Shown here piece by piece: positions 1-64,000 of a stretch of DNA of 64,000 nucleotides; the stretch's first letter is position 1, and each line of letters begins with the position of its first letter. The position numbers and the translations under genes are program-made. The notes under the pieces are model-generated. The model made no database searches, was not told where the DNA came from, and saw nothing but the letters and a program-made list of their open reading frames with translations. The stretch is from Deltaproteobacteria bacterium (lineage in GTDB: Bacteria; Myxococcota; Myxococcia; SLRQ01): contig JARGFU010000021.1 in the NCBI GenBank assembly GCA_029210625.1, positions 1-64,000 on the forward strand. The letters run 5' to 3'.

Positions 1-901
1 TCGCCGGCGCGGCGGCGGGCGCGGCCCGGGGGGCCGGGGGCCGGGCCGCCTCGGGGGCGGCGGGGAGCTCCTCGGCCGCGGGAGCCTCGGGCTCGGCGTC
101 GGCCTCGGGGGCCTCCACCTCGGCCCCTGCCCCGGACGCCTCCGGGCGGACGGCCGGCGGGGCGTTGCCCTCGAGCTCGACCGCCTCGGGCTCGTCGTTG
201 CGGGCCGGCGGCGGCGCGGTCATGCCGGCCGACGCCCGGACCTTCGCGATGAAGGTGTCCAGGGACTTCACCTGCTCCCGGGCCTGGTTCACCAGGCGCT
301 CGCCGGTCTGGTCGTCGATGACGCCGGCGGCCCGGGCGCGGTCGAGGCGGCGGACCGCCTCGGCGATCCGGCCGGAGCCCTCCCGCAGGAGGTGCTCGGC
401 CTCGTAGAAGGCCACCTGGCCCTCGAGGGTCGCCAGGGCCTGCTCCTGGGCGATCGTGTAGGCCGGCAGGGTCTCCGCCCGGCGCAGGTAGGCGATGCCG
501 CGCTCGAGGCGGGAGGGGTCACCGCTCTGGATGCGGTCCCGGGCCCACTCGATGAGCAGGTCGAAGAGCGCCTGGTCGAGATCCGCCCGCTCGTTGAACG
601 AGGCCTTGCCCGCCTCGAAGCCCTCGGGGGGCAGCGGGATCGAGGCGTAGGCCTGGGCCAGCCGCGGCTCGTCCGGGGTGTAGGGCTTCTCCCCGACCGG
701 GAAGAAGATGCCCCGCTTCACCACCAGGTTGCCCTCCTCGGCCACCAGGAAGTAGCGGCGCGAGTTCTGCTGCGCCACGAAGTAGAGCAGCGCGAAGGTG
801 AGAGCGAGGAAGGCCAGGAGGATCGCCAGGCTCTTGAGGCGCTGCCCCCAGCCGCTGCTCCCACCCCCGGACTCCGAAACGCCAGTCTCCTCGTCGTACA
901 T
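1..901 (-). CDS. Single-pass membrane protein of unknown function (3' end beyond the window)
   Basis: The reading frame starts at an ATG at 901 and runs open to the left edge, so at least 300 residues are present and the C-terminus is missing. A short cytoplasmic N-terminus rich in Gly and Ser is followed by one hydrophobic segment at about residues 26-44 (SLAILLAFLALTFALLYFV). A soluble helical region with many Glu, Arg and Ala follows to about residue 225, and then a long Pro/Ala/Glu-rich tail of low complexity. The helical part has a repeat-like rhythm such as ERGIAYLRRAETLPAY, which recalls TPR-like packing, but I do not recognise a family. It lies 50 bases behind the diguanylate cyclase gene on the same strand, with a hairpin between them. 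Function unknown; coding status is well supported by the clean frame and third-position GC. Confidence 0.75.
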   Translation of the reverse strand, partial: MYDEETGVSESGGGSSGWGQRLKSLAILLAFLALTFALLYFVAQQNSRRYFLVAEEGNLVVKRGIFFPVGEKPYTPDEPRLAQAYASIPLPPEGFEAGKASFNERADLDQALFDLLIEWARDRIQSGDPSRLERGIAYLRRAETLPAYTIAQEQALATLEGQVAFYEAEHLLREGSGRIAEAVRRLDRARAAGVIDDQTGERLVNQAREQVKSLDTFIAKVRASAGMTAPPPARNDEPEAVELEGNAPPAVRPEASGAGAEVEAPEADAEPEAPAAEELPAAPEAARPPAPRAAPAAAPA

Positions 902-915
902 ACCTCTGGATTACT

Positions 916-944
916 CCCGGCCCTTTCCCAAGTAAAGGACCGGG
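916..944 (-). terminator. Hairpin between the GGDEF gene and the next gene
   Basis: Arms at 916-926 and 934-944 form an 11-base-pair stem with one G-T pair and a 7-base loop. It lies 7 bases after the stop of the diguanylate cyclase gene. No run of T follows on the minus strand, so it may be a weak terminator or an mRNA-stabilising hairpin. Confidence 0.5.
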
Positions 945-951
945 CCTCTTC

Positions 952-1950
952 CTAGCGAGCCACGACGACCTGGTTGCGCCCTCCCTCCTTGGCCTCGTAG
1001 AGCGCCTTATCGGCGCGGCGGATGAGGGCCGCGGCGTCGTCGCCCGCCCCCGAGGCCTGGGCCACGCCCGCGCTCACCGTCAGGCGCAGCGCCCCCCGCT
1101 CCGTCTCGATGGGGGTCTCCGCGACCCGCTGCCGGATCCGATCCGCGACCCGCCAGCCGCCCTCCCGGTCGGTGTTGGGGAGGAGGAGGATGAACTCCTC
1201 TCCGCCGTAGCGCACGACCACGTCGATCTCCCGGACGAGGTCGCTGGTGATCCGCACGACGGCGCGCAGCACCTCGTCCCCCACGGGGTGCCCGTGGGTG
1301 TCGTTGACCTGCTTGAAGTGGTCGATGTCGAGCATGATCAGCGAGAGGGGCTGATCGTAGCGCAGCGCCCGATCCATCTCGGCGGGGAAGCGCTCGGAGA
1401 GGTACTGGCGATTGTAGGCGAGGGTCAGGGCGTCGGTGACGGCGAGCCGGTAGAGGCGCGCATTCTCCAGGTCGCGCACCACCGAGGAGGCGAGGAACTC
1501 CATCATCGACTCGTGCTCGGCCGTGAAGGCCTCCGCGTCCTGGCTGGAGGCGGTGATGACACCGATGACCCTCCCCGCCGCCTCGAGGGGCACGCAGACC
1601 ATGCCCCGCTGGGCCCGGCCGAGGCCGAGATCCTTGAAGCGCGGATCGACCGGGGCGTCCCCCACCCGCGCCGACTCCCCCTTCTCGGCCACCCAGCCGG
1701 CGATGCCCTCGCCGCGCCGGAAGCCGATCTTCTGGACCTCGTCGTCGGTGAAGCCGTGGGCGGCCCGACAGAGGAGCGCCTCGCCGGACTGATCGAAGAG
1801 CAGCACCGAGGCGGTCTCGACCTGCGCGACCTTCGCGGCAGCCTCCGCGATGTCCTCGAGCGCGGACTCGAGGGACTCACCCTGGTTCAGCCGCCGGGAG
1901 ACCTCGTAGAGGATCCGGAAGACCTCGCGCCGTGAGGAGCGATCAGTCGT
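952..1950 (-). CDS. GAF domain diguanylate cyclase (GGDEF)
   Basis: Makes cyclic di-GMP from two GTP. An N-terminal GAF sensor domain (about residues 20-165) leads into a GGDEF domain (about 172-330). The active-site signature reads GGEEF, preceded by YNRQYL and DIDHFKQVND; the inhibitory I-site RxxD (REID) sits exactly five residues before GGEEF, so product inhibition is expected. The start is a problem: the first ATG, GTG or TTG is a GTG at 1806, but the frame upstream to 1950 encodes a convincing GAF N-terminus (RILYEVSRRLNQGESLESAL). The only start-like position with a good ribosome site is an ACG at 1950, six bases after AGGAGG, overlapping the end of hpt by 8 bases. I therefore extend to 1950; the conservative alternative is 952-1806. 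No membrane segment, so cytosolic. Confidence 0.88.
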   Translation of the reverse strand, partial: TTDRSSRREVFRILYEVSRRLNQGESLESALEDIAEAAAKVAQVETASVLLFDQSGEALLCRAAHGFTDDEVQKIGFRRGEGIAGWVAEKGESARVGDAPVDPRFKDLGLGRAQRGMVCVPLEAAGRVIGVITASSQDAEAFTAEHESMMEFLASSVVRDLENARLYRLAVTDALTLAYNRQYLSERFPAEMDRALRYDQPLSLIMLDIDHFKQVNDTHGHPVGDEVLRAVVRITSDLVREIDVVVRYGGEEFILLLPNTDREGGWRVADRIRQRVAETPIETERGALRLTVSAGVAQASGAGDDAAALIRRADKALYEAKEGGRNQVVVAR

Positions 1951-2494
1951 GGCGAGCCTCCTTCTTCAGGACCCCGATGAAGGGGAGGTTGCGATAGCGC
2001 TCGGCGAAGTCCAGCCCGTACCCGACCACGAAGGCGTCGGGGATGGTGAAGCCGAGGAAGTCGATCTCGATCTTGTGGATCGCGCGGGAGGGCTTCTCGA
2101 GGAGGCTGCAGACCTTCAGGCTGGTGGGGTGCCGCGACTTCAGGTTGTCCAGCAGGTACTCCATCGTCAGCCCGGTATCGACGATGTCCTCGACCACCAG
2201 CACGTGGCGACCCTCGATGGGCTTGGAGAGGTCCTGGGTGATCCGCACCACGCCGGAGGACTTCGTCGAGTCGCCGTAGGAGGAGACGCCGATGAAGTCG
2301 ATCGCCAGCGGGAGATCGATGTGGCGGGCGATGTCCGCCGCGAAGACGAACGAGCCCTTCAAGATCACGATCAGGGTGAGGGGTTGGCCCTGGTAGGTCT
2401 CGGTGATCTCCTTGCCCAGCTCCGCGAGGCGCTCCCGGATCTGCTCCTCGGTGATCATGGACTCGACGTCCTGGCTCAGTCGCTCGAGGGTCAT
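1943..2494 (-). CDS. hpt: Hypoxanthine phosphoribosyltransferase
   Basis: Converts hypoxanthine (and often guanine) plus PRPP to IMP/GMP in purine salvage. At 183 residues it has the family's usual size. The PRPP-binding loop VLVVEDIVDTGLTM is intact, as is the flexible-loop region GVSSYGDSTKSSG and the C-terminal DFLGFTIPDAFVVGYGLDF base-binding segment. The ATG at 2494 has AGAAGGAG as ribosome site. It is the third gene of a tdk-upp-hpt salvage operon, 17 bases after upp, and its 3' end overlaps the diguanylate cyclase frame. Confidence 0.96.
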   Translation of the reverse strand: MTLERLSQDVESMITEEQIRERLAELGKEITETYQGQPLTLIVILKGSFVFAADIARHIDLPLAIDFIGVSSYGDSTKSSGVVRITQDLSKPIEGRHVLVVEDIVDTGLTMEYLLDNLKSRHPTSLKVCSLLEKPSRAIHKIEIDFLGFTIPDAFVVGYGLDFAERYRNLPFIGVLKKEARHD

Positions 2495-2511
2495 GGCTGC
2501 TCCTTCTCTCT

Positions 2512-3309
2512 TCAGAACTCTGCGTTGTTCATCAGCTCGCCGAAGCCACCGCCGCCCGGCACGATGTACTGGCGATCGTCGAGGCCCCGCTCCTCGTCCC
2601 AGCGCTCGCCGGGCCGGCAGGCCAGCACGTCCTCCGGCGAGAGCCCGCGGTCGAGGCGCAGGGCGTAGATCGGCACCTCCGGGTGGAGGCCGGTGATCTT
2701 CTTCAGGTACTCCGGCGTGACGATGAGGTGCAGGGCGACCAGCCCTCTGGGCGTGCCCTCGACCTCGTTCTGGTAGATGTCGATCGCCCGCGCCATCGAG
2801 CCGCCGGTGGCGGCCATGGGATCCGGGAAAAGCACCATCGCCCCCTCGACCCCGCCGCCGATCTTCGAGCCGTGGACGCTGGTGCCGGTCACCTGCCCCT
2901 TCTCGTCGGTGACGCGGTTCATCACCACGTGGTCCTGCCGGATCAGCTCCGGGTCGATCACGGTGTGCAGCACGTCGAAGGCGACCTGCGAGGGAAGGGT
3001 CCCGGCTCGGGCGACGTTCACGGTGATCGTGCGGGTGCGCCGGTCGATGATCTCGTGGCGCAGCACCGCCCGCGGCTCCGAGGCCGCCATCCGGGTGGGC
3101 CAGTCGATCCGGGTGCGGGGGAACTCCTTCACCAGCGCCGCGCGCACCAGGCCCTCGTAGCAGGCGGAGATCAGCCGGTTCATCTCGGGCTGCACCGTCT
3201 CGGGCACGCAGGCCCGGGCCAGGAGGGAGCGCAGGTAGGGGTCGGCCAGGATGTGCACCTGGCTTCCGTAGGCGTGATCTTCCTCGGCGAGGATGCAGGG
3301 CGGGTTCAA
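2512..3309 (-). CDS. upp: Uracil phosphoribosyltransferase family protein, with insertions
   Basis: Probably makes UMP from uracil and PRPP. The PRPP-binding motif appears as LFPDPMAATGGSM and the uracil-binding C-terminal motif as DDRQYIVPGGG, both at the expected positions. At 265 residues it is clearly longer than the roughly 210 residues of ordinary Upp: it has an extended N-terminal half and an insert of about 18 residues just before the YIVPG motif (around PEDVLACRPGERW). The start is a TTG at 3309 that shares four bases with the tdk stop (TTGA) and has AAGGAGG six bases upstream. The family call is firm; substrate specificity of this long variant is inferred. Confidence 0.85.
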   Translation of the reverse strand: MNPPCILAEEDHAYGSQVHILADPYLRSLLARACVPETVQPEMNRLISACYEGLVRAALVKEFPRTRIDWPTRMAASEPRAVLRHEIIDRRTRTITVNVARAGTLPSQVAFDVLHTVIDPELIRQDHVVMNRVTDEKGQVTGTSVHGSKIGGGVEGAMVLFPDPMAATGGSMARAIDIYQNEVEGTPRGLVALHLIVTPEYLKKITGLHPEVPIYALRLDRGLSPEDVLACRPGERWDEERGLDDRQYIVPGGGGFGELMNNAEF

Positions 3310-3926
3310 GAGTCCTCCTTCAGGCCCAGGGTACCCTGGGCGTCGTCGTGGCGTGGGGTCGCGGTGGCCCCGGCGGGGTCGAAGCAGGCCCGGCAGCGGG
3401 CCTCGTAGGCATCGGAGGCGCCGACCACCACCCGGTGCTTGTCGGCCACCAGGCGCTGGGAGCGGCCGGCCGGCTTGCCGCAGACCACGCAGATGGCGAG
3501 CTGCTTGGTGACGTACTCGGCCACCGCCAGGATGGCGGGCATCGGGTCGAAGGGCACGCCCCGGTAGTCCTGGTCGAGGCCGGCGACGATCACCCGGATG
3601 CCCCGGCCGGCGATCTGCTCGCAGACCTCGAGGAGCTCGGGCCCGAAGAACTGGGCCTCGTCGATGGCCACCACCTGCACGCCCTCCTCGAGCTTGCTCA
3701 GGATGGCCTCGGCGTCCTCGACGGGGGTCGACTCGATGGAGAGCTGGTTGTGGGAGACCACCTTCCGCTCGTGGTAGCGGACGTCGATGGCCGGCTTGAA
3801 GATCTGGAGCTTCAGTCGAGCGATCTGCGCGCGGGTGACCCGCCGGATGAGCTCCTCGGTCTTCCCCGAGAACATCGGTCCACAGATCACCTCGATCCAG
3901 CCCGTGTCGCCTCGCTCGGGGTGCAT
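3306..3926 (-). CDS. tdk: Thymidine kinase
   Basis: Phosphorylates thymidine to dTMP with ATP. The P-loop GPMFSGKTEELIRR opens the protein, the Walker-B-like segment VVAIDEAQFFG and the lasso segment VAGLDQDYRGVPFDPM follow, and zinc-ribbon cysteines are seen at CVVCGKP and CRACF. The 206-residue length fits type II (TK1-like) enzymes. It is the first gene of the salvage operon; a promoter with a perfect TTGACA box lies immediately upstream, leaving almost no leader. Stop and upp start overlap by four bases. Confidence 0.96.
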   Translation of the reverse strand: MHPERGDTGWIEVICGPMFSGKTEELIRRVTRAQIARLKLQIFKPAIDVRYHERKVVSHNQLSIESTPVEDAEAILSKLEEGVQVVAIDEAQFFGPELLEVCEQIAGRGIRVIVAGLDQDYRGVPFDPMPAILAVAEYVTKQLAICVVCGKPAGRSQRLVADKHRVVVGASDAYEARCRACFDPAGATATPRHDDAQGTLGLKEDS

Positions 3927-3934
3927 GGCGCCGC

Positions 3935-3963
3935 TTGATTCCAGGGCTCCGGACCGGTGTCAA
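3935..3963 (-). promoter_or_regulatory. Promoter of the tdk-upp-hpt operon
   Basis: On the minus strand TTGACA (3963-3958) and AATCAA (3940-3935) are separated by 17 bases. The -10 box ends 8 bases before the tdk ATG, so transcription would start at or next to the start codon. Confidence 0.55.
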
Positions 3964-4015
3964 CCCGGCCGTTCGGACGCGGGGGCCGCGGGGAGCGGCC
4001 TTGGGCCTCCCGAAG

Positions 4016-5221
4016 TCAGCGGAAACGCAGGTAGGAGGCCAATAGCTCCCGAACGAGGGCGGTCAGGGAGAGGCCGTGCTTCTCTGCCATCTCCTTGAGG
4101 ATCTCGTAGTCCGAGGTCTTCAGGCGCAGCGGCACGACCATGGTCGATCCGCTGGTGGCCTCCCGCTCGCCGTCCGGATCCACCTCCAGTCCGTCGGCGT
4201 CGGGGACCTCGCTGGCGTCCTCGTCCTCGTCCGCCTCCTCCACCGGCAGGGGCGCCCCCTCGGTGAGCAGCCGGCGCCGCTCGGCCTCCAGCTCGTCGGA
4301 GAAGAGCTGCTTGAGGAAGTTCGCCAGGTGGATGTTCGAGGGGGTGAACTCGTACTCGGCGAGGAACTGGTCGATGTCGTACTGCATCTCCCAGGCGGTC
4401 TGGTAGCGCTTCTCCCGGTCCTTCTCGAGGGCCTTCATCAGGATGCGCTCGACCCCCTCGGGGACGTCGGCCTTGAAGTAGCTCGGCGCGTAGATCTTCC
4501 CCTCGGAGATCGACTTGAGGATCGCCACCTCGTTGTCGCCGGTGAAGAGCTTCAGATCGGTGATCCACTCGTAGAGGACCACGCCGAGGGAGAAGATGTC
4601 CGAGCGGGCGTCGAGGGACTTCCCCACCACCTGCTCGGGCGACATGTAGGAGAGCTTGCCCTTGATCTCGCCGGCCCGGGTCTGCTCGACCTGGGTGGCC
4701 GCCTTGGCGATGCCGAAGTCGAGGATCTTCACCGTGCCATCGAAGGAGACGAAGATGTTCTCGGGCGTCACGTCGCGGTGGACGATGTTCAGGGGGTTCC
4801 CGTAGACGTCGGTCTTCTGGTGCGCGTAGTAGAGCCCCTCGCAGACGCTCGAGGCGATCTTCAGCGCGTAGACCATCGGGAAGGGGATCCCCATGGAGTC
4901 GGCCTTCGGGATCACGCGCCGCATGTCGCGCCCGAAGATGTACTCCATGGCGATGAAGAAGGTGTCGCCGATCTTGCCGAGGTCGTAGATCTGCGCGATC
5001 GACGGATGCGAGAGCTGCGCGGCCAGCTTCGCCTCGTGCAGGAACATGTTCACGAAGCTCTGCTGCTTCGAGAGGTGCGGCCGGATCCTCTTGATGACGA
5101 TCGTCTTCTCGAAGCCCTCGAGGCCGGCCTGCCGGGCGAGAAAGATCTCGGCCATGCCGCCGACCGCGATCCGGTCGATCAGCGTGTACTTTCCGTACCT
5201 TACGCCCTTCTTACGCGCCAC
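4016..5221 (-). CDS. Ser/Thr protein kinase with a C-terminal ribbon-helix-helix-like domain
   Basis: A Hanks-type kinase of 401 residues. The kinase domain (about 9-290) has the glycine loop, the ATP-binding Lys in VIKRI (about 44), HRDVTPEN catalytic loop (about 148), DFG (about 168) and SPEQ. An acidic linker with runs of Glu and Asp (about 315-350) joins it to a 43-residue tail (PLRLKTSDYEILKEMAEKHG, then LSLTALVRELL) with the strand-helix-helix pattern of CopG/Arc-type DNA-binding proteins. There is no membrane segment, unlike most kinases of this type. I place the start at the GTG at 5221; an in-frame TTG at 5260 would add 13 residues of no obvious value. The kinase call is firm; DNA binding by the tail is inferred from pattern only. 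It follows a degenerate receiver gene on the same strand. Confidence 0.92.
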   Translation of the reverse strand: MARKKGVRYGKYTLIDRIAVGGMAEIFLARQAGLEGFEKTIVIKRIRPHLSKQQSFVNMFLHEAKLAAQLSHPSIAQIYDLGKIGDTFFIAMEYIFGRDMRRVIPKADSMGIPFPMVYALKIASSVCEGLYYAHQKTDVYGNPLNIVHRDVTPENIFVSFDGTVKILDFGIAKAATQVEQTRAGEIKGKLSYMSPEQVVGKSLDARSDIFSLGVVLYEWITDLKLFTGDNEVAILKSISEGKIYAPSYFKADVPEGVERILMKALEKDREKRYQTAWEMQYDIDQFLAEYEFTPSNIHLANFLKQLFSDELEAERRRLLTEGAPLPVEEADEDEDASEVPDADGLEVDPDGEREATSGSTMVVPLRLKTSDYEILKEMAEKHGLSLTALVRELLASYLRFR

Positions 5222-5312
5222 GGAGGCAGCATACCGGCCACCTTCGGCCCCGGGCAACAAAGCGGCCCGGCGCCGCCGGGTGAGACGGCCTCTCTCGACC
5301 CCGGCTGCCCGA

Positions 5313-5753
5313 TCAGAAGTGCATGCGGTGTTCGACCAGCGGACCGCGCGCCAGGGCGGCCTCCCGCAGGAGGGCGCCGAGGTCGCCGGCCTTGAGCGGA
5401 TGCTCGAGCGCGGTGACGGGATGCATGGCCAGGGTCGCCCGCAGCAGGGGCGTCAGCTCGTCACAGACCACTGCGACGGTCGGCGCGTGCTTCCAGCTGC
5501 GGATCATCCTCGAGAGGTCCTCGTGGATCGCCCGGCCATCTGCCCCGCTCGAGAGCAGGACGAGATCGATCTCCGGCTCGTTGTCGAGGGCCTCCCGGGC
5601 CTCTTCTGCATCCCGCACCCAGCGCGTCTCCACCCACTCGTCGAGGCGGCGCAGTGCCATCTTTATCAGTACCAGGTACACCTTCCGGTGTTCCACGACC
5701 ATCACGCGACGTCGAACGATCAACTTCGTATCCCCCGAAAGCGATCGGTTCAT
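5313..5753 (-). CDS. Degenerate response-regulator receiver-like protein
   Basis: About 146 residues with the alternating strand/helix layout of a receiver domain: RRVMVVEHRKVYLVLIKMAL, then EIDLVLLSS, PTVAVVCDE and a final EHPLKAGDL that resembles the conserved Lys-Pro region. The usual acidic pair at the end of strand 1 is reduced to VEH and the phospho-accepting Asp at the end of strand 3 is replaced by Ser, so phosphorylation is not expected. It may be a pseudo-receiver used for protein binding. The ATG at 5753 is chosen; an ATG at about 5705 (MVVEH) is possible. It lies between a PEGA protein gene and the kinase-RHH gene on the same strand. Confidence 0.7.
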   Translation of the reverse strand: MNRSLSGDTKLIVRRRVMVVEHRKVYLVLIKMALRRLDEWVETRWVRDAEEAREALDNEPEIDLVLLSSGADGRAIHEDLSRMIRSWKHAPTVAVVCDELTPLLRATLAMHPVTALEHPLKAGDLGALLREAALARGPLVEHRMHF

Positions 5754-5842
5754 TCGATTCAACAGACGCCCCGAGGGTAGCAAGGCGGTCGGGGCCCCGA
5801 ACAGCGGGGCCGGATCCCCAGGGGAGGATCCCCGCGTGCAAA

Positions 5843-5864
5843 GATCCGCCGTTCGCGGCGGATC
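5843..5864 (-). terminator. Rho-independent terminator after the PEGA protein gene
   Basis: A perfect 9-base-pair stem (5843-5851 with 5856-5864) closed by a 4-base loop is followed by TTT on the minus strand. It lies 21 bases after the stop at 5885. A second inverted repeat (GGCCCC/GGGGCC at 5793-5811) lies further on. Confidence 0.7.
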
Positions 5865-5884
5865 CGAACACGATCGTCAGCCGT

Positions 5885-6805
5885 TCAGAAGCGCAGGGCC
5901 GAGAGCGCATCGTAGGTCTCCCGGTCGCGGGTCTGGTTGTAGAGGTCGCGCTGCTCCTTGAAGTCGGCCGCGGTCGCGTCCGCCTTGAGGTGGAAGTACC
6001 CGCCGGCCCCGAGGGCGACCACCGTCGCGCCCGCCGAGATCCAGGCGCCGAGCCGCATCCGCTTCGCCGACTTGGCGTAGGACTCGAGGAAGTCGGGCGA
6101 GGGCACCATCTGCACGCCACGGGCGACGGTCTCGTCCACCTTCACGACCACCTGCTCCTTGGCGGTGATGAAGCCGGTCTTCTCCACCTCGACGAGGTGC
6201 ACGCCGGCCGGGACCTTCTGCTCGCCCAGGGGGCTGACCCCGACGATCCGGCCGTCGATCTTCACCGACGAGCCGGGCTCGCTCACCGAGATGATCAGGG
6301 AGCCCAGGCGCCCCTCGAGGGCCTTGGAGAGGAGCTGCACCGTGGCGTTCGGGACCTCGTCGATGAGGCCGCCCGCGTCGCCCTTGACCGTGCGGCTGAC
6401 GCGGTTGAGCACCTTGGCCTTGGCGACCTCCATCAGGACGAGATCGAGGATGGTCTGCTCGCCGACCTTCTTGAGGCCGCCCTGGATCATGTAGTCGGCG
6501 CCCAGCGCGCCGCCGATCTCGGCCAGGCAGCTCTCCGAGTCGACGCCGCAGAGCTGCTTCTGGGCCTCGAGGGAGAGGAGCGCCCGGATGTCGGCGCCGC
6601 TGATGACCGAGAAGGCCTCGGTGTCCCTCGCGGCGCGCGCGACCGAGGCGCTGACCACGCTCACGAGATCCTCGGAGACGCCGCCGCCCTTGAGATCCAT
6701 CACCGCGAGCTGCGGCAGCTCCTCGGCGGAGGCCGGCCGCACCGGCGTCACCAGACCGACCAGCGCGAGGCCGGCCACGACGAGACGTCCCATCCTGATC
6801 TGCAT
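5885..6805 (-). CDS. Secreted PEGA-domain protein with a TolB/CsgG-like N-terminal domain
   Basis: A signal peptide (residues 1-27, ending ASAEE) leads to a domain of about 130 residues (LPQLAVMDLKG, then a VISGADIRALL helix and an ALGADYMIQGGL strand) with the layout of the periplasmic TolB N-terminal or CsgG fold. A PEGA domain follows at about 167-235, with the typical GSSVKIDGRIVGVSPL segment. A hydrophobic segment at about 250-270 (LGAWISAGATVVALGAGGYF) could anchor it in the membrane. The ATG at 6805 has GGGGGAGG as ribosome site, and a TAGGAT box lies about 45 bases upstream. Proteins of this layout are common in Myxococcota next to kinases; the precise role is unknown. Confidence 0.85.
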   Translation of the reverse strand: MQIRMGRLVVAGLALVGLVTPVRPASAEELPQLAVMDLKGGGVSEDLVSVVSASVARAARDTEAFSVISGADIRALLSLEAQKQLCGVDSESCLAEIGGALGADYMIQGGLKKVGEQTILDLVLMEVAKAKVLNRVSRTVKGDAGGLIDEVPNATVQLLSKALEGRLGSLIISVSEPGSSVKIDGRIVGVSPLGEQKVPAGVHLVEVEKTGFITAKEQVVVKVDETVARGVQMVPSPDFLESYAKSAKRMRLGAWISAGATVVALGAGGYFHLKADATAADFKEQRDLYNQTRDRETYDALSALRF

Positions 6806-6879
6806 GATCTTCCTCCCCCGAAAGAGGCGAATTCGAACGCGAATCCTAGCATGACTCTTCCAAGCGGGGGCCCAGCGAA

Positions 6880-6885
6880 TAGGAT
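6880..6885 (+). promoter_or_regulatory. Putative -10 box (TAGGAT) of a leaderless transcript
   Basis: TAGGAT ends six bases before the GTG start of the prenyltransferase gene and no ribosome site lies between, so transcription would begin at the start codon. No convincing -35 box is visible. Confidence 0.4.
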
Positions 6886-6891
6886 GCCGAC

Positions 6892-7761
6892 GTGCTGATC
6901 GCGCTGCTGCGGGCCCTCCGGCCGACCCACTGGTCCAAGAACGCCTTCGTGCTGGCGCCCCTGCTCTTCGCGCGGCGCTGGGAGGACGGCCCCTCGGTCC
7001 AGCTGGCGCTGCTCGCCCTGGGGCTCTGGTGTGCCGCGGCCAGCGCCGTCTACCTCTTCAACGACGTCCGGGACCGCGAGGAGGATCGGCTCCACCCGCT
7101 GAAGAAGCTGCGCCCGGTGGCCGCTGGCGCCCTGCCGGTCCCCGTGGCCCTCGGCGCGGCCGCCCTGCTGGCCGCGGGCGCCCTGCTCCTGGGCTGGCTC
7201 TTCCTGGCGCCCACGGTGGGGGTCGGGCTCGGGGCCTACCTCCTCTTGAACCTGGCCTACAGCCTCCACCTCAAGAAGATCCCCTACCTCGACGTCTCGA
7301 TGGTGGCCGCCGGCTTCGTCCTGCGGGTCTTCACCGGCGCCGTCGCCATCGCGGTGCCGGCCTCGCCCTGGCTCCTCACCTGCGCCGCGGGCCTGGCGCT
7401 CTTCCTCGCCCTGGCCAAGCGCCGGGCCGAGCTGGCCCGGACCCGGGAGACCGACGCCTCGGCCCGCAAGGCCGTGCAGTCCTACGATCTGGGCCGCCTC
7501 GACCTGCTCTGCCGGGTGATGGCCCTGGTGAACACCGTGGCCTATGGGGCCTACGGCATCTCCCCCACCACCGTCTCCCACATCGGTGACGCGCGGATGG
7601 CCCTCACCCTCCCCTTCGTGGCCCTGGGGCACTGGCGCTACCTCCACCTCCTGAAGAAGGGCGAGGGCGAGGATCCCACCCGCCTGGCCCGCAAGGATCC
7701 CTTCCTCCTCTGCATCACCCTGGGCTGGGTGATCGCCTGCGCTCTTCTCCTCGCGCTCTGA
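6892..7761 (+). CDS. UbiA-family prenyltransferase, decaprenyl-phosphate phosphoribosyltransferase-like
   Basis: A 289-residue polytopic membrane protein with about eight hydrophobic segments. The first UbiA aspartate motif is NDVRDREEDRLHPLKK (about residue 62) and the loop IPYLDVSMVAAGFVLRVFTG matches the second. The opening RPTHWSKNAFVLAPLLF and the motif spacing are those of the subgroup that transfers phosphoribose from PRPP to polyprenyl phosphate (as in arabinan precursor synthesis), rather than of quinone-making UbiA. The start is a GTG at 6892. No other gene of an arabinose or DPA pathway is nearby, so the end product here is uncertain. Confidence 0.85.
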   Translation: MLIALLRALRPTHWSKNAFVLAPLLFARRWEDGPSVQLALLALGLWCAAASAVYLFNDVRDREEDRLHPLKKLRPVAAGALPVPVALGAAALLAAGALLLGWLFLAPTVGVGLGAYLLLNLAYSLHLKKIPYLDVSMVAAGFVLRVFTGAVAIAVPASPWLLTCAAGLALFLALAKRRAELARTRETDASARKAVQSYDLGRLDLLCRVMALVNTVAYGAYGISPTTVSHIGDARMALTLPFVALGHWRYLHLLKKGEGEDPTRLARKDPFLLCITLGWVIACALLLAL

Positions 7762-7778
7762 ACGAGGCAGACTTCCGC

Positions 7779-7988
7779 GTGACCATGAAGAACTACCAGG
7801 ATCTGCACGAGGGCAACCGCTTCCCCATCCACCACCCGGACGGTCGGGTGGAGTACCTGACCGCCAAGGAGTACCTGGCGGTGCGGGGACGCTTCAACGC
7901 CGAGCACGAGCTGGCCACGGTCCCCTCCCCCGGCGCCGGCTCCCGGCGGGTCAGCAATCCCGCCGGCGCCCCGCGCCCTCGCGACTAG
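7779..7988 (+). CDS. Small hypothetical protein
   Basis: A 69-residue frame 17 bases after the prenyltransferase gene. The first two thirds look like a real small globular protein (NYQDLHEGNRFPIHHPDGRV, then EYLTAKEYLAVRGRF), while the tail is Pro/Arg-rich and disordered. The start may be the GTG at 7779 or the ATG at 7785. Its TAG overlaps the stop of the convergent MoxR gene (CTAG). I do not recognise it. Confidence 0.55.
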   Translation: MTMKNYQDLHEGNRFPIHHPDGRVEYLTAKEYLAVRGRFNAEHELATVPSPGAGSRRVSNPAGAPRPRD

Positions 7989-8899
7989 CCGATCTTCAGG
8001 CTGACGACCTGGTCGCGATCCTCCTCGTGCTTCAGCAGCACGTCGAGGGTGTCACGAACCAGCTGAGGCTCGAGGGCGTCGCCGCCGAGGAGGAGCAGCG
8101 CGCGGGCCCACTCGATGGTCTCGGCCACCGAGGGGAGCTTGCGCAGATCGAGGGTCCGGATGCGGGCGACGTGGGCCGCGATGCTCGCCGCGAGGCCCGC
8201 CTCGAGCCCGGGGATCCGCGAGCGAAGGATCTCCTCCTCGCGCTCGGGCGTGGGGAAGTCGAGGAAGAGGTGCAGGCAGCGCCGGCGTAGGGCGTCGGAG
8301 AGCTCCCGGCTGTCGTTGGAGGTGAGCACGACCCTGGGCCGCCGGGTCGCCTTCACCGTCCCCACCTCCGGGATCGAGAGGGCGAAGTCGGCCAGGACCT
8401 CGAGGAGCAGCGCCTCGAACTCGGGCTCGGCCTTGTCCACCTCGTCGATGAGGAGCAGCGCCGGACCCTCGCAGCGGATCGCCCGGAGCAGGGGCCGCGG
8501 CAACAGGAAGCGCTCGGAGAAGAAGACGTCGTCGAGCTCACCCACGCGGCGGGCGGCCTCCGCGAGGCTGGTGGCCCCCTCGGTGACCTCCTCGAGCCGG
8601 TCCTTGAGGAGCTCGACGTAGAGGAGCTGCTTCCCGTAGGCCCACTCGTAGACGGCCTTGGACTCGTCGAGGCCCTCGTAGCACTGCAGGCGGATCAGCT
8701 CGCGCCCCTCGGCGGCGGCCAGGGCCACCCCCAGCTCGGTCTTCCCGACCCCCGCCGGTCCCTCGATCAGGAGCGGCCGGTCCAGGGCCCCGGCGAGGTA
8801 GGCCACGGTCGCGGTCCGGGTGTCGGCGACGTAGCCCTGCCCCTCCAGGATCCGGCGCACCGCCTCTGGGGCGTGCTTCGCCTCGGTCTCGGTGCTCAC
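7985..8899 (-). CDS. MoxR-type AAA+ ATPase
   Basis: A 304-residue AAA+ ATPase. Walker A is EGPAGVGKTEL (about 43), Walker B LLLIDEVDKAEPEFEALLLE, sensor 1 VVLTSNDSRELSDALRRRC, and a C-terminal lid follows. It resembles the CoxD-like MoxR subgroup, which acts with a von Willebrand A-domain protein to mature metalloenzymes or to build complexes. No such partner gene is next to it in this window, which is unusual for the family. The start is a GTG at 8899 with a purine-rich stretch upstream. Confidence 0.9.
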   Translation of the reverse strand: MSTETEAKHAPEAVRRILEGQGYVADTRTATVAYLAGALDRPLLIEGPAGVGKTELGVALAAAEGRELIRLQCYEGLDESKAVYEWAYGKQLLYVELLKDRLEEVTEGATSLAEAARRVGELDDVFFSERFLLPRPLLRAIRCEGPALLLIDEVDKAEPEFEALLLEVLADFALSIPEVGTVKATRRPRVVLTSNDSRELSDALRRRCLHLFLDFPTPEREEEILRSRIPGLEAGLAASIAAHVARIRTLDLRKLPSVAETIEWARALLLLGGDALEPQLVRDTLDVLLKHEEDRDQVVSLKIG

Positions 8900-9050
8900 G
8901 GCTGCTCGCTCCCTACCTGTTCAATTCCGGGCTGCCCCCTGACAGAGCTGTCGTGGATCCTCCCCGGGGGTAGACCCCCTAGTGGCCCCTGGCCCAGTGA
9001 TCCCGGCAGCTTGGAGCGATGGCGCGCCCCTTGCTCTCCTGCAGCTCCGT

Positions 9051-9070
9051 CCCACGGGCAACACCGTGGG
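9051..9070. other. Hairpin CCCACGG/CCGTGGG
   Basis: A 7-base-pair inverted repeat with a 6-base loop in the 229-base gap between the TPR gene stop and the MoxR start. No gene is seen in this gap. Confidence 0.4.
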
Positions 9071-9082
9071 GCAGGGAGAGGG

Positions 9083-9114
9083 CGAAGGCCGAGACCGCGA
9101 GGTTTCGGCCTTCG
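9083..9114. terminator. Strong hairpin downstream of the TPR protein gene
   Basis: A perfect 10-base-pair stem (9083-9092 with 9105-9114) lies 14 bases after the stop of the TPR gene. The run of T (ATTTTC) is on the plus-strand side, so on the minus strand it is a hairpin preceded by A residues; it may stop transcription in either direction. Confidence 0.55.
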
Positions 9115-9128
9115 ATTTTCCGTCCCCC

Positions 9129-10778
9129 TCAACGGAGCTTGGAGGCCCAGTCCCGGGCTTCCTGCTGGAGCCGGGGGTCGGCGTCACGCGCGCCGCTGTC
9201 GGCGTAGCGCTGGTAGTAGGTCGCGGCGCGGCGGTTCTTGCCGAGGGCGCGGTGCGCCTCGCCCAGCCCGAAGAGGGGGGAGGCCATCTGCTGGTCCAGG
9301 GCCAGGGCCCGCTCGTACTCCGCGACGGCCCGGTCGTAGCGACGCAGCCCCACCAGGGCCGAGCCGAGGGCCACGTGGGCCACGGCGAGGGAGGGATCCG
9401 CCGAGATGCTCTGCTCCAGGGCCTGCACGGCTCCCTCGTACTGCCGCTGCCCGATGAGGGCCACGCCCCGCTCGTACTCCTGGCGCGAGCGGCGGACGTC
9501 CACCGCCGTGGGCTGCCGGGCGGGCGCGGGCGCGGGCTGCGTCGCCGGCTGGGGCTGCGGCTGGGGCGTCGGCGTCCCGGCGTAGGGCTGATGGGTGGGG
9601 GCCGGCGCCGGTGCCGGTGCCGGTGCCGGCGCGGGAGCCGGCGCGGGCTGCGAAGCGGCGAGCTTCTTGCGGGCGACCTCGATGTTCTTCCGGGCCCCCT
9701 CGTTGGTCGGATCGAGCTCGATCACGTGCTCCCAGGCGGGGATGGCGCGGTCGAGGCGCCCCTGCAGCGCGAAGGCGTACCCGAGCTTGTAGTGCGCCTC
9801 GCTGGCGCGAGGGTTCTGCTGCACCCCGTTCTGGTAGGCCTTCACGGCGCCCTCGTAGTCCTTGGCCTTCATCCGGGCGTCGCCCAGCTCGACCTGCTTG
9901 CGCGCGGCCCGCGCCTCGGCGTTCCCGGCGGGTTGGGCCGGCTGCACCGCGGGCTGCACCGGCGGCGGCTGCGGCTGCGCCACGGGCGGCGGCTGCGGCT
10001 GAGGATAAGGCTGCGGCGTGGGCTGCGGCTGAGGATAAGGCTGCGGCGTGGGCTGCGGCTGAGGATAAGGCTGCGGCGCGGGCTGCGGCTGAGGATGAGG
10101 CTGGGGCGCGGGCTGCGGCTGCGCGACCGGCTGCGCGACCGGCTGCGGCTGGGGCTGGGGCTGGGGCGTGGGCTGCGCCACGGGCGCCGGCGGCGGCGGC
10201 GGCGGACGCGCGGCCTCCTCGAGCTCTTTCTTCAGGGTCGCGGCCTTCTCCTGGGCCTTGATGACCCACTTGCGCTCGCTGGCCCGGGTCTCCTTCTTCA
10301 CGTACTGCTCGTAGGCGGCGATGGCCTCCTTCTTGCGGTCGGCCTGGCGGAAGGACTCGGCCAGGCCGTAGTAGGCGTCCGGCTCGTCGGGCTTGAGCTG
10401 GGTGTGCTTGGTGTAGCCCTCGATGGCCTGGTCCCACTTCTCCGCCTTGCGGGAGGCGTAGGCCCAGTTGAACCAGGCGGTCGCGTACTCCTCGTCCGCC
10501 ATCGCGGCGGCGTGGAAGGCCTCGATGGCCTCGTCCTTCTTGCCCTGCTTGTAGAGCAGGGTCCCCATCTCGTTGTGGGCCAGGGCGTAGTCCGGCGCGA
10601 TCTCGACCGCCTTCTGGTAGGCCGCCAGGGCGGCGTCGGCGTTGCCGGCCTTGGCCAGCTGATCCGCCTCGCGCTTCTTCTCCTTGGCCTCGTCCGGGAT
10701 ACCGGCAAAGGCGGGGAACGTGAGGCCCAGCCCGAGGACGAGGGCGACGGCAGTGATCAGTCGGCGATTTTCGTACAT
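9129..10778 (-). CDS. Secreted TPR protein with Pro/Gln-rich linkers
   Basis: A 549-residue exported protein. The signal peptide is MYENRRLITAVALVLGLGLT and the cleavage site is probably after PAFA. Three blocks of TPR repeats (about 25-185, 300-375 and 430-549; for example ALAAYQKAVEIAPDYALAHN) are separated by a Pro/Gln/Tyr-rich linker and by a Pro/Ala-rich linker (about 385-410). The ATG at 10778 is chosen over a frame extension because AGAAGGAAG precedes it. TPR blocks suggest a protein-binding scaffold in the periplasm; the partner is unknown. It is transcribed alone, with hairpins behind it. Confidence 0.85.
   Translation of the reverse strand: MYENRRLITAVALVLGLGLTFPAFAGIPDEAKEKKREADQLAKAGNADAALAAYQKAVEIAPDYALAHNEMGTLLYKQGKKDEAIEAFHAAAMADEEYATAWFNWAYASRKAEKWDQAIEGYTKHTQLKPDEPDAYYGLAESFRQADRKKEAIAAYEQYVKKETRASERKWVIKAQEKAATLKKELEEAARPPPPPPAPVAQPTPQPQPQPQPVAQPVAQPQPAPQPHPQPQPAPQPYPQPQPTPQPYPQPQPTPQPYPQPQPPPVAQPQPPPVQPAVQPAQPAGNAEARAARKQVELGDARMKAKDYEGAVKAYQNGVQQNPRASEAHYKLGYAFALQGRLDRAIPAWEHVIELDPTNEGARKNIEVARKKLAASQPAPAPAPAPAPAPAPAPTHQPYAGTPTPQPQPQPATQPAPAPARQPTAVDVRRSRQEYERGVALIGQRQYEGAVQALEQSISADPSLAVAHVALGSALVGLRRYDRAVAEYERALALDQQMASPLFGLGEAHRALGKNRRAATYYQRYADSGARDADPRLQQEARDWASKLR
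9991..10110. repeat. Four tandem 30-base repeats inside the TPR gene
   Basis: Units at 9991-10020, 10021-10050, 10051-10080 and 10081-10110. The first two are identical, the third differs at one base and the fourth at a few. They encode a 10-residue Pro/Gln/Tyr unit (QPYPQPQPTP), so copy number can change without breaking the frame. Confidence 0.9.
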
Positions 10779-10907
10779 GGGACGGCTTCCTTCTCGATCC
10801 GGATGAGGCGCCACTTCAACCCTTCATGCTAGCTCGCCTCCGGCCACGCGAAAAGGATCCGGCTTGTCCTTCCCTGCCGCGTGGCCGATGCTCGCGCGAC
10901 GCCCTTG

Positions 10908-11873
10908 ATGGACTCCCCCACCCCCTCGCCCATTCAATCCGGCCCGGTCCCCGCCGGCGCGGGAGATCTCTCTCTGCCGGCCGGCCTGCTCCTCCTGGCG
11001 GCGGCGCTGGTCTTCTTCACCCTGGGCACCGTGGCTCAGCTCTCCGACCTCGCCTCCGGGCTCTTCGTGACCCAGCTGGTCTGCTTCCTCCTGCCGGCCG
11101 TGCTCTTCGCCCGCGCGAGCAACACCCGGGCCCGCAGCTACCTGCGCTGGGATCGGGGCCTCGGCTGGGGGGAGCTCGCGCTCGTCCTCCTGGTCTCCCT
11201 GGCCAACTACTTCGTGGCCGCCGCCTTGATGGGCGTGTGCACCCAGCTGCTCCCCGAGTCCTGGCGCTTCGCCGACGCCGCCCGGGTGCTGGCCGCGACC
11301 GAGGGGCCGCAGCTCTCGGCCATCGTCATCGCGGTGGTGGTGCTGGCCCCCTTCTGCGAGGAGGCCCTCTTCCGGGGCGCGCTCCAGCGCGGCTTCACCG
11401 CCCGCCTCGGCCCCCGGCGGGCCATCCTCCTCACCGCCCTGGCGTTCAGCGCCCTCCACGCCGACCCCATCGGCTTCCTGCCCCGGGTGGAGCTGGGTCT
11501 CCTCTTCGGCTGGCTGGCCTGGCGGACGCGCTCGCTGGCGGCCCCGATCCTCGCGCACGCGGTGAACAACGGCGCGGCCACCCTCCTCTTCTTCGCCGCC
11601 GGCGTCGAGACCGAGCCCGAGCGCGAGGCCCCCCTCGGTCTGCTCCTCGGGGTGATGGCGGTGGGCCTGGTGGTGCTGCTACCGGCCCTCAAGGGGCTCC
11701 ACCACGTGGCCCCTCCCCTGCCCGAGCAGGCGGAGCCCCCGGCCCGCCTCGACGAGGGGCGGCCCATCGCCCTTCGGCCGGACAGCCTCGAGCTCTCGAT
11801 CCTGGGCGTCCTGGTCTTCCTCGCCCTGGGGATCTTCGTCCTCTTCGTGGCCGCCCGGGCCGGCGCCCTCTAG
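10908..11873 (+). CDS. CPBP-family intramembrane metalloprotease
   Basis: A polytopic membrane protein of about 321 residues. The family's motif 1 is CEEALFRGALQRGF, with the Glu-Glu and Arg of EExxxR; motif 2 is a histidine in SALHADPIGFLPR and motif 3 a His-Asn in ILAHAVNN. These place catalytic Glu and His residues in the membrane, as in Rce1-like proteases. After the CPBP domain there is a charged cytoplasmic loop and one more membrane segment at the C-terminus (LELSILGVLVFLALGIFVLF), an added feature. The ATG at 10908 is used; a GTG at 10881 is possible. Substrate unknown. Confidence 0.9.
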   Translation: MDSPTPSPIQSGPVPAGAGDLSLPAGLLLLAAALVFFTLGTVAQLSDLASGLFVTQLVCFLLPAVLFARASNTRARSYLRWDRGLGWGELALVLLVSLANYFVAAALMGVCTQLLPESWRFADAARVLAATEGPQLSAIVIAVVVLAPFCEEALFRGALQRGFTARLGPRRAILLTALAFSALHADPIGFLPRVELGLLFGWLAWRTRSLAAPILAHAVNNGAATLLFFAAGVETEPEREAPLGLLLGVMAVGLVVLLPALKGLHHVAPPLPEQAEPPARLDEGRPIALRPDSLELSILGVLVFLALGIFVLFVAARAGAL

Positions 11874-11987
11874 CCGCTCTCGCGCCACCGCGCGCAGGCC
11901 GCGCCGGGAGGTGAGCGTCCCCCGGCCGGGCAGCTCCCCCTCGACCCGCGAAGGCCGCGACGTACGCACCGCGCTGAAGGTCGAGCG

Positions 11988-12206
11988 CTACTTCGACTTC
12001 CAGGACTCGACCTCGAGGATCGGGCCGGTCATGCCGATGGACATCATGTCCTCGGCCAGCCGGCCTTTCACGGTCACGTGCAGACCGTCCTTCCGCAGGC
12101 CGGCGTCGCCGCCCGAGAGCTGGAGACGCTGGCCATCGGAGGTGAGGAGCAGCCAGAGCCCCCCCTCGAGATCCTCGAACTTCACCTTGCCGTCGAAGGA
12201 CGCCAT
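11988..12206 (-). CDS. Small beta-rich (OB-like) protein coupled to the subtilase
   Basis: A 72-residue soluble protein starting at the ATG at 12206, which shares one base with the subtilase stop (TGATG), so it is very likely translated by coupling. Alternating hydrophobic strands (GGLWLLLTSDGQRLQLSGGD, KDGLHVTVKGRL, GPILEVESWK) suggest a small five-stranded barrel like an OB fold. No signal peptide. I do not recognise a named family; being coupled to a protease, it could be an inhibitor or accessory protein, which is a guess. Confidence 0.72.
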   Translation of the reverse strand: MASFDGKVKFEDLEGGLWLLLTSDGQRLQLSGGDAGLRKDGLHVTVKGRLAEDMMSIGMTGPILEVESWKSK

Positions 12207-13960
12207 CACTCGGCCGCCTTTCTCATCATCGACCACCCGAGGAGGAAGGCCACCGCGGCGTTGGCGGCGAGCCACCCGATGTCCAGCAGGCGCCCGGGGA
12301 GGAAGACCACGTCCGCCTGACCGGCGAAGAGGCCGTGCAGGAGGAAGCCCGCCGTGCCGGCCGCCACGCCCGCCAGCAGGGGGCGCAGCGCGCGGCGCTG
12401 ATAGAGCAGGAGGGTCAGCACCACCGGGAAGGCCGCCGACCAGGTCAGGGGGTTGGCGTGGGCCGAGGCGCCGAAGGCGTGAACCCCCCAGTCCATCAGG
12501 GGCGAGGCCACCGCCGCGGCGGCGCCGAGCCCGAAGATGTCGGGGAGGAAGAAGAGGCCCGCCCCGGTGACGAGGGCCGCCCCGAAGAAGGCCCCGCTCC
12601 CGCCCGGCGCGGGCAGGCGCCGGCGGCGCAGGAAGATCAGGATGGCGACCACGATGGTCCAGATCATCCGCCAGAAGCCCTTGTCCTGCCGGTCGTCGTC
12701 GAGGGCGGCGGCGGCGTCGAGGACCCCGTGGCCGTACTTCGAGTCCTTCGCGGTGCGGCCGTGGACCTTGCGCGCCGACTCGAAGAGGGCCTCCTCGACC
12801 GCGGACGGCGTGGTCGTGCCCTGCGCCATCACCAGGGCGGCCGCCGCGGCGACGTGGGGCGTCGCCATGGAGGTGCCCTGGAAGAACTCGTAGCGCCCGC
12901 GGCTCGGATCGTTCTGCTCGATGGTGTTCTGCAGGACTCCGTCGGGCTTGCCGTCCTTGTTCTGGTCGACGTTCTTGTCCCCGCCCGGCGCCGCGAGGTC
13001 GACCTCCTTGCCCCAGGAGGAGTAGGGCGCGAGCTGGTCGTCGAAGCGGGTCGCGCTCACGCCGATGACCCCGGGATAGGCGGCCGGGTAGGAGACCCGC
13101 CCGGTGCCGGCGTTCCCGGCGGCGGCCACCACCACCACGCCCTTCTTGCGGGCGTAGGCGACGGCGTTGGCCATCATCTGGGAGTAGCCCCCGCCGCCCA
13201 GGCTCATGTTGATGACCTGCGCGCCGTTGTCGGCCGACCAGCGGATGGCGTCCGCGATGTCGGCGGTGGTGCCTCCGCCGCTGGCCGAGAGCACCTTCAC
13301 CGGCATCAGGGTGGCCTCGAAGGCCAGGCCGGTGACGCCGGTGGCGTTCCCGGTCACCTGGGCGATCGTGCCGGCGACGTGGGTGCCGTGACCGTGATCG
13401 TCCAGGGCCTCCTCGCGATCGTTCACGAAGTCGTAGCCCTTCACGAACTTCGCGCCCTTCAGGTCCTCGACCTGCTTGAAGCGATCCCCGAAGTCCCGGT
13501 AGGCGATGCCGGTGTCGATCACCGCGACGGTGACGCCCTTGCCCCGGCTCTGGTCCCAGGCCTCCCTGGCCCGGACCTTGTCCATGTGCCACTGGTACTT
13601 GAAGTCCGGGTCGTCCGGCTCGTAGAGCGCCCGGTAGACGTAGAGGGGCTCGGCGGTCTCGACCTCGGGGTGCTGGCGGATCTGCGCCAGCGCCGCGCCG
13701 AGATCGCCGGCCACGGCGCCGATGGTGATCGCGCTGTCCTCACCCTCGACCGAGTTGAGGGAGAGATCGACGCCCCAGGCCTTCTCCCAGGTTTCCACCT
13801 CCTCGGCGGTGGTGCCGTCCACGAAGTCGACGGCGATCCAGCCCTCCTGCGTCAGGGCCCCCGGCAGGCTCTCGCTCTGGCGCACCTCGTCCTCGGCGCC
13901 GGCGCAGCCCCCCAGGGCGAGGGCGCAGGCGGCGACTCCGGCCAAGATCTTCGAGTTCAT
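12206..13960 (-). CDS. Subtilisin-family (S8) serine protease lipoprotein with a membrane C-terminus
   Basis: 584 residues. The lipoprotein signal ends at LALGGC (Cys 19). A propeptide-like region follows to about 110, then the S8 catalytic domain: Asp in AVIDTGIAYRD (about 149), His in DDHGHGTHVAGT (about 191), Asn in AAAGNAG, and Ser in GTSMATPHVAA (about 364). An EF-hand-like loop (DQNKDGKPDG, about 332) may bind calcium. From about residue 430 the protein changes to four or five hydrophobic segments interrupted by RRRR and QRRA, an unusual membrane domain for a subtilase. The ATG at 13960 has GAGGAGG five bases upstream. It is coupled to the small protein that follows. Confidence 0.93.
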   Translation of the reverse strand: MNSKILAGVAACALALGGCAGAEDEVRQSESLPGALTQEGWIAVDFVDGTTAEEVETWEKAWGVDLSLNSVEGEDSAITIGAVAGDLGAALAQIRQHPEVETAEPLYVYRALYEPDDPDFKYQWHMDKVRAREAWDQSRGKGVTVAVIDTGIAYRDFGDRFKQVEDLKGAKFVKGYDFVNDREEALDDHGHGTHVAGTIAQVTGNATGVTGLAFEATLMPVKVLSASGGGTTADIADAIRWSADNGAQVINMSLGGGGYSQMMANAVAYARKKGVVVVAAAGNAGTGRVSYPAAYPGVIGVSATRFDDQLAPYSSWGKEVDLAAPGGDKNVDQNKDGKPDGVLQNTIEQNDPSRGRYEFFQGTSMATPHVAAAAALVMAQGTTTPSAVEEALFESARKVHGRTAKDSKYGHGVLDAAAALDDDRQDKGFWRMIWTIVVAILIFLRRRRLPAPGGSGAFFGAALVTGAGLFFLPDIFGLGAAAAVASPLMDWGVHAFGASAHANPLTWSAAFPVVLTLLLYQRRALRPLLAGVAAGTAGFLLHGLFAGQADVVFLPGRLLDIGWLAANAAVAFLLGWSMMRKAAE

Positions 13961-14148
13961 GCGGACCTCCTCGGCAGGGCACACCGGGATTGTGTTCGGC
14001 CACTGGCACTGGATACGTCGGGATCCCCCGCAGGATCTGACGTCCCGCGGGTCCCCTGGAGGCTCGGACACCGGCGCCACGGCTCTCGTTTCACAACCAT
14101 CGTGGCATACCGGCGATTCCCTCGCCAAGCGGCGGCTTCCCCGGGGGC

Positions 14149-14685
14149 CTAGAAGAGGTCGATATCCACCCTCAGGACCGCATCCAGGGTCATCTCCACG
14201 GTCTGGAGGGGAGTGGTCGCCGGCACGAGGGTGGCCGTGAAGGCCAGGTCACCGCCCCCGAGGTAGGCCTTCAGCTCCACCTCGGCCGGCTGGAGATCGG
14301 CCCGCTTCACCGCCCCGGGCCGGGTGAGGCGGCCGAGCTCGACCGTGGGCTGCCCGCTGGCCGAGGCCGAGAGGACCAGGCTCTCGATGAAGGAGAGATC
14401 GCAGCCGGCCAGCAGCTCGCAGCTCGGCGAGTCGTGGGTCAGGGTGAGCTCGCTGACCGTCACGGAGTCGACGTCGCTCTCGTCCACCCCCTGGTCGCCG
14501 ATCTCCCGGGAGAGCTCGCTGCCGGCGCCCGGAAGGCTGCCGCCCCCTCCCCCGCTCAGGCCCCCGGCGACCTGCACCGGGATGCTGAAGGGCACGTGGA
14601 TGACGTCGGGCGGGTTGGCGCAGGCCACCCCGAGGAGTGCGGGTGCGGCGAGCAGCAGGCAGAGGGCGAGGTGGGTGCGGGCCAT
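14149..14685 (-). CDS. Lipoprotein of unknown function
   Basis: 178 residues with a lipoprotein signal (LLAAPALLGVAC, Cys at about 23). After a Gly-rich linker the rest alternates in short beta strands (VTVSELTLTHDSPSCELLAG, VELKAYLGGGDLAFTATLVP), suggesting a beta-sandwich. Two cysteines (SCELLAGC) could form a disulfide. It is the last gene of the cytochrome-ResB-engB run, 13 bases after engB. No family recognised. Confidence 0.8.
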   Translation of the reverse strand: MARTHLALCLLLAAPALLGVACANPPDVIHVPFSIPVQVAGGLSGGGGGSLPGAGSELSREIGDQGVDESDVDSVTVSELTLTHDSPSCELLAGCDLSFIESLVLSASASGQPTVELGRLTRPGAVKRADLQPAEVELKAYLGGGDLAFTATLVPATTPLQTVEMTLDAVLRVDIDLF

Positions 14686-14698
14686 GCCCGGAAGGGTA

Positions 14699-15280
14699 TC
14701 AGGCCGTGGCCTCGGCCAGCACCCTCCAGAGCTCGTCCTTGCCGGTGCCCTTCTCGCTCGAGACGCCCACCACCGGCAGCCCCAGCTCCTGCTTGAGCTT
14801 CTTCACTGCCGTCGCCTGCTTGTTCCGCGGCAGCTTGTCGAGCTTCGTCGCCACGACCTGCATCGGCCGCCCGAGGGCCGTCAGCCACTCGATCATCTGG
14901 CGGTCGAGGGCGCTGGGGGGGTGGCGCGCGTCCACGAGGCAGACCACGAGCCGCAGGTCGTCGCGCTCGGTGACGTAGCGCTCGATCATCTTCCCCCAGG
15001 CCGCCCGCTCGGACTTCGAGACCTTGGCGAAGCCGTAGCCGGGGAGATCACAGAAGCGCAGCCGGCTGCTGCCCGCCTGGATCTCGATGAAGCCCAGCGC
15101 CCGGGTCTTGCCCGGCTTGCTGCTCGTCTTGGCCAGCGCCTTGCGCCCGAGGAGGGCGTTGATCAGGGACGACTTGCCGACGTTCGAGCGCCCGGCGAAG
15201 GCGATCTCCGGCAGGGGCTCCTTCGGCCACGACTTGGAGTCGGTGGCCGCGAGGAGGAAGCGGGCGTCGTGGACCTTCAT
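14699..15280 (-). CDS. engB: Ribosome biogenesis GTP-binding protein EngB (YihA/YsxC)
   Basis: A 193-residue GTPase needed for assembly of the large ribosomal subunit. The P-loop is GRSNVGKSSLIN, switch II is FCDLPGYGFAKV, and the base-specificity motif is TKLDK; the G5 element is VSSEKGTG. Length and motif order match the family. The ATG at 15280 overlaps the stop of the ResB gene by four bases (ATGA), so translation is coupled to the cytochrome genes, an unexpected pairing. Confidence 0.96.
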   Translation of the reverse strand: MKVHDARFLLAATDSKSWPKEPLPEIAFAGRSNVGKSSLINALLGRKALAKTSSKPGKTRALGFIEIQAGSSRLRFCDLPGYGFAKVSKSERAAWGKMIERYVTERDDLRLVVCLVDARHPPSALDRQMIEWLTALGRPMQVVATKLDKLPRNKQATAVKKLKQELGLPVVGVSSEKGTGKDELWRVLAEATA

Positions 15281-16578
15281 CGGCCCTTGCCGGCCCCGGC
15301 CAGGGCTTCGAGCGCCTGGCCGATCTCGGCATCCTTCGCCGGGTGACCCCAGGCCTCCTCGCCCTCGAGGCCGATCACCTTCGAGCCGCGGACCGCCACC
15401 TGCAGGAGCAGGACGCCGAGCACGAAGAGGGCGAGGCCGAGGGTCAGCGGCACGAGGCCCGCGAGGTGGACCACGCCCACCACGAGCTCGTGCTGACGCT
15501 CGATGCCGAGGAGCTCGATCGCGATGGGATCGTCCCGGTTCGGCCCGTCGAACTCGGGGTTCTGCTCGAAGACCCAGAAGGCCTCGACGGGCTTCTCGTC
15601 CACCAGGCGCTCGATCCACACCGCGGGGCCGGCGCCCTCGAAGTCCTCGGTGTGGGTGCGGACCCGGTAGATCGACCCGGTCTCCGGGTGGCTCAGCGAC
15701 TCGCGAGGGACCAGCGAGGCCTCCTCGACCTTGCCCGCCGGGCCGGTCAGCCGCAGGCGGTAGCGGTCGCCGCCGTCGGCCTGCCGGGTGGTGCGCGGCT
15801 CGAACCAGGTGGTGCCGACGCGCAGGGGCTGGGTCGGGCTGAGCTCCACCGTCTGGCCGGTGCCGGCGACGGTGACCTCGGCCCGATCACCCGCCGCGGC
15901 GACCGAGTTCACCTCGAGGTGGACCGGCGAGGCCCGGCGCGTGGGCTGGCCCTCCTTCCCCGGGACCAGCACCTGCAGGGCGGCCTGCTCGGGGACGAGG
16001 ATCATCTCGCCGAGGATCGTGCCGCCCACCGCCTGGACGACGCCGACGGAGAAGACGACGCCGCCGAGGAGCAGCACCAGCACCGCCGCCCGGTAGAGCG
16101 CCGAGGGCACCAGGAGGGCGAGCCGCCCTCCCCCCTCGGCGAGGCGGGCGTCGCCACCGAGGCGCGCGACGGCCGCCATCACCCGCTCCCGGTCGAGGGC
16201 GCCGAGCTTCTTGCGGGCGAGCTCACTGCGGCCCCCCGGCCGCAGGCCCCACCAGGGGCTGCGCTCGATGAGGAGGGCGGCGGCGGAGGCCACGGTGGCC
16301 ACCGGCAGGAAGACCATCCACCAGGCCGTCCAGGGAGCGTGCAGCCCGAGGAGGGCGTCGATCCGGGCCATGAGCGGATCGCTCTCTCCGGAGACCATCC
16401 GCCACACCTCGCCCCCGCCTCCGGAGACCCAGAGGGAGAGGCCGAGGCCAGCGAGGGTGGCCGCCGCCAGCCCCAGGAGGGTCGCGGGCGTGGTGAGGAG
16501 CGCCCAGCCCTCGCTGGCGAGACCGAGGACCTGCTCGGTGGGGGTCGCGGTTGCAGCTTCGGGTGCAGGCTTCTTCAT
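15277..16578 (-). CDS. ResB-like cytochrome c biogenesis membrane protein
   Basis: 433 residues with the ResB layout: three hydrophobic segments in the N-terminal half (ATLLGLAAATLAGLGLSLWV, WWMVFLPVATVASAAALLIE, YRAAVLVLLLGGVVFSVGVV), a large periplasmic beta-rich domain, and a final segment near the C-terminus (LAGLVPLTLGLALFVLGVLL). In system II, ResB works with CcsA/ResC to deliver and attach haem to apocytochromes; no CcsA gene is seen in this window. The start at 16578 overlaps the tetraheme cytochrome gene by four bases, which suggests that it serves that cytochrome. The family call rests on layout and context more than on motifs. Confidence 0.75.
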   Translation of the reverse strand: MKKPAPEAATATPTEQVLGLASEGWALLTTPATLLGLAAATLAGLGLSLWVSGGGGEVWRMVSGESDPLMARIDALLGLHAPWTAWWMVFLPVATVASAAALLIERSPWWGLRPGGRSELARKKLGALDRERVMAAVARLGGDARLAEGGGRLALLVPSALYRAAVLVLLLGGVVFSVGVVQAVGGTILGEMILVPEQAALQVLVPGKEGQPTRRASPVHLEVNSVAAAGDRAEVTVAGTGQTVELSPTQPLRVGTTWFEPRTTRQADGGDRYRLRLTGPAGKVEEASLVPRESLSHPETGSIYRVRTHTEDFEGAGPAVWIERLVDEKPVEAFWVFEQNPEFDGPNRDDPIAIELLGIERQHELVVGVVHLAGLVPLTLGLALFVLGVLLLQVAVRGSKVIGLEGEEAWGHPAKDAEIGQALEALAGAGKGR

Positions 16579-17060
16579 TGCTCTTCGGGCCAGTGGCGGA
16601 TGCGCTGGCGGGCCTCCTCGAAGTCGAAGGCGCGCAGGGAGGGACCGTCGACGTGGCAGCGCTGGCAGTCCTCGGCCTTGGGCTGGCGCAGGCCGGTCAG
16701 CCGGGCCAGCTCCGGATCGCGCATCACGTAGCTCCGGGCGTAGTAGGTCCCCTCCCCGTGGCAGCTCTCGCACTGCACGCCCGTGAGCCCCTCGACGTCG
16801 TGGGGGGTGTGGCAGGTCTGGCAGCGGGGGTCGGCCTTCTGCGCCAGCGTGAGCCGGTCGGCGGCCCGCGCGTGCGGCCCCTTCTTCCAGGTGGAGAAGG
16901 CCGTGTCATGACAGGTCGCGCAGCCCTCCGCCCCCATGGGCTCGTCGGCCCGGGCGCCGCTCTGGCCCAGGAGCGCCACGATCAGCGCGAGGAGGGCCAG
17001 CCCGGTCAGCGGGAGGGTGGTGCCAGGGGTTCTGGGGCGATTCGAGGCCACGCGCCGCAT
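16575..17060 (-). CDS. Tetraheme cytochrome c (cytochrome c554 type)
   Basis: 161 residues. A signal peptide (LTGLALLALIVALLGQSGARA) is followed by four CxxCH haem sites: CATCH, CQTCH, CESCH and CQRCH. Extra histidines (GPHARA, TPHDVEG) could be distal haem ligands. Spacing resembles the cytochrome c554/c-prime family. The ATG at 17060 gives a normal signal peptide; an ATG at 17075 is possible. Expected to be a periplasmic electron carrier; its donor and acceptor are not evident here. Confidence 0.92.
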   Translation of the reverse strand: MRRVASNRPRTPGTTLPLTGLALLALIVALLGQSGARADEPMGAEGCATCHDTAFSTWKKGPHARAADRLTLAQKADPRCQTCHTPHDVEGLTGVQCESCHGEGTYYARSYVMRDPELARLTGLRQPKAEDCQRCHVDGPSLRAFDFEEARQRIRHWPEEQ

Positions 17061-17142
17061 AAAGCATGGCGCCATTTGGCCGGTCAAGGCGCGGCCCTTT
17101 GACAGGGCGGGGCCTTTTGACGCCTACTCGCTCCTCAGGAGG

Positions 17143-17763
17143 ATGGGAGCGGCCCAAAAGAGCGGGAGCGTCCGGATCGGGCTCACCGGTGGCATCGGCT
17201 CGGGCAAGAGCACGGTGGCCCGCCTCCTCGCGGAGCGCGGAGCGGCACACATCGACGCCGATCAGCTCGCCCGGGAGGTCGTCGAGCCGGGGCAGCCGGC
17301 CCTGGCCGAGATCGTCGAGGCCTTCGGCCCGGTGGTGGTGGACGCCGGCGGCCGGCTGCGCCGGGACGTCCTCGGGGCCCGGGTCTTCGCCGATCCGCAG
17401 GCCCGCGCCCGCCTCGAGGCCATCACCCACCCGCGGATCCGCGAGCTGGCGGCGGCGCGCATGCGCGAGGCGGAGGCCGCCGGCCACCGCCACATCGTCT
17501 ACGAGGCGGCGCTCCTGGTGGAGGTCGGGCTGGCGGCGACCTTCGACCACCTGGTGGTGGTGAGCGCCGACGAGGCCACCCAGATCGAGAGGGTCATGGC
17601 CCGGGACGGCTGCAGCGAGGCCGAGGCTCGCGCCCGAATCGCGGCGCAGCTGCCCCTGGCCCAAAAGGTCGCGGTGGCCGATACCGTGGTGGACAACACC
17701 GGAACCCCCGAGGAGACTGCGCGCCAGGTCGACGCCCTCCTCGCCCGTCTGGAGACCCCATGA
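17143..17763 (+). CDS. coaE: Dephospho-CoA kinase
   Basis: Last step of coenzyme A synthesis: phosphorylates the 3'-OH of dephospho-CoA. The P-loop GLTGGIGSGKSTVARLL, the DADQLAREVVEPG motif and the HPRIREL, YEAALLVEVG and RDGCSEAEARARIAAQLP segments are all typical, and the 206-residue length is normal. The ATG at 17143 directly follows AGGAGG with no spacing, so the ribosome site is unusual, but no better start lies before the P-loop. It overlaps the reductase gene by four bases (ATGA). Confidence 0.95.
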   Translation: MGAAQKSGSVRIGLTGGIGSGKSTVARLLAERGAAHIDADQLAREVVEPGQPALAEIVEAFGPVVVDAGGRLRRDVLGARVFADPQARARLEAITHPRIRELAAARMREAEAAGHRHIVYEAALLVEVGLAATFDHLVVVSADEATQIERVMARDGCSEAEARARIAAQLPLAQKVAVADTVVDNTGTPEETARQVDALLARLETP

Positions 17764-18953
17764 GCCCGACGACCAAGCCGAGCGCCAAGAAGACCACGAA
17801 AAGGACCACCAAGAGGGCGCCGAAGAAGCACGGCTCGACCCGCAAGCCGCGACGCGTCTACTTCGTCACCGGCTACCCCGGCTTCATCGGCAAGCGGCTG
17901 GTGACCGCGCTGGCCGAGCGGGAGGCCTCCGCCAAGATCTACGTCCTGGTCCAGGAGAAGTTCGAGAAGGACGCCAAGGCCTACGTCGCCCCCCTGGCAC
18001 GCAAGCCGGGCGCCGCGGAGGTGGAGATCCTCGTCGGAGACATCGTCGACATGGATCTGGGGCTCTCGGGGGAGGAGTACAAGCGCCTGGTCGAGGAGGT
18101 CACCGACATCTTCCACCTGGCGGCGATCTACTACCTGGGCGTCCACAAGGAGCAGGCCCGCCGGGTGAACGTCGGCGGCACCCGGCGGATGCTCGAGGTC
18201 GCCCGCGAGATGAAGCGCCTTCGTCGCTTCAACCACATGTCGACGGCCTGGGTCTGCGGTGACCGCGAGGGCGTGATCCTCGAGGACGAGCTGCAGATGG
18301 GTCAGCGCCACCGCAACGCCTACGAGGAGACGAAGTACGAGGCCGAGGTGATCGTGCGGGACGCGATGAGCGAGCTGCCGATCACGATCTACCGGCCCAG
18401 CATCGTGGTGGGCGACTCGAAGACCGGCGAGATCGATCGCTTCGACGGCCCCTACTACCTGGGCATCCTCCTGGTGACCTCGCCGCTGGCGGTCCCCCTC
18501 CCCCTGCCCGGGAACGGCAACGCGCCGCTGAACCTGGTGCCGGTGGACTACGTCGTCGGCGCCATGCTCGTGGTCGGCGACGACCCCCGGGGGGAGGGCC
18601 AGACGCTGCACCTGGTCGACCCCAACCCCCTCTCCGGCCGCCGGATCTACGAGATGATCGCCGAGCTGGCGGGCAAGCGGCTGCCGAGGGTCACCCTCTC
18701 CTTCCGCCTCACCGACACCCTGATGCGCATCCCGGGCCTCGAGCGGCTGATCCGCCAGCAGCGGCAGGCCGTGCAGTACGTGAACCACCTGGTGATCTTC
18801 AACAACCACCAGGCCCTCGAGCTCCTGGACGGCACCGGCGTGCGCTGCCCGCCGATCTCCGCCTACCTGCCCCGCCTCGTGGACTACGTCCGCCAGTACT
18901 ACCGGAGCCGCCCCTCCGGCGAGGCCGACGAGGTGGAGGATCCCCTCGACTAG
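17760..18953 (+). CDS. Extended SDR-family NAD(P)-dependent reductase with a lysine-rich N-terminus
   Basis: 397 residues. After a 30-residue basic leader (many Lys, Thr and Arg, for example KKTTKRTTKRAPKK) the Rossmann domain opens with VYFVTGYPGFIGKRL. DIFHLAAIYYLGV, a Ser/Thr before WVCGD, and YEETKYEAE (the YxxxK catalytic pair) identify an extended SDR of the male-sterility/thioester-reductase type, which often reduces acyl thioesters or works on steroids and sugars. The substrate is unknown. The basic leader resembles histone-H1-like tails and could bind DNA or anionic lipid. The TAG overlaps the convergent TPR gene stop (CTAG). Coupled to coaE. Confidence 0.85.
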   Translation: MSPTTKPSAKKTTKRTTKRAPKKHGSTRKPRRVYFVTGYPGFIGKRLVTALAEREASAKIYVLVQEKFEKDAKAYVAPLARKPGAAEVEILVGDIVDMDLGLSGEEYKRLVEEVTDIFHLAAIYYLGVHKEQARRVNVGGTRRMLEVAREMKRLRRFNHMSTAWVCGDREGVILEDELQMGQRHRNAYEETKYEAEVIVRDAMSELPITIYRPSIVVGDSKTGEIDRFDGPYYLGILLVTSPLAVPLPLPGNGNAPLNLVPVDYVVGAMLVVGDDPRGEGQTLHLVDPNPLSGRRIYEMIAELAGKRLPRVTLSFRLTDTLMRIPGLERLIRQQRQAVQYVNHLVIFNNHQALELLDGTGVRCPPISAYLPRLVDYVRQYYRSRPSGEADEVEDPLD

Positions 18954-20170
18954 GCGGAGGCGATGACCCGCTGCTCGAGGAGCTGGACCAGGATCCGGCA
19001 GGTGTCCATCCGGCTCATCCCCGAGAGGGCGAAGAGCTCCTCGTAGGTCACCTGCCCGTCGATCTGGGCGAGGACGAAGCCCGCCCGGTGGTCGAGGTTG
19101 AGCCACACCACCTCGTCGGGATCGATGAGCACCCGGGGGCAGCGCTCGATCGGGCCGAGCTTCGATTCCCACATCTGCAGGAGGGTCGACTCGCAGCGTT
19201 CCCGCAGCTCGATCGCCGTGACGTTCTCCGGGTTGATCAGGAGGACGCGCCCCACGATCTCGAGCGCTCCCGAGAAGTCGGCCAGGGCGATGAGCTCCTG
19301 GGCTCCCTCCATCAGGTGGGCCAGATCCTCCTCGGAGATCCCGCCCTCGTCGTCATCGTCGTCGTCCTCGACCGACGGATCCGGCGCCGCGGCGGCAGCC
19401 TCGTCGCTCTGGATCATCTTCAGGCCCGGGGCCGAGGGGTCCCCGGACTCGTTGATCAGCACCTCCCCCTCCCCCGCCGGGGAGTCCCACGAGCTGCCGT
19501 GCCAGGAGGCCGGCTCCTGCAGCCTCCACTCCGGCTCCTCGCCCTCCACCGGCGGCGCCGCCGGTGGGGGTGGGCCGGCCTGGAGTGACGGGTCCTCCCA
19601 GGGATCCCAGTCCTCCCCCCCGGAGGCCTGCCGGAGCGCGTCGTCGGAGAGCGGCTCCGAGGAGAAGACGTGGTCCCGCGGAGGCGCCGCCTCGACGGGA
19701 GGCGGCAGCGGTGCGGGCGGCGGGGGCGCGATCTCGACGGGGGGCGGCACCGGCTCGGGGACGGACTCGGGGACGCACTGGGCCCAGGCAGAGGCCAGCG
19801 CCGCCGGCGGATCGAGGGGTGCCGACGGCCCGGGGCCCGCGGGGGGGGACCCGGGCGCCGCGCCGACGGGTTGTCCCCAGGCATCGTCGATCGCCGCGGA
19901 CCAGTCCCCCTCCAGCGCCGGACCGGAGTCCGGCGGCGGCACCGGGGTCGCCGGCTCTCCGAAGCCCCAGGGGCGGGCGCCGGCCGCCGCCAGCGGCGGC
20001 AGCTCGTCGGCCTCTCCCGGGAAGAGGCGGGTCAGGAGGGCCCGGGCCGGGATCGAGCCCGGATCGGCGTCGAGGATCGCTCGCAGCGCCTCCCGGGCGG
20101 AGGAGGCATCGCCGGCTGCGTGAGCGTCGTTGGCCTGGGAGAGGAGGCGCTGAAGCTCGGTGGGGTCCAC
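18950..20170 (-). CDS. TPR protein with a winged-helix-like C-terminal domain
   Basis: 406 residues, third gene of the J-protein/Hsp70 operon, 15 bases after the Hsp70 stop. A short TPR-like start (ANDAHAAGDASSAREALRAI) is followed by a long Pro/Ala-rich disordered part (about 65-265), an acidic run (EDDDDDDEGG), a TPR-like helical hairpin (LIALADFSGALEIVGRVLLI), and a C-terminal domain (GFVLAQIDGQVTYEELFALS, then GMSRMDTCRILVQLLEQRVI). The last domain matches, position for position in pattern, the N-terminal domain of the J protein in this operon. The start is a GTG at 20170. Likely an accessory subunit or client adaptor of this Hsp70; function inferred from context. Confidence 0.78.
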   Translation of the reverse strand: MDPTELQRLLSQANDAHAAGDASSAREALRAILDADPGSIPARALLTRLFPGEADELPPLAAAGARPWGFGEPATPVPPPDSGPALEGDWSAAIDDAWGQPVGAAPGSPPAGPGPSAPLDPPAALASAWAQCVPESVPEPVPPPVEIAPPPPAPLPPPVEAAPPRDHVFSSEPLSDDALRQASGGEDWDPWEDPSLQAGPPPPAAPPVEGEEPEWRLQEPASWHGSSWDSPAGEGEVLINESGDPSAPGLKMIQSDEAAAAAPDPSVEDDDDDDEGGISEEDLAHLMEGAQELIALADFSGALEIVGRVLLINPENVTAIELRERCESTLLQMWESKLGPIERCPRVLIDPDEVVWLNLDHRAGFVLAQIDGQVTYEELFALSGMSRMDTCRILVQLLEQRVIASA

Positions 20171-20185
20171 GATCGTAGTTGCGAG

Positions 20186-22021
<1,836 letters not shown>

Positions 22022-22031
22022 GCCTTCGGTC

Positions 22032-23249
22032 CTAGAAGAGGGTCCAGCGTAGCTTCTTCAGCGCTTCCTTGGCTTCGTCGGCGGTCTCGTCCAGATCCAC
22101 CGCCTGCTCGAAGGCCTTCTTGGCCTTCGACTTCTCCCCGAGCTGGACCAGGACCCTCCCGTAGAGGGTCCAGCCCTCCACGGAGTGGCGGTCCAGATAC
22201 GTCACCTTCTGGGCCATCCCCAGCACAGTATCCGGTTTGGCTCCTCTCGCCAGAAGAAAGCGGACGAGGGTGAGGAGGGTGTTCGAGCCTGCGGGGTCGG
22301 CCTTCACCGCCTCCCGCAGCAGCTCCTCGGCCTCCTGCAGGTTGCCCAGCGCCTCGGCCGAGCGCGCCCGGTCGAGGAGATCCTCCGCGCGGGTGGAGGC
22401 GGAGAGGGCGTCGGCCTCCTCCAGGAGAGCCTCCATGGCCTCGTTGCCGGGATCGTAGGTCAGGGCCAGGCGGTAGAGGTTGGCCGCCTGGCGCCAGTCC
22501 TCCTTGCTCGCGGCCTTCCGGGCCTCGTTGGCGAACTGCGTCGCCTTGCGCTTGCGCTCACCGAGCGGCGCCCGCTTGCGCAGGCGCTCGCGGCGCTCGA
22601 CCTTGCGGCGCTCGTCGCGCAGCTTCTTCTCCTGCGCCTCCTCGAGCGCCTCGAGCTCCTCGAACGTGAGGGGGAACTCGGTCTTGCGGTCGTACTCGGC
22701 GCGGCGCTGAGCGTTCGAGAGGGTCTCGTAGGCGTCCCGGATGCGCTGCACCACCCGGTCGAGGCGCTCGGCGAAGGAGCCCATCTCCTTGCCGTAGAAG
22801 CGGTCGGGGTGGAGGCGCCGGACGAGGGCGAAGTAGGCCTTCTGGATCTCGTCCTTGGTCGCCGTGGGCCGGAGGCCCAGCACCTCGTAGTGGTGCCACT
22901 TCCCGGCCATGTCCTCCCGGTAGAGCAGCTCCTTCTTGATCTCCTCCGGGAGGTCGGTCGCCTCGGCCAGGGCGGCCCGGTCGAAGTCGTGGGCCTCCAT
23001 CCCGCCGGCGCCGGCGACCTCGGAGGGACCGACGACGACGCCCCGCTCGATCAACCCTCGCAGGAGGACGACGGCCTTGGGCTCGGGGATCCCGCACACC
23101 GCGAGGAGGCTCTCCAGGGTGTCCCCCGGGCTGATCCGGGAGACGAGGAAGCCCTCCTCGGGAGAGAGCTTGAGCGTGGTGATGTCCACGCCCGGCTTGA
23201 GCTTCACCGGGTCCTTCTTGCGGCCCAGGCCCTCGATGGTTTCGCTCAT
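22032..23249 (-). CDS. J-domain protein with N-terminal winged-helix-like and C-terminal TPR regions
   Basis: 405 residues, first gene of the Hsp70 operon. An N-terminal domain (about 29-74: GFLVSRISPGDTLESLLAVC, then KAVVLLRGLIERGVVV) has the winged-helix-like pattern also present in the operon's third protein. The J domain (about 117-182) has the HPD motif in LVRRLHPDRFYG, so it should stimulate Hsp70 ATPase. A basic helical segment with many Glu-Arg-Arg-Lys follows, then TPR repeats (AANLYRLALTYDPGNEAMEA and two more). The ATG at 23249 (MSETIEG) is chosen over an upstream frame extension. A TGCTATCGT box, an extended -10-like element, lies about 45 bases upstream. Confidence 0.93.
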   Translation of the reverse strand: MSETIEGLGRKKDPVKLKPGVDITTLKLSPEEGFLVSRISPGDTLESLLAVCGIPEPKAVVLLRGLIERGVVVGPSEVAGAGGMEAHDFDRAALAEATDLPEEIKKELLYREDMAGKWHHYEVLGLRPTATKDEIQKAYFALVRRLHPDRFYGKEMGSFAERLDRVVQRIRDAYETLSNAQRRAEYDRKTEFPLTFEELEALEEAQEKKLRDERRKVERRERLRKRAPLGERKRKATQFANEARKAASKEDWRQAANLYRLALTYDPGNEAMEALLEEADALSASTRAEDLLDRARSAEALGNLQEAEELLREAVKADPAGSNTLLTLVRFLLARGAKPDTVLGMAQKVTYLDRHSVEGWTLYGRVLVQLGEKSKAKKAFEQAVDLDETADEAKEALKKLRWTLF

Positions 23250-23311
23250 GCGCTTGGACGACTCCCCCCACGAAACGACGTGTCGGGGAGACGATAGCAA
23301 AAGACCGGGGC

Positions 23312-24499
23312 TCAGAGTCGATCTGCGACGCGGGTCAGCCCCTCGAGGGCGGCTGCCTCTCCTTCGGCGCCGAGGGTCAGGGCGGGGGCCAGGCGGACGA
23401 CGTCGGCCCCCAACGCGTTCACCAGGATCCCCTCCTCCAGGGCGGCGTCCCGGAAGGCCGTCGCCTTGCCCGGCACCTCCAGGCCCAGCCAGAGGCCAAC
23501 GCCCCGGACGCCCTCGATCTTGCCGGTCGCGACCAGCCGGTCCTCGAGGCCGGCCCGCAGGCGCCGGGCCGTCTCCCGGCTCGCCTCCAGGACGCCCTCG
23601 TCCAGCAGGACCTCCAGGACCGTGAGGGCCGCCCGGGTGGCCAGGGCGTTGCCGCCGAAGGTGGAGGCGTGGGTGCCCGGCACGAAGGAGGCGGCCACCT
23701 CGGCCCGGGCCAGGAGCGCGCCGATGGGGAAGCCGCCGCCGAGGCTCTTGGCCGAGGTCAGGATGTCGGGGGTGATGCCCTCGTGCTCGTGAGCCCAGAG
23801 GGTGCCCGTCCGCCCGATCCCCGACTGCACCTCGTCCAGGATGAGCAGGGCGCCGACCGCCTCGGTGCGCTCCCGCAGGCGGCGCAGCCAGCCCGGGGGA
23901 GGGACGATCAACCCGCCCTCGCCCTGGATCGGCTCGACGATCACCGCCGCCGTCTGCTCGCCGATGCGCTCGAAGATCGCCTCCTCCCCGAAGGGGAGGT
24001 GCTCGAAGCCGCCCGGCAGGGGCTCGAAGCCCTCGTGGTACTTCGGCTGCCCGGTGGCCTTGAGCGCCCCCATGGTCCGGCCGTGGAAGCTCTTCTCGAA
24101 GGCGAGGATCTCCTGGCGCGGCGCGCCGCGATCGTGGTGGAAGCGGCGCGCGAGCTTCAGCGCCCCCTCGTTGGCCTCCGCCCCCGAGTTGCAGAAGAAG
24201 ACCCGCTCGGCGAAGGAGGTCTCGCAGAGGCGCTTCGCCAGGAGGATGGCCGGCTCGTTCCAGTAGAGGTTCGACACGTGCCAGAGGGCCTCGGCCTGCG
24301 TCTTCAGGGCCGCGACCAGGCGCGGGTGGGCGTGCCCGATCACGTTGGTGGCGATGCCCTGGATCAGATCCAGGTAGCGTCGCCCCTCGTGATCGACGAC
24401 CCAGTCGCCCTCCCCCTTCACCAGGACCAGGTCCGGCTGGCGGTAGTTGGGGAAGAAGGACGCCTGGCCGGCCTCGAGGAGCTCTCGCTGGGTGGTCAT
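23312..24499 (-). CDS. argD: Acetylornithine aminotransferase
   Basis: Class III PLP aminotransferase of arginine synthesis: N-acetylglutamate semialdehyde to N-acetylornithine. GSGAEANE-like motif FFCNSGAEANEGALKLAR, FHGRTMGAL, EPIQGEGG, LILDEVQSGIGRTG and the PLP lysine in LTSAKSLGGGFPIGA are all present. 395 residues is the normal length. It follows argB by 10 bases; both are at the end of the xerC-hslVU run. The symbol follows the pairing with argB; succinyl-ornithine activity is possible in this family. Confidence 0.95.
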   Translation of the reverse strand: MTTQRELLEAGQASFFPNYRQPDLVLVKGEGDWVVDHEGRRYLDLIQGIATNVIGHAHPRLVAALKTQAEALWHVSNLYWNEPAILLAKRLCETSFAERVFFCNSGAEANEGALKLARRFHHDRGAPRQEILAFEKSFHGRTMGALKATGQPKYHEGFEPLPGGFEHLPFGEEAIFERIGEQTAAVIVEPIQGEGGLIVPPPGWLRRLRERTEAVGALLILDEVQSGIGRTGTLWAHEHEGITPDILTSAKSLGGGFPIGALLARAEVAASFVPGTHASTFGGNALATRAALTVLEVLLDEGVLEASRETARRLRAGLEDRLVATGKIEGVRGVGLWLGLEVPGKATAFRDAALEEGILVNALGADVVRLAPALTLGAEGEAAALEGLTRVADRL

Positions 24500-24509
24500 G
24501 CGGCAGGTT

Positions 24510-25388
24510 CTAGCCGCTTCGCACCACCGTGCCCACTCCCTGATCGGTGAGCAGCTCCAGGAGGACCGCGTGGGGTACCCGGCCGTCGATCATCGTGGCG
24601 GCGCCCACCCCGCTCTCCACCGCGTCCACGCAGCAGCGCAGCTTGGGGATCATGCCCCCGCTGACGAACTCGCTCTCCAGCAGCGCCCGGGCCCCGGCCA
24701 GGTCGAGGCGCCCCACCAGCAGCCCATCGCCGTCGAGGAGCCCGGCGACGTCGGTCAGCAAGAGGAGGCGCTCGGCCTTCAGCGCGACCGCCAGCGCCCC
24801 CGCGACCAGGTCGGCGTTGATGTTCAGCGCCCGGCCGTCCTCGCCCAGACCCACCGGCGCCACCACCGGGACGAAGCCCGACTGGTCGAGGGTCTCGAGG
24901 ATCTCGCAGTCCACCGACTCGATCTCCCCCACCCGGCCCGGGTCGATGATCTCGGGCGGGCCCTCCTTCATCGGCACCTCGAGGGTGATCCGGGCTGCCT
25001 TGAGCAGGCCGCCGTCCTTCCCCGAGAGCCCCACCGCCCGCGCCCCCTGCTGCTGCAGGAGCGCGACGATCTCCTTGTTCACCAGCCCCGCGAGGACCAT
25101 CTCGACCACGTCCATCGTCTCGTCGTCGGTGACCCGCATCCCCCCCACGAAGTGGGAGGCGATCCCCAGGCGATCGAGGAGGCTGCCGATCTGCGGTCCA
25201 CCGCCGTGCACCACCACCACCTTCAGCCCGACGAGCTGCAGCAGGGTGAGGTCCTTGGCGAAGGAGGCCTTCAGCTCGTCGTCGATCATGGCGTTGCCGC
25301 CGTACTTCACGACGATGGTCTTGCCCCGATAGCGCTGCAGGTAGGGCAGCGCCTCGATGAGGACGGTGGCCTTCTCGTTACGCTCCAT
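24510..25388 (-). CDS. argB: Acetylglutamate kinase
   Basis: Second step of arginine synthesis: phosphorylates N-acetylglutamate. [30 protein letters not shown] and [12 protein letters not shown] are the family's nucleotide and substrate motifs. The N-terminal helix before the first strand ([19 protein letters not shown]) is the extension found in hexameric, arginine-inhibited enzymes, so feedback control by arginine is expected. 292 residues. Lies 12 bases after a phosphodiesterase gene in the same run. Confidence 0.96.
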
Positions 25389-25400
25389 GGTCCCGCTACC

Positions 25401-26861
25401 TCACTGTACGTAGCCCAGCGAGCGGAGGCGCTCGACCTCCTCCGCGTCGAAGGAGGAGTCGAGGGGCTCGAGCTCGGCGGGTCCGGCGGCGGCGCGCGGC
25501 TCGCTCTCCTCGGCAACCTCGAGGGAGGGCAGGACGCTGACCCCCTCCCCGTCCTCGAGATCCTCCATGCCGAGGGCGTCGATGATGGTGGGCACGATGT
25601 CGTAGAGCGTGGCGCCGTGGATCTTGGCCCCCGCCTTCACGCCCGGCCCCCGCAGGGCGATGAAGCCCTCGATCCGGTGCTCCCCCTCGAAGGGGACCTG
25701 CGTGTTGAGCTCCCACTGGCCGGTGCGGGAGCCGAAGCCATGATCGCTGATCACCATGATCAGGGTGTCGTCGTCGACCTGATCGAGGAGCTCGCGGAGC
25801 ATGTCGTCGACGATGGTGTAGTAGCGATCGATGACCTCGCCGTAGAGCTCCGAGAGGCGCCCCGCGTGGCCGGTGGGCAGGCCGGCGTCGGCGAGCTGCG
25901 CCTCGATCTGTTCGTTCGGCTGGGAGAAGAGCCAGAAGCGGTGCCCGAGGGAGTCGGCGCCCTCGACGAAGACCATCGTCAGGTCCGGCTGCTCGGTCTC
26001 CAGGAGCCCGAGCACCGTGTTGCGCATGGTGCGGGTGTGGGCGATGGACCAGCGAGCGGCCTCCCGGTAGCGGCGCAGCCGGGGATAGAGGGCCGCGAGG
26101 TCGTCGGGGGCGCGGGGCACCACCTTCTCGACCTCCGAGTCCTTCAGCGAGAAGGGCGAGACGATGTACTGCTTGATCTCGTCCCAGCGGGCCTCGGGGT
26201 AGACCTGCCGGTCCTCATCGGCGTAGAGGCCGCCCTTGATGGTGTGCTGCTTCTTCTGACCGAGGGCGACGTAGGGCGAGACCATCACCCCGTGCACCTC
26301 CTCGGCCGGCCAGGTCGAGAGCCACCCCACGACGCCGACCGTGAGCCCCGCGTCGGAGGCCAGGTTCCAGATCGCCGGCACCGCCCGCATGTTGCTGGTC
26401 ACCAGGCGCCGCGGCTCGTCGCACCGGTCGGCGGGCCAGAGGCGGGAGCCGGTGACGAAGTCGTAGATGCCGTGCACCTCCCGGGGCCGCCCGGTGGCCA
26501 GGGTGGTCCAGAGGGCCGGTGAGCGGATCTCCCGCTCCGAGAAGAGGGTGCCGCTGGACCCCTCCTGCATGAGCTTCTGGAGGTTGGGCATCGCGCCGCG
26601 GGCGACGAGGCGCCTCACCTGCACGGGATCGAAGCCGTCGGTGCCCACGACGAGCACCTTGGTGGGGGGCGAGGCCGCCTTCGCGGGCCGCTCGGCGGGC
26701 GCCTCCGCCCTCGAGGCCGGGGCGGGAGCGGCGCCGGGGGTGGGCGCCGGGGCCGCCGCCGGGGCGGGCCGGTCGGCCTCGCAGCCCGCCGCGAGGAGGA
26801 GGAGAGCCAGGGCGAAGAGGGGCCCCCGGCGTGGTCCGGTCGTGCGCGCAACAACATCCAT
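25401..26861 (-). CDS. Type I phosphodiesterase / alkaline-phosphatase-superfamily lipoprotein
   Basis: 486 residues. A lipoprotein signal (FALALLLLAAGC) is followed by a Pro/Ala linker and a catalytic domain with VVGTDGFDP (metal Asp), SPALWTTLATGRPREVHG (nucleophile region, Thr or Ser, no Cys), VEGADSLGHRFW and SDHGFGS (metal Asp-His). These fit the nucleotide pyrophosphatase/phosphodiesterase branch rather than true sulfatases. It ends with EVERLRSLGYVQ, a tail shared with two other enzymes of this window and nearly with a third. The ATG at 26861 gives the lipoprotein signal. Inserted between hslU and argB on the same strand; substrate unknown, expected outside the cytoplasm. Confidence 0.88.
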   Translation of the reverse strand: MDVVARTTGPRRGPLFALALLLLAAGCEADRPAPAAAPAPTPGAAPAPASRAEAPAERPAKAASPPTKVLVVGTDGFDPVQVRRLVARGAMPNLQKLMQEGSSGTLFSEREIRSPALWTTLATGRPREVHGIYDFVTGSRLWPADRCDEPRRLVTSNMRAVPAIWNLASDAGLTVGVVGWLSTWPAEEVHGVMVSPYVALGQKKQHTIKGGLYADEDRQVYPEARWDEIKQYIVSPFSLKDSEVEKVVPRAPDDLAALYPRLRRYREAARWSIAHTRTMRNTVLGLLETEQPDLTMVFVEGADSLGHRFWLFSQPNEQIEAQLADAGLPTGHAGRLSELYGEVIDRYYTIVDDMLRELLDQVDDDTLIMVISDHGFGSRTGQWELNTQVPFEGEHRIEGFIALRGPGVKAGAKIHGATLYDIVPTIIDALGMEDLEDGEGVSVLPSLEVAEESEPRAAAGPAELEPLDSSFDAEEVERLRSLGYVQ

Positions 26862-26914
26862 CGGCGGACCTTGATGGCACATCTGGACTGGCCTGTGAAG
26901 GCAAGTCCGCGAAT

Positions 26915-28329
<1,415 letters not shown>

Positions 28330-28333
<4 letters not shown>

Positions 28334-28869
28334 GGCAGGATCTCCAGGGAGAGGGAGGTGTTGGTGTAGATGCAGATCTCGGCGGCGATCTCCATGGCCC
28401 GGCGGGCGATGGTCTCGGCGTCCCGATCGGTGTCGAGCAGGGCGCGGGCCGCCGCCAGGGCGTAGGGACCACCGGAGCCCACCGCGGTGACGTCGCCGTC
28501 GGGCTCGATCACGTCGCCGTTGCCCGAGATGAGCAGGATCCGCTCCTCGTCGGCGACCAGGAGCATGGCCTCGAGGCGCCGCAGCATCCGGTCGGTACGC
28601 CAGTCCTTGGCCAGCTCGACCGCCGCCCGGGTGAGGTTGCCCGAGTAGGCCTCCAGCTTCCCCTCGAACTTCTCGAAGAGGGTGAAGGCGTCCGCGGTGG
28701 CCCCGGCGAAGCCGGCCAGCACCCGCTCCCCGTGGAGCCGCCGCACCTTGCGGGCGCTCGCCTTCACCACCGTGTTGCCCAGGGTGACCTGGCCGTCCCC
28801 GGCCAGCACCGTCTTTCCGTCCTTGCGCAGGGCGAGGATGGTCGTGCCGTGCATCGTCTGCTCGCTCAT
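28330..28869 (-). CDS. hslV: ATP-dependent protease peptidase subunit HslV
   Basis: Threonine peptidase of the HslUV protease. The catalytic Thr is the first of the TT pair in [12 protein letters not shown]; it would be exposed by removal of a short propeptide. [30 protein letters not shown] and the SGNGDVIEP and [14 protein letters not shown] segments are typical. I use the ATG at 28869 (MSEQTMHG); starts at 28887 or 28854 are also possible, and the last would leave only Met-His-Gly before the Thr. Confidence 0.96.
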
Positions 28870-28939
28870 GCGCCCCAAGGTGCACACGAAGCCGGCAGAC
28901 GCAAGCGCGTGCCCCGGATCCCGCCCGGGGGCGGCCGGA

Positions 28940-29848
28940 TCAGGCCTTGGGGTGGGCCTTGTCGTAGACCGCCGCGAGCTGCTCCACCGAGACGTGGGTG
29001 TAGCGCTGGGTGGTCGAGAGCGAGCTGTGGCCCAGGAGCTCCTGGATGGCCCGCAGGTCCGCCCCGCCGCCCAGCAGGTGGGTGGCGAAGCTGTGGCGCA
29101 GGGCGTGGGGGGAGAGGTTGTGGCGCAGCGCCACGATCCGCACCTGCCGGTCCAGCCGGCGGGCCACCGAGCGGGGCGTGAGGCGCTCCCCGTAGCGGTT
29201 GAGGAAGACGGCCCGCTGGGTCCGCGGGGGCTTCAGCTCGCGGCGCCGGTCCAGCCAGCGATCGAGGGCGAGGACGGCCTTGCTGCCCAGGGGCACCATC
29301 CGCTCCTTGCCGCCCTTCCCCAGCACCCGGACGGTGCGGCTGTCGAGGTCGAGGTCCAGCAGGTCGAGGGAGGTCAGCTCCGAGACCCGCAGCCCGGCCC
29401 CGTAGAGGGTCTCCAGGATCGCCTTGTCCCGCACCCCCAGGAGGGCGTCGTCGTCCGGGCTCTCCACCAGGGCGATGACGTCGTCCACCGGGAGGGCGCG
29501 GGGCAGGCGGCGGCGCTGCTTGGGGGTGGCCAGGAGCACCGCCGGGTTCTGTTCGACCACGCCGACCTCGGCGAGCCAGCGGAAGAAGGAGCGCATGGAC
29601 GCCAGCTTGCGCATCAGGGTCGCCGCCGAGGCCCGGGCGTGGCGCTGGGCGAGGAAGCCGCGCAGCACCTCGAGATCGATCGCGCGCCAGGTCTCGCCGT
29701 CGTCGCCCGGGAGGGCCTTGCCCCGGGACTCCAGCCACTCGTGGAGCTGGACCAGATCGGAGCGGTAGGCCCGGGCGGTCTGGACGGACTGCCCGCGGAT
29801 GGCGATCAGCTCGTCGATGAAGGCTTCCACCCAGCGCACGGGACCCAT
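28940..29848 (-). CDS. xerC: Tyrosine recombinase XerC
   Basis: Resolves chromosome dimers at dif together with XerD. Catalytic residues are visible in order: Arg in [12 protein letters not shown], Lys in [11 protein letters not shown], His-xx-Arg in [14 protein letters not shown], His in [12 protein letters not shown] and Tyr in RYTHVS. 302 residues from the ATG at 29848. First gene of xerC-hslV-hslU, an order also found in other bacteria. No phage or integron context, so a housekeeping recombinase. Confidence 0.94.
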
Positions 29849-29942
29849 GATAGCGGCCCCCGATCCTGGCGCCAGAAAATGTCCTACCCCGTCGCCTGCT
29901 GGCGACCTGGACCTACATCCTGGCCTATGCTCGGGCGCGGCC

Positions 29943-30989
29943 ATGCCCCGCCGACCGACGACCTCTCCCTTCGCCCTGCACCAGACCTTCGTGGATCTGC
30001 TGCGGGCGGCCTCCCACATCGCGGTACCGGTGGTGGCCCTGGTGGTCCTCACCGTCGGCGGCGCCCTGGGCTACCACCTCCTGCTGGACCTGGGCCCCCT
30101 CGACGCCCTCTACCAGTCGGTGACCACCCTCTCGACCGTCGGCTTCAGCGAGCTGGTCCCCTTCACCGACGACGCCAAGATCTTCACCATCGCGCTGGTG
30201 ATCCTGGGGGTGGGCACCGTCTTCTATACCCTCACCCTGGTGGTCGCGACGGTGATCGAGGGTGAGCTTCGAACCCGCTTCCGGAGTCGGATCATGCAGC
30301 GAAAGATCGAGAGCCTCGACCGGCACTACGTCCTCTGCGGCTACGGCCGGGTGGGGGTCGAGGTCGCCCGCGGCCTCGCCGAGCGCGGAGAGGCCTTCGT
30401 GGTCGTCGATCAGGATCCCGGTGCCGTGCAGCGCTCCCGGGAGCAGGGCTACCTCACGGTCGAGGGCTCGATCACCGAGGAGGAGATCCTGCGGGAGGCC
30501 GGCACCCACCGGGCCAAGAGCCTGATCGCCACCGCCAACTCCGATGCGGTGAACACCTACGTGGCGCTGACGGCCAAGCACCTGCAGCCCGAGATCTTCG
30601 TGGTCGCCCGCTCGGAGATCCCCGGCAGCGACCAGAAGCTGCGGCTGGCCGGCGCCGATCAGGTGATCTCGCCCCACGCCCTCTCCGGGCGCCGGATGAT
30701 GCTCTCGGCGGTCCAGCCCCTGATGACCGACTTCATGGACACCCTCTCCGCCGGCCGCTTCGGCGAGCTGGTCCTGGCCGAGTTCAACGTGACGGCCGGG
30801 TCGCCCCTCAACGGCAGCGCCCTCTCGCAGGCCTTCACCCACGCCCCCTCCGTGCGGGTGCTGGGCATCCGGCGCACCGACGGGGAGATCATCGTGGGCC
30901 CCAAGGGCAGCCACGTCCTGGGTGAGGGGGACATGGTCATCCTCCTGGCCGACGAGGACCAGATCGCCCGCCTCCACGCGATCGACTGA
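29943..30989 (+). CDS. Potassium channel with RCK (TrkA-N/TrkA-C) domains
   Basis: 348 residues. Two membrane helices (ASHIAVPVVALVVLTVGGAL and FTIALVILGVGTVFYTLTLV) flank a pore helix and a filter reading TLSTVGFSE, close to the TVGYG of K+ channels. The RCK_N domain starts with HYVLCGYGRVGVEVARGL (NAD-type Rossmann), and a TrkA-C-like domain ends the protein (RVLGIRRTDGEIIVGPKGSH). Likely a tetrameric K+ channel gated by a nucleotide or ion bound to the RCK ring. Divergent from xerC. The Phe-Ser ending of the filter is less usual than Tyr-Gly. Confidence 0.92.
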   Translation: MPRRPTTSPFALHQTFVDLLRAASHIAVPVVALVVLTVGGALGYHLLLDLGPLDALYQSVTTLSTVGFSELVPFTDDAKIFTIALVILGVGTVFYTLTLVVATVIEGELRTRFRSRIMQRKIESLDRHYVLCGYGRVGVEVARGLAERGEAFVVVDQDPGAVQRSREQGYLTVEGSITEEEILREAGTHRAKSLIATANSDAVNTYVALTAKHLQPEIFVVARSEIPGSDQKLRLAGADQVISPHALSGRRMMLSAVQPLMTDFMDTLSAGRFGELVLAEFNVTAGSPLNGSALSQAFTHAPSVRVLGIRRTDGEIIVGPKGSHVLGEGDMVILLADEDQIARLHAID

Positions 30990-31060
30990 CGCCGGCCTCT
31001 CGAGGCGCGCCAAGTCCGCGAAAAATTTGAATCCGGGGTGTGATCCGGGCGTCCCCGGGT

Positions 31061-31066
31061 TAGGTT
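31061..31066 (+). promoter_or_regulatory. Putative -10 box (TAGGTT) of a leaderless transcript
   Basis: TAGGTT ends seven bases before the ATG at 31074; no ribosome site is present between. Confidence 0.4.
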
Positions 31067-31073
31067 CCCCGCC

Positions 31074-32690
31074 ATGCGCACGACCGATCGACTCGCCTCC
31101 TACACCCTCACCTCCTCCCTCGTCCTCCTCGGCCTGCTGGTGCTCCTGGCCCCGCCGGCCCGGGCCGCCGACGCGAAGGAGACCGAGGCGGTCGCCGGGG
31201 CTGCCGCCGAGGCCGCGCCGGAGAAGCCGGCCATCGTGCTCAACCCGACCCCCCCGCCCCCGGATCTCGACTGGAAGAAGGGCAAGGGCACGTACCTGGC
31301 CGACAGCCTCCCCCTCCTCGAGGCCTTCGAGCCGGCGGAGATCGGCCCCCACCCGGTCATCCTCATCCTGGTCGACGCGCTTCGCCCCGACCACCTGAGC
31401 TTCCACGGCTACCCGCGGGAGACCAGCCCCAACCTCGACGCCTTCGCGCGGGACGGCCTCTCCTTCGACCGCTTCTACGTGGCGGCCCCCTGGACCCGGC
31501 CCTCGACCACCTCGATCCTCACCGGGCTGACCCCGACCCGCCACCGCACCCAGTGCGAGGGGATCCGGCTCTCGCCGGCCTTCGAGACCCTCCCCGAGGC
31601 GCTGAACAAGCTGGGCTACAAGACCGCCGGCGTGGTGGGCAACGGCAACGGCGCGGGCATCGCCGGCCTCGACCAGGGCTTCAAGCACTACCAGGACACC
31701 AAGTTCTTCAAGGGCCTGCCCACCGCCGATATGGTCTTCGACGAGGTCGGCGCCTGGCTCGACGCGAACAAGAAGCTGAAGAAGAGCTTCATGTTCACCT
31801 TCGTGGTCGATCCCCACGACCCCTACCACGGCCCCTCCCCCGAGGCGGAGGCGCGCTGGCTCTGGGAGGGTCACCCCGAGATCCTCCGCGTGCCGCGCTG
31901 GGAGTACCCGAAGGGCAAGGACCCCACCCCCGACCAGCGGCGGGCGATGATCGCCGTCTACGACTCGGCGGTGCGCTACACCGACGAGGCCCTCGGCCGC
32001 CTCTTCGCCCGCCTGAAGAAGAACGGGCTCTGGGACCGGGCCACGATCATCGTCACCGCCGACCACGGCGACGGCTTCGGCGAGCACCGCTTCTACAAGC
32101 ACGCCCACCACTTCTGGGAGGAGGTCGTCCGGGTGCCGATGATCATCCGCTCCCCCAAGATCCCCGCCGCCTCCCGGGGCCGGCGGGTGGACACCCTCGC
32201 CTCCTCGGTCGACATCTGGCCGACCATCGTCCAGATCGCCGGCGGCAAGCCCGACGCCTACGCCCGGCCCGGGGCGAGCCTCTTCGACGTCGCCGCCGGC
32301 AAGATCGATCCGGCGAGCCGCCGCATCTTCAGCGAGTACAACTGCTTCGGCATCTCGCGGCAGATGATGGTGGCCGGCAAGTACAAGGTGGTGCTCCAGC
32401 AGCCCGCCGACGAGGAGGAGTTCATGCGGACCGTGACCCGCAAGGACCTCCTGCCCTCCGTCATCTTCGATCGCGAGGAGCTGCAGGCCTGGGACCTCGA
32501 GGCCGATCCCCTCGAGGAGAAGAACCTGGTGCCCGGCACCGATCCCGCGAAGGCCCCGCCCGAGATCAAGGCCCTGCTCCAGGAGATGCGGAAGTACATC
32601 GAGACCCAGCCGGGAGGCCCGGCGATGCAGGCCGGGGAGATGGACGAGGCGACCGAGGCGAACCTCCGGGCGCTGGGCTACATCCAGTAG
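31074..32690 (+). CDS. Exported sulfatase-fold hydrolase with Thr in place of the sulfatase Cys
   Basis: 538 residues with a signal peptide (LVLLGLLVLLAPPARA). The alkaline-phosphatase core has a metal Asp in LILVDALRPDHLS (about 101), ADHGDGFGEH and a C-terminal substrate region. The nucleophile position, which is Cys or Ser in CxPxR of true sulfatases, reads WTRPSTTSILTG with Thr (about 141). Thr is the nucleophile of phosphotransferases such as EptA or LtaS, so phosphoester rather than sulfate chemistry is likely. The C-terminus reads EANLRALGYIQ. It converges with the glycosyltransferase gene across a repeat. Substrate unknown. Confidence 0.88.
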   Translation: MRTTDRLASYTLTSSLVLLGLLVLLAPPARAADAKETEAVAGAAAEAAPEKPAIVLNPTPPPPDLDWKKGKGTYLADSLPLLEAFEPAEIGPHPVILILVDALRPDHLSFHGYPRETSPNLDAFARDGLSFDRFYVAAPWTRPSTTSILTGLTPTRHRTQCEGIRLSPAFETLPEALNKLGYKTAGVVGNGNGAGIAGLDQGFKHYQDTKFFKGLPTADMVFDEVGAWLDANKKLKKSFMFTFVVDPHDPYHGPSPEAEARWLWEGHPEILRVPRWEYPKGKDPTPDQRRAMIAVYDSAVRYTDEALGRLFARLKKNGLWDRATIIVTADHGDGFGEHRFYKHAHHFWEEVVRVPMIIRSPKIPAASRGRRVDTLASSVDIWPTIVQIAGGKPDAYARPGASLFDVAAGKIDPASRRIFSEYNCFGISRQMMVAGKYKVVLQQPADEEEFMRTVTRKDLLPSVIFDREELQAWDLEADPLEEKNLVPGTDPAKAPPEIKALLQEMRKYIETQPGGPAMQAGEMDEATEANLRALGYIQ

Positions 32691-32710
32691 GGGTCGCGTT
32701 TCGTGCTCGC

Positions 32711-32751
32711 GGCTGCGAGCTGCGAGCTATCATCTATCAGCTGTCAGCTTC
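32711..32751. repeat. GAGCT-type repeat (family A) between convergent genes
   Basis: Short direct and inverted copies of GCTGCGAGCT and AGCTGTCAGCT. It overlaps the last codons of the glycosyltransferase gene, so it supplies that protein's C-terminus (KLTADR). Related copies are at 44545-44705 and 62759-62796. Confidence 0.65.
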
Positions 32752-33896
32752 TGGTAGACGGTCTCGCAGGCCCGAGCCACGTTCTCCCAGGTGTTCGCCC
32801 GGGTGAAGCGTTCGGCGGCTTCCTGGAGCGCCTGGCGCCGCCCGGGGTCCTCGATCACTCCGAGCACCGCCTCTGCGAGCGCCTCCGGCGACGCACCACC
32901 GGCGACGACCCCCGCCTCCTCTCCGAGGCCCGCGGCGGCCGCGAGGGTCGTGACGACGGGGACGCCGAGGCCGATGGCGTTGAGGATCTTCAGGGGCAGC
33001 CCGCCGGGCTCCGTACGGGGGACGAGGAGCAGGCCCGCGGCGACGATCCAGCGGGCGGCGGCGGCGGCGTCGGGGGCCTCGACCACCCGCACCGCTCCCT
33101 CCTTCAGCCCACCCTCCTGCACGACCCGCTCCCGCGCCTCCGGGGGATCGTGGGAGACGATGAGCAGCCGCAACCCCGGGCGCTCCTCTCCGAGCCAGCG
33201 GACCGTCGCGAAGAGGCGGGGGAGGTCCTGGTAGGGATCGAGGTTGCCGGCGTAGGCCACCCAGGGTCCCGCCCCCAAGCTTCGGGCCAGCGCTGCCCGG
33301 TCCAGCCCCGGCGCCTGCTCGGCGGCCGGGCTGATCCCCGGAGGCAGCACCTCCCCCACGAAGTCCGCGCGATCCTCGGGTGCCCGCAGGCGCAGGCAGG
33401 CGTCGGAGGCGGCCGGCAGGCGCCGGTCGAAGAGCAGACCGGCCAGGGGCGCGAGCGGCCCGAGCAGGCGGGCGCGGCCGGCGCCGGCCCAGCTCTCCAG
33501 CTCGGCCTCGAGGTTCCCGTGCACCTGGTGCACCACCGGGATGCCGAGGGCCCGCCCCGCGAGCAGCGCCGCCAGCCCGCCCTCGTGGTTGTGGCCGTGG
33601 AGCACCTCCATCCGGCGGGTCGCGGGGTCCGAGAGCAGCCTGCCGAGCAGGGCGAGGTCGTTCACCGGCCGGGCCAGGCCCGGGCTGGAGCGCAGCGCGG
33701 AGGGCACCCCCGGCAGGGGCGGGCTCCGGTGGAGGGTGACCCGCGGGGGGACCTCACCGTCGAGGCGGCCGGCATAGCAGAAGAGGTGCACCTCGTGGCC
33801 GAGGGCGGCCTGCGCCCGCATCAGCTCGAAGAGGTAGCCCTGGGTGCCCCGCAGCGCCGGGAAGGGCGAGGCCAGGACGTGGCCGACGCGCGTCAC
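32730..33896 (-). CDS. GT4-family glycosyltransferase
   Basis: 388 residues with two Rossmann domains. The N-terminal half has GHVLASPFPALRGTQGYLFE and VLHGHNHEGGLAALLAGRAL; the C-terminal half has VAYAGNLDPYQDLPRLF and LLLVPRTEPGGLPLKILNAI, with the family's EPGGLPLK sugar-nucleotide motif in which the usual first Glu is followed closely by the second acidic site. Probably transfers a sugar to a lipid or glycan at the cytoplasmic face. Last gene of a four-gene operon; GTG start at 33896 overlaps the phosphodiesterase stop (GTGA). Its last codons lie in a repeat. Confidence 0.88.
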   Translation of the reverse strand: MTRVGHVLASPFPALRGTQGYLFELMRAQAALGHEVHLFCYAGRLDGEVPPRVTLHRSPPLPGVPSALRSSPGLARPVNDLALLGRLLSDPATRRMEVLHGHNHEGGLAALLAGRALGIPVVHQVHGNLEAELESWAGAGRARLLGPLAPLAGLLFDRRLPAASDACLRLRAPEDRADFVGEVLPPGISPAAEQAPGLDRAALARSLGAGPWVAYAGNLDPYQDLPRLFATVRWLGEERPGLRLLIVSHDPPEARERVVQEGGLKEGAVRVVEAPDAAAAARWIVAAGLLLVPRTEPGGLPLKILNAIGLGVPVVTTLAAAAGLGEEAGVVAGGASPEALAEAVLGVIEDPGRRQALQEAAERFTRANTWENVARACETVYQKLTADR

Positions 33897-35530
33897 TCGA
33901 AGTACCCCATCGCCGCGAGCCGCTCGCGGACCCGCGCCGCCTGCTCCGGCGTGTAGGGGGTCTCGCTCACCGGCCGGGGCGGGGCGGCCACGAGGCCGAG
34001 GGCCTCGCGCAGCAGTCCGGCGCCGTCGGCGATGGGCAGGGCGGCGGGGAGGGAGGCGAGGCGGGCCTCGAAGGCCGGGCCGGCGAGGGCGAGGATCCCC
34101 TCCCGGCGGTGGACCCCCAGGGGCGCCCTCCCCTTCCCGCCCAGGCGCGCCGCCCCGGAGAGGCGGCTGACCACGGGCCCGGGGCCGGCGGCGCCCAGCG
34201 CGGTGAGGCGGTAGCCCCGGTGCCGGCCCAGCTCCAGGGTCAGATCCGGCGCCTCCTCGGCGGCCCGCCCCCGGTGCAGCTCCCGGCGCGGCAGCACCGC
34301 CTCCACCAGGGGCTCCCCGGTCTCGGGGTGCCGCAGCCCGAGCAGGTGCGCGCTGATGGCCCGCTCGAGCACCTCGGCGTCCTCGGGCCGGACGGTGCCC
34401 AGGGGCTCGCGGCCCCGGAGGTTGAAGCGCACCGAGGGGGCGTAGGTGAGGGACTCGGAGAAGGCCGCCGAGCGGGAGATCTCCACCGCTCCCAGGCGCC
34501 GCCCGGTCTCCAGGCGCGAGGGCCAGTCCGTGTGCCGGCCCAGGCTCCGGAAGAGCTGCTCCTTGAGGCGGCCCGGCAGGTGGCGCAGGGCCGCGGCCTG
34601 CAGCGCCTCCCGGCCCCGTCGCCCGAGGCCGGCGGCGCCGCGAGGGGGCGAGCGCAGCGCGGTGAAGCCACCGGCGGCCAGCGCCCGGTTGGGGTGGAAG
34701 ACCTCGTCGGAGGAGGACTCCATGCCGTGATCGCTGACCAGGATCACCGAGGTCCCCTCCCCCGAGAGCGCCAGCATCCGGGCCAGCCCCGCGTCCGCCT
34801 GCCGGTGGATCCGCTCCACCGCCTCGGCCTCTCGCGGCGTGACCCGCGCGGGCCGGCGCGGGGCGTGGGGATCGGCGAAGGCCAGGAAGTGGTGGCCCAC
34901 CGTGTCGGTCTCGCCGAGGTGGATGGCGAAGAGGTCCCAGGGCTCCTCGGCGAGGAGGACCTCGGCGTAGCGCAGCTTGGTCCGGAGGCCCCGCTCCAGG
35001 GCGAGGAGCGCCCGCTCGTGCCAGCCCGGCCCGACGGAGAGCTCGTCGATCTCGGCGAAGGGCCAGGGCCCGAGCGCGCGGCGCAGGGCGGCGTGCCGTG
35101 CGGCGGGCCAGGCGGCGTCGGCCGGCGCCCGCAGCGCGACCGGCGCGTCGAAGCCCGCCAGGAGGAAGCCGCCCGGCAGGCGGGGCGGAGGGTAGGTGCC
35201 GGGGAAGCCCAGCGCGCAGACCCGCGCGCCGGCCTCGGCGGCCTCCTCCAGGACCGTCCGCACCCGCGGGCGGCCGCTGTGGAAGCGCGGCGCGTAGCCG
35301 CCCGGCTGCCAGCGCATGAAGTCGAGGACGCCGTGCTCCGAAGGGGGCAGCCCGGTGAAGAAGGAGGCCCAGGCGGGGAAGGTCACCGGCGGCCGGGTGC
35401 TCTCGAGCACGGCGCGCCCGCCCCGCGCGAGGAGCCCGGCCAGCGCCGGCAGCTTCCCGGCCTCGAGGAGGGGATCGATGATCGCCCAGTCGGCGCCATC
35501 GAGCCCCACGAGGAGCACGCGCGCCCCCAT
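33893..35530 (-). CDS. Type I phosphodiesterase-like alkaline-phosphatase-superfamily protein
   Basis: 545 residues without a signal peptide or anchor. The core opens at once with VLLVGLDGADWAIIDPLLEA; nucleophile region PPVTFPAWASFFTGLPPSEH with Thr; later LGETDTVGHHFLAFAD and LVSDHGMESS supply metal ligands. This is the pattern of the type I phosphodiesterase/nucleotide pyrophosphatase family. The C-terminus RERLAAMGYFE is a variant of the LGYVQ tail of its neighbours. Lacking a signal, it may act in the cytoplasm, unlike the other four enzymes. Third gene of the operon, 19 bases after the sulfatase-fold gene. Confidence 0.87.
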   Translation of the reverse strand: MGARVLLVGLDGADWAIIDPLLEAGKLPALAGLLARGGRAVLESTRPPVTFPAWASFFTGLPPSEHGVLDFMRWQPGGYAPRFHSGRPRVRTVLEEAAEAGARVCALGFPGTYPPPRLPGGFLLAGFDAPVALRAPADAAWPAARHAALRRALGPWPFAEIDELSVGPGWHERALLALERGLRTKLRYAEVLLAEEPWDLFAIHLGETDTVGHHFLAFADPHAPRRPARVTPREAEAVERIHRQADAGLARMLALSGEGTSVILVSDHGMESSSDEVFHPNRALAAGGFTALRSPPRGAAGLGRRGREALQAAALRHLPGRLKEQLFRSLGRHTDWPSRLETGRRLGAVEISRSAAFSESLTYAPSVRFNLRGREPLGTVRPEDAEVLERAISAHLLGLRHPETGEPLVEAVLPRRELHRGRAAEEAPDLTLELGRHRGYRLTALGAAGPGPVVSRLSGAARLGGKGRAPLGVHRREGILALAGPAFEARLASLPAALPIADGAGLLREALGLVAAPPRPVSETPYTPEQAARVRERLAAMGYFE

Positions 35531-35549
35531 CTCCGATGCCCGCGCGGCC

Positions 35550-37442
35550 CTACTGCACGTAGCCGAGGGCCCGCAGGTCCTCCTCGAGGGCGGCGTCGAC
35601 CTCCACGGCCTCGCCGCTCTTCTTCTTCGGCGGCGGGCGGCCGGCGAGGTGCCCCTCGAGCACCGACTGCAGCTCGGCGACGCGGGGATCGTCTGCGGCC
35701 AGCGGGCGCGCCTCGCCCGGATCGGCGGCGAGATCGTAGACGGCCAGCGCGGGGAGCCCGTTGGGGTTGCCCTCGTTCGCCTTCACCAGCTTCAGGCCGT
35801 CCCAGTAGAGGCCGGTGAGGACCGCGCCGTCGTGATCCTCCTCCATGAGCACCGGCCGCGGCTCCGGCGGGGTCTCGGCCAGGAGCGGCACGCCGTCCAT
35901 CTCGGGCGGCAGCGCCACGCCGGCCAGCGCGAGCAGGGTCGGCGTCACGTCGATCTGCGCGGCGGGATCGCGGCGGGTCGTGCCCCCCTGCTCTCCCCCG
36001 GCCAGGCGCACGAGGAGGGGCACCCGCACCTGCTCCTCGAAGAGGGTGCGCCCGTGCCAGAAGCCTCCGTGGTCGGCGAACTCCTCCCCGTGATCGGCGG
36101 TCATCGCCACGACGGTGGTCTCGAGGAGGCCGCGCTCCTCCAGGCCCTTCATCAGGTCCCCGAAGGCGGCGTCCCAGTAGGTGACCTCGCCCTGGTAGAG
36201 CCCCCGCAGGTAGGGCGCCTGGGAGATCTCGGGCTCCGGAGTCCGCACCCGGGCCACGCCCTTCCCGTTCCAGGGCCGCTCCACGTAGGGGTCGTGGGGA
36301 TCCATGTAGTGGACCCAGAGGAAGAAGGGGCCGTCGCCCAGCTCGTCGACCAGCGCCAGCGCGTCCCGGGTGATCGTCGGGCCCTCACCGTAGAAGCGCT
36401 CGACGACCAGCGCGTCGGAGAGCCTCTCCTGGATCAGGCGGGCGACGTTGATGACCGAGAGGCGCTGGGCGGCGCCCTCTGCGCCCAGGGGTCGCGAGGG
36501 GGCGTGGTAACGGTAGGCCGAGAAGCCCCGCTCGAAGCCGAAGTCCGGGGCGAGGTTCACGTTGGTGACCGAGGCCGCGGTGGCGTAGCCAGCCTTCCGG
36601 AAGGCCTCGGCCAGGTTGGGCCCCTCGCTCGGCAGCGGATCGACCTTGTGCTGGACGCCGTGGCGCCCGGGCTGCTGGCCGGTGAGCAGGGTCGAGACGG
36701 CGGGCCGGGTCCAGGCGGCGTTGGCGTAGAAGTTCTCGAAGCGGACGGCCTCGGCGGCGAAGGCATCGAGGTGGGGCGTCGCCCCCTCGGGGCCGCCCCA
36801 GGGGCCGGTGCTGTCCGCCCGCAGGGTGTCGGTCACGACCAGCACGACGTTCGGCCGCACCTTGCTCGCCTGGCCCTCGGCGTCGCTGGCCGCGGCGGGG
36901 CTGCCGGCGAGGAGGGCACGCCCGAGGAGGAAGAGGCCCACGAAGAAGACCAGGGAGGCCAGGCCCAGGGGCAGCCGGCGGGTCAGGGAGCGCACGGCGA
37001 GGGCCACCCCGAGGGCCAGGAGGGTGCCGCCGAGCAGGGCGAGCAGGGCCGCCACCGGCAGGGAGAGCCCGCCATCCCGGCTGATCCGGAAGGTGCCCAG
37101 GACCGTGAAGCCCAGGTCCGCGGCCAGGAAGGCAGAGAGGGCCCCCACCCCGCCGCGCGCGGCGAGGAAGGCGAGCAGGCGCCGCTGGGTGAGGACGCCC
37201 AGGAGGGGCAGGAGCACCATCCCCAGGCCCACGCCGGCGACCGCACCGAGGATGCCGTGCAGCCCCGCCGCGAAGACCGAGAGGCCCGCGCCCTCGGCGG
37301 CGGAGAGCCCGCCGCTCGCGATCATGGCCAGGGCCTCACCGGTGCCCGCCAGGGCGAGCCCGATGGCGCCGCCCGCGAGGGCCTCTCCGAGCGGCCGCAG
37401 CCGCTCCCGAACGCTCTTCTTCTCCACGGCTCCCTCGCTCAA
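35550..37442 (-). CDS. Membrane-anchored sulfatase-fold hydrolase with Thr nucleophile position
   Basis: About 630 residues. The N-terminal third has five to six hydrophobic segments (for example GLHGILGAVAGVGLGMVLLP and LGLASLVFFVGLFLLG), then an extracytoplasmic catalytic domain: VVLVVTDTLRADSTGPWGG (metal Asp), ANAAWTRPAVSTLLTG with Thr at the nucleophile position, MDPHDPYVERPW, and TADHGEEFADHGG. This architecture resembles lipid phosphotransferases (LtaS/EptA) more than soluble sulfatases. The end is EEDLRALGYVQ. The TTG at 37442 overlaps the flippase-like gene's stop (TTGA); a GTG at 37427 is the alternative start. Confidence 0.87.
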   Translation of the reverse strand: MSEGAVEKKSVRERLRPLGEALAGGAIGLALAGTGEALAMIASGGLSAAEGAGLSVFAAGLHGILGAVAGVGLGMVLLPLLGVLTQRRLLAFLAARGGVGALSAFLAADLGFTVLGTFRISRDGGLSLPVAALLALLGGTLLALGVALAVRSLTRRLPLGLASLVFFVGLFLLGRALLAGSPAAASDAEGQASKVRPNVVLVVTDTLRADSTGPWGGPEGATPHLDAFAAEAVRFENFYANAAWTRPAVSTLLTGQQPGRHGVQHKVDPLPSEGPNLAEAFRKAGYATAASVTNVNLAPDFGFERGFSAYRYHAPSRPLGAEGAAQRLSVINVARLIQERLSDALVVERFYGEGPTITRDALALVDELGDGPFFLWVHYMDPHDPYVERPWNGKGVARVRTPEPEISQAPYLRGLYQGEVTYWDAAFGDLMKGLEERGLLETTVVAMTADHGEEFADHGGFWHGRTLFEEQVRVPLLVRLAGGEQGGTTRRDPAAQIDVTPTLLALAGVALPPEMDGVPLLAETPPEPRPVLMEEDHDGAVLTGLYWDGLKLVKANEGNPNGLPALAVYDLAADPGEARPLAADDPRVAELQSVLEGHLAGRPPPKKKSGEAVEVDAALEEDLRALGYVQ

Positions 37443-38542
37443 CTCTCGCCCCCGGCCGCCAGCGCCGGCTCGGGTTCGGAGAGGACCTCGTCGGTGGTCG
37501 TCGCGCCCTCGGCCTCCTCGGGGAAGATGTCGATGGCCCGCACGCCGGCCGAGAGCTCCTCGATCTGCGGGGCGTAGTCCCGGCCCCGGGTGACGAAGAC
37601 CAGCCCGCCCAGCAGCGAGAAGGCCTCTCCCCCGATGAAGCCGAGGGTGCCCAGGAGGGCGGCCTGCTCCACCGGCACGCCGATCCGGGAGAGGAGGAAG
37701 ACGAAGGCGCCCTCCCGCACCCCGAAGCCCGAGAAGGAGACCGGCACCAGGGTGGCGACGATCATCAGGGGCGCCACGAAGAGGATCTCCGAGGCCTTGA
37801 TGTCGGCCCCCACCGCCTCGGCGGTGAAGAGGTACATGCTGGCGGTGCAGAGGTGCACCAGCACCCCGTAGAAGGTGGCGATGCCCAGCACCTTGCGCTG
37901 GTGCGCGAAGCGGCCGGCCGCCTCGGCGGCCTTGCCGATCTTGTCGCGCAGCCCGAAGAACCTCGGGACGAACCAGCGGTTGAGGGCCTCCACCGCGCCC
38001 GGCTTCACCAGGAGGAAGAAGGCCAGCCCCACCGGCACGAAGAAGACGCCGAAGAGGGAGACGAGGCCCTCGGTGGGCACGAAGCGCTGGCCGCCCGGGA
38101 GGGTGACGAGCACCAGCAGGCCCAGGGCGAAGAGGCCGATGACCTTCTCGACCAGGATGACCGCGATGCTGCGGGCGGGGGCCTTGGCGTGGCGGGCGAT
38201 GTCGTAGGCGCGGTAGCCGTCGAGGCCGATGGTGCTGGGCACGACGATGCCGATGAAGCGCCCGACCAGGAAGGAGCCGATGAGGTGCCGCAGGGGCACC
38301 TCGAGATCCTGCCCCCGCAGGAGCCAGCGCCAACGAAGGATGGCCGAGAAGATCCCGGTCCCCTTCACCAGCATGACCGGAACGAGCCAGAGCAGGTTGG
38401 CCGCCGCCCAGGTGGCCTCGAGCTTGTCGAGGTCCAGCTTGCGGGCGAGCAGCACCAGGATGCCGATGGAGAGCGCGAGCTTGAGCCCGCTGAACGCCAC
38501 CTTACGCAGCCTGCTTCCCTTTGTTGCTTTCATGGCAGCCAT
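37439..38542 (-). CDS. Flippase-like membrane protein (UPF0104 / LPG synthase TM region family)
   Basis: 367 residues with about eight membrane segments. VPSTIGLDGYRAYDIARHAK, VILVEKVIGLFALGLLVLV and PVSFSGFGVREGAFVFLLSR are the family's conserved features (the last with the Gly-xx-Glu pattern). Relatives include the lipid-moving domain of MprF and YbhN-type proteins. As first gene of an operon with two alkaline-phosphatase-superfamily enzymes and a GT4 enzyme, it probably moves a lipid-linked substrate or product across the membrane. A TTGACA-type promoter lies just upstream. Confidence 0.88.
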   Translation of the reverse strand: MAAMKATKGSRLRKVAFSGLKLALSIGILVLLARKLDLDKLEATWAAANLLWLVPVMLVKGTGIFSAILRWRWLLRGQDLEVPLRHLIGSFLVGRFIGIVVPSTIGLDGYRAYDIARHAKAPARSIAVILVEKVIGLFALGLLVLVTLPGGQRFVPTEGLVSLFGVFFVPVGLAFFLLVKPGAVEALNRWFVPRFFGLRDKIGKAAEAAGRFAHQRKVLGIATFYGVLVHLCTASMYLFTAEAVGADIKASEILFVAPLMIVATLVPVSFSGFGVREGAFVFLLSRIGVPVEQAALLGTLGFIGGEAFSLLGGLVFVTRGRDYAPQIEELSAGVRAIDIFPEEAEGATTTDEVLSEPEPALAAGGES

Positions 38543-38554
38543 GCTAAGAGCGTA

Positions 38555-38583
38555 TCGCTAAATGTTCGGTGATCCCCTGTCAA
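38555..38583 (-). promoter_or_regulatory. Promoter of the flippase-like / phosphodiesterase / GT4 operon
   Basis: On the minus strand TTGACA (38583-38578) and TAGCGA (38560-38555) are 17 bases apart; the leader would be about 5 bases. A second possible -10 box, TACGCT, ends six bases before the ATG. Confidence 0.5.
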
Positions 38584-38624
38584 GCAATCACCGGATCCGA
38601 CCCACCATTCCCGGAGTGCTGAAA

Positions 38625-40640
38625 ATGCGCCTTTGCGGGCTTCTCTGCGCCCTGATCCTCACCGCGACCCTCTCCGGTTGCCCGGACGATGCACCTGCGC
38701 CCTCCCCTGCGCCAGCGCCCACCCCGGCGAAGGAGGCCCCCGAGGCCGCCCCGGCCGCCGGCGGCCCCTCACGAGTGATCGTGCTGGGCTTCGACGGCGT
38801 GGATCCCGATCTGGTCCAGAAGTGGATGGACGCCGGCCGCCTGCCGCACCTGAAGGCCCTCTCCGAGCGCGGCACCTTCGCCCGGCTGCAGTCCACCACC
38901 CCGCCCCAGTCCCCGGTGGCCTGGGCGACCTTCGCGTCGGGCCTCGAGCCGGGCGGGCACGGCATCTTCGACTTCATCGCCCGGAACCCCAAGACCTATC
39001 TGCCCTCGGTGGCCACGGTGAAGGTGAGCCGCCCCGAGGTGAAGAAGGGTCACCTCGAGCACGCCCTCGAGGGCGAGAACCTGCGCAGCGGCCCCTCCTT
39101 CTGGCAGACCGCCGGCAAGGCGGGGGTCCCCGGCTCGATCCTCTTCGTGCCCTACAGCTTCCCCCCCGACGGCGTCGAGGAGATGCGGGTCATCTCCGGC
39201 CTGGGCACCCCGGATCTGCGGGGCACCAACTCCTCCTTCCAGTACCTGGCCTCCGAGACCTTCCCGGGGGGCAAGAAGGCCGGCCTGACCAGCGGCGGCG
39301 TCTTCGAGAAGGTCCTCAGCGAGGGCAAGGGCACCTTCCGCGGCAACCTGCGGGGCGCCTCCCTCACGGTCGACGGCCGCAGCCAGAGCCTGGACTTCCC
39401 CCTCACCGTCGCGCAGGGCGCGGACGGGCTGGAGCTCGCCTTCCCCGAGGGCCACGCCGAGGCGGTCAAGGTGAAGCGGGGGGAGTGGAGCGAGACCATC
39501 ACCCTGAAGCTCTCCCCGGTGCCCGGGACCACCTGGTCGGCCACCACCCGCGCCTACCCCGTGCCCGACGCCAGCGATCCCCTGGCCCTCTACTTCCTGC
39601 CCGTCTCGGCCGATCCCCGGACGCCCCCCTTCGCCGTCTCGACGCCCATGGGCTTCGCCGGCGAGCTGGCCGCGGCCGCGGGCGCCCCCTTCAAGACCGT
39701 GGGCTGGGTCCACGAGACCTCGGGCCTCTCCACCGAGGCCCTCGACGGCCAGGGCTTCCTCCTCGACCTCCACGCCACCATGGAGGCCCGCCGGAAGATC
39801 CTCCACGCGGTCCTCGACCAGCCCCACGATCGGCTCACCGTCGCCGCCTTCACCGCCACCGACCGCGTGGCGCACATGTTCTACCGGCTCTTCGACGAGA
39901 AGCACCCGCGCTTCGAGAAGGCGCTGGCGGACCGCCACGGCAAGGCCATCCAGGAGACCTACGAGAAGATGGACGCCATCGTGGGTGAGGTCGTCGCCCG
40001 CCTGCCGGCGGACGCGACCCTGCTCATCGTCAGCGACCACGGCTTCCACTCCTTCCGCCGGGGCGTGAACCTCAACCGCTGGCTGGTGGAGAAGGGCTAC
40101 CAGACCCTGAAGAAGGGCGCCCCGGAGGGCCGCGACTTCTTCCGGGACGTCGACTGGTCGAAGACGCGGGCCTACGCCGTGGGCACCGGCCAGATCTGGC
40201 TGAACCTCGCGGGCCGGGAGAAGAAGGGCATCGTAGCCGCCGACGAGGCCGCCGCGCTGGCCCGGGAGATCGCCGAGGCCCTCGCCACCCTGCGCGACGG
40301 GGACGATCCCCTCCATGTCGTCCAGGCCGTGCACCTGGCCGAGAACACCTACAGCGGCGAGCACCGCGCCGACGCCCCGGACCTCACCGTCTCCTTCGCG
40401 GAGGGGTATCGCACCGGCTGGGGCTCGATCCTCGGCGGCGCCCCGAAGGCGCTCATCGAGGACAACCTGCGCAAGTGGTCGGGCGACCACGCCGCCTCCG
40501 ACCCGAAGGACACCGAGGGCTTCCTCGTCTCGAACCGGAAGATCACCGCCGAGAAGCCGGCGATCCTCGACGTGGCCCCGACCGTCCTGCACCTGCTGGG
40601 CGTGGACAATCAGCTCCCCGGGAAGGTCTGGCTGCCCTAG
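38625..40640 (+). CDS. Type I phosphodiesterase-like lipoprotein
   Basis: 671 residues. A lipoprotein signal (MRLCGLLCALILTATLSGC) and Pro/Ala linker precede the catalytic domain: VIVLGFDGVDPDLVQ (metal Asp), TTPPQSPVAWATFASGLEPG (nucleophile region, Ser or Thr), FTATDRVAHMFYRLFDEKH and LLIVSDHGFHSF. A beta-rich insert of about 130 residues (about 215-340) lies between the nucleophile and the second metal site. It lacks the LGYVQ tail. The ATG at 38625 has GGAG upstream; a longer frame from 38562 has no signal. Divergent from the flippase-like operon, so probably part of the same locus. Substrate unknown. Confidence 0.87.
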   Translation: MRLCGLLCALILTATLSGCPDDAPAPSPAPAPTPAKEAPEAAPAAGGPSRVIVLGFDGVDPDLVQKWMDAGRLPHLKALSERGTFARLQSTTPPQSPVAWATFASGLEPGGHGIFDFIARNPKTYLPSVATVKVSRPEVKKGHLEHALEGENLRSGPSFWQTAGKAGVPGSILFVPYSFPPDGVEEMRVISGLGTPDLRGTNSSFQYLASETFPGGKKAGLTSGGVFEKVLSEGKGTFRGNLRGASLTVDGRSQSLDFPLTVAQGADGLELAFPEGHAEAVKVKRGEWSETITLKLSPVPGTTWSATTRAYPVPDASDPLALYFLPVSADPRTPPFAVSTPMGFAGELAAAAGAPFKTVGWVHETSGLSTEALDGQGFLLDLHATMEARRKILHAVLDQPHDRLTVAAFTATDRVAHMFYRLFDEKHPRFEKALADRHGKAIQETYEKMDAIVGEVVARLPADATLLIVSDHGFHSFRRGVNLNRWLVEKGYQTLKKGAPEGRDFFRDVDWSKTRAYAVGTGQIWLNLAGREKKGIVAADEAAALAREIAEALATLRDGDDPLHVVQAVHLAENTYSGEHRADAPDLTVSFAEGYRTGWGSILGGAPKALIEDNLRKWSGDHAASDPKDTEGFLVSNRKITAEKPAILDVAPTVLHLLGVDNQLPGKVWLP

Positions 40641-40646
40641 AGGCGC

Positions 40647-40742
40647 GACAGGAACACCCGCTGAGGCTGACGCGGATGCCGACGGCGGACAACTGAGGCC
40701 ATCTCAGCCTCAGCATCCGCCTCAGCGGCTTTTCCTTTCGGC
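40647..40742. repeat. Palindromic intergenic element (family B), also a terminator
   Basis: A 96-base element between convergent genes. Outer arms CCGCTGAGGC (40658-40667) and GCCTCAGCGG (40719-40728) pair perfectly and are followed by CTTTTCC on the plus strand, so it ends transcription of the phosphodiesterase gene. The element ends one base before the topA stop. A second copy with the same borders is at 49227-49329. Confidence 0.75.
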
Positions 40743-43157
40743 CTACGACTCCTCGTCGTCGAGGGTGCGCTTGTACCCGCACTCCTTGTCGGAGCAGGCC
40801 ACGTAGCGCCCGTCCTTCTTGCTGTACTTCTGCAGGAGGAAGGGCTTCTGGCACTGGGGGCAGGCCTCGGGCAGGGGCCGATCCCAGAGGGCGTTGGTGC
40901 AGTCGGGGTAGGCGCTGCAGCCGAAGAAGGTCCGCCCGCGCTTGCTGCGCCGCTCGGTGAAGTAGCCCTTGCCGCACTCGGGGCAGTCCACGCCCACCGA
41001 GAGGGGCTTGCTCGACTTGCACTCGGGGTAGCCGGTGCAGGCCATGAAGCGGCCGAAGCGGCCCCGCTTGATGACCATCGGCCGCCCGCACTTGTCGCAG
41101 CTCTCTTCGGTCTCCTCATCGCCGAGGAGCTCGATCTTGCCGTCCACCTCGCGGAAGTCGCCGGTGTTGCGGCAGTCGGGGTAGCCGCTGCAGGCGAGGA
41201 AGCGGCCGTTGCGCCCCCACTTGATGACCATCGCGGACTGGCACTTCTCGCAGACGAGGTCGGTCGGCGTCTCCTCCGCCTTGACGTCCCGCATCTCCTT
41301 CTCGGCCTTCTCGAGGGTGACCTTGAAGTTGCCGTAGAAGTCACCGAGGACCTTCTGCCAGTCGGCCTTCCCCTCCTCGACGCCGTCGAGGTCGTCCTCG
41401 AGCTTGGCGGTGAAGGTCGCGTCCATCACCCGCGGGAAGCTCTCGACGAGCAGCTCGGTGACGAGGTTCCCCAGCTCGGTGGGGTGGAAGCGGCTCTCGA
41501 CCTTCTTGACGTACTCCTTGCTCTGGATCGTCGAGAGGATCGCGGCGTAGGTCGAGGGGCGGCCGATGCCCTTCTCCTCCAGCTCCTTGACCAGGGAGGC
41601 CTCGGAGAAGCGCGGCGGCGGCTGGGTGAAGTGCTGGTCCGGGGTCACGCCCTGGGCGGCCACGCTGCTCCCCACCTGCAGGGCGGGGATCTCGCCGGTG
41701 ACCTCGGAGGCGTCGGCCTCCTCCCGCTCCTCGCGGGCGGTGTCCTCCTCGGTGCGCTCGCCGTAGGCGGCCAGCCAGCCCGGGAAGCGCAGCTGCGAGC
41801 CGGCCGCGGTGAGCAGCAGGCGGCCGGCGGCGATCTCGAGGCGGCGCTGGTCGTAGACCGCCGGGTTCATCTGGCAGGCGACGAAGCGCTTCCAGATGAG
41901 CTCGTAGAGGCGGAAGAGGTCGCGATCGAGGAAGCGCTTCACCTTCTCCGGCGGGTACTCGAGGGAGGTCGGGCGGATCGCCTCGTGCGCGTCCTGGGCC
42001 TTCTTGCCCCGCTTGTAGACGTTCGGCTTCTCGGGCACCGAGTCGTCCCCGTAGGTCTTCTCGATGTAGGTGCGCACGTCGCCCACCGCGTCATCGGAGA
42101 GGCGGGTGGAGTCGGTACGCATGTAGGTGATGAGGCCGACCGCGCCCTCTTCGCCCAGCTCGATGCCCTCGTAGAGGCGCTGGGCCAGGGTCATGGTCTT
42201 CTTCGCGGTGAAGCGCAGGCGGTTGCTCGCCTCCTGCTGGAGGGTCGAGGTGATGAAGGGGGCCGGCGCCTTGCGGCGGCGCTCGGTCTCCTTGAGGCCC
42301 TCGACCTTCAGCTTGGCCTTCTCGATCTCCGCGACCAGGGCCCGGGCGGTCTGCTCGTCGTGGATCTCGGCCTTGTTGCCGTCGATCTTGGCCAGCCGGG
42401 CGGTGAAGGCCGGCGGCACCTCGCCCATGAGGCGAGCGTCGATGGTCCAGTACTCCTGCGACTTGAAGGCCTGGATCTCCTGCTCGCGCTCGACCACCAG
42501 CCGCACGGCCACGGACTGCACCCGGCCGGCGGAGAGGCCCCGGCGCACCTTGCGCCAGAGCAGCGGAGAGATCTGGTAGCCCACCAGCCGGTCGAGGATG
42601 CGGCGGGCCTGCTGGGAGTTGTACTTGTCGGCGTCGAGCTCGAGGGGCTCGTCGATGGCGGCCTGCACGGCCCGCTTGGTGATCTCGTTGAAGAGCACCC
42701 GCACCACCCGCGGCCCATCGACGGCCGGCGCCTCGTCCTTCACCGTCTTGGCGGGGTCCGACTTCTTGGCCGTCTTCTTCTTGGCCGCATTCTTGGTGGT
42801 CTTCTTGGTGGCCTTCTTCTTGACCTTCTTCTTGCCGAGCGACTTGCCGACGATGCCCTCGAGCTCCTCGGCGATGTGCCAGGCGATGGCCTCTCCCTCC
42901 CGATCGGGGTCGGGGGCCAGGAAGACGCGCTCGGCCTCGCGGGCGGCCTTCTTGATCTCCTGCAGCACCTTCCCCTTGCCGCGGATGACCGTATAAGCGG
43001 GGACGAAGGCCCCCTCTTCGATCTCGACCCCGAAGCTGGACTTGGGCAGGTCCTTCACGTGGCCCACCGAGGCCTTCACGGTGAAGTCCTTGCCCAGATA
43101 CTTCTTGATGGTTCGAGCCTTGGCGGGTGACTCGACCACGACGAGATAGCGACTCAC
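40743..43157 (-). CDS. topA: DNA topoisomerase I (type IA) with a lysine-rich insert
   Basis: 804 residues. Relaxes negative supercoils. TOPRIM features YLVVVESPAKARTIKKYLG and APDPDREGEAIAWHIAEEL; catalytic Tyr in GLITYMRTDS (about 345); GLSAGRVQSVAVRLV and GIGRPSTYAAIL; four C-terminal zinc ribbons (CEKC/CSGYPDC, CDKC/CTGYPEC, CPEC/CSAYPDC, CPQC/CSDKEC). Between the TOPRIM acidic motif and RVLFNEIT there is an insert of about 48 residues (101-149) with long Lys/Thr/Ala runs, which is not part of the usual enzyme. GTG start at 43157 with GGGGAG upstream, 25 bases after dprA. Confidence 0.97.
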   Translation of the reverse strand: MSRYLVVVESPAKARTIKKYLGKDFTVKASVGHVKDLPKSSFGVEIEEGAFVPAYTVIRGKGKVLQEIKKAAREAERVFLAPDPDREGEAIAWHIAEELEGIVGKSLGKKKVKKKATKKTTKNAAKKKTAKKSDPAKTVKDEAPAVDGPRVVRVLFNEITKRAVQAAIDEPLELDADKYNSQQARRILDRLVGYQISPLLWRKVRRGLSAGRVQSVAVRLVVEREQEIQAFKSQEYWTIDARLMGEVPPAFTARLAKIDGNKAEIHDEQTARALVAEIEKAKLKVEGLKETERRRKAPAPFITSTLQQEASNRLRFTAKKTMTLAQRLYEGIELGEEGAVGLITYMRTDSTRLSDDAVGDVRTYIEKTYGDDSVPEKPNVYKRGKKAQDAHEAIRPTSLEYPPEKVKRFLDRDLFRLYELIWKRFVACQMNPAVYDQRRLEIAAGRLLLTAAGSQLRFPGWLAAYGERTEEDTAREEREEADASEVTGEIPALQVGSSVAAQGVTPDQHFTQPPPRFSEASLVKELEEKGIGRPSTYAAILSTIQSKEYVKKVESRFHPTELGNLVTELLVESFPRVMDATFTAKLEDDLDGVEEGKADWQKVLGDFYGNFKVTLEKAEKEMRDVKAEETPTDLVCEKCQSAMVIKWGRNGRFLACSGYPDCRNTGDFREVDGKIELLGDEETEESCDKCGRPMVIKRGRFGRFMACTGYPECKSSKPLSVGVDCPECGKGYFTERRSKRGRTFFGCSAYPDCTNALWDRPLPEACPQCQKPFLLQKYSKKDGRYVACSDKECGYKRTLDDEES

Positions 43158-43182
43158 TTGAACGATACTCCCCTGGTGCTTG

Positions 43183-44391
43183 CTAGATCGATGGATGGGA
43201 GGTGGGACGGAGGACGTAGGCCCCGCTCACCCGCTGCGCCAGTCCTCCCACCTCCAGCTCGGTGAGGGCGCCGGCCACCACCGAGGGAGAGAGGGAGAGG
43301 GCCGCGGCGAGCTCGTCGAGGCTGCGGCCCTCCGGGCCGAGCACGGCGAGGACCCGGCTCGCGAGGGGCGAGATGGGAAGCTGCGCCCCCATGGCGAGGG
43401 CCCCCTGGGCGCCCTGACTGGCGCGGGCCTGGAGGTACTCGGCGAGGTGCCCGCCGTCGACGATGTCGCCGCCCCAGGCGACGAGGTTCTCGAGGAGGTG
43501 CCAGGGCTCGAGCACCGCCAGGGCGCCCTCCACCAGCAGCTGGTTCGGGCCGGAGGAGAGCCGCCGCCGGGGATCGCCGGGGACGGCGCAGACGCCCCGC
43601 TCCTGAGCCTCGGCCAGGCGCGCGGTGATCAGGGCGCCCGAGCCGGGCGCCGCGGCCACCACCGTCACCAGGTCGGAGAGGCCCGAGATGATGCGGTTGC
43701 GCCGGGGGAAGTGCCCCCGCTTCGGGCCCGTGCCGGGGGCGTGCTCGCTCACCAGCGCGCCCCGCGCCTCGAGGATCTCCTCGAAGAGCGCGCGGTGCTG
43801 GCGCGGGTAGGCCTGGTCCACGCCGGTGCCGAGGACCGCCACCGTGTGGCCGCCGGCCTCGAGGGCGCCGCGGTGGGCCTGGCCGTCGACGCCGGCGGCG
43901 CCGCCCGAGATCACCGAGACCCCGGCCTCGGCCAGCCCGGCGGCGAGCTGGTGGGCCTGCTCGCGGGCCAGTCCGTCGGCGCGCCGAGCGCCCACGAGCG
44001 ACGCGGAGAAGGAGAGCTCGAGGGTCGTCAGCTCGCCCCGCACCCAGAGGAGGGAGGGCGGCCGGGCAGTCTGGCCCACCGAGGCGGCGTCGCGGAGCGA
44101 GGAGAGCCGGGTGGGCCAGCCGGGATCGGTCGCGCAGAGCAGCCGCGCCCCGCAGGCCTCGGCGGCCCGGCGCACGGCCTGGAGGTGGTCCCCCAGGTCG
44201 CTCACCTGCCGCAGGGGCGAGCCCGCCCCGGCCGAGAGCCCGTCCAGGGCGTCGGCGACCTCGACGAGCCGCAGGTCCGCCGCCAGGGCGTAGCTGCGGA
44301 AGACGGCCTTGAGGCCATCGAGGGTGCGATCGCCGACCCCGGGGAGGGAGGCGAAGGCGATGTGGGCATCGATCTCGGTCCAGCGGCTCAT
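43183..44391 (-). CDS. dprA: DNA processing protein DprA
   Basis: Loads RecA onto incoming single-stranded DNA during transformation. The Rossmann-like domain shows SASLVGARRADG (usual GxRxxS region), SGGAAGVDGQAHRGAL, VLGTGVDQAYPRQH, EHAPGTGPKRGHFPRRNRII and GSGALITARLA. A helical N-terminal region and a C-terminal winged-helix domain (SLDELAAALSLSPSVVAGAL) complete the long form. 402 residues from ATG at 44391. A TTGACG/CTATAG promoter lies 50 bases upstream. Presence of dprA suggests, but does not prove, natural competence. Confidence 0.95.
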   Translation of the reverse strand: MSRWTEIDAHIAFASLPGVGDRTLDGLKAVFRSYALAADLRLVEVADALDGLSAGAGSPLRQVSDLGDHLQAVRRAAEACGARLLCATDPGWPTRLSSLRDAASVGQTARPPSLLWVRGELTTLELSFSASLVGARRADGLAREQAHQLAAGLAEAGVSVISGGAAGVDGQAHRGALEAGGHTVAVLGTGVDQAYPRQHRALFEEILEARGALVSEHAPGTGPKRGHFPRRNRIISGLSDLVTVVAAAPGSGALITARLAEAQERGVCAVPGDPRRRLSSGPNQLLVEGALAVLEPWHLLENLVAWGGDIVDGGHLAEYLQARASQGAQGALAMGAQLPISPLASRVLAVLGPEGRSLDELAAALSLSPSVVAGALTELEVGGLAQRVSGAYVLRPTSHPSI

Positions 44392-44442
44392 GTTCGATTT
44401 CTCTCGCCTCGCGGCGCTCACGCCTCGGGCGAAGGCGCGAGT

Positions 44443-44471
44443 CTATAGCGACCGACTCCGACGGCCGTCAA
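44443..44471 (-). promoter_or_regulatory. Promoter of dprA-topA
   Basis: On the minus strand TTGACG (44471-44466) and CTATAG (44448-44443) with 17 bases between; leader about 45 bases. Confidence 0.6.
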
Positions 44472-44544
44472 GCGGCCTCTGGTGGTCGGCGTCGGCCTGG
44501 CACCCTAGCAAGGGCCCCTGACATGCCGGATTCCGGGGCCTTGC

Positions 44545-44705
44545 GGGCTACGAGCTGCGAGCTACGAGCTACGAGCTACGAGCTACGAGCTACGAGCGAT
44601 CGACGGGATGCGACGGAAGCAGAACGGCCGCCGCGGTTCGAACCTGCGGCGGCCGAGCTCGCAGCTCGGAGCTCGAAGCCCGGAGCTGCGGACGCGAAGC
44701 GAGCG
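44545..44705. repeat. Large GAGCTAC repeat with central hairpin (family A)
   Basis: This fills most of the 314-base gap between the dprA start and the LysM gene stop; no gene is seen in the gap. Seven near-perfect 7-9 base units of the type CGAGCTA run from 44549 to 44597. A centre with arms GGCCGCCGC and GCGGCGGCC around a palindromic GGTTCGAACC forms a strong hairpin (about 44626-44655). On the right, GAGCTCGCAGCTCGGAGCTC runs to about 44700 and is an imperfect complement of the left part, so the whole element can fold into one long hairpin. The right end touches the LysM gene stop. Confidence 0.75.
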
Positions 44706-45896
44706 TCAGCGCATCGCGGTGGCGCCCACCCGCATGATGGCCCGGTCGCCCACGCCGATCTCCTTGAGCGAGCGCACGACCACGCAGGTCGAGACCTCGT
44801 CCCGGGCCTCGATGACCATCACCCGGCCGATGGCCTCCCAGGGCAGGCGCTCCTGCTCCTTCATCCGCAGGTCGAGGTCGAGGGGATCGCCCCGCTGATA
44901 GAGGGTGAAGGAGTTGCCCACCTCGACGCCGTGGCGGCGGCCCTTGTCGACGAAGATGAAGTGCGACTCGCCGATGGTGACCTGCGCGGGCATGAAGGTG
45001 GCGAGCACGATGCCCTCGAGCTCGACCTGGTTGGGCCGCTCGAGCACGGTGCGGCCGAGCGCCTCGTTCCAGGGCATCAGGCGATCACCCCGGCTGATGG
45101 TGTCCTGCACGCCCTCGATGGCGATGGTCGGGAAGGTGCCCTGGTCGGCCGCGACGATCCGGGCCACGCCCAGGATGCGGGTCAGGTAGCCGGCCGAGTT
45201 GCCGGTCTTGGGGTGGATGATCTCGCGGTCGGTGCGGAAGACGACGTAGCGCGACCCGATGGTGACCTCGGTCGGGAACTTCACGTAGGCCTGGTCGTAG
45301 GTCGTCAGCAGGGTCTTCTCCTCGAAGGAGGAGATCAGCGTCCCGGCGGACTCGAGCTCGGCCCGGGTCACGAAGCCCTCGTCGAGGAGGCGCATGCTCG
45401 CCGGGGCCTGGTAGCGCTTGCCGACCACGGCGACCTCGGTCTCGTCGCCGATGTCCTCCGCCTCGGGCTCGGTCTCCTCGGGCTCGACCTCGGTGGGCAG
45501 CTGCTCACCGCCGAAGAAGGAGATGGTGGTGCCCGGCTCGATCCAGTTGGGGTTCTCGATCTGACCGTTCAGCGACCACACCTTCGGCCAGTACCAGGGG
45601 TTGCCCAGGAAGGTGGAGGTGATGTCCCAGAGGGTGTCGCCCTGGCGCACGGTGTAGGTCTGCGGCGCGCGGGAGAAGTCGGGCTCGGGGCCGGGGAAGA
45701 CGGGCTCACCGGAGCTGGAGGCGCCGGGCTCGTCCATGGGTGCAGGGACCCCCTCGTCACCCTCGCCCTCCCCCTCGTCGGCGGCGTAGTCGTCGCCGCC
45801 GTCGTCGTACTGCCCGTAGGCCACGGGGGTGAGGGCCACGAGGGCCGTCAGGGCGATGGCCGAGACCAGCAGTCTCGGTTGGGTGGACCAGCGCAT
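44706..45896 (-). CDS. Exported LysM-domain protein
   Basis: 396 residues. Signal peptide (LLVSAIALTALVALTPVAYG), an acidic Gly-rich linker, then a LysM domain at about 78-125 (QTYTVRQGDTLWDITSTFLG, then NPNWIEPGTTISFF) that should bind peptidoglycan. A Glu-rich linker leads to a C-terminal part of about 230 residues with repeated beta strands (SRYVVFRTDREIIHPKTGNS, RILGVARIVAADQGTF), of no family I know. ATG at 45896 with CGGAGG upstream and a good promoter about 60 bases before it. Role: envelope protein, possibly a scaffold. Confidence 0.9.
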   Translation of the reverse strand: MRWSTQPRLLVSAIALTALVALTPVAYGQYDDGGDDYAADEGEGEGDEGVPAPMDEPGASSSGEPVFPGPEPDFSRAPQTYTVRQGDTLWDITSTFLGNPWYWPKVWSLNGQIENPNWIEPGTTISFFGGEQLPTEVEPEETEPEAEDIGDETEVAVVGKRYQAPASMRLLDEGFVTRAELESAGTLISSFEEKTLLTTYDQAYVKFPTEVTIGSRYVVFRTDREIIHPKTGNSAGYLTRILGVARIVAADQGTFPTIAIEGVQDTISRGDRLMPWNEALGRTVLERPNQVELEGIVLATFMPAQVTIGESHFIFVDKGRRHGVEVGNSFTLYQRGDPLDLDLRMKEQERLPWEAIGRVMVIEARDEVSTCVVVRSLKEIGVGDRAIMRVGATAMR

Positions 45897-45953
45897 GGGC
45901 TTTCCTCCGAAAATGGGGGCCGGGCGGACCCGGCCATAGCTCGACTTCTCGTC

Positions 45954-45982
45954 GATTCTGCCCCAAGCCCATCCCAAGTCAA
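45954..45982 (-). promoter_or_regulatory. Promoter of the LysM protein gene
   Basis: On the minus strand TTGACT (45982-45977) and AGAATC (45959-45954) with 17 bases between. The 233-base gap 45897-46129 holds this promoter, the hairpin at 46107 and no gene. Confidence 0.55.
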
Positions 45983-46106
45983 ACAAACGACATGGGCCGG
46001 CCCCCGAGTTTGTGCATGGGAACCCGGGGCAGTAGCGCGCGCAGGCGGCGCCCAGCCGGCGCAGCGCGGCGGACCACTGGCGCCGCGAGCGCAAGATGGG
46101 GGGTAC

Positions 46107-46127
46107 GGGGGGAGTAGAGCTCCCCCC
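46107..46127. terminator. Hairpin after pgeF
   Basis: GGGGGGAG and CTCCCCCC arms with a 5-base loop, two bases after the pgeF stop on the minus strand. No T run follows. Confidence 0.5.
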
Positions 46128-46129
46128 GG

Positions 46130-46903
46130 TCAGACCGGTGCCTCTATGAAGGATAGGTGCCGGCCGGTGAGGCCCCGGTCCCGGCGGTGGGAGAAGAAGC
46201 GCTCGGCGTCGCAGGCGGTACAGGCGTTCAGCACCTCCACCCGCTCCCGGGGCACCCCCGCCCCTGCCAGGACCCGGAGGTTGGCCTCCACCAGGTCCAG
46301 GTGCGGCTTCGGCCCCCGCGTCCGGTCGACGACCTCCTCCCCGAGGGCGTCCACGAAGCGCCGGGCGAGGGCCTCGTCCACCTCGTAGCAGCAGCGCCGG
46401 ATCGAGGGGCCGATGGCCACCTCCACGCTCTCGAGCGGACCGAGGACGAGGGCCCCGGCGGCGGCGATTCCCTCCAGGGTCCCCCGCCAGCCGGCGTGGA
46501 TGGCGGCCACCGCGGTCCGGCCGCCCTCGCCCGCCCCGCAGGCCAGGAGGGGGACGCAGTCGGCGGTCCGGACCCCGACCGAGACCCCCGGCGCCGCGGT
46601 GTAGAGGCCGTCGGCCTCCACCCGCGAGAGCTCGGCCCACCCGGCGGCGTCGAGGCGGGCCGGCACCTCGACCATCCGGCGGCCGTGCACCTGGGAGACC
46701 TGGGCCACCGGCTCGACGCCGGCGGCGGCCTCCAGGCGGCGGCAGTTCAGGGCGACCGTCTCCGGGTCGTCGCCGACCGCCCGCCCCAGGTTCAGGCCGG
46801 CGTAGGCGCCCTCGCTCGCCCCCCCGCCCCGCAGGGAGAAGCCGTGGCGCAGGCCCCGGGCCGAGAGCCGCGTGGCGGTGAGGAAGAGTCGCGCCTCGCT
46901 CAT
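46130..46903 (-). CDS. pgeF: Peptidoglycan editing factor PgeF (YfiH/laccase-domain family)
   Basis: 257 residues. The family's metal and catalytic residues appear as His in VSQVHGRRM, Cys in RTADCVPLLA and His in AAIHAGWRGTL, followed by IGPSIRRCCYEV. Members remove wrongly incorporated residues from peptidoglycan precursors or act as purine nucleoside phosphorylases; the two activities cannot be separated from sequence. The ATG at 46903 overlaps the kinase gene's stop (ATGA), so this protein is translated together with a Ser/Thr kinase. Confidence 0.93.
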   Translation of the reverse strand: MSEARLFLTATRLSARGLRHGFSLRGGGASEGAYAGLNLGRAVGDDPETVALNCRRLEAAAGVEPVAQVSQVHGRRMVEVPARLDAAGWAELSRVEADGLYTAAPGVSVGVRTADCVPLLACGAGEGGRTAVAAIHAGWRGTLEGIAAAGALVLGPLESVEVAIGPSIRRCCYEVDEALARRFVDALGEEVVDRTRGPKPHLDLVEANLRVLAGAGVPRERVEVLNACTACDAERFFSHRRDRGLTGRHLSFIEAPV

Positions 46904-47841
46904 CCCATCCACTCCTCGAAGAGCTCCCCGGCCTCGTCCTGCATCAGATCCCAGTCCTCGGCGTAGCAGACCGCGGCCAGGGCGTCGCGGAAGGCCGCCG
47001 CGGTGGCGTAGCGCTTGCGGGCGTTGCGGTGGAGGGCGCGGTGCACGACCTCGGCGATGCTCCCCGGGAGGTCCGGGGCGACCCGCGTCAGCTTGGGCAC
47101 CTTGCCGTCGCGGATGGCGAGCATGACCTCCTGATCGCCCACCTGATCGAAGGCGTGCCGCCCGGCGAGCAGCTCGTAGAGCACCGCGCCGGCGGCGAAG
47201 ACGTCGGTGGTGGGCCCGAGCTCGCCGGCCACCACCTGCTCGGGGGAGAGGTAGCGCAGCTTCCCCTTCACCCGCCCGTCGGGGACGCCCTCGCCGAGGC
47301 CCGAGACCAGCGCGATGCCGAGATCGGCGAGCTTCACCCTCCCCTCGCGATCGACGAAGACGTTCGAGGGGGTGACGTCCCGGTGGATCAGCCCCAGGGG
47401 GGTGCCGCTGTGGCCGGTGGCGCCGTGGAGGTACTCGAGGCCCTCGAGCACCTGCAGCAGGACGTAGGTCGCCAGCCGCGGGGGCCAGGGGTAGCCGGGC
47501 CGCTCCTCGAGGAGGGCCTCGAGATCCCAGCCCTCCACCAGCTCCATGAGCAGCCAGCCGCAGCGCTCGTGCACCCCCGAGGCGTAGACCCGCACCAGGT
47601 TCGGGTGCCGGAGCATGGGGGCCACGTCGGCCTCGGTGAGGAAGGCGGCCCGGGCCTCGGGATCCCCCTGGAGCTCGGGGAGCATCCGCTTGAGGGCGAA
47701 GCGCTCCGGCACGCCCGGGAGCGAGGGGCCGGCGTCGGGAGCGCGGACGGCCTCGAAGACCTCGGCCATCCCGCCCCGGCCGAGGCCCCGCAGGAGGAGG
47801 AAGTCTGCGAATCGCTCGCCTTCGGCTCGTCGCGCGCTCAC
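46900..47841 (-). CDS. Ser/Thr protein kinase
   Basis: 313 residues, a bare kinase domain with no membrane segment. Glycine loop LLRGLGRGGMAEVFEAV, Lys in FALKRML, catalytic loop LIHRDVTPSNVF, SPEQ. The usual DFG is DLG in VKLADLGIALVSG, a conservative change seen in active kinases too. GTG start at 47841; it overlaps pgeF at the other end by four bases. Coupling to pgeF suggests that it regulates cell-wall maintenance, which is inference. Confidence 0.92.
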   Translation of the reverse strand: MSARRAEGERFADFLLLRGLGRGGMAEVFEAVRAPDAGPSLPGVPERFALKRMLPELQGDPEARAAFLTEADVAPMLRHPNLVRVYASGVHERCGWLLMELVEGWDLEALLEERPGYPWPPRLATYVLLQVLEGLEYLHGATGHSGTPLGLIHRDVTPSNVFVDREGRVKLADLGIALVSGLGEGVPDGRVKGKLRYLSPEQVVAGELGPTTDVFAAGAVLYELLAGRHAFDQVGDQEVMLAIRDGKVPKLTRVAPDLPGSIAEVVHRALHRNARKRYATAAAFRDALAAVCYAEDWDLMQDEAGELFEEWMG

Positions 47842-47919
47842 CGCCGGGCATGATCGCACAGCTCCGTGATCGCTGCCGGTGCTTTGCACAACTCGCTCCC
47901 GTCCCTCTATGCTCTGTCG

Positions 47920-48846
47920 GTGCAGACCCGCTCCAGAGATCTCCTCCTCGCACCGCTCCTCCTGATCCTCCTCCTCGGCCCCGGCTGCCCGGGACCCGAC
48001 GAGCCGGGCGGCGACGGCGGCGGCGGCAGCGACGCGGGCCTCGACGGCGGCGGCCCCGACGGGGGGGAACCGGACGGTGGCGCCGACGCCGGCTGCGAGG
48101 ATCCCGCCTGCGTCCCCTGCGCGCAGGGCGGCGCCTACTGTCCGGCCGGAGAGATCTGCCTCGACGAGCGCTGCCAGGAGAGCTGCGAGGCGGGCACCCA
48201 GCGCTGCCAGGGGCCTCGCCTCGAGGTCTGCAACGCCAGCGGCACCTACGATCCCATCGCGAGCTGCGGGCTCGGCGGCCTCTGTCAGGGGGACGCCTGC
48301 GTGGCCGTGACCGACTGCGCCGGCGACTCCCCCCCCTGCTGCTCCCAGCCCTCGGAGTGCGAGGGCCTCGCCGAGCTCTACACCTGCTCCGAGTGCCGGC
48401 CCACGGTGCGGACGATCGCCTGCGCGAGCGGGGCCTGCCTCCAGCTGCCGACGGGCCTGGACTTCACCCTCCTCGGGGACGCCAGCGGCCTGCCGGATCC
48501 GACCCGCGTCGCCTCGGGGGTCATCACGATCTACCGCGGCGAGACCGCCGACGGGCGCGTCGCCGACTGCGCGACCCTCCTCGATCAGAGCCTGGGCAGC
48601 TCGCCCCACGACGCCGAGGACCCCCAGCTCAACCCCACCATCTCCCGGCCCTACGAGTTCACCGGCGGCACGGGCTCGGATCTCTTCACGGCGCTCGTCC
48701 TCGGCTCCCCGGGGGGCGGCGACCAGACCATCGTCTTCTCGGTCTACGACGACACCCGGGGCCGCGGCCTGCGCCTGGGCCGCGGCTGCGTCGACCACGC
48801 CGAGCCCCTGATGGGCGAGACCCTCACCCTCTCCCTGCTCCCCTGA
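47920..48846 (+). CDS. Cysteine-rich lipoprotein
   Basis: 308 residues. Signal LLLAPLLLILLLGPGC with an unusual Gly-Pro-Gly before the Cys, then a Gly/Asp-rich linker (GGDGGGGSDAGLDGGGPDGG), typical of surface lipoproteins in Myxococcota. About 25 cysteines follow in the middle third in pairs (CVPCAQGGAYCPAGEICLDE, CCSQPSECEG), suggesting EGF-like or knottin-like disulfide modules, then a beta-rich C-terminal domain. The GTG at 47920 is chosen; a GTG at 47866 would give an over-long signal. Divergent from the kinase gene. Function unknown. Confidence 0.8.
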   Translation: MQTRSRDLLLAPLLLILLLGPGCPGPDEPGGDGGGGSDAGLDGGGPDGGEPDGGADAGCEDPACVPCAQGGAYCPAGEICLDERCQESCEAGTQRCQGPRLEVCNASGTYDPIASCGLGGLCQGDACVAVTDCAGDSPPCCSQPSECEGLAELYTCSECRPTVRTIACASGACLQLPTGLDFTLLGDASGLPDPTRVASGVITIYRGETADGRVADCATLLDQSLGSSPHDAEDPQLNPTISRPYEFTGGTGSDLFTALVLGSPGGGDQTIVFSVYDDTRGRGLRLGRGCVDHAEPLMGETLTLSLLP

Positions 48847-48848
48847 AG

Positions 48849-49217
48849 ATGACCGCCTCGCTCCTCCTCGTCCTGCAGAGCGACGATCCGCGCCGGCTGC
48901 GCTCGGGCCTCGCGCTGGCGGCCGCCGCCGCCGCCCGGGACGAGACGGTGACGATCCTCTGGGAGGGGCCGGCGCTGCAGGCCCTCTGCGCCGGAGAGCT
49001 GGCCCGCTCGGCCGGTGACTGGCCCGCCGGGGTGGATCAACCCTCCGAGCTGCACGACGCCCTCTGCTCCCTCTCGACGGTTCAGCAGGTGGCCTGCCCC
49101 ACCTCGGTGCGGGAGGCTCGCCTCGAGGTCGAGGTGGTCGAGCGCTTCGTGGATGGGATCCGCGGGCTGCCCACGATCCTCGGGGAGTGCGCCGGGGCGC
49201 GGATCGTCTACGTCTGA
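48849..49217 (+). CDS. DsrE-like small protein
   Basis: 122 residues, two bases after the lipoprotein gene. The opening SLLLVLQSDDPRRLRSGLAL and the strand VTILWEGPALQAL recall the DsrE/DsrF sulfur-carrier fold, with Cys residues at ALCAG, ALCSL, VACPT and GECAG. The match is of pattern only. No other sulfur-relay gene is near. A palindromic repeat follows the stop. Confidence 0.7.
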   Translation: MTASLLLVLQSDDPRRLRSGLALAAAAAARDETVTILWEGPALQALCAGELARSAGDWPAGVDQPSELHDALCSLSTVQQVACPTSVREARLEVEVVERFVDGIRGLPTILGECAGARIVYV

Positions 49218-49226
49218 CCGAGGAGA

Positions 49227-49329
49227 CGACAGGAAGAGCCGCCGAGGCTGATGCTGAGGCGGATGCCGAGGGTCTCACCAGGCATCAGCTTCAGCCTCAG
49301 CATCAGCCTCAGCGGGTTCTCCCTTCGGC
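49227..49329. repeat. Palindromic intergenic element (family B), second copy
   Basis: Same border sequences as the element at 40647 (ACAGGAA followed by CCGC, and CTCAGCGG followed by TTCTCCCTTCGGC), with inner repeats of GAGGCTGATG and CATCAGCCTC. It lies between convergent genes and overlaps the last seven codons of the aminomutase gene, which therefore ends in repeat-derived residues (DAEGRTR). Confidence 0.72.
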
Positions 49330-50436
49330 ATCGGGCCCCGGGTCCGGATACACGAAGGCCCCCCCCCGGAAGTCGCGCAGGGTGATCGTCCCCTCGCCGC
49401 GCTCGACGATCGGATCCGGCGCCAGCACGACCTTCCCCCCGCCCCCGGGCAGGTCGATCGCGTAGTGCGGGATCGCCAGGCCGCTCACCCTCCCCCGCAG
49501 CTCCCGCAGGATCGCGAGGCCCTCCTGGAGGGTGGTGCGCAGGTGGGCCGTGCCCGCGGCGAGATCGCCCTGGTGCAGGTAGTAGGGCCGGACCCGGTGG
49601 CGCAGGAGGGTGAGGTTCAGCTCCCGCAGGATCTCGGCCGAGTCGTTCACGCCGCGCAGGAGCACCGTCTGGTTCTCGACGGGCACGCCGGCATCCACCA
49701 GCCGCTCGGCCGCCGCCATGGCCTCGGGGGTGCACTCCCGGGGGTGGTTGAAGTGGGTCATCAGGTAGAGGGGCGCATGGCGGCGCAGCAGGGCCGCCAG
49801 CGCCTCGGTGATCCGCATCGGCAGCGCCGCCGGCAGGCGGCTGGCGACCCGCAGGACCTCGAGCGAGGGCAGGGAGCGCAGCTGACCGAGGAGCGCGTCG
49901 AGGCGCTCGTCGGAGAGCAGGAGCGGATCCCCGCCGCTGACGATCACCTCCCGGATCCCGGGGTGCTCCCGGAGGTAGGCGAGCGCCTCGTCCATCGCCG
50001 CCGCGTCGAAGCTGGCCTCCCCCCCGGCGGTGATCCGCCGCCGGGTGCAGTGGCGGCAGTAGATGGCGCAGTGATCCACCGCGATCAGCAGGGCGCGGTC
50101 CGGGTACTTGTGCACCAGGGCCCGGGTGGGCCGGTACAGATCCTCGCCCAGGGGATCCCGGTGCTCGGTCGGCAGCACCACCGCCTCCTGCGCCAGCGGC
50201 ACCACCTGCCGCCGGATGGGGCAGTCGGGATCGGCGCGGTCGATGAGCGAGGCGTAGTAGGGCGTGATGCCGATCCGGAAGACCCCGGCGCCCAGCTCGA
50301 GGCCCCGCCGCTCCGCCTCGGTGAGGGGGAGGAAGGCGGCGAGGTCCCCGGCGTCGCGCAGGGCGTTCTGCAGCTGCCAGCGCCAGTCTCCCCAGCGCTC
50401 GTCCTCGGGGCCGAGGGAGGCGACGCGGAGGGCCAC
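49309..50436 (-). CDS. kamA: Lysine 2,3-aminomutase family radical SAM enzyme
   Basis: 375 residues. Moves the alpha-amino group of lysine to carbon 3, giving beta-lysine, with SAM, a 4Fe-4S cluster and PLP. The cluster motif is CAIYCRHCTRR; DEALAYLREHPGIREVIVSG and GGDPLL follow; the PLP lysine is in the PGGGGKV segment. The N-terminal RWGDWRWQLQNALRD segment is typical of the family. The length is between EpmB and clostridial enzymes, and no efp or epmA gene is here to decide the role. GTG start at 50436 overlaps the ridA stop by one base. Repeat-derived C-terminus. Confidence 0.9.
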   Translation of the reverse strand: MALRVASLGPEDERWGDWRWQLQNALRDAGDLAAFLPLTEAERRGLELGAGVFRIGITPYYASLIDRADPDCPIRRQVVPLAQEAVVLPTEHRDPLGEDLYRPTRALVHKYPDRALLIAVDHCAIYCRHCTRRRITAGGEASFDAAAMDEALAYLREHPGIREVIVSGGDPLLLSDERLDALLGQLRSLPSLEVLRVASRLPAALPMRITEALAALLRRHAPLYLMTHFNHPRECTPEAMAAAERLVDAGVPVENQTVLLRGVNDSAEILRELNLTLLRHRVRPYYLHQGDLAAGTAHLRTTLQEGLAILRELRGRVSGLAIPHYAIDLPGGGGKVVLAPDPIVERGEGTITLRDFRGGAFVYPDPGPDAEGRTR

Positions 50437-50828
50437 TAGCGCGGACCGGCGGCGATGCAGGAGATCTCGACCCGAGCCCCCTTGGGCAGCGCGGCCACCT
50501 GCACGGTCGCCCGGGCCGGCGGCTCACTCTCGAAGCGCGCGCCGTAGATCTCGTTGACCACCGTGAAGTCGCCGAGGTCGGCCAGGAAGATCGTCGACTG
50601 CACGACGTCGGCGAAGCCGAGGCCCGCGGCCGCCAGGACCGCCTCGAGGTTCTTCATCACCTGCTCGGTCTCGGCGGCGATCTCGCCGCCCCCCACCATC
50701 TCGCCGGTGGCGGGATCGAGGGGGATCTGGCCGGAGGTGAAGAGCAGTCCGCCCGGGGCGAGCACGGCCTGCGAGTAGGGGCCGATGGCGGCCGGGGCGG
50801 CTTCCGTGGAGATGATCTTCTTCTGCAT
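50436..50828 (-). CDS. ridA: RidA-family enamine/imine deaminase
   Basis: 130 residues. Clears reactive enamines and imines formed by PLP enzymes. AIGPYSQAVLAPGGLLFTSG, NLEAVLAAAGLGFADVVQST and the Arg-containing PPARATVQVAALPKGARVEI motif are complete. Translationally linked to the PLP/SAM enzyme that follows, which could be the source of its substrate. Confidence 0.95.
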   Translation of the reverse strand: MQKKIISTEAAPAAIGPYSQAVLAPGGLLFTSGQIPLDPATGEMVGGGEIAAETEQVMKNLEAVLAAAGLGFADVVQSTIFLADLGDFTVVNEIYGARFESEPPARATVQVAALPKGARVEISCIAAGPR

Positions 50829-50855
50829 GGCGCCCTCTTTAGCGCCTTCGGGTCG

Positions 50856-51464
50856 CTAGACCCAGAGCAGTGCGAGGACCAGGGCCGCGCCCACGAGCTC
50901 TCGCTGGGCGGGCTCGAGATCCCGCTTCACCCAGATCGTCCGCCAGCGCTCTCCCGGCGTGCTGCCCCGGGTCAGATCGAGCAGCGCCTCGCCCTCCGGC
51001 CGCTCGAAGGTCAGGCGGGAGCGCAGGGAGGAGGGCCGCACGTGCACCCGCGCCACGCCGGCGGCGTCCCTCACCACCAGGACCGTGCGCAGGAAGCGTC
51101 CGATCTGGTCGGTGTGGGCGAAGACCAGCCCCGCGTCGTCCCGGAGCTCGAAGCCGCGCCCCGAGGGCGCCCCCTCGGCGAAGGGGGTGTTGTAGGGGAA
51201 GCGGTGCACCGCCTCGCCGTGGCTGTGCCCGCCGCCGTCCTCCACCCTCCAGACGGTGTCCAGCTCGCGGGTGTCGACGTCCAGGCGCAGGGCCCGCCGC
51301 GCGAAGCGCTTGTCCAGCAGCTGCCCGAGGGCGGACTGCTTCACCTTCAGCCGCACCATCCCTCCGCTGGAGCGCAGGTCGAGGGTGCGGATCATCCCGA
51401 AGACGGTCAGGTCTCCCCGGACCAGCTCGGCCAGGGGCGCCAGGGAGCTCGGGGTCGGGGCCAT
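50856..51464 (-). CDS. Protein of unknown function, tubby/scramblase-like pattern
   Basis: 202 residues, starting on the base next to the rel stop (TAG then ATG). Alternating beta strands (GMVRLKVKQSALGQLLDKRF, RGFELRDDAGLVFAHTDQIG, RTVLVVRDAAGVARVHVRPS) with a hydrophobic C-terminal helix (GAALVLALLWV) recall the tubby-like barrel of scramblase-related proteins; this is a weak resemblance. The hydrophobic end could be a membrane contact. No signal peptide. Coupling to rel suggests co-expression only. Confidence 0.72.
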   Translation of the reverse strand: MAPTPSSLAPLAELVRGDLTVFGMIRTLDLRSSGGMVRLKVKQSALGQLLDKRFARRALRLDVDTRELDTVWRVEDGGGHSHGEAVHRFPYNTPFAEGAPSGRGFELRDDAGLVFAHTDQIGRFLRTVLVVRDAAGVARVHVRPSSLRSRLTFERPEGEALLDLTRGSTPGERWRTIWVKRDLEPAQRELVGAALVLALLWV

Positions 51465-53624
51465 CTAGAAGCGGTCCACGCTGTAGACGCCCTTGATCCG
51501 CTCGAGGCGGGTGATGACGTTCTGCAGCTGTTTCAGGTCGGTGATCAGCACCTCGAAGGTGTTCACCGCGCGATCGTCGCCGGTGGAGCGGCAGTTGGCC
51601 TGGGCGATGTTCACCCCGGCCTCGGAGAAGCACTGGGAGAGCTCGGCCAGCAGCCCGCGCCGGTCGGAGGTCACGACCCGCAGGGAGACCGGCCGGCTGG
51701 TGCCCTTGGCCATGTCCCAGCTGACGTCGACCCGCCGATCGGGATCGGTGGCCAGGACCTTGTCGCAGTAGGCGGTGTGGACGGTCACGCCCCTGCCGCG
51801 GGTGATGAAGCCCACGATCTCGTCCCCCGGCACCGGGTTGCAGCAGCGGCCGAAGCGCACCAGCACGTCGTCGATGCCCTGGATCGAGATGCCGGCCTTC
51901 CCGCCGCCCCCGACATTGGAGAGGATCTTCGAGATCCGCCCCTCCTCCTTGGGCTTGCGGTCCCGGCCGGTGAGCTCCTCGGCCGGCAGCGCCCTGGAGA
52001 TGGCCTGCGCGGCGGTGAGCTTGCCGTAGCCGATGGCCGAGAGGAGATCGTCGATGGTCTTGTAGTTGAAGCCCTCGGCGGCCTTCTGGAGCTGGCCGCC
52101 CTTGGTCAGGGACTTCAACGAGCGGCCGTGCTTGCGGGCCTCCTTCTCGAAGAGCTCGCGGCCGATCGAGAGGGAGCGGTCGCGCTGCTGCTTGCGGATG
52201 TAGGCGCGGATCCGGTTCTGCGCCCGGCCGGTCTTCACGAAGGTGAGCCAGTCCTTCGAGGGGTGGGCGTGCGGCGAGGTGAGGATCTCGACGGTGTCGC
52301 CGTTCTTCAGCCGCTGACGCAGCGGCACGATGCGGCCGCCCACCTTGGCGCCCACGCAGTGGTTGCCGACCTCGGAGTGCACGGAGAAGGCGAAGTCCAC
52401 CGGGGTGGCGCCCCGGGGGAAGCTCTTCACCTCCCCCGCGGGGGTGAAGACGAAGACCTCGTCCGAGAAGAGGTCGACCTTGACCGTCTCGAGGAACTCC
52501 TTGGGATCCGAGACGTCCTGCTGCCACTCGAGGAGCTGCCGCAGCCAGGCGAAGCGATCCGCGTCGTCCTTGCCGGGCTTCTTGCCCTCCTTGTAGGACC
52601 AGTGGGCCGCGATGCCCTCCTCGGCGACGCGGTGCATCTCCTGGGTGCGGATCTGGATCTCCACCCGCTCGCCGTAGGGCCCGATCACCGTCGTGTGCAG
52701 CGACTGGTACATGTTGGGCTTGGGCATCGCGATGTAGTCCTTGAAGCGCCCCGGCACGGGCTTCCACTGGGCGTGGACCAGGCCGAGGGCCTCGTAGCAT
52801 CGCGAGATGCTGTCGGTGATGATCCGGAAGGCGATGAGGTCGTGGACCTGATCCAACTCCAGGCTGTTGGCCCGCATCTTCCGGTAGATCGAGTAGAGGT
52901 GCTTGCGCCGCCCGGTGACCTCGGCGGGGATCTCCTGCTCGGCGAGCTTCTCCTTCAGGATGGCGCCCACCTCTTCGATGTACTTCTGGTGCTCGCGCTG
53001 CTTCTTGGCGAGCTGCGAGGTGATCTCGTTGTAGTCGTGGGGCCGCAGGTAGCGGAAGGAGAGGTCCTCGAGCTCGATCTTCACCCACTGGATGCCGAGG
53101 CGGTTGGCGAGCGGCGCGTAGATCTCCAGGGTCTCCCGGGCGATCCGCTCCTGCTTCTCGGGCTTCATGTGAGTGAGCGTCCGCATGTTGTGGGTGCGGT
53201 CCGCCAGCTTCACCAGGATGACCCGCAGATCCTTGGCCATCGCCACGATCATCTTGCGGAAGTTCTCGGCCTGCTTCTCCTCGGCCGTGGGCTGCCGGGT
53301 CTCCGAGAACTGCGAGAGCTTGGTCACCCCGTCGACCAGATCGGCCACCTCGGTGCCGAAGAGATCCACGAGCTCCTCGTAGGTCGCGAGGGTGTCCTCG
53401 ATGGTGTCGTGCAGCAGGCCGGTCACCACCGACTGCTCGTCCAGGCGCAGCTCGGTGAGCAGGCCGGCCACCTCGAGGGGGTGGATCAGGTAGGGGTCGC
53501 CCGACTTGCGGACCTGCCCCTGGTGAACCTTCGCAGCGTAGACGTAGGCCTTCTTGACCAGGTCCAGATCGGCGCCCGGCCGGTACTCGGAGAGGTTCTT
53601 GAGGATGTCGCCCAGTCGGAGCAT
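51465..53624 (-). CDS. relA: Bifunctional (p)ppGpp synthetase/hydrolase (Rel/SpoT)
   Basis: 719 residues. HD hydrolase domain with HPLEVAGLL and LLHDTIEDTLATYEE intact, synthetase domain with GRRKHLYSIYRKM, DLIAFRIITDS and PNMYQSLHTTV, TGS domain (EVFVFTPAGEVKSFPRGAT) and a C-terminal ACT domain (RGLLAELSQCFSEAGVNIAQ). Both catalytic halves are complete, so it should make and degrade the alarmone. ATG at 53624 follows a leader of about 80 bases from a TACAAT promoter. First gene of rel, unknown, ridA, kamA. Confidence 0.96.
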   Translation of the reverse strand: MLRLGDILKNLSEYRPGADLDLVKKAYVYAAKVHQGQVRKSGDPYLIHPLEVAGLLTELRLDEQSVVTGLLHDTIEDTLATYEELVDLFGTEVADLVDGVTKLSQFSETRQPTAEEKQAENFRKMIVAMAKDLRVILVKLADRTHNMRTLTHMKPEKQERIARETLEIYAPLANRLGIQWVKIELEDLSFRYLRPHDYNEITSQLAKKQREHQKYIEEVGAILKEKLAEQEIPAEVTGRRKHLYSIYRKMRANSLELDQVHDLIAFRIITDSISRCYEALGLVHAQWKPVPGRFKDYIAMPKPNMYQSLHTTVIGPYGERVEIQIRTQEMHRVAEEGIAAHWSYKEGKKPGKDDADRFAWLRQLLEWQQDVSDPKEFLETVKVDLFSDEVFVFTPAGEVKSFPRGATPVDFAFSVHSEVGNHCVGAKVGGRIVPLRQRLKNGDTVEILTSPHAHPSKDWLTFVKTGRAQNRIRAYIRKQQRDRSLSIGRELFEKEARKHGRSLKSLTKGGQLQKAAEGFNYKTIDDLLSAIGYGKLTAAQAISRALPAEELTGRDRKPKEEGRISKILSNVGGGGKAGISIQGIDDVLVRFGRCCNPVPGDEIVGFITRGRGVTVHTAYCDKVLATDPDRRVDVSWDMAKGTSRPVSLRVVTSDRRGLLAELSQCFSEAGVNIAQANCRSTGDDRAVNTFEVLITDLKQLQNVITRLERIKGVYSVDRF

Positions 53625-53711
53625 GCGCGCTGTGTCGAAAAAAATCCCCGCGGCCGAAAAAGGGGCAGGTTCGAGTCCCCTACCTCCCAGCCGGGGGTGT
53701 TCTGCCGGGAG

Positions 53712-53739
53712 ATTGTAGCACCGGCCGGTATCGGCGCAA
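53712..53739 (-). promoter_or_regulatory. Promoter of the rel operon
   Basis: On the minus strand TTGCGC (53739-53734), 16 bases, then TACAAT (53717-53712), the latter preceded by TGC. In the leader between 53700 and 53625 there is GGGG/CCCC followed by T5 and, further on, a T7 run. Confidence 0.6.
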
Positions 53740-53758
53740 TTGCGCCCACCCCCGCAAA

Positions 53759-54316
53759 ATGCGAATTTCGAGGTCAATGAGCGCCGACCGGCGATCCGAC
53801 AGAATCCGGGTCTCGATTCCCGCCACGGTCCGAGCCGGGTCCCGCGCCTACCGGGACGTGGTCACGGATCTCTCCCTGACCGGCCTCTTCCTCCAGGCCG
53901 CCACCGAGCGTCCGCGCATCGGCGAGCGGATCCGCGTGTCCTTCAGCCTCCCGGTCGGCGACGAGCGGGCCATCCCCCTCGATGTCGACGGGGAAATCGC
54001 CCGGGTGGTGAAGAACATGGCCAACCGGACCAAGGGCCTGGGGGTGCGCTTCATCCGCCCCAAGCCCGCGGTCACCGAGGCCATCCAGGCCTACCTCGGC
54101 AGCGACGACGGCACCCTCGCCCGCCCCTCGGGCCTCGGCCGGTGGACCGGCAGCGGCCCCGCCGCCGACGAGCGCGAGGTGACCGATCCCGCCGAGCCCC
54201 GCTCGGCCCCGCCCGCCCGCACCTACGACTTCTCGGCCGAGGCGCCCGACCTGGACGACGACGCCGAGATGGACACCGACCCGCGCTACCCGCTGCCCTC
54301 GGACGGGGACGCGTGA
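53759..54316 (+). CDS. PilZ-domain protein (c-di-GMP receptor)
   Basis: 185 residues. The c-di-GMP motifs are present: RRSDRIRVSIPATVR (RxxxR type) and VTDLSLTGLFLQ (DxSxxG). The PilZ barrel covers about residues 8-112; the rest is an acidic, Pro-rich disordered tail. The ATG at 53759 or 53777 may be used. It overlaps the kinase gene by four bases (GTGA), so receptor and kinase are translated together. Confidence 0.92.
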   Translation: MRISRSMSADRRSDRIRVSIPATVRAGSRAYRDVVTDLSLTGLFLQAATERPRIGERIRVSFSLPVGDERAIPLDVDGEIARVVKNMANRTKGLGVRFIRPKPAVTEAIQAYLGSDDGTLARPSGLGRWTGSGPAADEREVTDPAEPRSAPPARTYDFSAEAPDLDDDAEMDTDPRYPLPSDGDA

Positions 54317-55626
54317 AGGTCGGCCAGACCATCGGCGGCTGCGAGATCGTCGAGGAGATCGGGGCCGGCGGCATGGCCGTCGTCTTCCGGGCCGTGCAGA
54401 CCGGCCTGGGCCGCTCGGTCGCCATCAAGTTCCTCAAGCGCGAGCACCTCGAGTCCCGCGAGATGGTGCAGCGCTTCCGGCGCGAGGCGAAGAGCGTCGC
54501 CAGCCTCCAGCACGAGAACATCGTCAGCATCTACGACTTCCAGGAGGCCCCCGAGGGCCTCGGGATGATCCTGGAGTACGTCTCGGGCACCGACCTCCAC
54601 GACCTGCTGGCCCGCTGCTATCGCCTGCCCCCGGACGTCGCCGCCATCATCGGCCTGAAGGTCTGCTGCGCCCTGGAGTACGCCCACTACCGCAAGGTGG
54701 TGCACCGGGACATCAAGCCCTCGAACATCATGATCTCCTGGTCCGGCGAGGTGAAGCTCACCGACTTCGGCATCGCCAAGGACATGCTCTTCGACGACCT
54801 CACCCGGACGGGGATGGCCATCGGGACGCCCTCCTACATGTCGCCGGAGCAGGTGGTCGGCGCGAAGCTCGACTCGAAGAGCGACCTCTTCTCCTTCGGC
54901 ATCCTCCTCTACCAGATGCTCACCGGCGAGCGCCCCTTCACCGACGACGACGAGGGCACGGTGCTCGCCAAGATCCGGGACGAGGACTACCTGAGCCCGC
55001 GGCGGATCAACGCCGACATCCCGCTCTCCCTCGAGCGCATCGTCAAGCGCTGCCTGCAGAAGAAGCCCGAGGAGCGCTACGCCTCGACTGCCCTCCTGCG
55101 CCAGGACCTCGAGCGGGAGGTCGCCGACCGGGTGACCACCAACTACTCGGCCCGGCTGGTGACCTACCTCGCCAACCGCGGCTTCATCGAGCTGGGCGAA
55201 GCCCGGGCCCTGGTCGATCCGGAGGTTCTGGCGAGCCGCGAGATCCGACGCGTCGATCTGGGGGGACCTCCGAGCCCCTCGGTCTGGGAGGTGCCCCTCC
55301 TCTCCGCCGGAGCCCTCCTCCTCCTCTCCCTCTGGGTCGCCCTCCTCCACGGGGGCGTCGTCGGTCCGGGCGGCGCCGCTGCCCTCCCCTCCGCCCCCCC
55401 CGGTGAGGGCCGGGCCTACCTCAAGGTGGTCGCCGACCCCTGGGCCCACGTCTACGTCGATGGCGCCTTCTTCGACACGACCCCCTTCGCCCGGGAGATC
55501 GCCCTGCCCTCCGGACCGCACGAGGTGACCCTGAAGAACGACTTCCTGGGGGAGAAGTCGGTGACGGTGGACCTGAAGGCGGGAGCGCACCAGGTCCTGC
55601 GGGAGAAGCTGGAGGCCGAGAAGTGA
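54313..55626 (+). CDS. Transmembrane Ser/Thr kinase with an extracytoplasmic PEGA domain
   Basis: 437 residues. Kinase domain (about 8-275): GAGGMAVVFRAV, SVAIKFLKRE, VVHRDIKPSNIM, LTDFGIAKD, YMSPEQ. One membrane segment (about 320-343, VPLLSAGALLLLSLWVALLH) and an outer PEGA domain (AYLKVVADPWAHVYVDGAFF). The PEGA domain may bind a cell-surface ligand. GTG start overlapping the PilZ gene, GTGA overlap with the LysM gene behind it. Confidence 0.94.
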   Translation: MKVGQTIGGCEIVEEIGAGGMAVVFRAVQTGLGRSVAIKFLKREHLESREMVQRFRREAKSVASLQHENIVSIYDFQEAPEGLGMILEYVSGTDLHDLLARCYRLPPDVAAIIGLKVCCALEYAHYRKVVHRDIKPSNIMISWSGEVKLTDFGIAKDMLFDDLTRTGMAIGTPSYMSPEQVVGAKLDSKSDLFSFGILLYQMLTGERPFTDDDEGTVLAKIRDEDYLSPRRINADIPLSLERIVKRCLQKKPEERYASTALLRQDLEREVADRVTTNYSARLVTYLANRGFIELGEARALVDPEVLASREIRRVDLGGPPSPSVWEVPLLSAGALLLLSLWVALLHGGVVGPGGAAALPSAPPGEGRAYLKVVADPWAHVYVDGAFFDTTPFAREIALPSGPHEVTLKNDFLGEKSVTVDLKAGAHQVLREKLEAEK

Positions 55627-56699
55627 GGCCAGCCCGGCGCCTGCTCCTCCTGGCCTCCCTGGCCCTGCTGCTCTCGCTGGGCCTGGCCGGCGAGGCCGCC
55701 GCGCAGATCACCCACGTGGTCGAGCGGGGGGACACCCTCTCGAGGGTCGCCCAGCGCTACTACGGCTCCGCCCGGAAGGCCTCCTACGTGGCCGGAGTGA
55801 ACCGGATCCCCATGGACGGAGAGCTCAAGGTCGGTCAGCGCCTGAAGATCGCCGTGGTCTGGACCTACCGGGTGCGCCGGGGCGATCGGCTCTCGGCCAT
55901 CGCCCGCAAGGTCCTGGGCGACGAGCGGCGCTACACCTACCTCGCCCGCATCAACGACATCGAGGAGGTCGGCCGCCTCTCGCCGGGCACCCGGCTCCTC
56001 ATCCCGATCGAGGTCCGCCACAAGGCGGTGAGGGGCGAGAACCTCGGCATCATCGCGAAGCACTATTACAACAACACCCGCCAGGCGAAGCTGCTGCGCG
56101 ACTACAACTTCATCGGTAAGAAGGGCTTCTCCACCGGTGACGTGATCGTCGTCCCGATCTTCGATCGGAGCGCCGAGCTCTCCGAGGTGCAGCGCCGCAT
56201 CAAGGACCACCGGGAGGCCGCCGCCCGGGCCACGGCTGCCCGCGAGGCGGCGAAGCCGGCCTCGAAGGCGGGCAAGCGAGCGGCCACCGCCGAGCCCGAC
56301 CCCGCGCCCGAGCCCGAGGCGGAGGAGGCGCCGGCCCCCGTCGTCGACCTCGAGAAGCTCGACGCCGGCCTCCGCCGGAGCCTCGAGTCCCTGGATCAGG
56401 GGGCCTACGAGGAGGTGGTCGAGCTCCTCGAGCCCCTCCTCGACGAGGTCCCCGAGAGCGATCTCACCCGCCAGCGCGACCTGCGCCTGGCGCTGGCCAC
56501 GGCCCTGGTGGCCCTCGGCCGCCGGGGCGAGGCGAGCAGCCACCTCCAGCGCCTGATCGAGCTCGACCCGGACACCTCCCTCGACCCCGTGGCCACCTCC
56601 CCCAAGATCCTCCAGGCCTTCGGGCGCGCCCAGGAGGCCTGGGCCGAGAGCTCCATGGAGAGCGCCGCCGAGGAGGAGCTGGGCGAGGGCGAGGAGTAG
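55623..56699 (+). CDS. Exported protein with three LysM domains
   Basis: 358 residues. Signal peptide (LLASLALLLSLGLAGEAAAQ). Three consecutive LysM repeats: HVVERGDTLSRVAQRYYGSA, YRVRRGDRLSAIARKVLGDE and HKAVRGENLGIIAKHYYNNT, up to about residue 180. Then an Ala-rich basic/acidic linker and a helical C-terminal domain with TPR-like hairpins (QGAYEEVVELLEPLLDEVPE). Should bind peptidoglycan in the periplasm. Third gene of the PilZ-kinase-LysM operon with a GTG start inside the kinase stop. Confidence 0.93.
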   Translation: MRPARRLLLLASLALLLSLGLAGEAAAQITHVVERGDTLSRVAQRYYGSARKASYVAGVNRIPMDGELKVGQRLKIAVVWTYRVRRGDRLSAIARKVLGDERRYTYLARINDIEEVGRLSPGTRLLIPIEVRHKAVRGENLGIIAKHYYNNTRQAKLLRDYNFIGKKGFSTGDVIVVPIFDRSAELSEVQRRIKDHREAAARATAAREAAKPASKAGKRAATAEPDPAPEPEAEEAPAPVVDLEKLDAGLRRSLESLDQGAYEEVVELLEPLLDEVPESDLTRQRDLRLALATALVALGRRGEASSHLQRLIELDPDTSLDPVATSPKILQAFGRAQEAWAESSMESAAEEELGEGEE

Positions 56700-56734
56700 C
56701 GCGAGCGGCGTTTCCAAGCCTCCCCCGGGCGTGC

Positions 56735-56740
56735 TAGGCC
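56735..56740 (+). promoter_or_regulatory. Putative -10 box (TAGGCC) before the FHA gene
   Basis: The box is preceded by TGC and ends six bases before the ATG at 56747; no ribosome site. Weaker than the TAGGNT boxes, since the last base is not T. Confidence 0.3.
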
Positions 56741-56746
56741 TTCCCC

Positions 56747-57922
56747 ATGCCGGTATGCAACGCCTGCCAGGGACAGATTCAGGAGGGGATCGCGGCCTGC
56801 CCGGCCTGCGGTCAGGCGGTCGAGGCCGAGCCCATCCAGTTCGGCATCGTCTGTCCCGCCTGTGACACCTACAACGGCCCGGGCCTGAACGCCTGCCAGA
56901 GCTGCCAGGCGCCCCTGGTGCCGGCCGGCTTCACCGGCTTCTTCGAGGCCGCGAACCTCGAGCTGCCCTCGGCCCCCGCGCCCGCGCCGGCCGAGGCCCC
57001 GCCCTCGGTGGAGGTGGCCGCCGGCGCGGACGAGTTCGAGGTCCCCGCCCCCGCTCCGGCCGGCCCCACCGTCGCCGGGCGGGCGCGCAGCGACACCGGC
57101 GCCCTGCTCTGCTCTCTCTGCAAGACCCCCAACACCCCGGGCTCGAAGTTCTGCGGCGGCTGCGGCACGCCCCTGGGCGGCGGCGCCGGGGGTGGCGGCG
57201 GCACGATGATGATGCCCTCCTTCGCCAACGCGCCGAAGACCGGCGAAGCCCCCCAGGGCGGCACCCAGTTCTTCGGAGCGATGGAGCCTGGCAAGGCCAA
57301 GCTGATCCTCATCCGGGGCGAGGGCTTCGAGGGCGCCGAGTTCCGCCTGGGCTCGGAGCAGGTGATGGCCGGCCGGAGCAAGGGCCTGATCCTCTTCCCC
57401 TCCGACCCCTACCTCGGCGCGCACCACGCCACCTTCGTCTACCGCGACGGCCGCCTGCACGTCCGCGACGAGGGCACCCCCTCGGGCACCTACGTGCGGC
57501 TCAAGGGCGAGCAGGAGATGACCGTCGGCACCGAGCTGGTCATCGGCGAGCACCGCCTCCGCTACACCGGCGCCCTGCCGAAGGCGAGCAGCGAGGCCCA
57601 GGGGGCCACCCGCCCGGAGGGCGCGGTGCGCTTCGAGGAGGTGCTGGCCGGCGGGCGTCCGGGCCGCGCGTGGCTGCTGCCTGGCAACTCCGGGCGACCC
57701 GCGGTGATCGGCCGCGAGGGCTGCGAGATCGACCTGGTCAACGACCGCTTCGTCTCCACCCGCCACTGCGAGCTTCGCATCGAGGGGGGGCGCTGCTGGC
57801 TGAAGGACTACGGCTCGGTCAACGGCACCTTCATCCGGCTCCCCGCCTCGTCCGAGCGGGGCCTGGTGCACGGCGACTACCTCATGCTCGGCCAGCAGGT
57901 GCTGCGGGTCGAAGTGGCCTGA
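56747..57922 (+). CDS. Zinc-ribbon protein with two FHA domains
   Basis: 391 residues, cytosolic. Zinc ribbons: CNACQGQIQEGIAACPACG at the start, CPACDTYNGPGLNACQSC at 41, and CSLCKTPNTPGSKFCGGCG at about 124. FHA 1 (about 184-275) has AGRSKGLILFPSDPYLGAHH, without the usual Ser before His. FHA 2 (about 290-391) is canonical: IGREGCEIDLVNDRFVSTRH and KDYGSVNGTF, so it should bind phosphothreonine. It is next to, and convergent with, a kinase that carries the same type of N-terminal zinc ribbon. Probable phosphoprotein reader. Confidence 0.92.
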   Translation: MPVCNACQGQIQEGIAACPACGQAVEAEPIQFGIVCPACDTYNGPGLNACQSCQAPLVPAGFTGFFEAANLELPSAPAPAPAEAPPSVEVAAGADEFEVPAPAPAGPTVAGRARSDTGALLCSLCKTPNTPGSKFCGGCGTPLGGGAGGGGGTMMMPSFANAPKTGEAPQGGTQFFGAMEPGKAKLILIRGEGFEGAEFRLGSEQVMAGRSKGLILFPSDPYLGAHHATFVYRDGRLHVRDEGTPSGTYVRLKGEQEMTVGTELVIGEHRLRYTGALPKASSEAQGATRPEGAVRFEEVLAGGRPGRAWLLPGNSGRPAVIGREGCEIDLVNDRFVSTRHCELRIEGGRCWLKDYGSVNGTFIRLPASSERGLVHGDYLMLGQQVLRVEVA

Positions 57923-57926
57923 GAGC

Positions 57927-57950
57927 GGGGGGGAGCCTCCGCTCCCCCCC
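57927..57950. terminator. GC-rich hairpin between convergent FHA and kinase genes
   Basis: GGGGGGGAGC and GCTCCCCCCC with a CTCC loop, five bases after the FHA gene stop. A second copy lies at 58076. The 177-base gap has no gene. Confidence 0.55.
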
Positions 57951-58075
57951 GATCCCCCCCAGCTCGAGCCAGAGGTGCACGGCTCCGCTGGCCTGCGCCG
58001 GCGCCCGGCCGGCAGGCCGGGTTCGCGCCGCCTCCGGCCGCTCCGAAGACCGGTCAGCAATGGTCTCGGTCCATA

Positions 58076-58093
58076 GGGGAGCCTCCGCTCCCC
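58076..58093. terminator. Second GGGGAGC/GCTCCCC hairpin
   Basis: Same hairpin with the same CTCC loop, six bases after the kinase gene stop on the minus strand. Each gene of the convergent pair therefore has its own hairpin. Confidence 0.55.
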
Positions 58094-58099
58094 GATCCA

Positions 58100-59944
58100 T
58101 CAGCCGCTGCGGATCATCTCCTCGACCATCGCGCGATCCTTGGCGCGAGGCTCGAGCTGCAGGTAGCGGCGCAGCGCCTGCTTGGCCCGCCGCGAGTCGC
58201 CCTTGGCGAGGTAGGCGTTGCCGAGGCGGCGGTAGACCATGGCGTCGTTGGGGTTGGCCTTGGCGGCCTTCTCCCAGAGGTTGATCGCCCGCTCGAAGTC
58301 TCCCTTGGCCCAGAAGCGCTGGGCGTCCGCGGAGAACTTCCGCGCCATCTTGGGGTCGGTCTTCTGCCCCCCGGTCTCCTTCGGGTTCCGGGGGTTCCGG
58401 GGGTTCTTCGGCTCCTTGGGATCGCCCGGCGGATCGTTCACCGCGACCTCCGTGCCGGTGCCGGTGTCTGTGCCGGTCTCGGTGCCACCGGTGTTCCCGG
58501 CCTCGGTGCCCGTACCACCGGCCTCGGTGCCACCTGCCGTCCCCGTCCCCGTCTGCTCCCCGGTCCCCGCCGTGTTCCCCGTGTTCGCCGCGACCTCGGT
58601 ACCCCCGGCGGCGGCCGTCCCGGTGCCGGTGGCCGCGCTGCCACCGGTCGCGGCCCCGCCGGTCTCGTCCTTCACGATGATCGTGTTCGGCTTCTTCTCG
58701 CCGCCCTTGCCCCGGCTCGCGACGGCGAAGTAGCCGCCCACGGCGGCCAGCAGCACCGCGCCGATCCCGACGAAGATGAAGACCTTCGAGCCCTTCTGAC
58801 CCGGCACCATCGTGTTGCCGGCCGTCTGGACCGCGGGGTTGCTCGGCGCCATGCCCGGCAGCCCGCTCAAGGATCCCGCGGGCCCCTCGGGCTGCGGCGC
58901 CACCGGCGCGTGGGCCGAGGGCTCGGGCTGGGTCCCGCCCGCGATCGGCGCCGGCGCGGTGCCCGGCGAGGTGGCGGCGGTGTACTGCGCGCCCTGCCCC
59001 AGGGCGTTGAGCAGATCCCGCAGCTCGACCGCGGTCCGCGGGCGCACCTCGGGGTCCTTGGCCATGCAGCGCAGGATCAGGGCCTCGAGCTCGGTGGTGA
59101 CCGTCGGGTTGATCGTGCGGGCCGGAGGCGGCTCCTCGATCAGGTGCTTGGTGACCATGCCCACCGAGGTGTCCGACTGGAAGGGCAACCGGCCGGTGGA
59201 GAGCTGGAAGAGGATCACGCCGATGGCGTAGAGGTCCGAGCGCGCGTCGAGGGGCTCGCCCTTGGCCTGCTCGGGGGACATGTACTCGGGGGTCCCGCAG
59301 ACCAGGCCCTGCTGGGTGAGGGCCACGGCGTCGGGGGAGTCGGAGGGGTCCTGGATCTTGGCGATGCCGAAGTCGAGGACCTTCACGGTGTCGGGATCGT
59401 CCCGGCGGGCGACCACCATCACGTTCTCGGGCTTCAGGTCCCGGTGGATGATGTTCGCGGCGTGCGCGTCGGCCAGGGCCGAGAGGACCTGATCCATGAT
59501 GTGGACCAGCCGCCCCTGCGGCAGCGGGCCGTCGCGCTGGAGCAGCTGCCCCAGGTCGAGGCCCTCGAGGTACTCCATGGCGATGTAGAGGGCGCCGTCC
59601 TCCATCTGCCCGAAGTCCGTGACCTGGATGCTGTTGGGGTGGGTCAGGCGGCTGGCCGCCCGCGCCTCGCGCTGGAAGCGGGCCACCAGGGAGGCGTCGC
59701 CGTGGAGGGCCTGCCGCAGGACCTTCAGCACCACCTTCTTGTCGAGGGGCTGCTGCACGGCGAGGTACACCTTGCCCATGCCGCCCTCGCCGAGGACCTT
59801 CTCCACCAGATACTTCCCGGCGACGAGCTTGCCGATGTAGGGGTCGTCCCCCGCCCTGGCCACGACGGCCAGGTTGGAACCGCAAGCCGGACAGAACTTC
59901 GGAGAACCCTCTACCTGGGCTTCACAGGCTGGACAGGTGAGCAT
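58100..59944 (-). CDS. Transmembrane Ser/Thr kinase with zinc ribbon and TPR region
   Basis: 614 residues. N-terminal zinc ribbon CPACEAQVEGSPKFCPACG, kinase domain (about 43-305) with GEGGMGKVYLAV, VVLKVLR, IIHRDLKPENVM, LDFGIAK and EYMSPEQ, a Pro/Ala linker, one membrane segment (about 386-410, VFIFVGIGAVLLAAVGGYFA), an extracytoplasmic Gly/Thr-rich repeat stretch of about 90 residues (units like GTGTAAAGGTE), and a TPR-like region (RAINLWEKAAKANPNDAMVY). Kinase inside, TPR outside: a receptor kinase layout. Flanked on both sides by FHA proteins with the same zinc ribbon. Confidence 0.95.
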   Translation of the reverse strand: MLTCPACEAQVEGSPKFCPACGSNLAVVARAGDDPYIGKLVAGKYLVEKVLGEGGMGKVYLAVQQPLDKKVVLKVLRQALHGDASLVARFQREARAASRLTHPNSIQVTDFGQMEDGALYIAMEYLEGLDLGQLLQRDGPLPQGRLVHIMDQVLSALADAHAANIIHRDLKPENVMVVARRDDPDTVKVLDFGIAKIQDPSDSPDAVALTQQGLVCGTPEYMSPEQAKGEPLDARSDLYAIGVILFQLSTGRLPFQSDTSVGMVTKHLIEEPPPARTINPTVTTELEALILRCMAKDPEVRPRTAVELRDLLNALGQGAQYTAATSPGTAPAPIAGGTQPEPSAHAPVAPQPEGPAGSLSGLPGMAPSNPAVQTAGNTMVPGQKGSKVFIFVGIGAVLLAAVGGYFAVASRGKGGEKKPNTIIVKDETGGAATGGSAATGTGTAAAGGTEVAANTGNTAGTGEQTGTGTAGGTEAGGTGTEAGNTGGTETGTDTGTGTEVAVNDPPGDPKEPKNPRNPRNPKETGGQKTDPKMARKFSADAQRFWAKGDFERAINLWEKAAKANPNDAMVYRRLGNAYLAKGDSRRAKQALRRYLQLEPRAKDRAMVEEMIRSG

Positions 59945-60005
59945 CGAGAGGGTTGTACCTCAGATCCGGCCTGGCTTGTGCTAGGACGGGAGCCAGGAGG
60001 CGCGA

Positions 60006-61298
60006 ATGATCCGTTGCACGATCTGCGGACGAGAGAACGAGGACACCTTCCGCTACTGCCTCGACTGTGGCTCGGAGATCGGCGGCGCCGCGGCCCCCAC
60101 CCAGGCGCAGCCCCAGAAGCCGCCCGAGCCCGCGGAGGACGACCTGGGTGAGGTGATCGCCCTGACCGAGGAGGCGCCCCCCACCGGCATGATCGAGGTC
60201 CAGTCCGCGGTGGTCGCCCCGCTGCCGACCCCGCCGAGCGTCTCCCTGGCCACCCCCGCGGGGGGCACCCCCCGCCACACGCCGATCCCCCCCGGGCCCC
60301 TCGAGGCCACCGCCCCCTCGGTCCGCTCCGATCCGGCGGTCCGGGCCGCCGAGGCCGCCACCTCCGTCTCCTCCCCCCTGGAGGAGGACCGGCCCGAACT
60401 CGGGCCCAAGCCGGTGGTCCCTCCGATCTCGGCGCCGGCGCCGGCGCCCGCCAGCCGGGCGATCCCCGACTACCTCCGCCCTTGCCCCACCTGCGGCAAG
60501 GAGGTCGCGGCCGGCCACGCCTTCTGCGGCTCCTGCGGCGCCCGGGCCGACACCTCCGCCGCCCCCCCGCCGGCCACCGCGGCCTCCACCGCCGCCGCGG
60601 CCTCCGTCGGCGGCACCATGGTGATGGGCGCCGTGGACGCCCCCGAGCTCGCCGCCCCCCGCTTCAAGGTCACCCTGATCAAGCCCGACGGCTCCGAGGC
60701 CGGGGCCACCTCGCTGAAGACCCCCGAGACCGTCGCGGGCAGCGCCGGCGCGGCCATCTCCATCCCGGAGGATCCCTTCGTCACCAGCGCGCACCTCACC
60801 CTGGCCGAGCGGGCGGGGGTGCTGCGGGTGCGCGACGGGGGCTCCGCCACCGGCACCTTCCTCAAGCTCACCGCTCGCCAGCCGGTGCCCCTGCCCTCGG
60901 GCTCGGCGCTGCGCTTCGGCCGGCAGCGGCTGCGCCTGGAGAAGATCGGGCCGATCCCCGAGCCGGCCCCGGGCGAGGCCGCCGAGTGGGGCTCACCGGA
61001 CCACGGCGCCCGCTTCCGCCTCGTGCAGGAGCTCGAGGGCGGCGGCGACGGCACCGCCTGGATGCTCTCCGAGGGGGAGTACCGGGTCGGGCGCGAGGTC
61101 GGCGAGCTCACCTTCCCCAAGGACGGCTACGTCTCGGGCACCCACGGGCGCCTGCAGATCGGCGCCGACGGGAAGGCCAGCTTCGAGGATCTGGGATCCT
61201 CGAACGGCAGCTTCCTGCGGCTCACCCAGGAGACGGTCGTCACCGAGGGCGACTTCCTCCTGGTGGGGATGCACCTGCTGCGGATCGACCTGCAGTAG
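60006..61298 (+). CDS. Zinc-ribbon protein with two FHA domains (paralogue)
   Basis: 430 residues. Zinc ribbons: CTICGRENEDTFRYCLDCG at the start and CPTCGKEVAAGHAFCGSCG at about 160, separated by a long Pro/Ala linker. FHA 1 (about 215-310) is degenerate (AGSAGAAISIPEDPFVTSAH: Gly-Ser instead of Gly-Arg). FHA 2 (about 325-430) is good: VGREVGELTFPKDGYVSGTH and EDLGSSNGSFLRL. Same design as the protein at 56747, probably by duplication. Divergent from the kinase; a TAGGAC box 18 bases before the ATG and CAGGAGG as ribosome site. Confidence 0.92.
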   Translation: MIRCTICGRENEDTFRYCLDCGSEIGGAAAPTQAQPQKPPEPAEDDLGEVIALTEEAPPTGMIEVQSAVVAPLPTPPSVSLATPAGGTPRHTPIPPGPLEATAPSVRSDPAVRAAEAATSVSSPLEEDRPELGPKPVVPPISAPAPAPASRAIPDYLRPCPTCGKEVAAGHAFCGSCGARADTSAAPPPATAASTAAAASVGGTMVMGAVDAPELAAPRFKVTLIKPDGSEAGATSLKTPETVAGSAGAAISIPEDPFVTSAHLTLAERAGVLRVRDGGSATGTFLKLTARQPVPLPSGSALRFGRQRLRLEKIGPIPEPAPGEAAEWGSPDHGARFRLVQELEGGGDGTAWMLSEGEYRVGREVGELTFPKDGYVSGTHGRLQIGADGKASFEDLGSSNGSFLRLTQETVVTEGDFLLVGMHLLRIDLQ

Positions 61299-61323
61299 GC
61301 GCGATCCGCGAGCGTTCGGGCGC

Positions 61324-61686
61324 CTACCCGAAGGAGCGCTCGACGATCTCCTGCTCCTCCTTGCACCGGATGCACATCGTGGTCACCGGGCGGGCCTCGA
61401 GGCGGCGCAGGCTGATCTCCTCGTCGCAGGACTCGCAGATCCCGAAGGTGCCGTCGTCGATCCGCGAGAGCGCGGACTCGATCTTGCGCAGGAGGAACTT
61501 CTCCCGGTCACGGAGCCGGAACACCATGGACTGAGCGTACTCGGAGGAAGCCAGGTCGAGCTCGTCGGGGAGATCGTCGGTGTCGACCACCGTCTCCTCT
61601 CGCAGCGTCCGCTTCGCCGAGGCGAGGAGCTGCGAGCGCGAGCTGTCGAGGATCTTGCGAAACTTCTCCAGGTCCTTCTTCTTCAC
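61324..61686 (-). CDS. dksA: DksA/TraR-family zinc-finger transcription factor
   Basis: 120 residues. Coiled-coil helices (KKKDLEKFRKILDSSRSQLL, EKFLLRKIESALSRIDDGTF) and a C-terminal zinc finger CESCDEEISLRRLEARPVTT followed by CIRC. The tip segment between the coils contains several Asp (VVDTDDLPDELDLASSEY). Binds RNA polymerase's secondary channel and works with (p)ppGpp, made by Rel in this window. Divergent from the diadenylate cyclase gene. Confidence 0.94.
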   Translation of the reverse strand: MKKKDLEKFRKILDSSRSQLLASAKRTLREETVVDTDDLPDELDLASSEYAQSMVFRLRDREKFLLRKIESALSRIDDGTFGICESCDEEISLRRLEARPVTTMCIRCKEEQEIVERSFG

Positions 61687-61855
61687 GCTTCCCCCAGGAA
61701 ACTAGCGGGTTTGGGTCTTCTCACGCCCTGCAAGAAGGTGGGCGAGATAACAGGCGCTCACGCGGCCTGTCAAAGCAAAAACCGACCACCCATGGCGCGC
61801 TGCGTCACCCGCGCCCCCTCGATGCACCGAAGTGGAGCCCGGCCCGAGGCGCGGT

Positions 61856-61861
61856 TAGGAT
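61856..61861 (+). promoter_or_regulatory. Putative -10 box (TAGGAT) of a leaderless transcript
   Basis: TAGGAT ends six bases before the ATG at 61868, without a ribosome site between. Confidence 0.42.
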
Positions 61862-61867
61862 GCCTGC

Positions 61868-62752
61868 ATGTCTGCCGACCCCGCAAGCACCATCGAGAAG
61901 GAGTTCATCCGCAGCGCCCTGGCCCTGGCGTCCAAGAAGGAGGTCGATCGCCTCCTCTGGGTCCACGACGACGAGCTCACCAAGGAGGAGCTCAAGGGCC
62001 GCCCGGTGAAGAAGAAGATCGTCTACGCCGTGAGCGAGGAGACGATCGCCGAGGACCTCCGCGAGAGCGGCCAGGCGGTGGTGACGATCCCCCCCTACGA
62101 CTACGCCCGCGTCGAGCGGATCAAGGTCGCGATCGTCAGCGCGCTGGCCGCCGGGCTGGTGAAGGAGGGCGAGGTCGTCCTAGCGGTCACCGGCGCCGGC
62201 AAGCACCCCGACATGCTGCTCAACCTGCGCATCGGGCTGGGCCTCGAGGACAAGCCCGCCCTCGAGGGCCTCGAGCTCTCGGAGGAGTTCTCCAGCCAGG
62301 TGGTCGAGGCCTTCATCGACATCGCCCTGCGCGTCGGCCACGACGGCTTCGAGGGCCACCCCATCGGCTCGCTGATCACCATCGGCGACGCCACCACCGT
62401 GATGGAGAAGTCCCAGCAGCTCACCCTCAACCCCTTCCAGGGGGTCTCGGAGTCGGAGCGCTCGGTCCTCGATCCCCGGATCCGCGAGGCCATCCGGAAC
62501 TTCTCGGTCCTCGACGGCGCCTTCGTCGCCCGGGAGGACGGCGTCATCCTCGCCGCCGGCCGCTACCTCCAGGCCGACATCGGCGACGTGAAGGTGCCCC
62601 TGGGCCTGGGCGCCCGCCACATGGCGGCCGCGGCCATCACCCGCGAGACCCACGCGATCGCGGTGACGGTCTCCCAGACCAGCGGCGCGGTGCGCGTCTT
62701 CCGCAACGGCGAGATCGTGCTCGAGCTGAACCAGCCGGCGCGGCGCGCGTAG
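61868..62752 (+). CDS. DacZ-type diadenylate cyclase (DisA-N domain)
   Basis: 294 residues. The C-terminal DAC domain has the active-site motifs FSVLDGAFVAREDGVILAAG (DGA) and LGLGARHMAAAAITRETHAI (RHM in place of RHR), followed by AVTVSQTSGAVRVFRNGEIV. The N-terminal half (IVYAVSEETIAEDLRESGQA, VVLAVTGAGKHPDMLLNLRI) has a pyruvate-kinase-C-terminal-like alpha/beta pattern, the architecture of the DacZ/CdaZ class. No membrane segment, so soluble. Would make c-di-AMP, a regulator of K+ and osmotic balance; a K+ channel is encoded at 29943. The RHM change is the main doubt about activity. Confidence 0.85.
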   Translation: MSADPASTIEKEFIRSALALASKKEVDRLLWVHDDELTKEELKGRPVKKKIVYAVSEETIAEDLRESGQAVVTIPPYDYARVERIKVAIVSALAAGLVKEGEVVLAVTGAGKHPDMLLNLRIGLGLEDKPALEGLELSEEFSSQVVEAFIDIALRVGHDGFEGHPIGSLITIGDATTVMEKSQQLTLNPFQGVSESERSVLDPRIREAIRNFSVLDGAFVAREDGVILAAGRYLQADIGDVKVPLGLGARHMAAAAITRETHAIAVTVSQTSGAVRVFRNGEIVLELNQPARRA

Positions 62753-62758
62753 CGCACG

Positions 62759-62796
62759 GCTGCGAGCTACGAGCTACGAGCTCGAAGCTCGAAGCC
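62759..62796. repeat. GAGCTAC/GAAGCTC repeat (family A) between convergent genes
   Basis: Units of CGAGCTA and CGAAGCT in a row, seven bases after the cyclase stop and just before the DUF2400 gene stop. Confidence 0.65.
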
Positions 62797-62799
62797 ATC

Positions 62800-63744
62800 T
62801 CAACGAGAGGCGGCGCGGAGCGCTGGACGACATACCGTGGCCAGCGGACACTCCCGGCAGATCGACGCCACGTGCCGGTGCCGGCACCCCCCGCTGATCC
62901 CCAGGTGCGCCAGCGGGAAGTCGAAGCGCAGGGGATCCTCCGGATCGATCCCCCGGAGCATCCAGGTGATCTCCTCGGCGCTCTTCCAGCCGGCGTCCCT
63001 TCGCTCCAGGAGCCCGATCGCGCGGGCGAGCCAGTGGACGTGGGTGTCGAGGGGGACGATCAGCTCCGAGGGGCGCGGCGCGCCCTCCCCTCTCCAGAGG
63101 CCGAGATCCACGCCGTCGGGCCCCCGGACCATCCAGCGCAGGAAGAGGTGGAGGCGCTTGCTCGCCCCGGCGCCGCGGGGATCCGAGAGGAGGTAGCGCA
63201 GGCCCCGGTCCTCCTCCTCGCCCCGGGGCCGCGCGGCGAGGAGCAGCCCCGCCCGCCAGGTGGCGAGGGCCTCGCGCAGATCGCGGCCGTCCCGCCGGGC
63301 GCGGCCGAGCGCCGCCCCGAGGGAGCCCGCCTCCTCCTGCACCCGCAGCACGCCCCGGTGCAGCGCCCGCAGCGCCTTCCCGCTCACCCAGCGATGACGC
63401 AGCCCCTCGAGGCGCGAGAGGCGCCCGGCCTCCACCTCCCGGGGGCGCGGCCCCAGGATCGCCACCACCCGCTCCAGGGTGCCCGCGATGGCCACCGCGT
63501 TCCCGAAGGCCAGGGTCGCGGCGACGAGGGCGACGAGCTCACGATCCAGCGGCGCCTGGTAGCGGTGGGCGAAGGCGATCGGATCCCGCTCGCGGAGGCC
63601 GCGGCCCGCCGCCTCCGCCCGCCGGGCGGTCTCGAGCAGCGCCGGGGCCAGCCGCTCCAGCCTCCGCTGGCGCGCCGCCCGGGCCCGGGCCTCGCTGCTG
63701 TAGCGTCGCAGCAGCAGGTGGGCGGGCGTCGGATCGCCGCTCAA
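62800..63744 (-). CDS. DUF2400 / TIGR02757-family protein
   Basis: 314 residues. Features of the family: DPIAFAHRYQAPLDRELVAL, ATLAFGNAVAIAGTLERVVA, ELIVPLDTHVHWLARAIGLL and a C-terminal Cys cluster (GGCRHRHVASICRECPLATV, ending in a further Cys). The cysteine spacing resembles the iron-sulfur tail of HhH-GPD DNA glycosylases, and the helical body would fit, but no function is established to my knowledge. The start is a TTG at 63744 inside the stop of the isochorismatase-family gene (TTGA). Confidence 0.85.
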   Translation of the reverse strand: MSGDPTPAHLLLRRYSSEARARAARQRRLERLAPALLETARRAEAAGRGLRERDPIAFAHRYQAPLDRELVALVAATLAFGNAVAIAGTLERVVAILGPRPREVEAGRLSRLEGLRHRWVSGKALRALHRGVLRVQEEAGSLGAALGRARRDGRDLREALATWRAGLLLAARPRGEEEDRGLRYLLSDPRGAGASKRLHLFLRWMVRGPDGVDLGLWRGEGAPRPSELIVPLDTHVHWLARAIGLLERRDAGWKSAEEITWMLRGIDPEDPLRFDFPLAHLGISGGCRHRHVASICRECPLATVCRPALRAASR

Positions 63745-64000
63745 CGCACCAGCTTGGACAGGGCCTTGAAGTGGGGATCCTCGGCGGTCTGCAGGAGGTC
63801 GAAGAGCACCGTCTCGGTGCCGGAGATCGTCGCCCCCAGCCCGTGCATCAGCTCCAGGCCGACCTTCCAGTTCTCCTTCGTGCGGGAGGTGCATCCGTCC
63901 CGCGCCACGTGGACGAACCAGCCCAGCTCCACCAGATCGCGCACGGTCTGGAAGACGCAGACGTGGGTCTCCTGCCCGACCACGATCACCTGGCGGCGGT
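63741..64000 (-). CDS. Isochorismatase-family hydrolase (5' end beyond the window)
   Basis: The last 85 residues of a larger protein. RRQVIVVGQETHVCVFQTVR contains the family's catalytic Cys in ETHVCV, and VHVARDGCTSRTKENWKVGL is the following strand-helix. Members include nicotinamidases and YcaC-type hydrolases; the substrate cannot be told from this part. The frame is open at the right edge, so the Asp and Lys of the catalytic triad lie outside. Confidence 0.85.
   Translation of the reverse strand, partial: RRQVIVVGQETHVCVFQTVRDLVELGWFVHVARDGCTSRTKENWKVGLELMHGLGATISGTETVLFDLLQTAEDPHFKALSKLVR

What the first reader, a model, noticed from the sequence alone, without database searches (positions are those of the whole stretch)
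4016..5221. Ser/Thr kinase fused to a ribbon-helix-helix-like tail
The sequence shows a complete kinase domain, an acidic linker and a 43-residue C-terminal end with the strand-helix-helix pattern of CopG/Arc proteins. RHH proteins bind DNA as dimers. A soluble kinase that dimerises and binds DNA by its tail would link signalling directly to promoters, or the tail may only be a dimer tag. I do not know a described kinase of this build.
Basis: partly seen in the sequence, partly recalled or inferred. Interest (0 to 1): 0.58.

Follow-up and report, generated by a model that had tools for sequence, protein, structure and literature searches.

The report
Soluble kinase with ribbon-helix-helix tail
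This is a bacterial protein kinase that ends in a small fold normally used by DNA-binding proteins to pair up; the same kinase is present across much of the phylum Myxococcota, and its tail looks better suited to pairing two kinase molecules than to gripping DNA.

Summary
On the minus strand, 4016-5221 encodes a 401-residue Hanks-type kinase, a disordered linker and a C-terminal ribbon-helix-helix (RHH) fold (pLDDT 91.5; nearest structures PutA, CopG, Arc, NikA). It is no one-off: 111 of 147 genomes held of the class and 28 of 48 from other classes of the phylum carry an orthologue. The tail is present in 126 of 128 orthologues read, and the family is one clade (100/99).

The strand residues that face DNA in other RHH proteins are mostly not DNA-like: Lys/Arg at any of three positions in 14 of 126 tails (24 of 25 control RHH domains), Pro in 60; the window's own member is one of the 14. 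The hydrophobic core is kept. I favour a built-in homodimeriser that pairs two soluble kinase domains for trans-autophosphorylation (about 0.6); DNA binding stays possible (about 0.2). In several distant lineages the gene is tightly coupled to nucleoside-salvage genes; in the window it precedes tdk, an upp-like gene and hpt. No paper found describes a kinase of this build. Dimerisation, DNA binding and kinase activity were not tested.

The parts
4016..5221 (-). Hanks-type Ser/Thr kinase with C-terminal RHH fold, 401 aa, GTG start at 5221
4397..5179 (-). kinase domain, residues 15-275; invariant K44, E63, H148-R149-D150, D168-F169-G170
   Evidence: Pfam Pkinase E 8.9e-36; invariant in 44 of 44 rows of alignment A4
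4145..4237 (-). disordered linker, residues 329-359
   Evidence: AlphaFold2 pLDDT under 50; linker pN/pS 0.56 over 43 pairs
4019..4141 (-). RHH tail, residues 361-401: strand about 362-367, helix A about 369-381, helix B about 386-400
3306..3926 (-). thymidine kinase gene, next downstream
   Evidence: Pfam TK 3.9e-54; NCBIfam thymidine kinase 263 bits over cut-off 183
2512..3288 (-). uracil phosphoribosyltransferase-like gene
   Evidence: NCBIfam upp E 6.4e-14 but below its cut-off, 52.1 of 208 bits; a homologue also follows the kinase in L168, L171, L174
1943..2494 (-). hypoxanthine phosphoribosyltransferase gene
   Evidence: TIGR01203 219.9 bits over cut-off 150

Best explanation
A soluble Hanks-type Ser/Thr kinase family of Myxococcota in which the usual membrane segment and outer sensor are replaced by a flexible linker and an RHH fold. 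Shown: the fold prediction, its conservation and the single clade. From established knowledge of the fold: an RHH unit is stable only as an intertwined dimer, so the tail should pair two kinase chains. Inferred: the pair brings two catalytic domains close enough for trans-autophosphorylation, so activity would be set by concentration, by a partner or by phosphorylation rather than by an outside ligand. DNA recognition by the tail is judged unlikely in most members. A role tied to nucleoside salvage is a lead from gene neighbourhood only.
For: RHH fold; profile hits to CopG (E 1.2e-3) and MazE7. Conserved tail: 126 of 128 orthologues read and HMM cross-test with negative control. The core 363/365/367/375/379 is hydrophobic in 97-100% by weight. 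Selection is stronger on core positions (pN/pS 0.29) than on the DNA-facing trio (0.50) and linker (0.56). DNA-facing trio: 14 of 126 with Lys/Arg, 60 with Pro, 32 with an acid; controls 24, 0 and 2 of 25. No clear membrane segment: the highest 19-residue hydropathy mean after residue 290 is 1.58 over the 128 read. In 24 of 24 genomes searched with the tail profile the kinase's own tail is the best hit, so no dedicated second partner was seen. Dimerisation as activator of bacterial kinases such as PknB: PMC6213207, passages.
Against: No dimer was modelled or measured. The linker is often long (about 20 to 100 residues by eye), so the tail need not set the geometry of the catalytic domains. The window's own member has Arg366 in the strand trio. 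At genus level the DNA-facing residues can be constant (g35: Ala364 and Pro366 in 27 of 27), so variability alone does not exclude a role. Basic residues are common elsewhere in the tail: 381 (88% basic), 391 (65%) and 399 (97%) by weight, and mean net charge is +1.2. Tail pN/pS is 0.43 against 0.09 for the kinase domain: the tail evolves fast. L147 has a kinase without the tail.
Confidence: 0.6

Rival explanations
1. The tail binds DNA as a classical RHH dimer and places the kinase on promoters or the nucleoid, or makes the kinase DNA-activated.
For: Best structural match is the DNA-binding RHH of PutA (Z 7.4), itself an RHH fused to an enzyme. Arg366 in the window's own strand; Lys/Arg at 361 in 82 of 126 and at 388 in 53 of 126 tails. 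Precedent for a DNA-activated Hanks kinase: B. subtilis YabT, by a basic juxtamembrane region (PMC6333020 abstract and passages).
Against: The strand trio lacks Lys/Arg in 112 of 126, holds Pro in 60 and only non-polar residues in 34; in the orthologues outside the class helix-B start positions 387 and 388 are Glu/Asp in 15 and 14 of 28.
Confidence: 0.2
2. The tail docks a partner protein or a small ligand; the near-invariant C-terminal Lys-Tyr-Arg end and exposed helix B form the docking face.
For: Lys/Arg399 about 97% and aromatic 400 about 94% by weight; the chain ends one residue after position 400 in 115 of 126, and 72 of 126 end in KYR. CdbA of M. xanthus shows an RHH that binds DNA or c-di-GMP, each excluding the other (PMC7156744, abstract and passages).
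Against: No partner found; the CdbA ligand residues on the strand (Lys, Ser) are not matched by the usual trio here. Positions 397-400 may simply be dimer core.
Confidence: 0.15
3. The tail is a remnant of an antitoxin-like gene fused by chance, without present function.
For: Tail identity to the window's is only 15-46% and one member (L147) lacks it.
Against: Kept in 126 of 128 orthologues from many families, with conserved core and a fixed C-terminal end.
Confidence: 0.05

Closest known systems
Hanks-type (eukaryotic-like) Ser/Thr kinases of bacteria, PknB/PASTA group
   Same: Kinase domain with the full catalytic motifs; NCBIfam PknB_PASTA profile 273 bits over residues 10-324
   Different: Below that family's cut-off of 450 bits; no membrane segment or PASTA repeats seen; RHH tail instead
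Myxococcal kinases with long C-terminal extensions (many with a hydrophobic segment and PEGA-like repeats, by eye)
   Same: Closest relatives of the kinase domain outside the family, mostly 38-54% identical
   Different: They lack the tail (33 tested) and form the other side of a branch with 100/99 support
B. subtilis YabT
   Same: A Hanks kinase with a C-terminal region that acts in activation and dimerisation (PMC6333020, passages)
   Different: YabT is membrane-anchored and uses a basic disordered DNA-binding region, not an RHH fold
PutA RHH domain; CopG, Arc, NikR; CdbA of M. xanthus
   Same: Fold
   Different: Those bind DNA; here the strand residues are not DNA-like in most members

Membership tests
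Hanks-type Ser/Thr kinase | Pkinase domain above Pfam cut-off | tested here: met
   124.1 bits over 31.7
Hanks-type Ser/Thr kinase | catalytic Lys, Glu, HRD and DFG | tested here: met
   invariant in 44 of 44
Hanks-type Ser/Thr kinase | phosphotransfer to Ser/Thr | not testable with these tools
   needs an enzyme assay
RHH superfamily | strand-helix-helix fold | tested here: met
RHH superfamily | profile above Pfam RHH_1 cut-off | tested here: inconclusive
   window tail alone 23.0-23.7 bits, over 20.5; whole protein 17.6, under it; RHH_1 at E<=0.1 in 20 of 44 tails
RHH superfamily | intertwined dimer | not testable with these tools
   single-chain prediction only
DNA-binding RHH regulator | basic or polar residues on the DNA face of the strand | tested here: inconclusive
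   not met by most of the family (Lys/Arg in 14 of 126); the window member has Val, Pro, Arg at 362, 364, 366
DNA-binding RHH regulator | binds a specific operator | not testable with these tools
   needs EMSA or ChIP-seq
PASTA kinase (NF033483) | score over curated cut-off, PASTA repeats | tested here: not met
   273 of 450 bits, match ends at residue 324

The most novel reading that the evidence does not exclude
A widespread, single-copy kinase of Myxococcota whose RHH tail is both dimeriser and sensor: it reads a nucleotide, nucleic acid or partner and sets kinase activity, tying nucleoside salvage (with which the gene is coupled in distant lineages) to Ser/Thr phosphorylation. This would be an RHH fold repurposed from transcription control to kinase control.
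Probability: 0.2. Interest if true: 0.75.

Novelty: new variant of a known kind. Interest (0 to 1): 0.5.

Why it matters
Myxobacteria hold very many Hanks kinases, and few have a known input (general knowledge). This one is old, single-copy by the E-value gap, apparently soluble, and found in M. xanthus AM003, so it can be tested in a model organism. A tail that forces dimers would make a simple case in which oligomerisation alone could set kinase activity; how dimerisation leads to autophosphorylation is called unknown in PMC6213207 (passage). The gene's repeated coupling to nucleoside-salvage genes gives a concrete first guess about the pathway.

Tried and rejected
Promoter-bound kinase as the main reading: lowered by the strand residues. 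A dedicated second protein with the same tail: none stood out in 24 genomes; the weaker hits there were not read. Plasmid-borne copies: no match. Identity with the M. xanthus kinase Pkn14 (called cytoplasmic in a passage of PMC6213207): could not be settled; no paper seen gave its sequence or neighbours. Presence outside Myxococcota: in the one genome-contig scan the seven loci matched through to the tail were all records titled Myxococcales, Myxococcota or Deltaproteobacteria; that scan uses short peptide patterns and is not exhaustive.

Entropy as a test of DNA binding: at matched divergence it does not discriminate. NikR controls (18 sequences, mean 0.50 bits) and g35 tails (27, mean 0.58) both have near-constant strand positions; the chemistry differs (Arg-Gly-Ser against Met/Thr-Ala-Pro), so I rest the argument on chemistry. 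The 25 controls are the 25 of 30 fetched best-scoring RHH_1 loci that I gave to the script; 18 are NikR-like by eye, so they are few independent families and lean to classical DNA binders. Rows dropped before tail counts: L147 (no tail) and L187 (frame ends at a stop after 263 residues). Eleven of 139 orthologues were not fetched; ten of these align to residue 400 or 401, one (G126) is a contig-edge fragment. The pN/pS figures are plain Nei-Gojobori proportions without correction for saturation, on 43 pairs chosen greedily by identity, not on a tree. The tree has long branches among the non-family rows. The neighbour clusters (53 and 41 of 97 loci) were replaced by the homology counts. A first script for the RHH controls used a faulty pattern and found nothing; one search replaced it.

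Full report
What is there. The finding's interval is a minus-strand gene of 401 codons, from GTG at 5221 to the stop at 4016-4018. Pfam places the kinase domain at residues 15-275. Lys44, Glu63, His-Arg-Asp 148-150 and Asp-Phe-Gly 168-170 are invariant in 44 of 44 aligned family members, so the enzyme is probably active; activity itself was not tested. After residue 320 comes a stretch that AlphaFold2 leaves disordered (329-359), acidic in this member.

The tail. RHH_1 scores 23.0 bits on the last 57 codons alone, above the cut-off of 20.5, but 17.6 in the whole protein. A profile of 44 tails matches CopG and the mycobacterial antitoxin MazE7 at E 1.2e-3 among PDB sequences; its nominal top row, a designed repeat protein, and several peptide-synthetase chains are short or repeat-driven matches. 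AlphaFold2 of the tail gives pLDDT 91.5 with the two helices in the RHH places. Foldseek E-values are weak (0.06 and up, for 46 residues), but the 50 rows are RHH proteins by their titles. VIA-align gives Z 7.4 at 0.8 A over 43 residues to PutA; Z under 8 alone can be a common arrangement, and here the consistent identity of the rows carries the weight.

Distribution. A search of 147 genomes of the class gave 118 with a match at E<=1e-90, of which 111 have a best match at 3.5e-110 or better and seven only at 1e-98 to 1e-90. The second-best kinases start at 1.3e-106. The phylum search of 195 genomes (the same 147 and 48 others) gave 138 with one match each at E<=1e-115, 28 of them among the 48 outside the class. 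Family f3 of the class showed none in its listed rows. I read 128 of these 139 orthologues: 126 end in the tail, L147 lacks it, L187 is cut short. HMMs trained on one side find the other: 95 of 100 and 28 of 28 at E<=0.01; the five misses are L147, L187 and three tails at E 0.014-0.048. Kinases without the tail (33) gave nothing better than E 0.22. On the kinase domain the 46 family rows given to the tree are one side of a branch against 28 others, 100/99 support. M. xanthus AM003, reached through L026, has the orthologue at 63% identity.

DNA binding or pairing. In RHH proteins the strand residues insert into the major groove and the helix-helix loop touches the backbone (PMC7156744, passages). 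By alignment with the hydrophobic positions 363/365/367, the outward strand positions are 362/364/366. Weighted over 126 tails, their basic share is 2, 11 and 20%, and Pro makes 24% of 366. Unweighted, 14 of 126 have any Lys/Arg in the trio, 60 have Pro, 32 an acid, 34 only non-polar residues; the window's own trio is Val-Pro-Arg. Of 25 control RHH domains from the same class, 24 have Lys/Arg, none has Pro and two have an acid. At genus level the trio can be constant but with non-polar side chains: g35 keeps Ala364 and Pro366 in 27 of 27. pN/pS over 43 pairs is 0.09 for the kinase domain, 0.56 for the linker, 0.43 for the tail, 0.29 for its core and 0.50 for the trio. So the fold is kept and the DNA face is not. 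Against this, basic residues are frequent at 361, 381, 391 and 399. I therefore keep DNA binding at 0.2. Because an RHH unit needs two chains to make its core (established knowledge of the fold), pairing is the plainest use. The step from pairing to activation is inferred from PknB and YabT (PMC6213207 and PMC6333020, passages).

Neighbourhood. In the window the kinase is followed on the same strand by tdk, an upp-like gene, hpt and a gene that looks like a GAF-GGDEF protein by eye (the last not scanned). Markers were counted over 119 flanked loci. Outside the class, 10 of 28 have a same-strand amidohydrolase just upstream (the two that were scanned, L159 and L168, score above the cut-off of 5'-deoxyadenosine deaminase), 4 of 28 an opposite-strand one, 8 of 28 a cytidine-deaminase-like gene upstream (named by eye from L159, not scanned) and 3 of 28 upp-like and hpt downstream; 16 of 28 have at least one of these. 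In the ten same-strand cases the amidohydrolase stops 8-144 bases before the kinase match. In f7, 49 of 74 have an amidohydrolase and an rRNA methyltransferase-like gene upstream and 66 of 74 truA downstream. Other families have other neighbours: f9 shows none of the salvage markers in 5 of 5, and the window's closest relative G001 has none, though its contig reaches only about 650 bases past the kinase. No chance expectation was computed. I take this as a lead on pathway, not as proof.

Literature. Searches for RHH together with Hanks-type kinases (none), CopG with kinase domain architecture in Myxococcus (none), RHH with fused kinase (four papers, listing seen) and RHH with M. xanthus and kinase (11 papers, listing seen) showed no title or abstract start that describes this build. 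PMC2877116 has no mention of ribbon or CopG (find only). The library holds open-licence papers only, and the PNAS paper I tried by DOI (recalled as the myxobacterial kinome paper) is not held, so coverage of print is incomplete. RHH folds, Hanks kinases and DNA-activated kinases are each known; the combination and its reach are what appear new.

Noticed in passing
L159-L165, L168, L171, L174 and window 1943-3926: Recurrent coupling of this kinase gene with nucleoside-salvage genes (deoxyadenosine deaminase, cytidine deaminase, upp-like, hpt, tdk) in distant lineages.
   Followed up: partly
L147 (G094): Orthologue that ends soon after the kinase domain, without tail, on a long branch: a natural tail loss.
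   Followed up: no
window 5313-5783, minus strand: Gene just upstream of the kinase with no Pfam or NCBIfam match at E<=0.001; looks like a receiver-type domain by eye.
   Followed up: no
window 5885-6805, minus strand: Protein with a PEGA domain (E 2.3e-10), two genes upstream of the kinase.
   Followed up: no
L039: A record titled Comamonas sp. KCTC 72670 carries a typical myxococcal kinase; the record may be mislabelled.
   Followed up: no
genomes G038 and G086: Unusually many RHH_1 matches (23 and 20) compared with most of the class.
   Followed up: no
window 9129-10814, minus strand: TPR-like protein (by eye) with long proline-glutamine repeats between repeat blocks.
   Followed up: no
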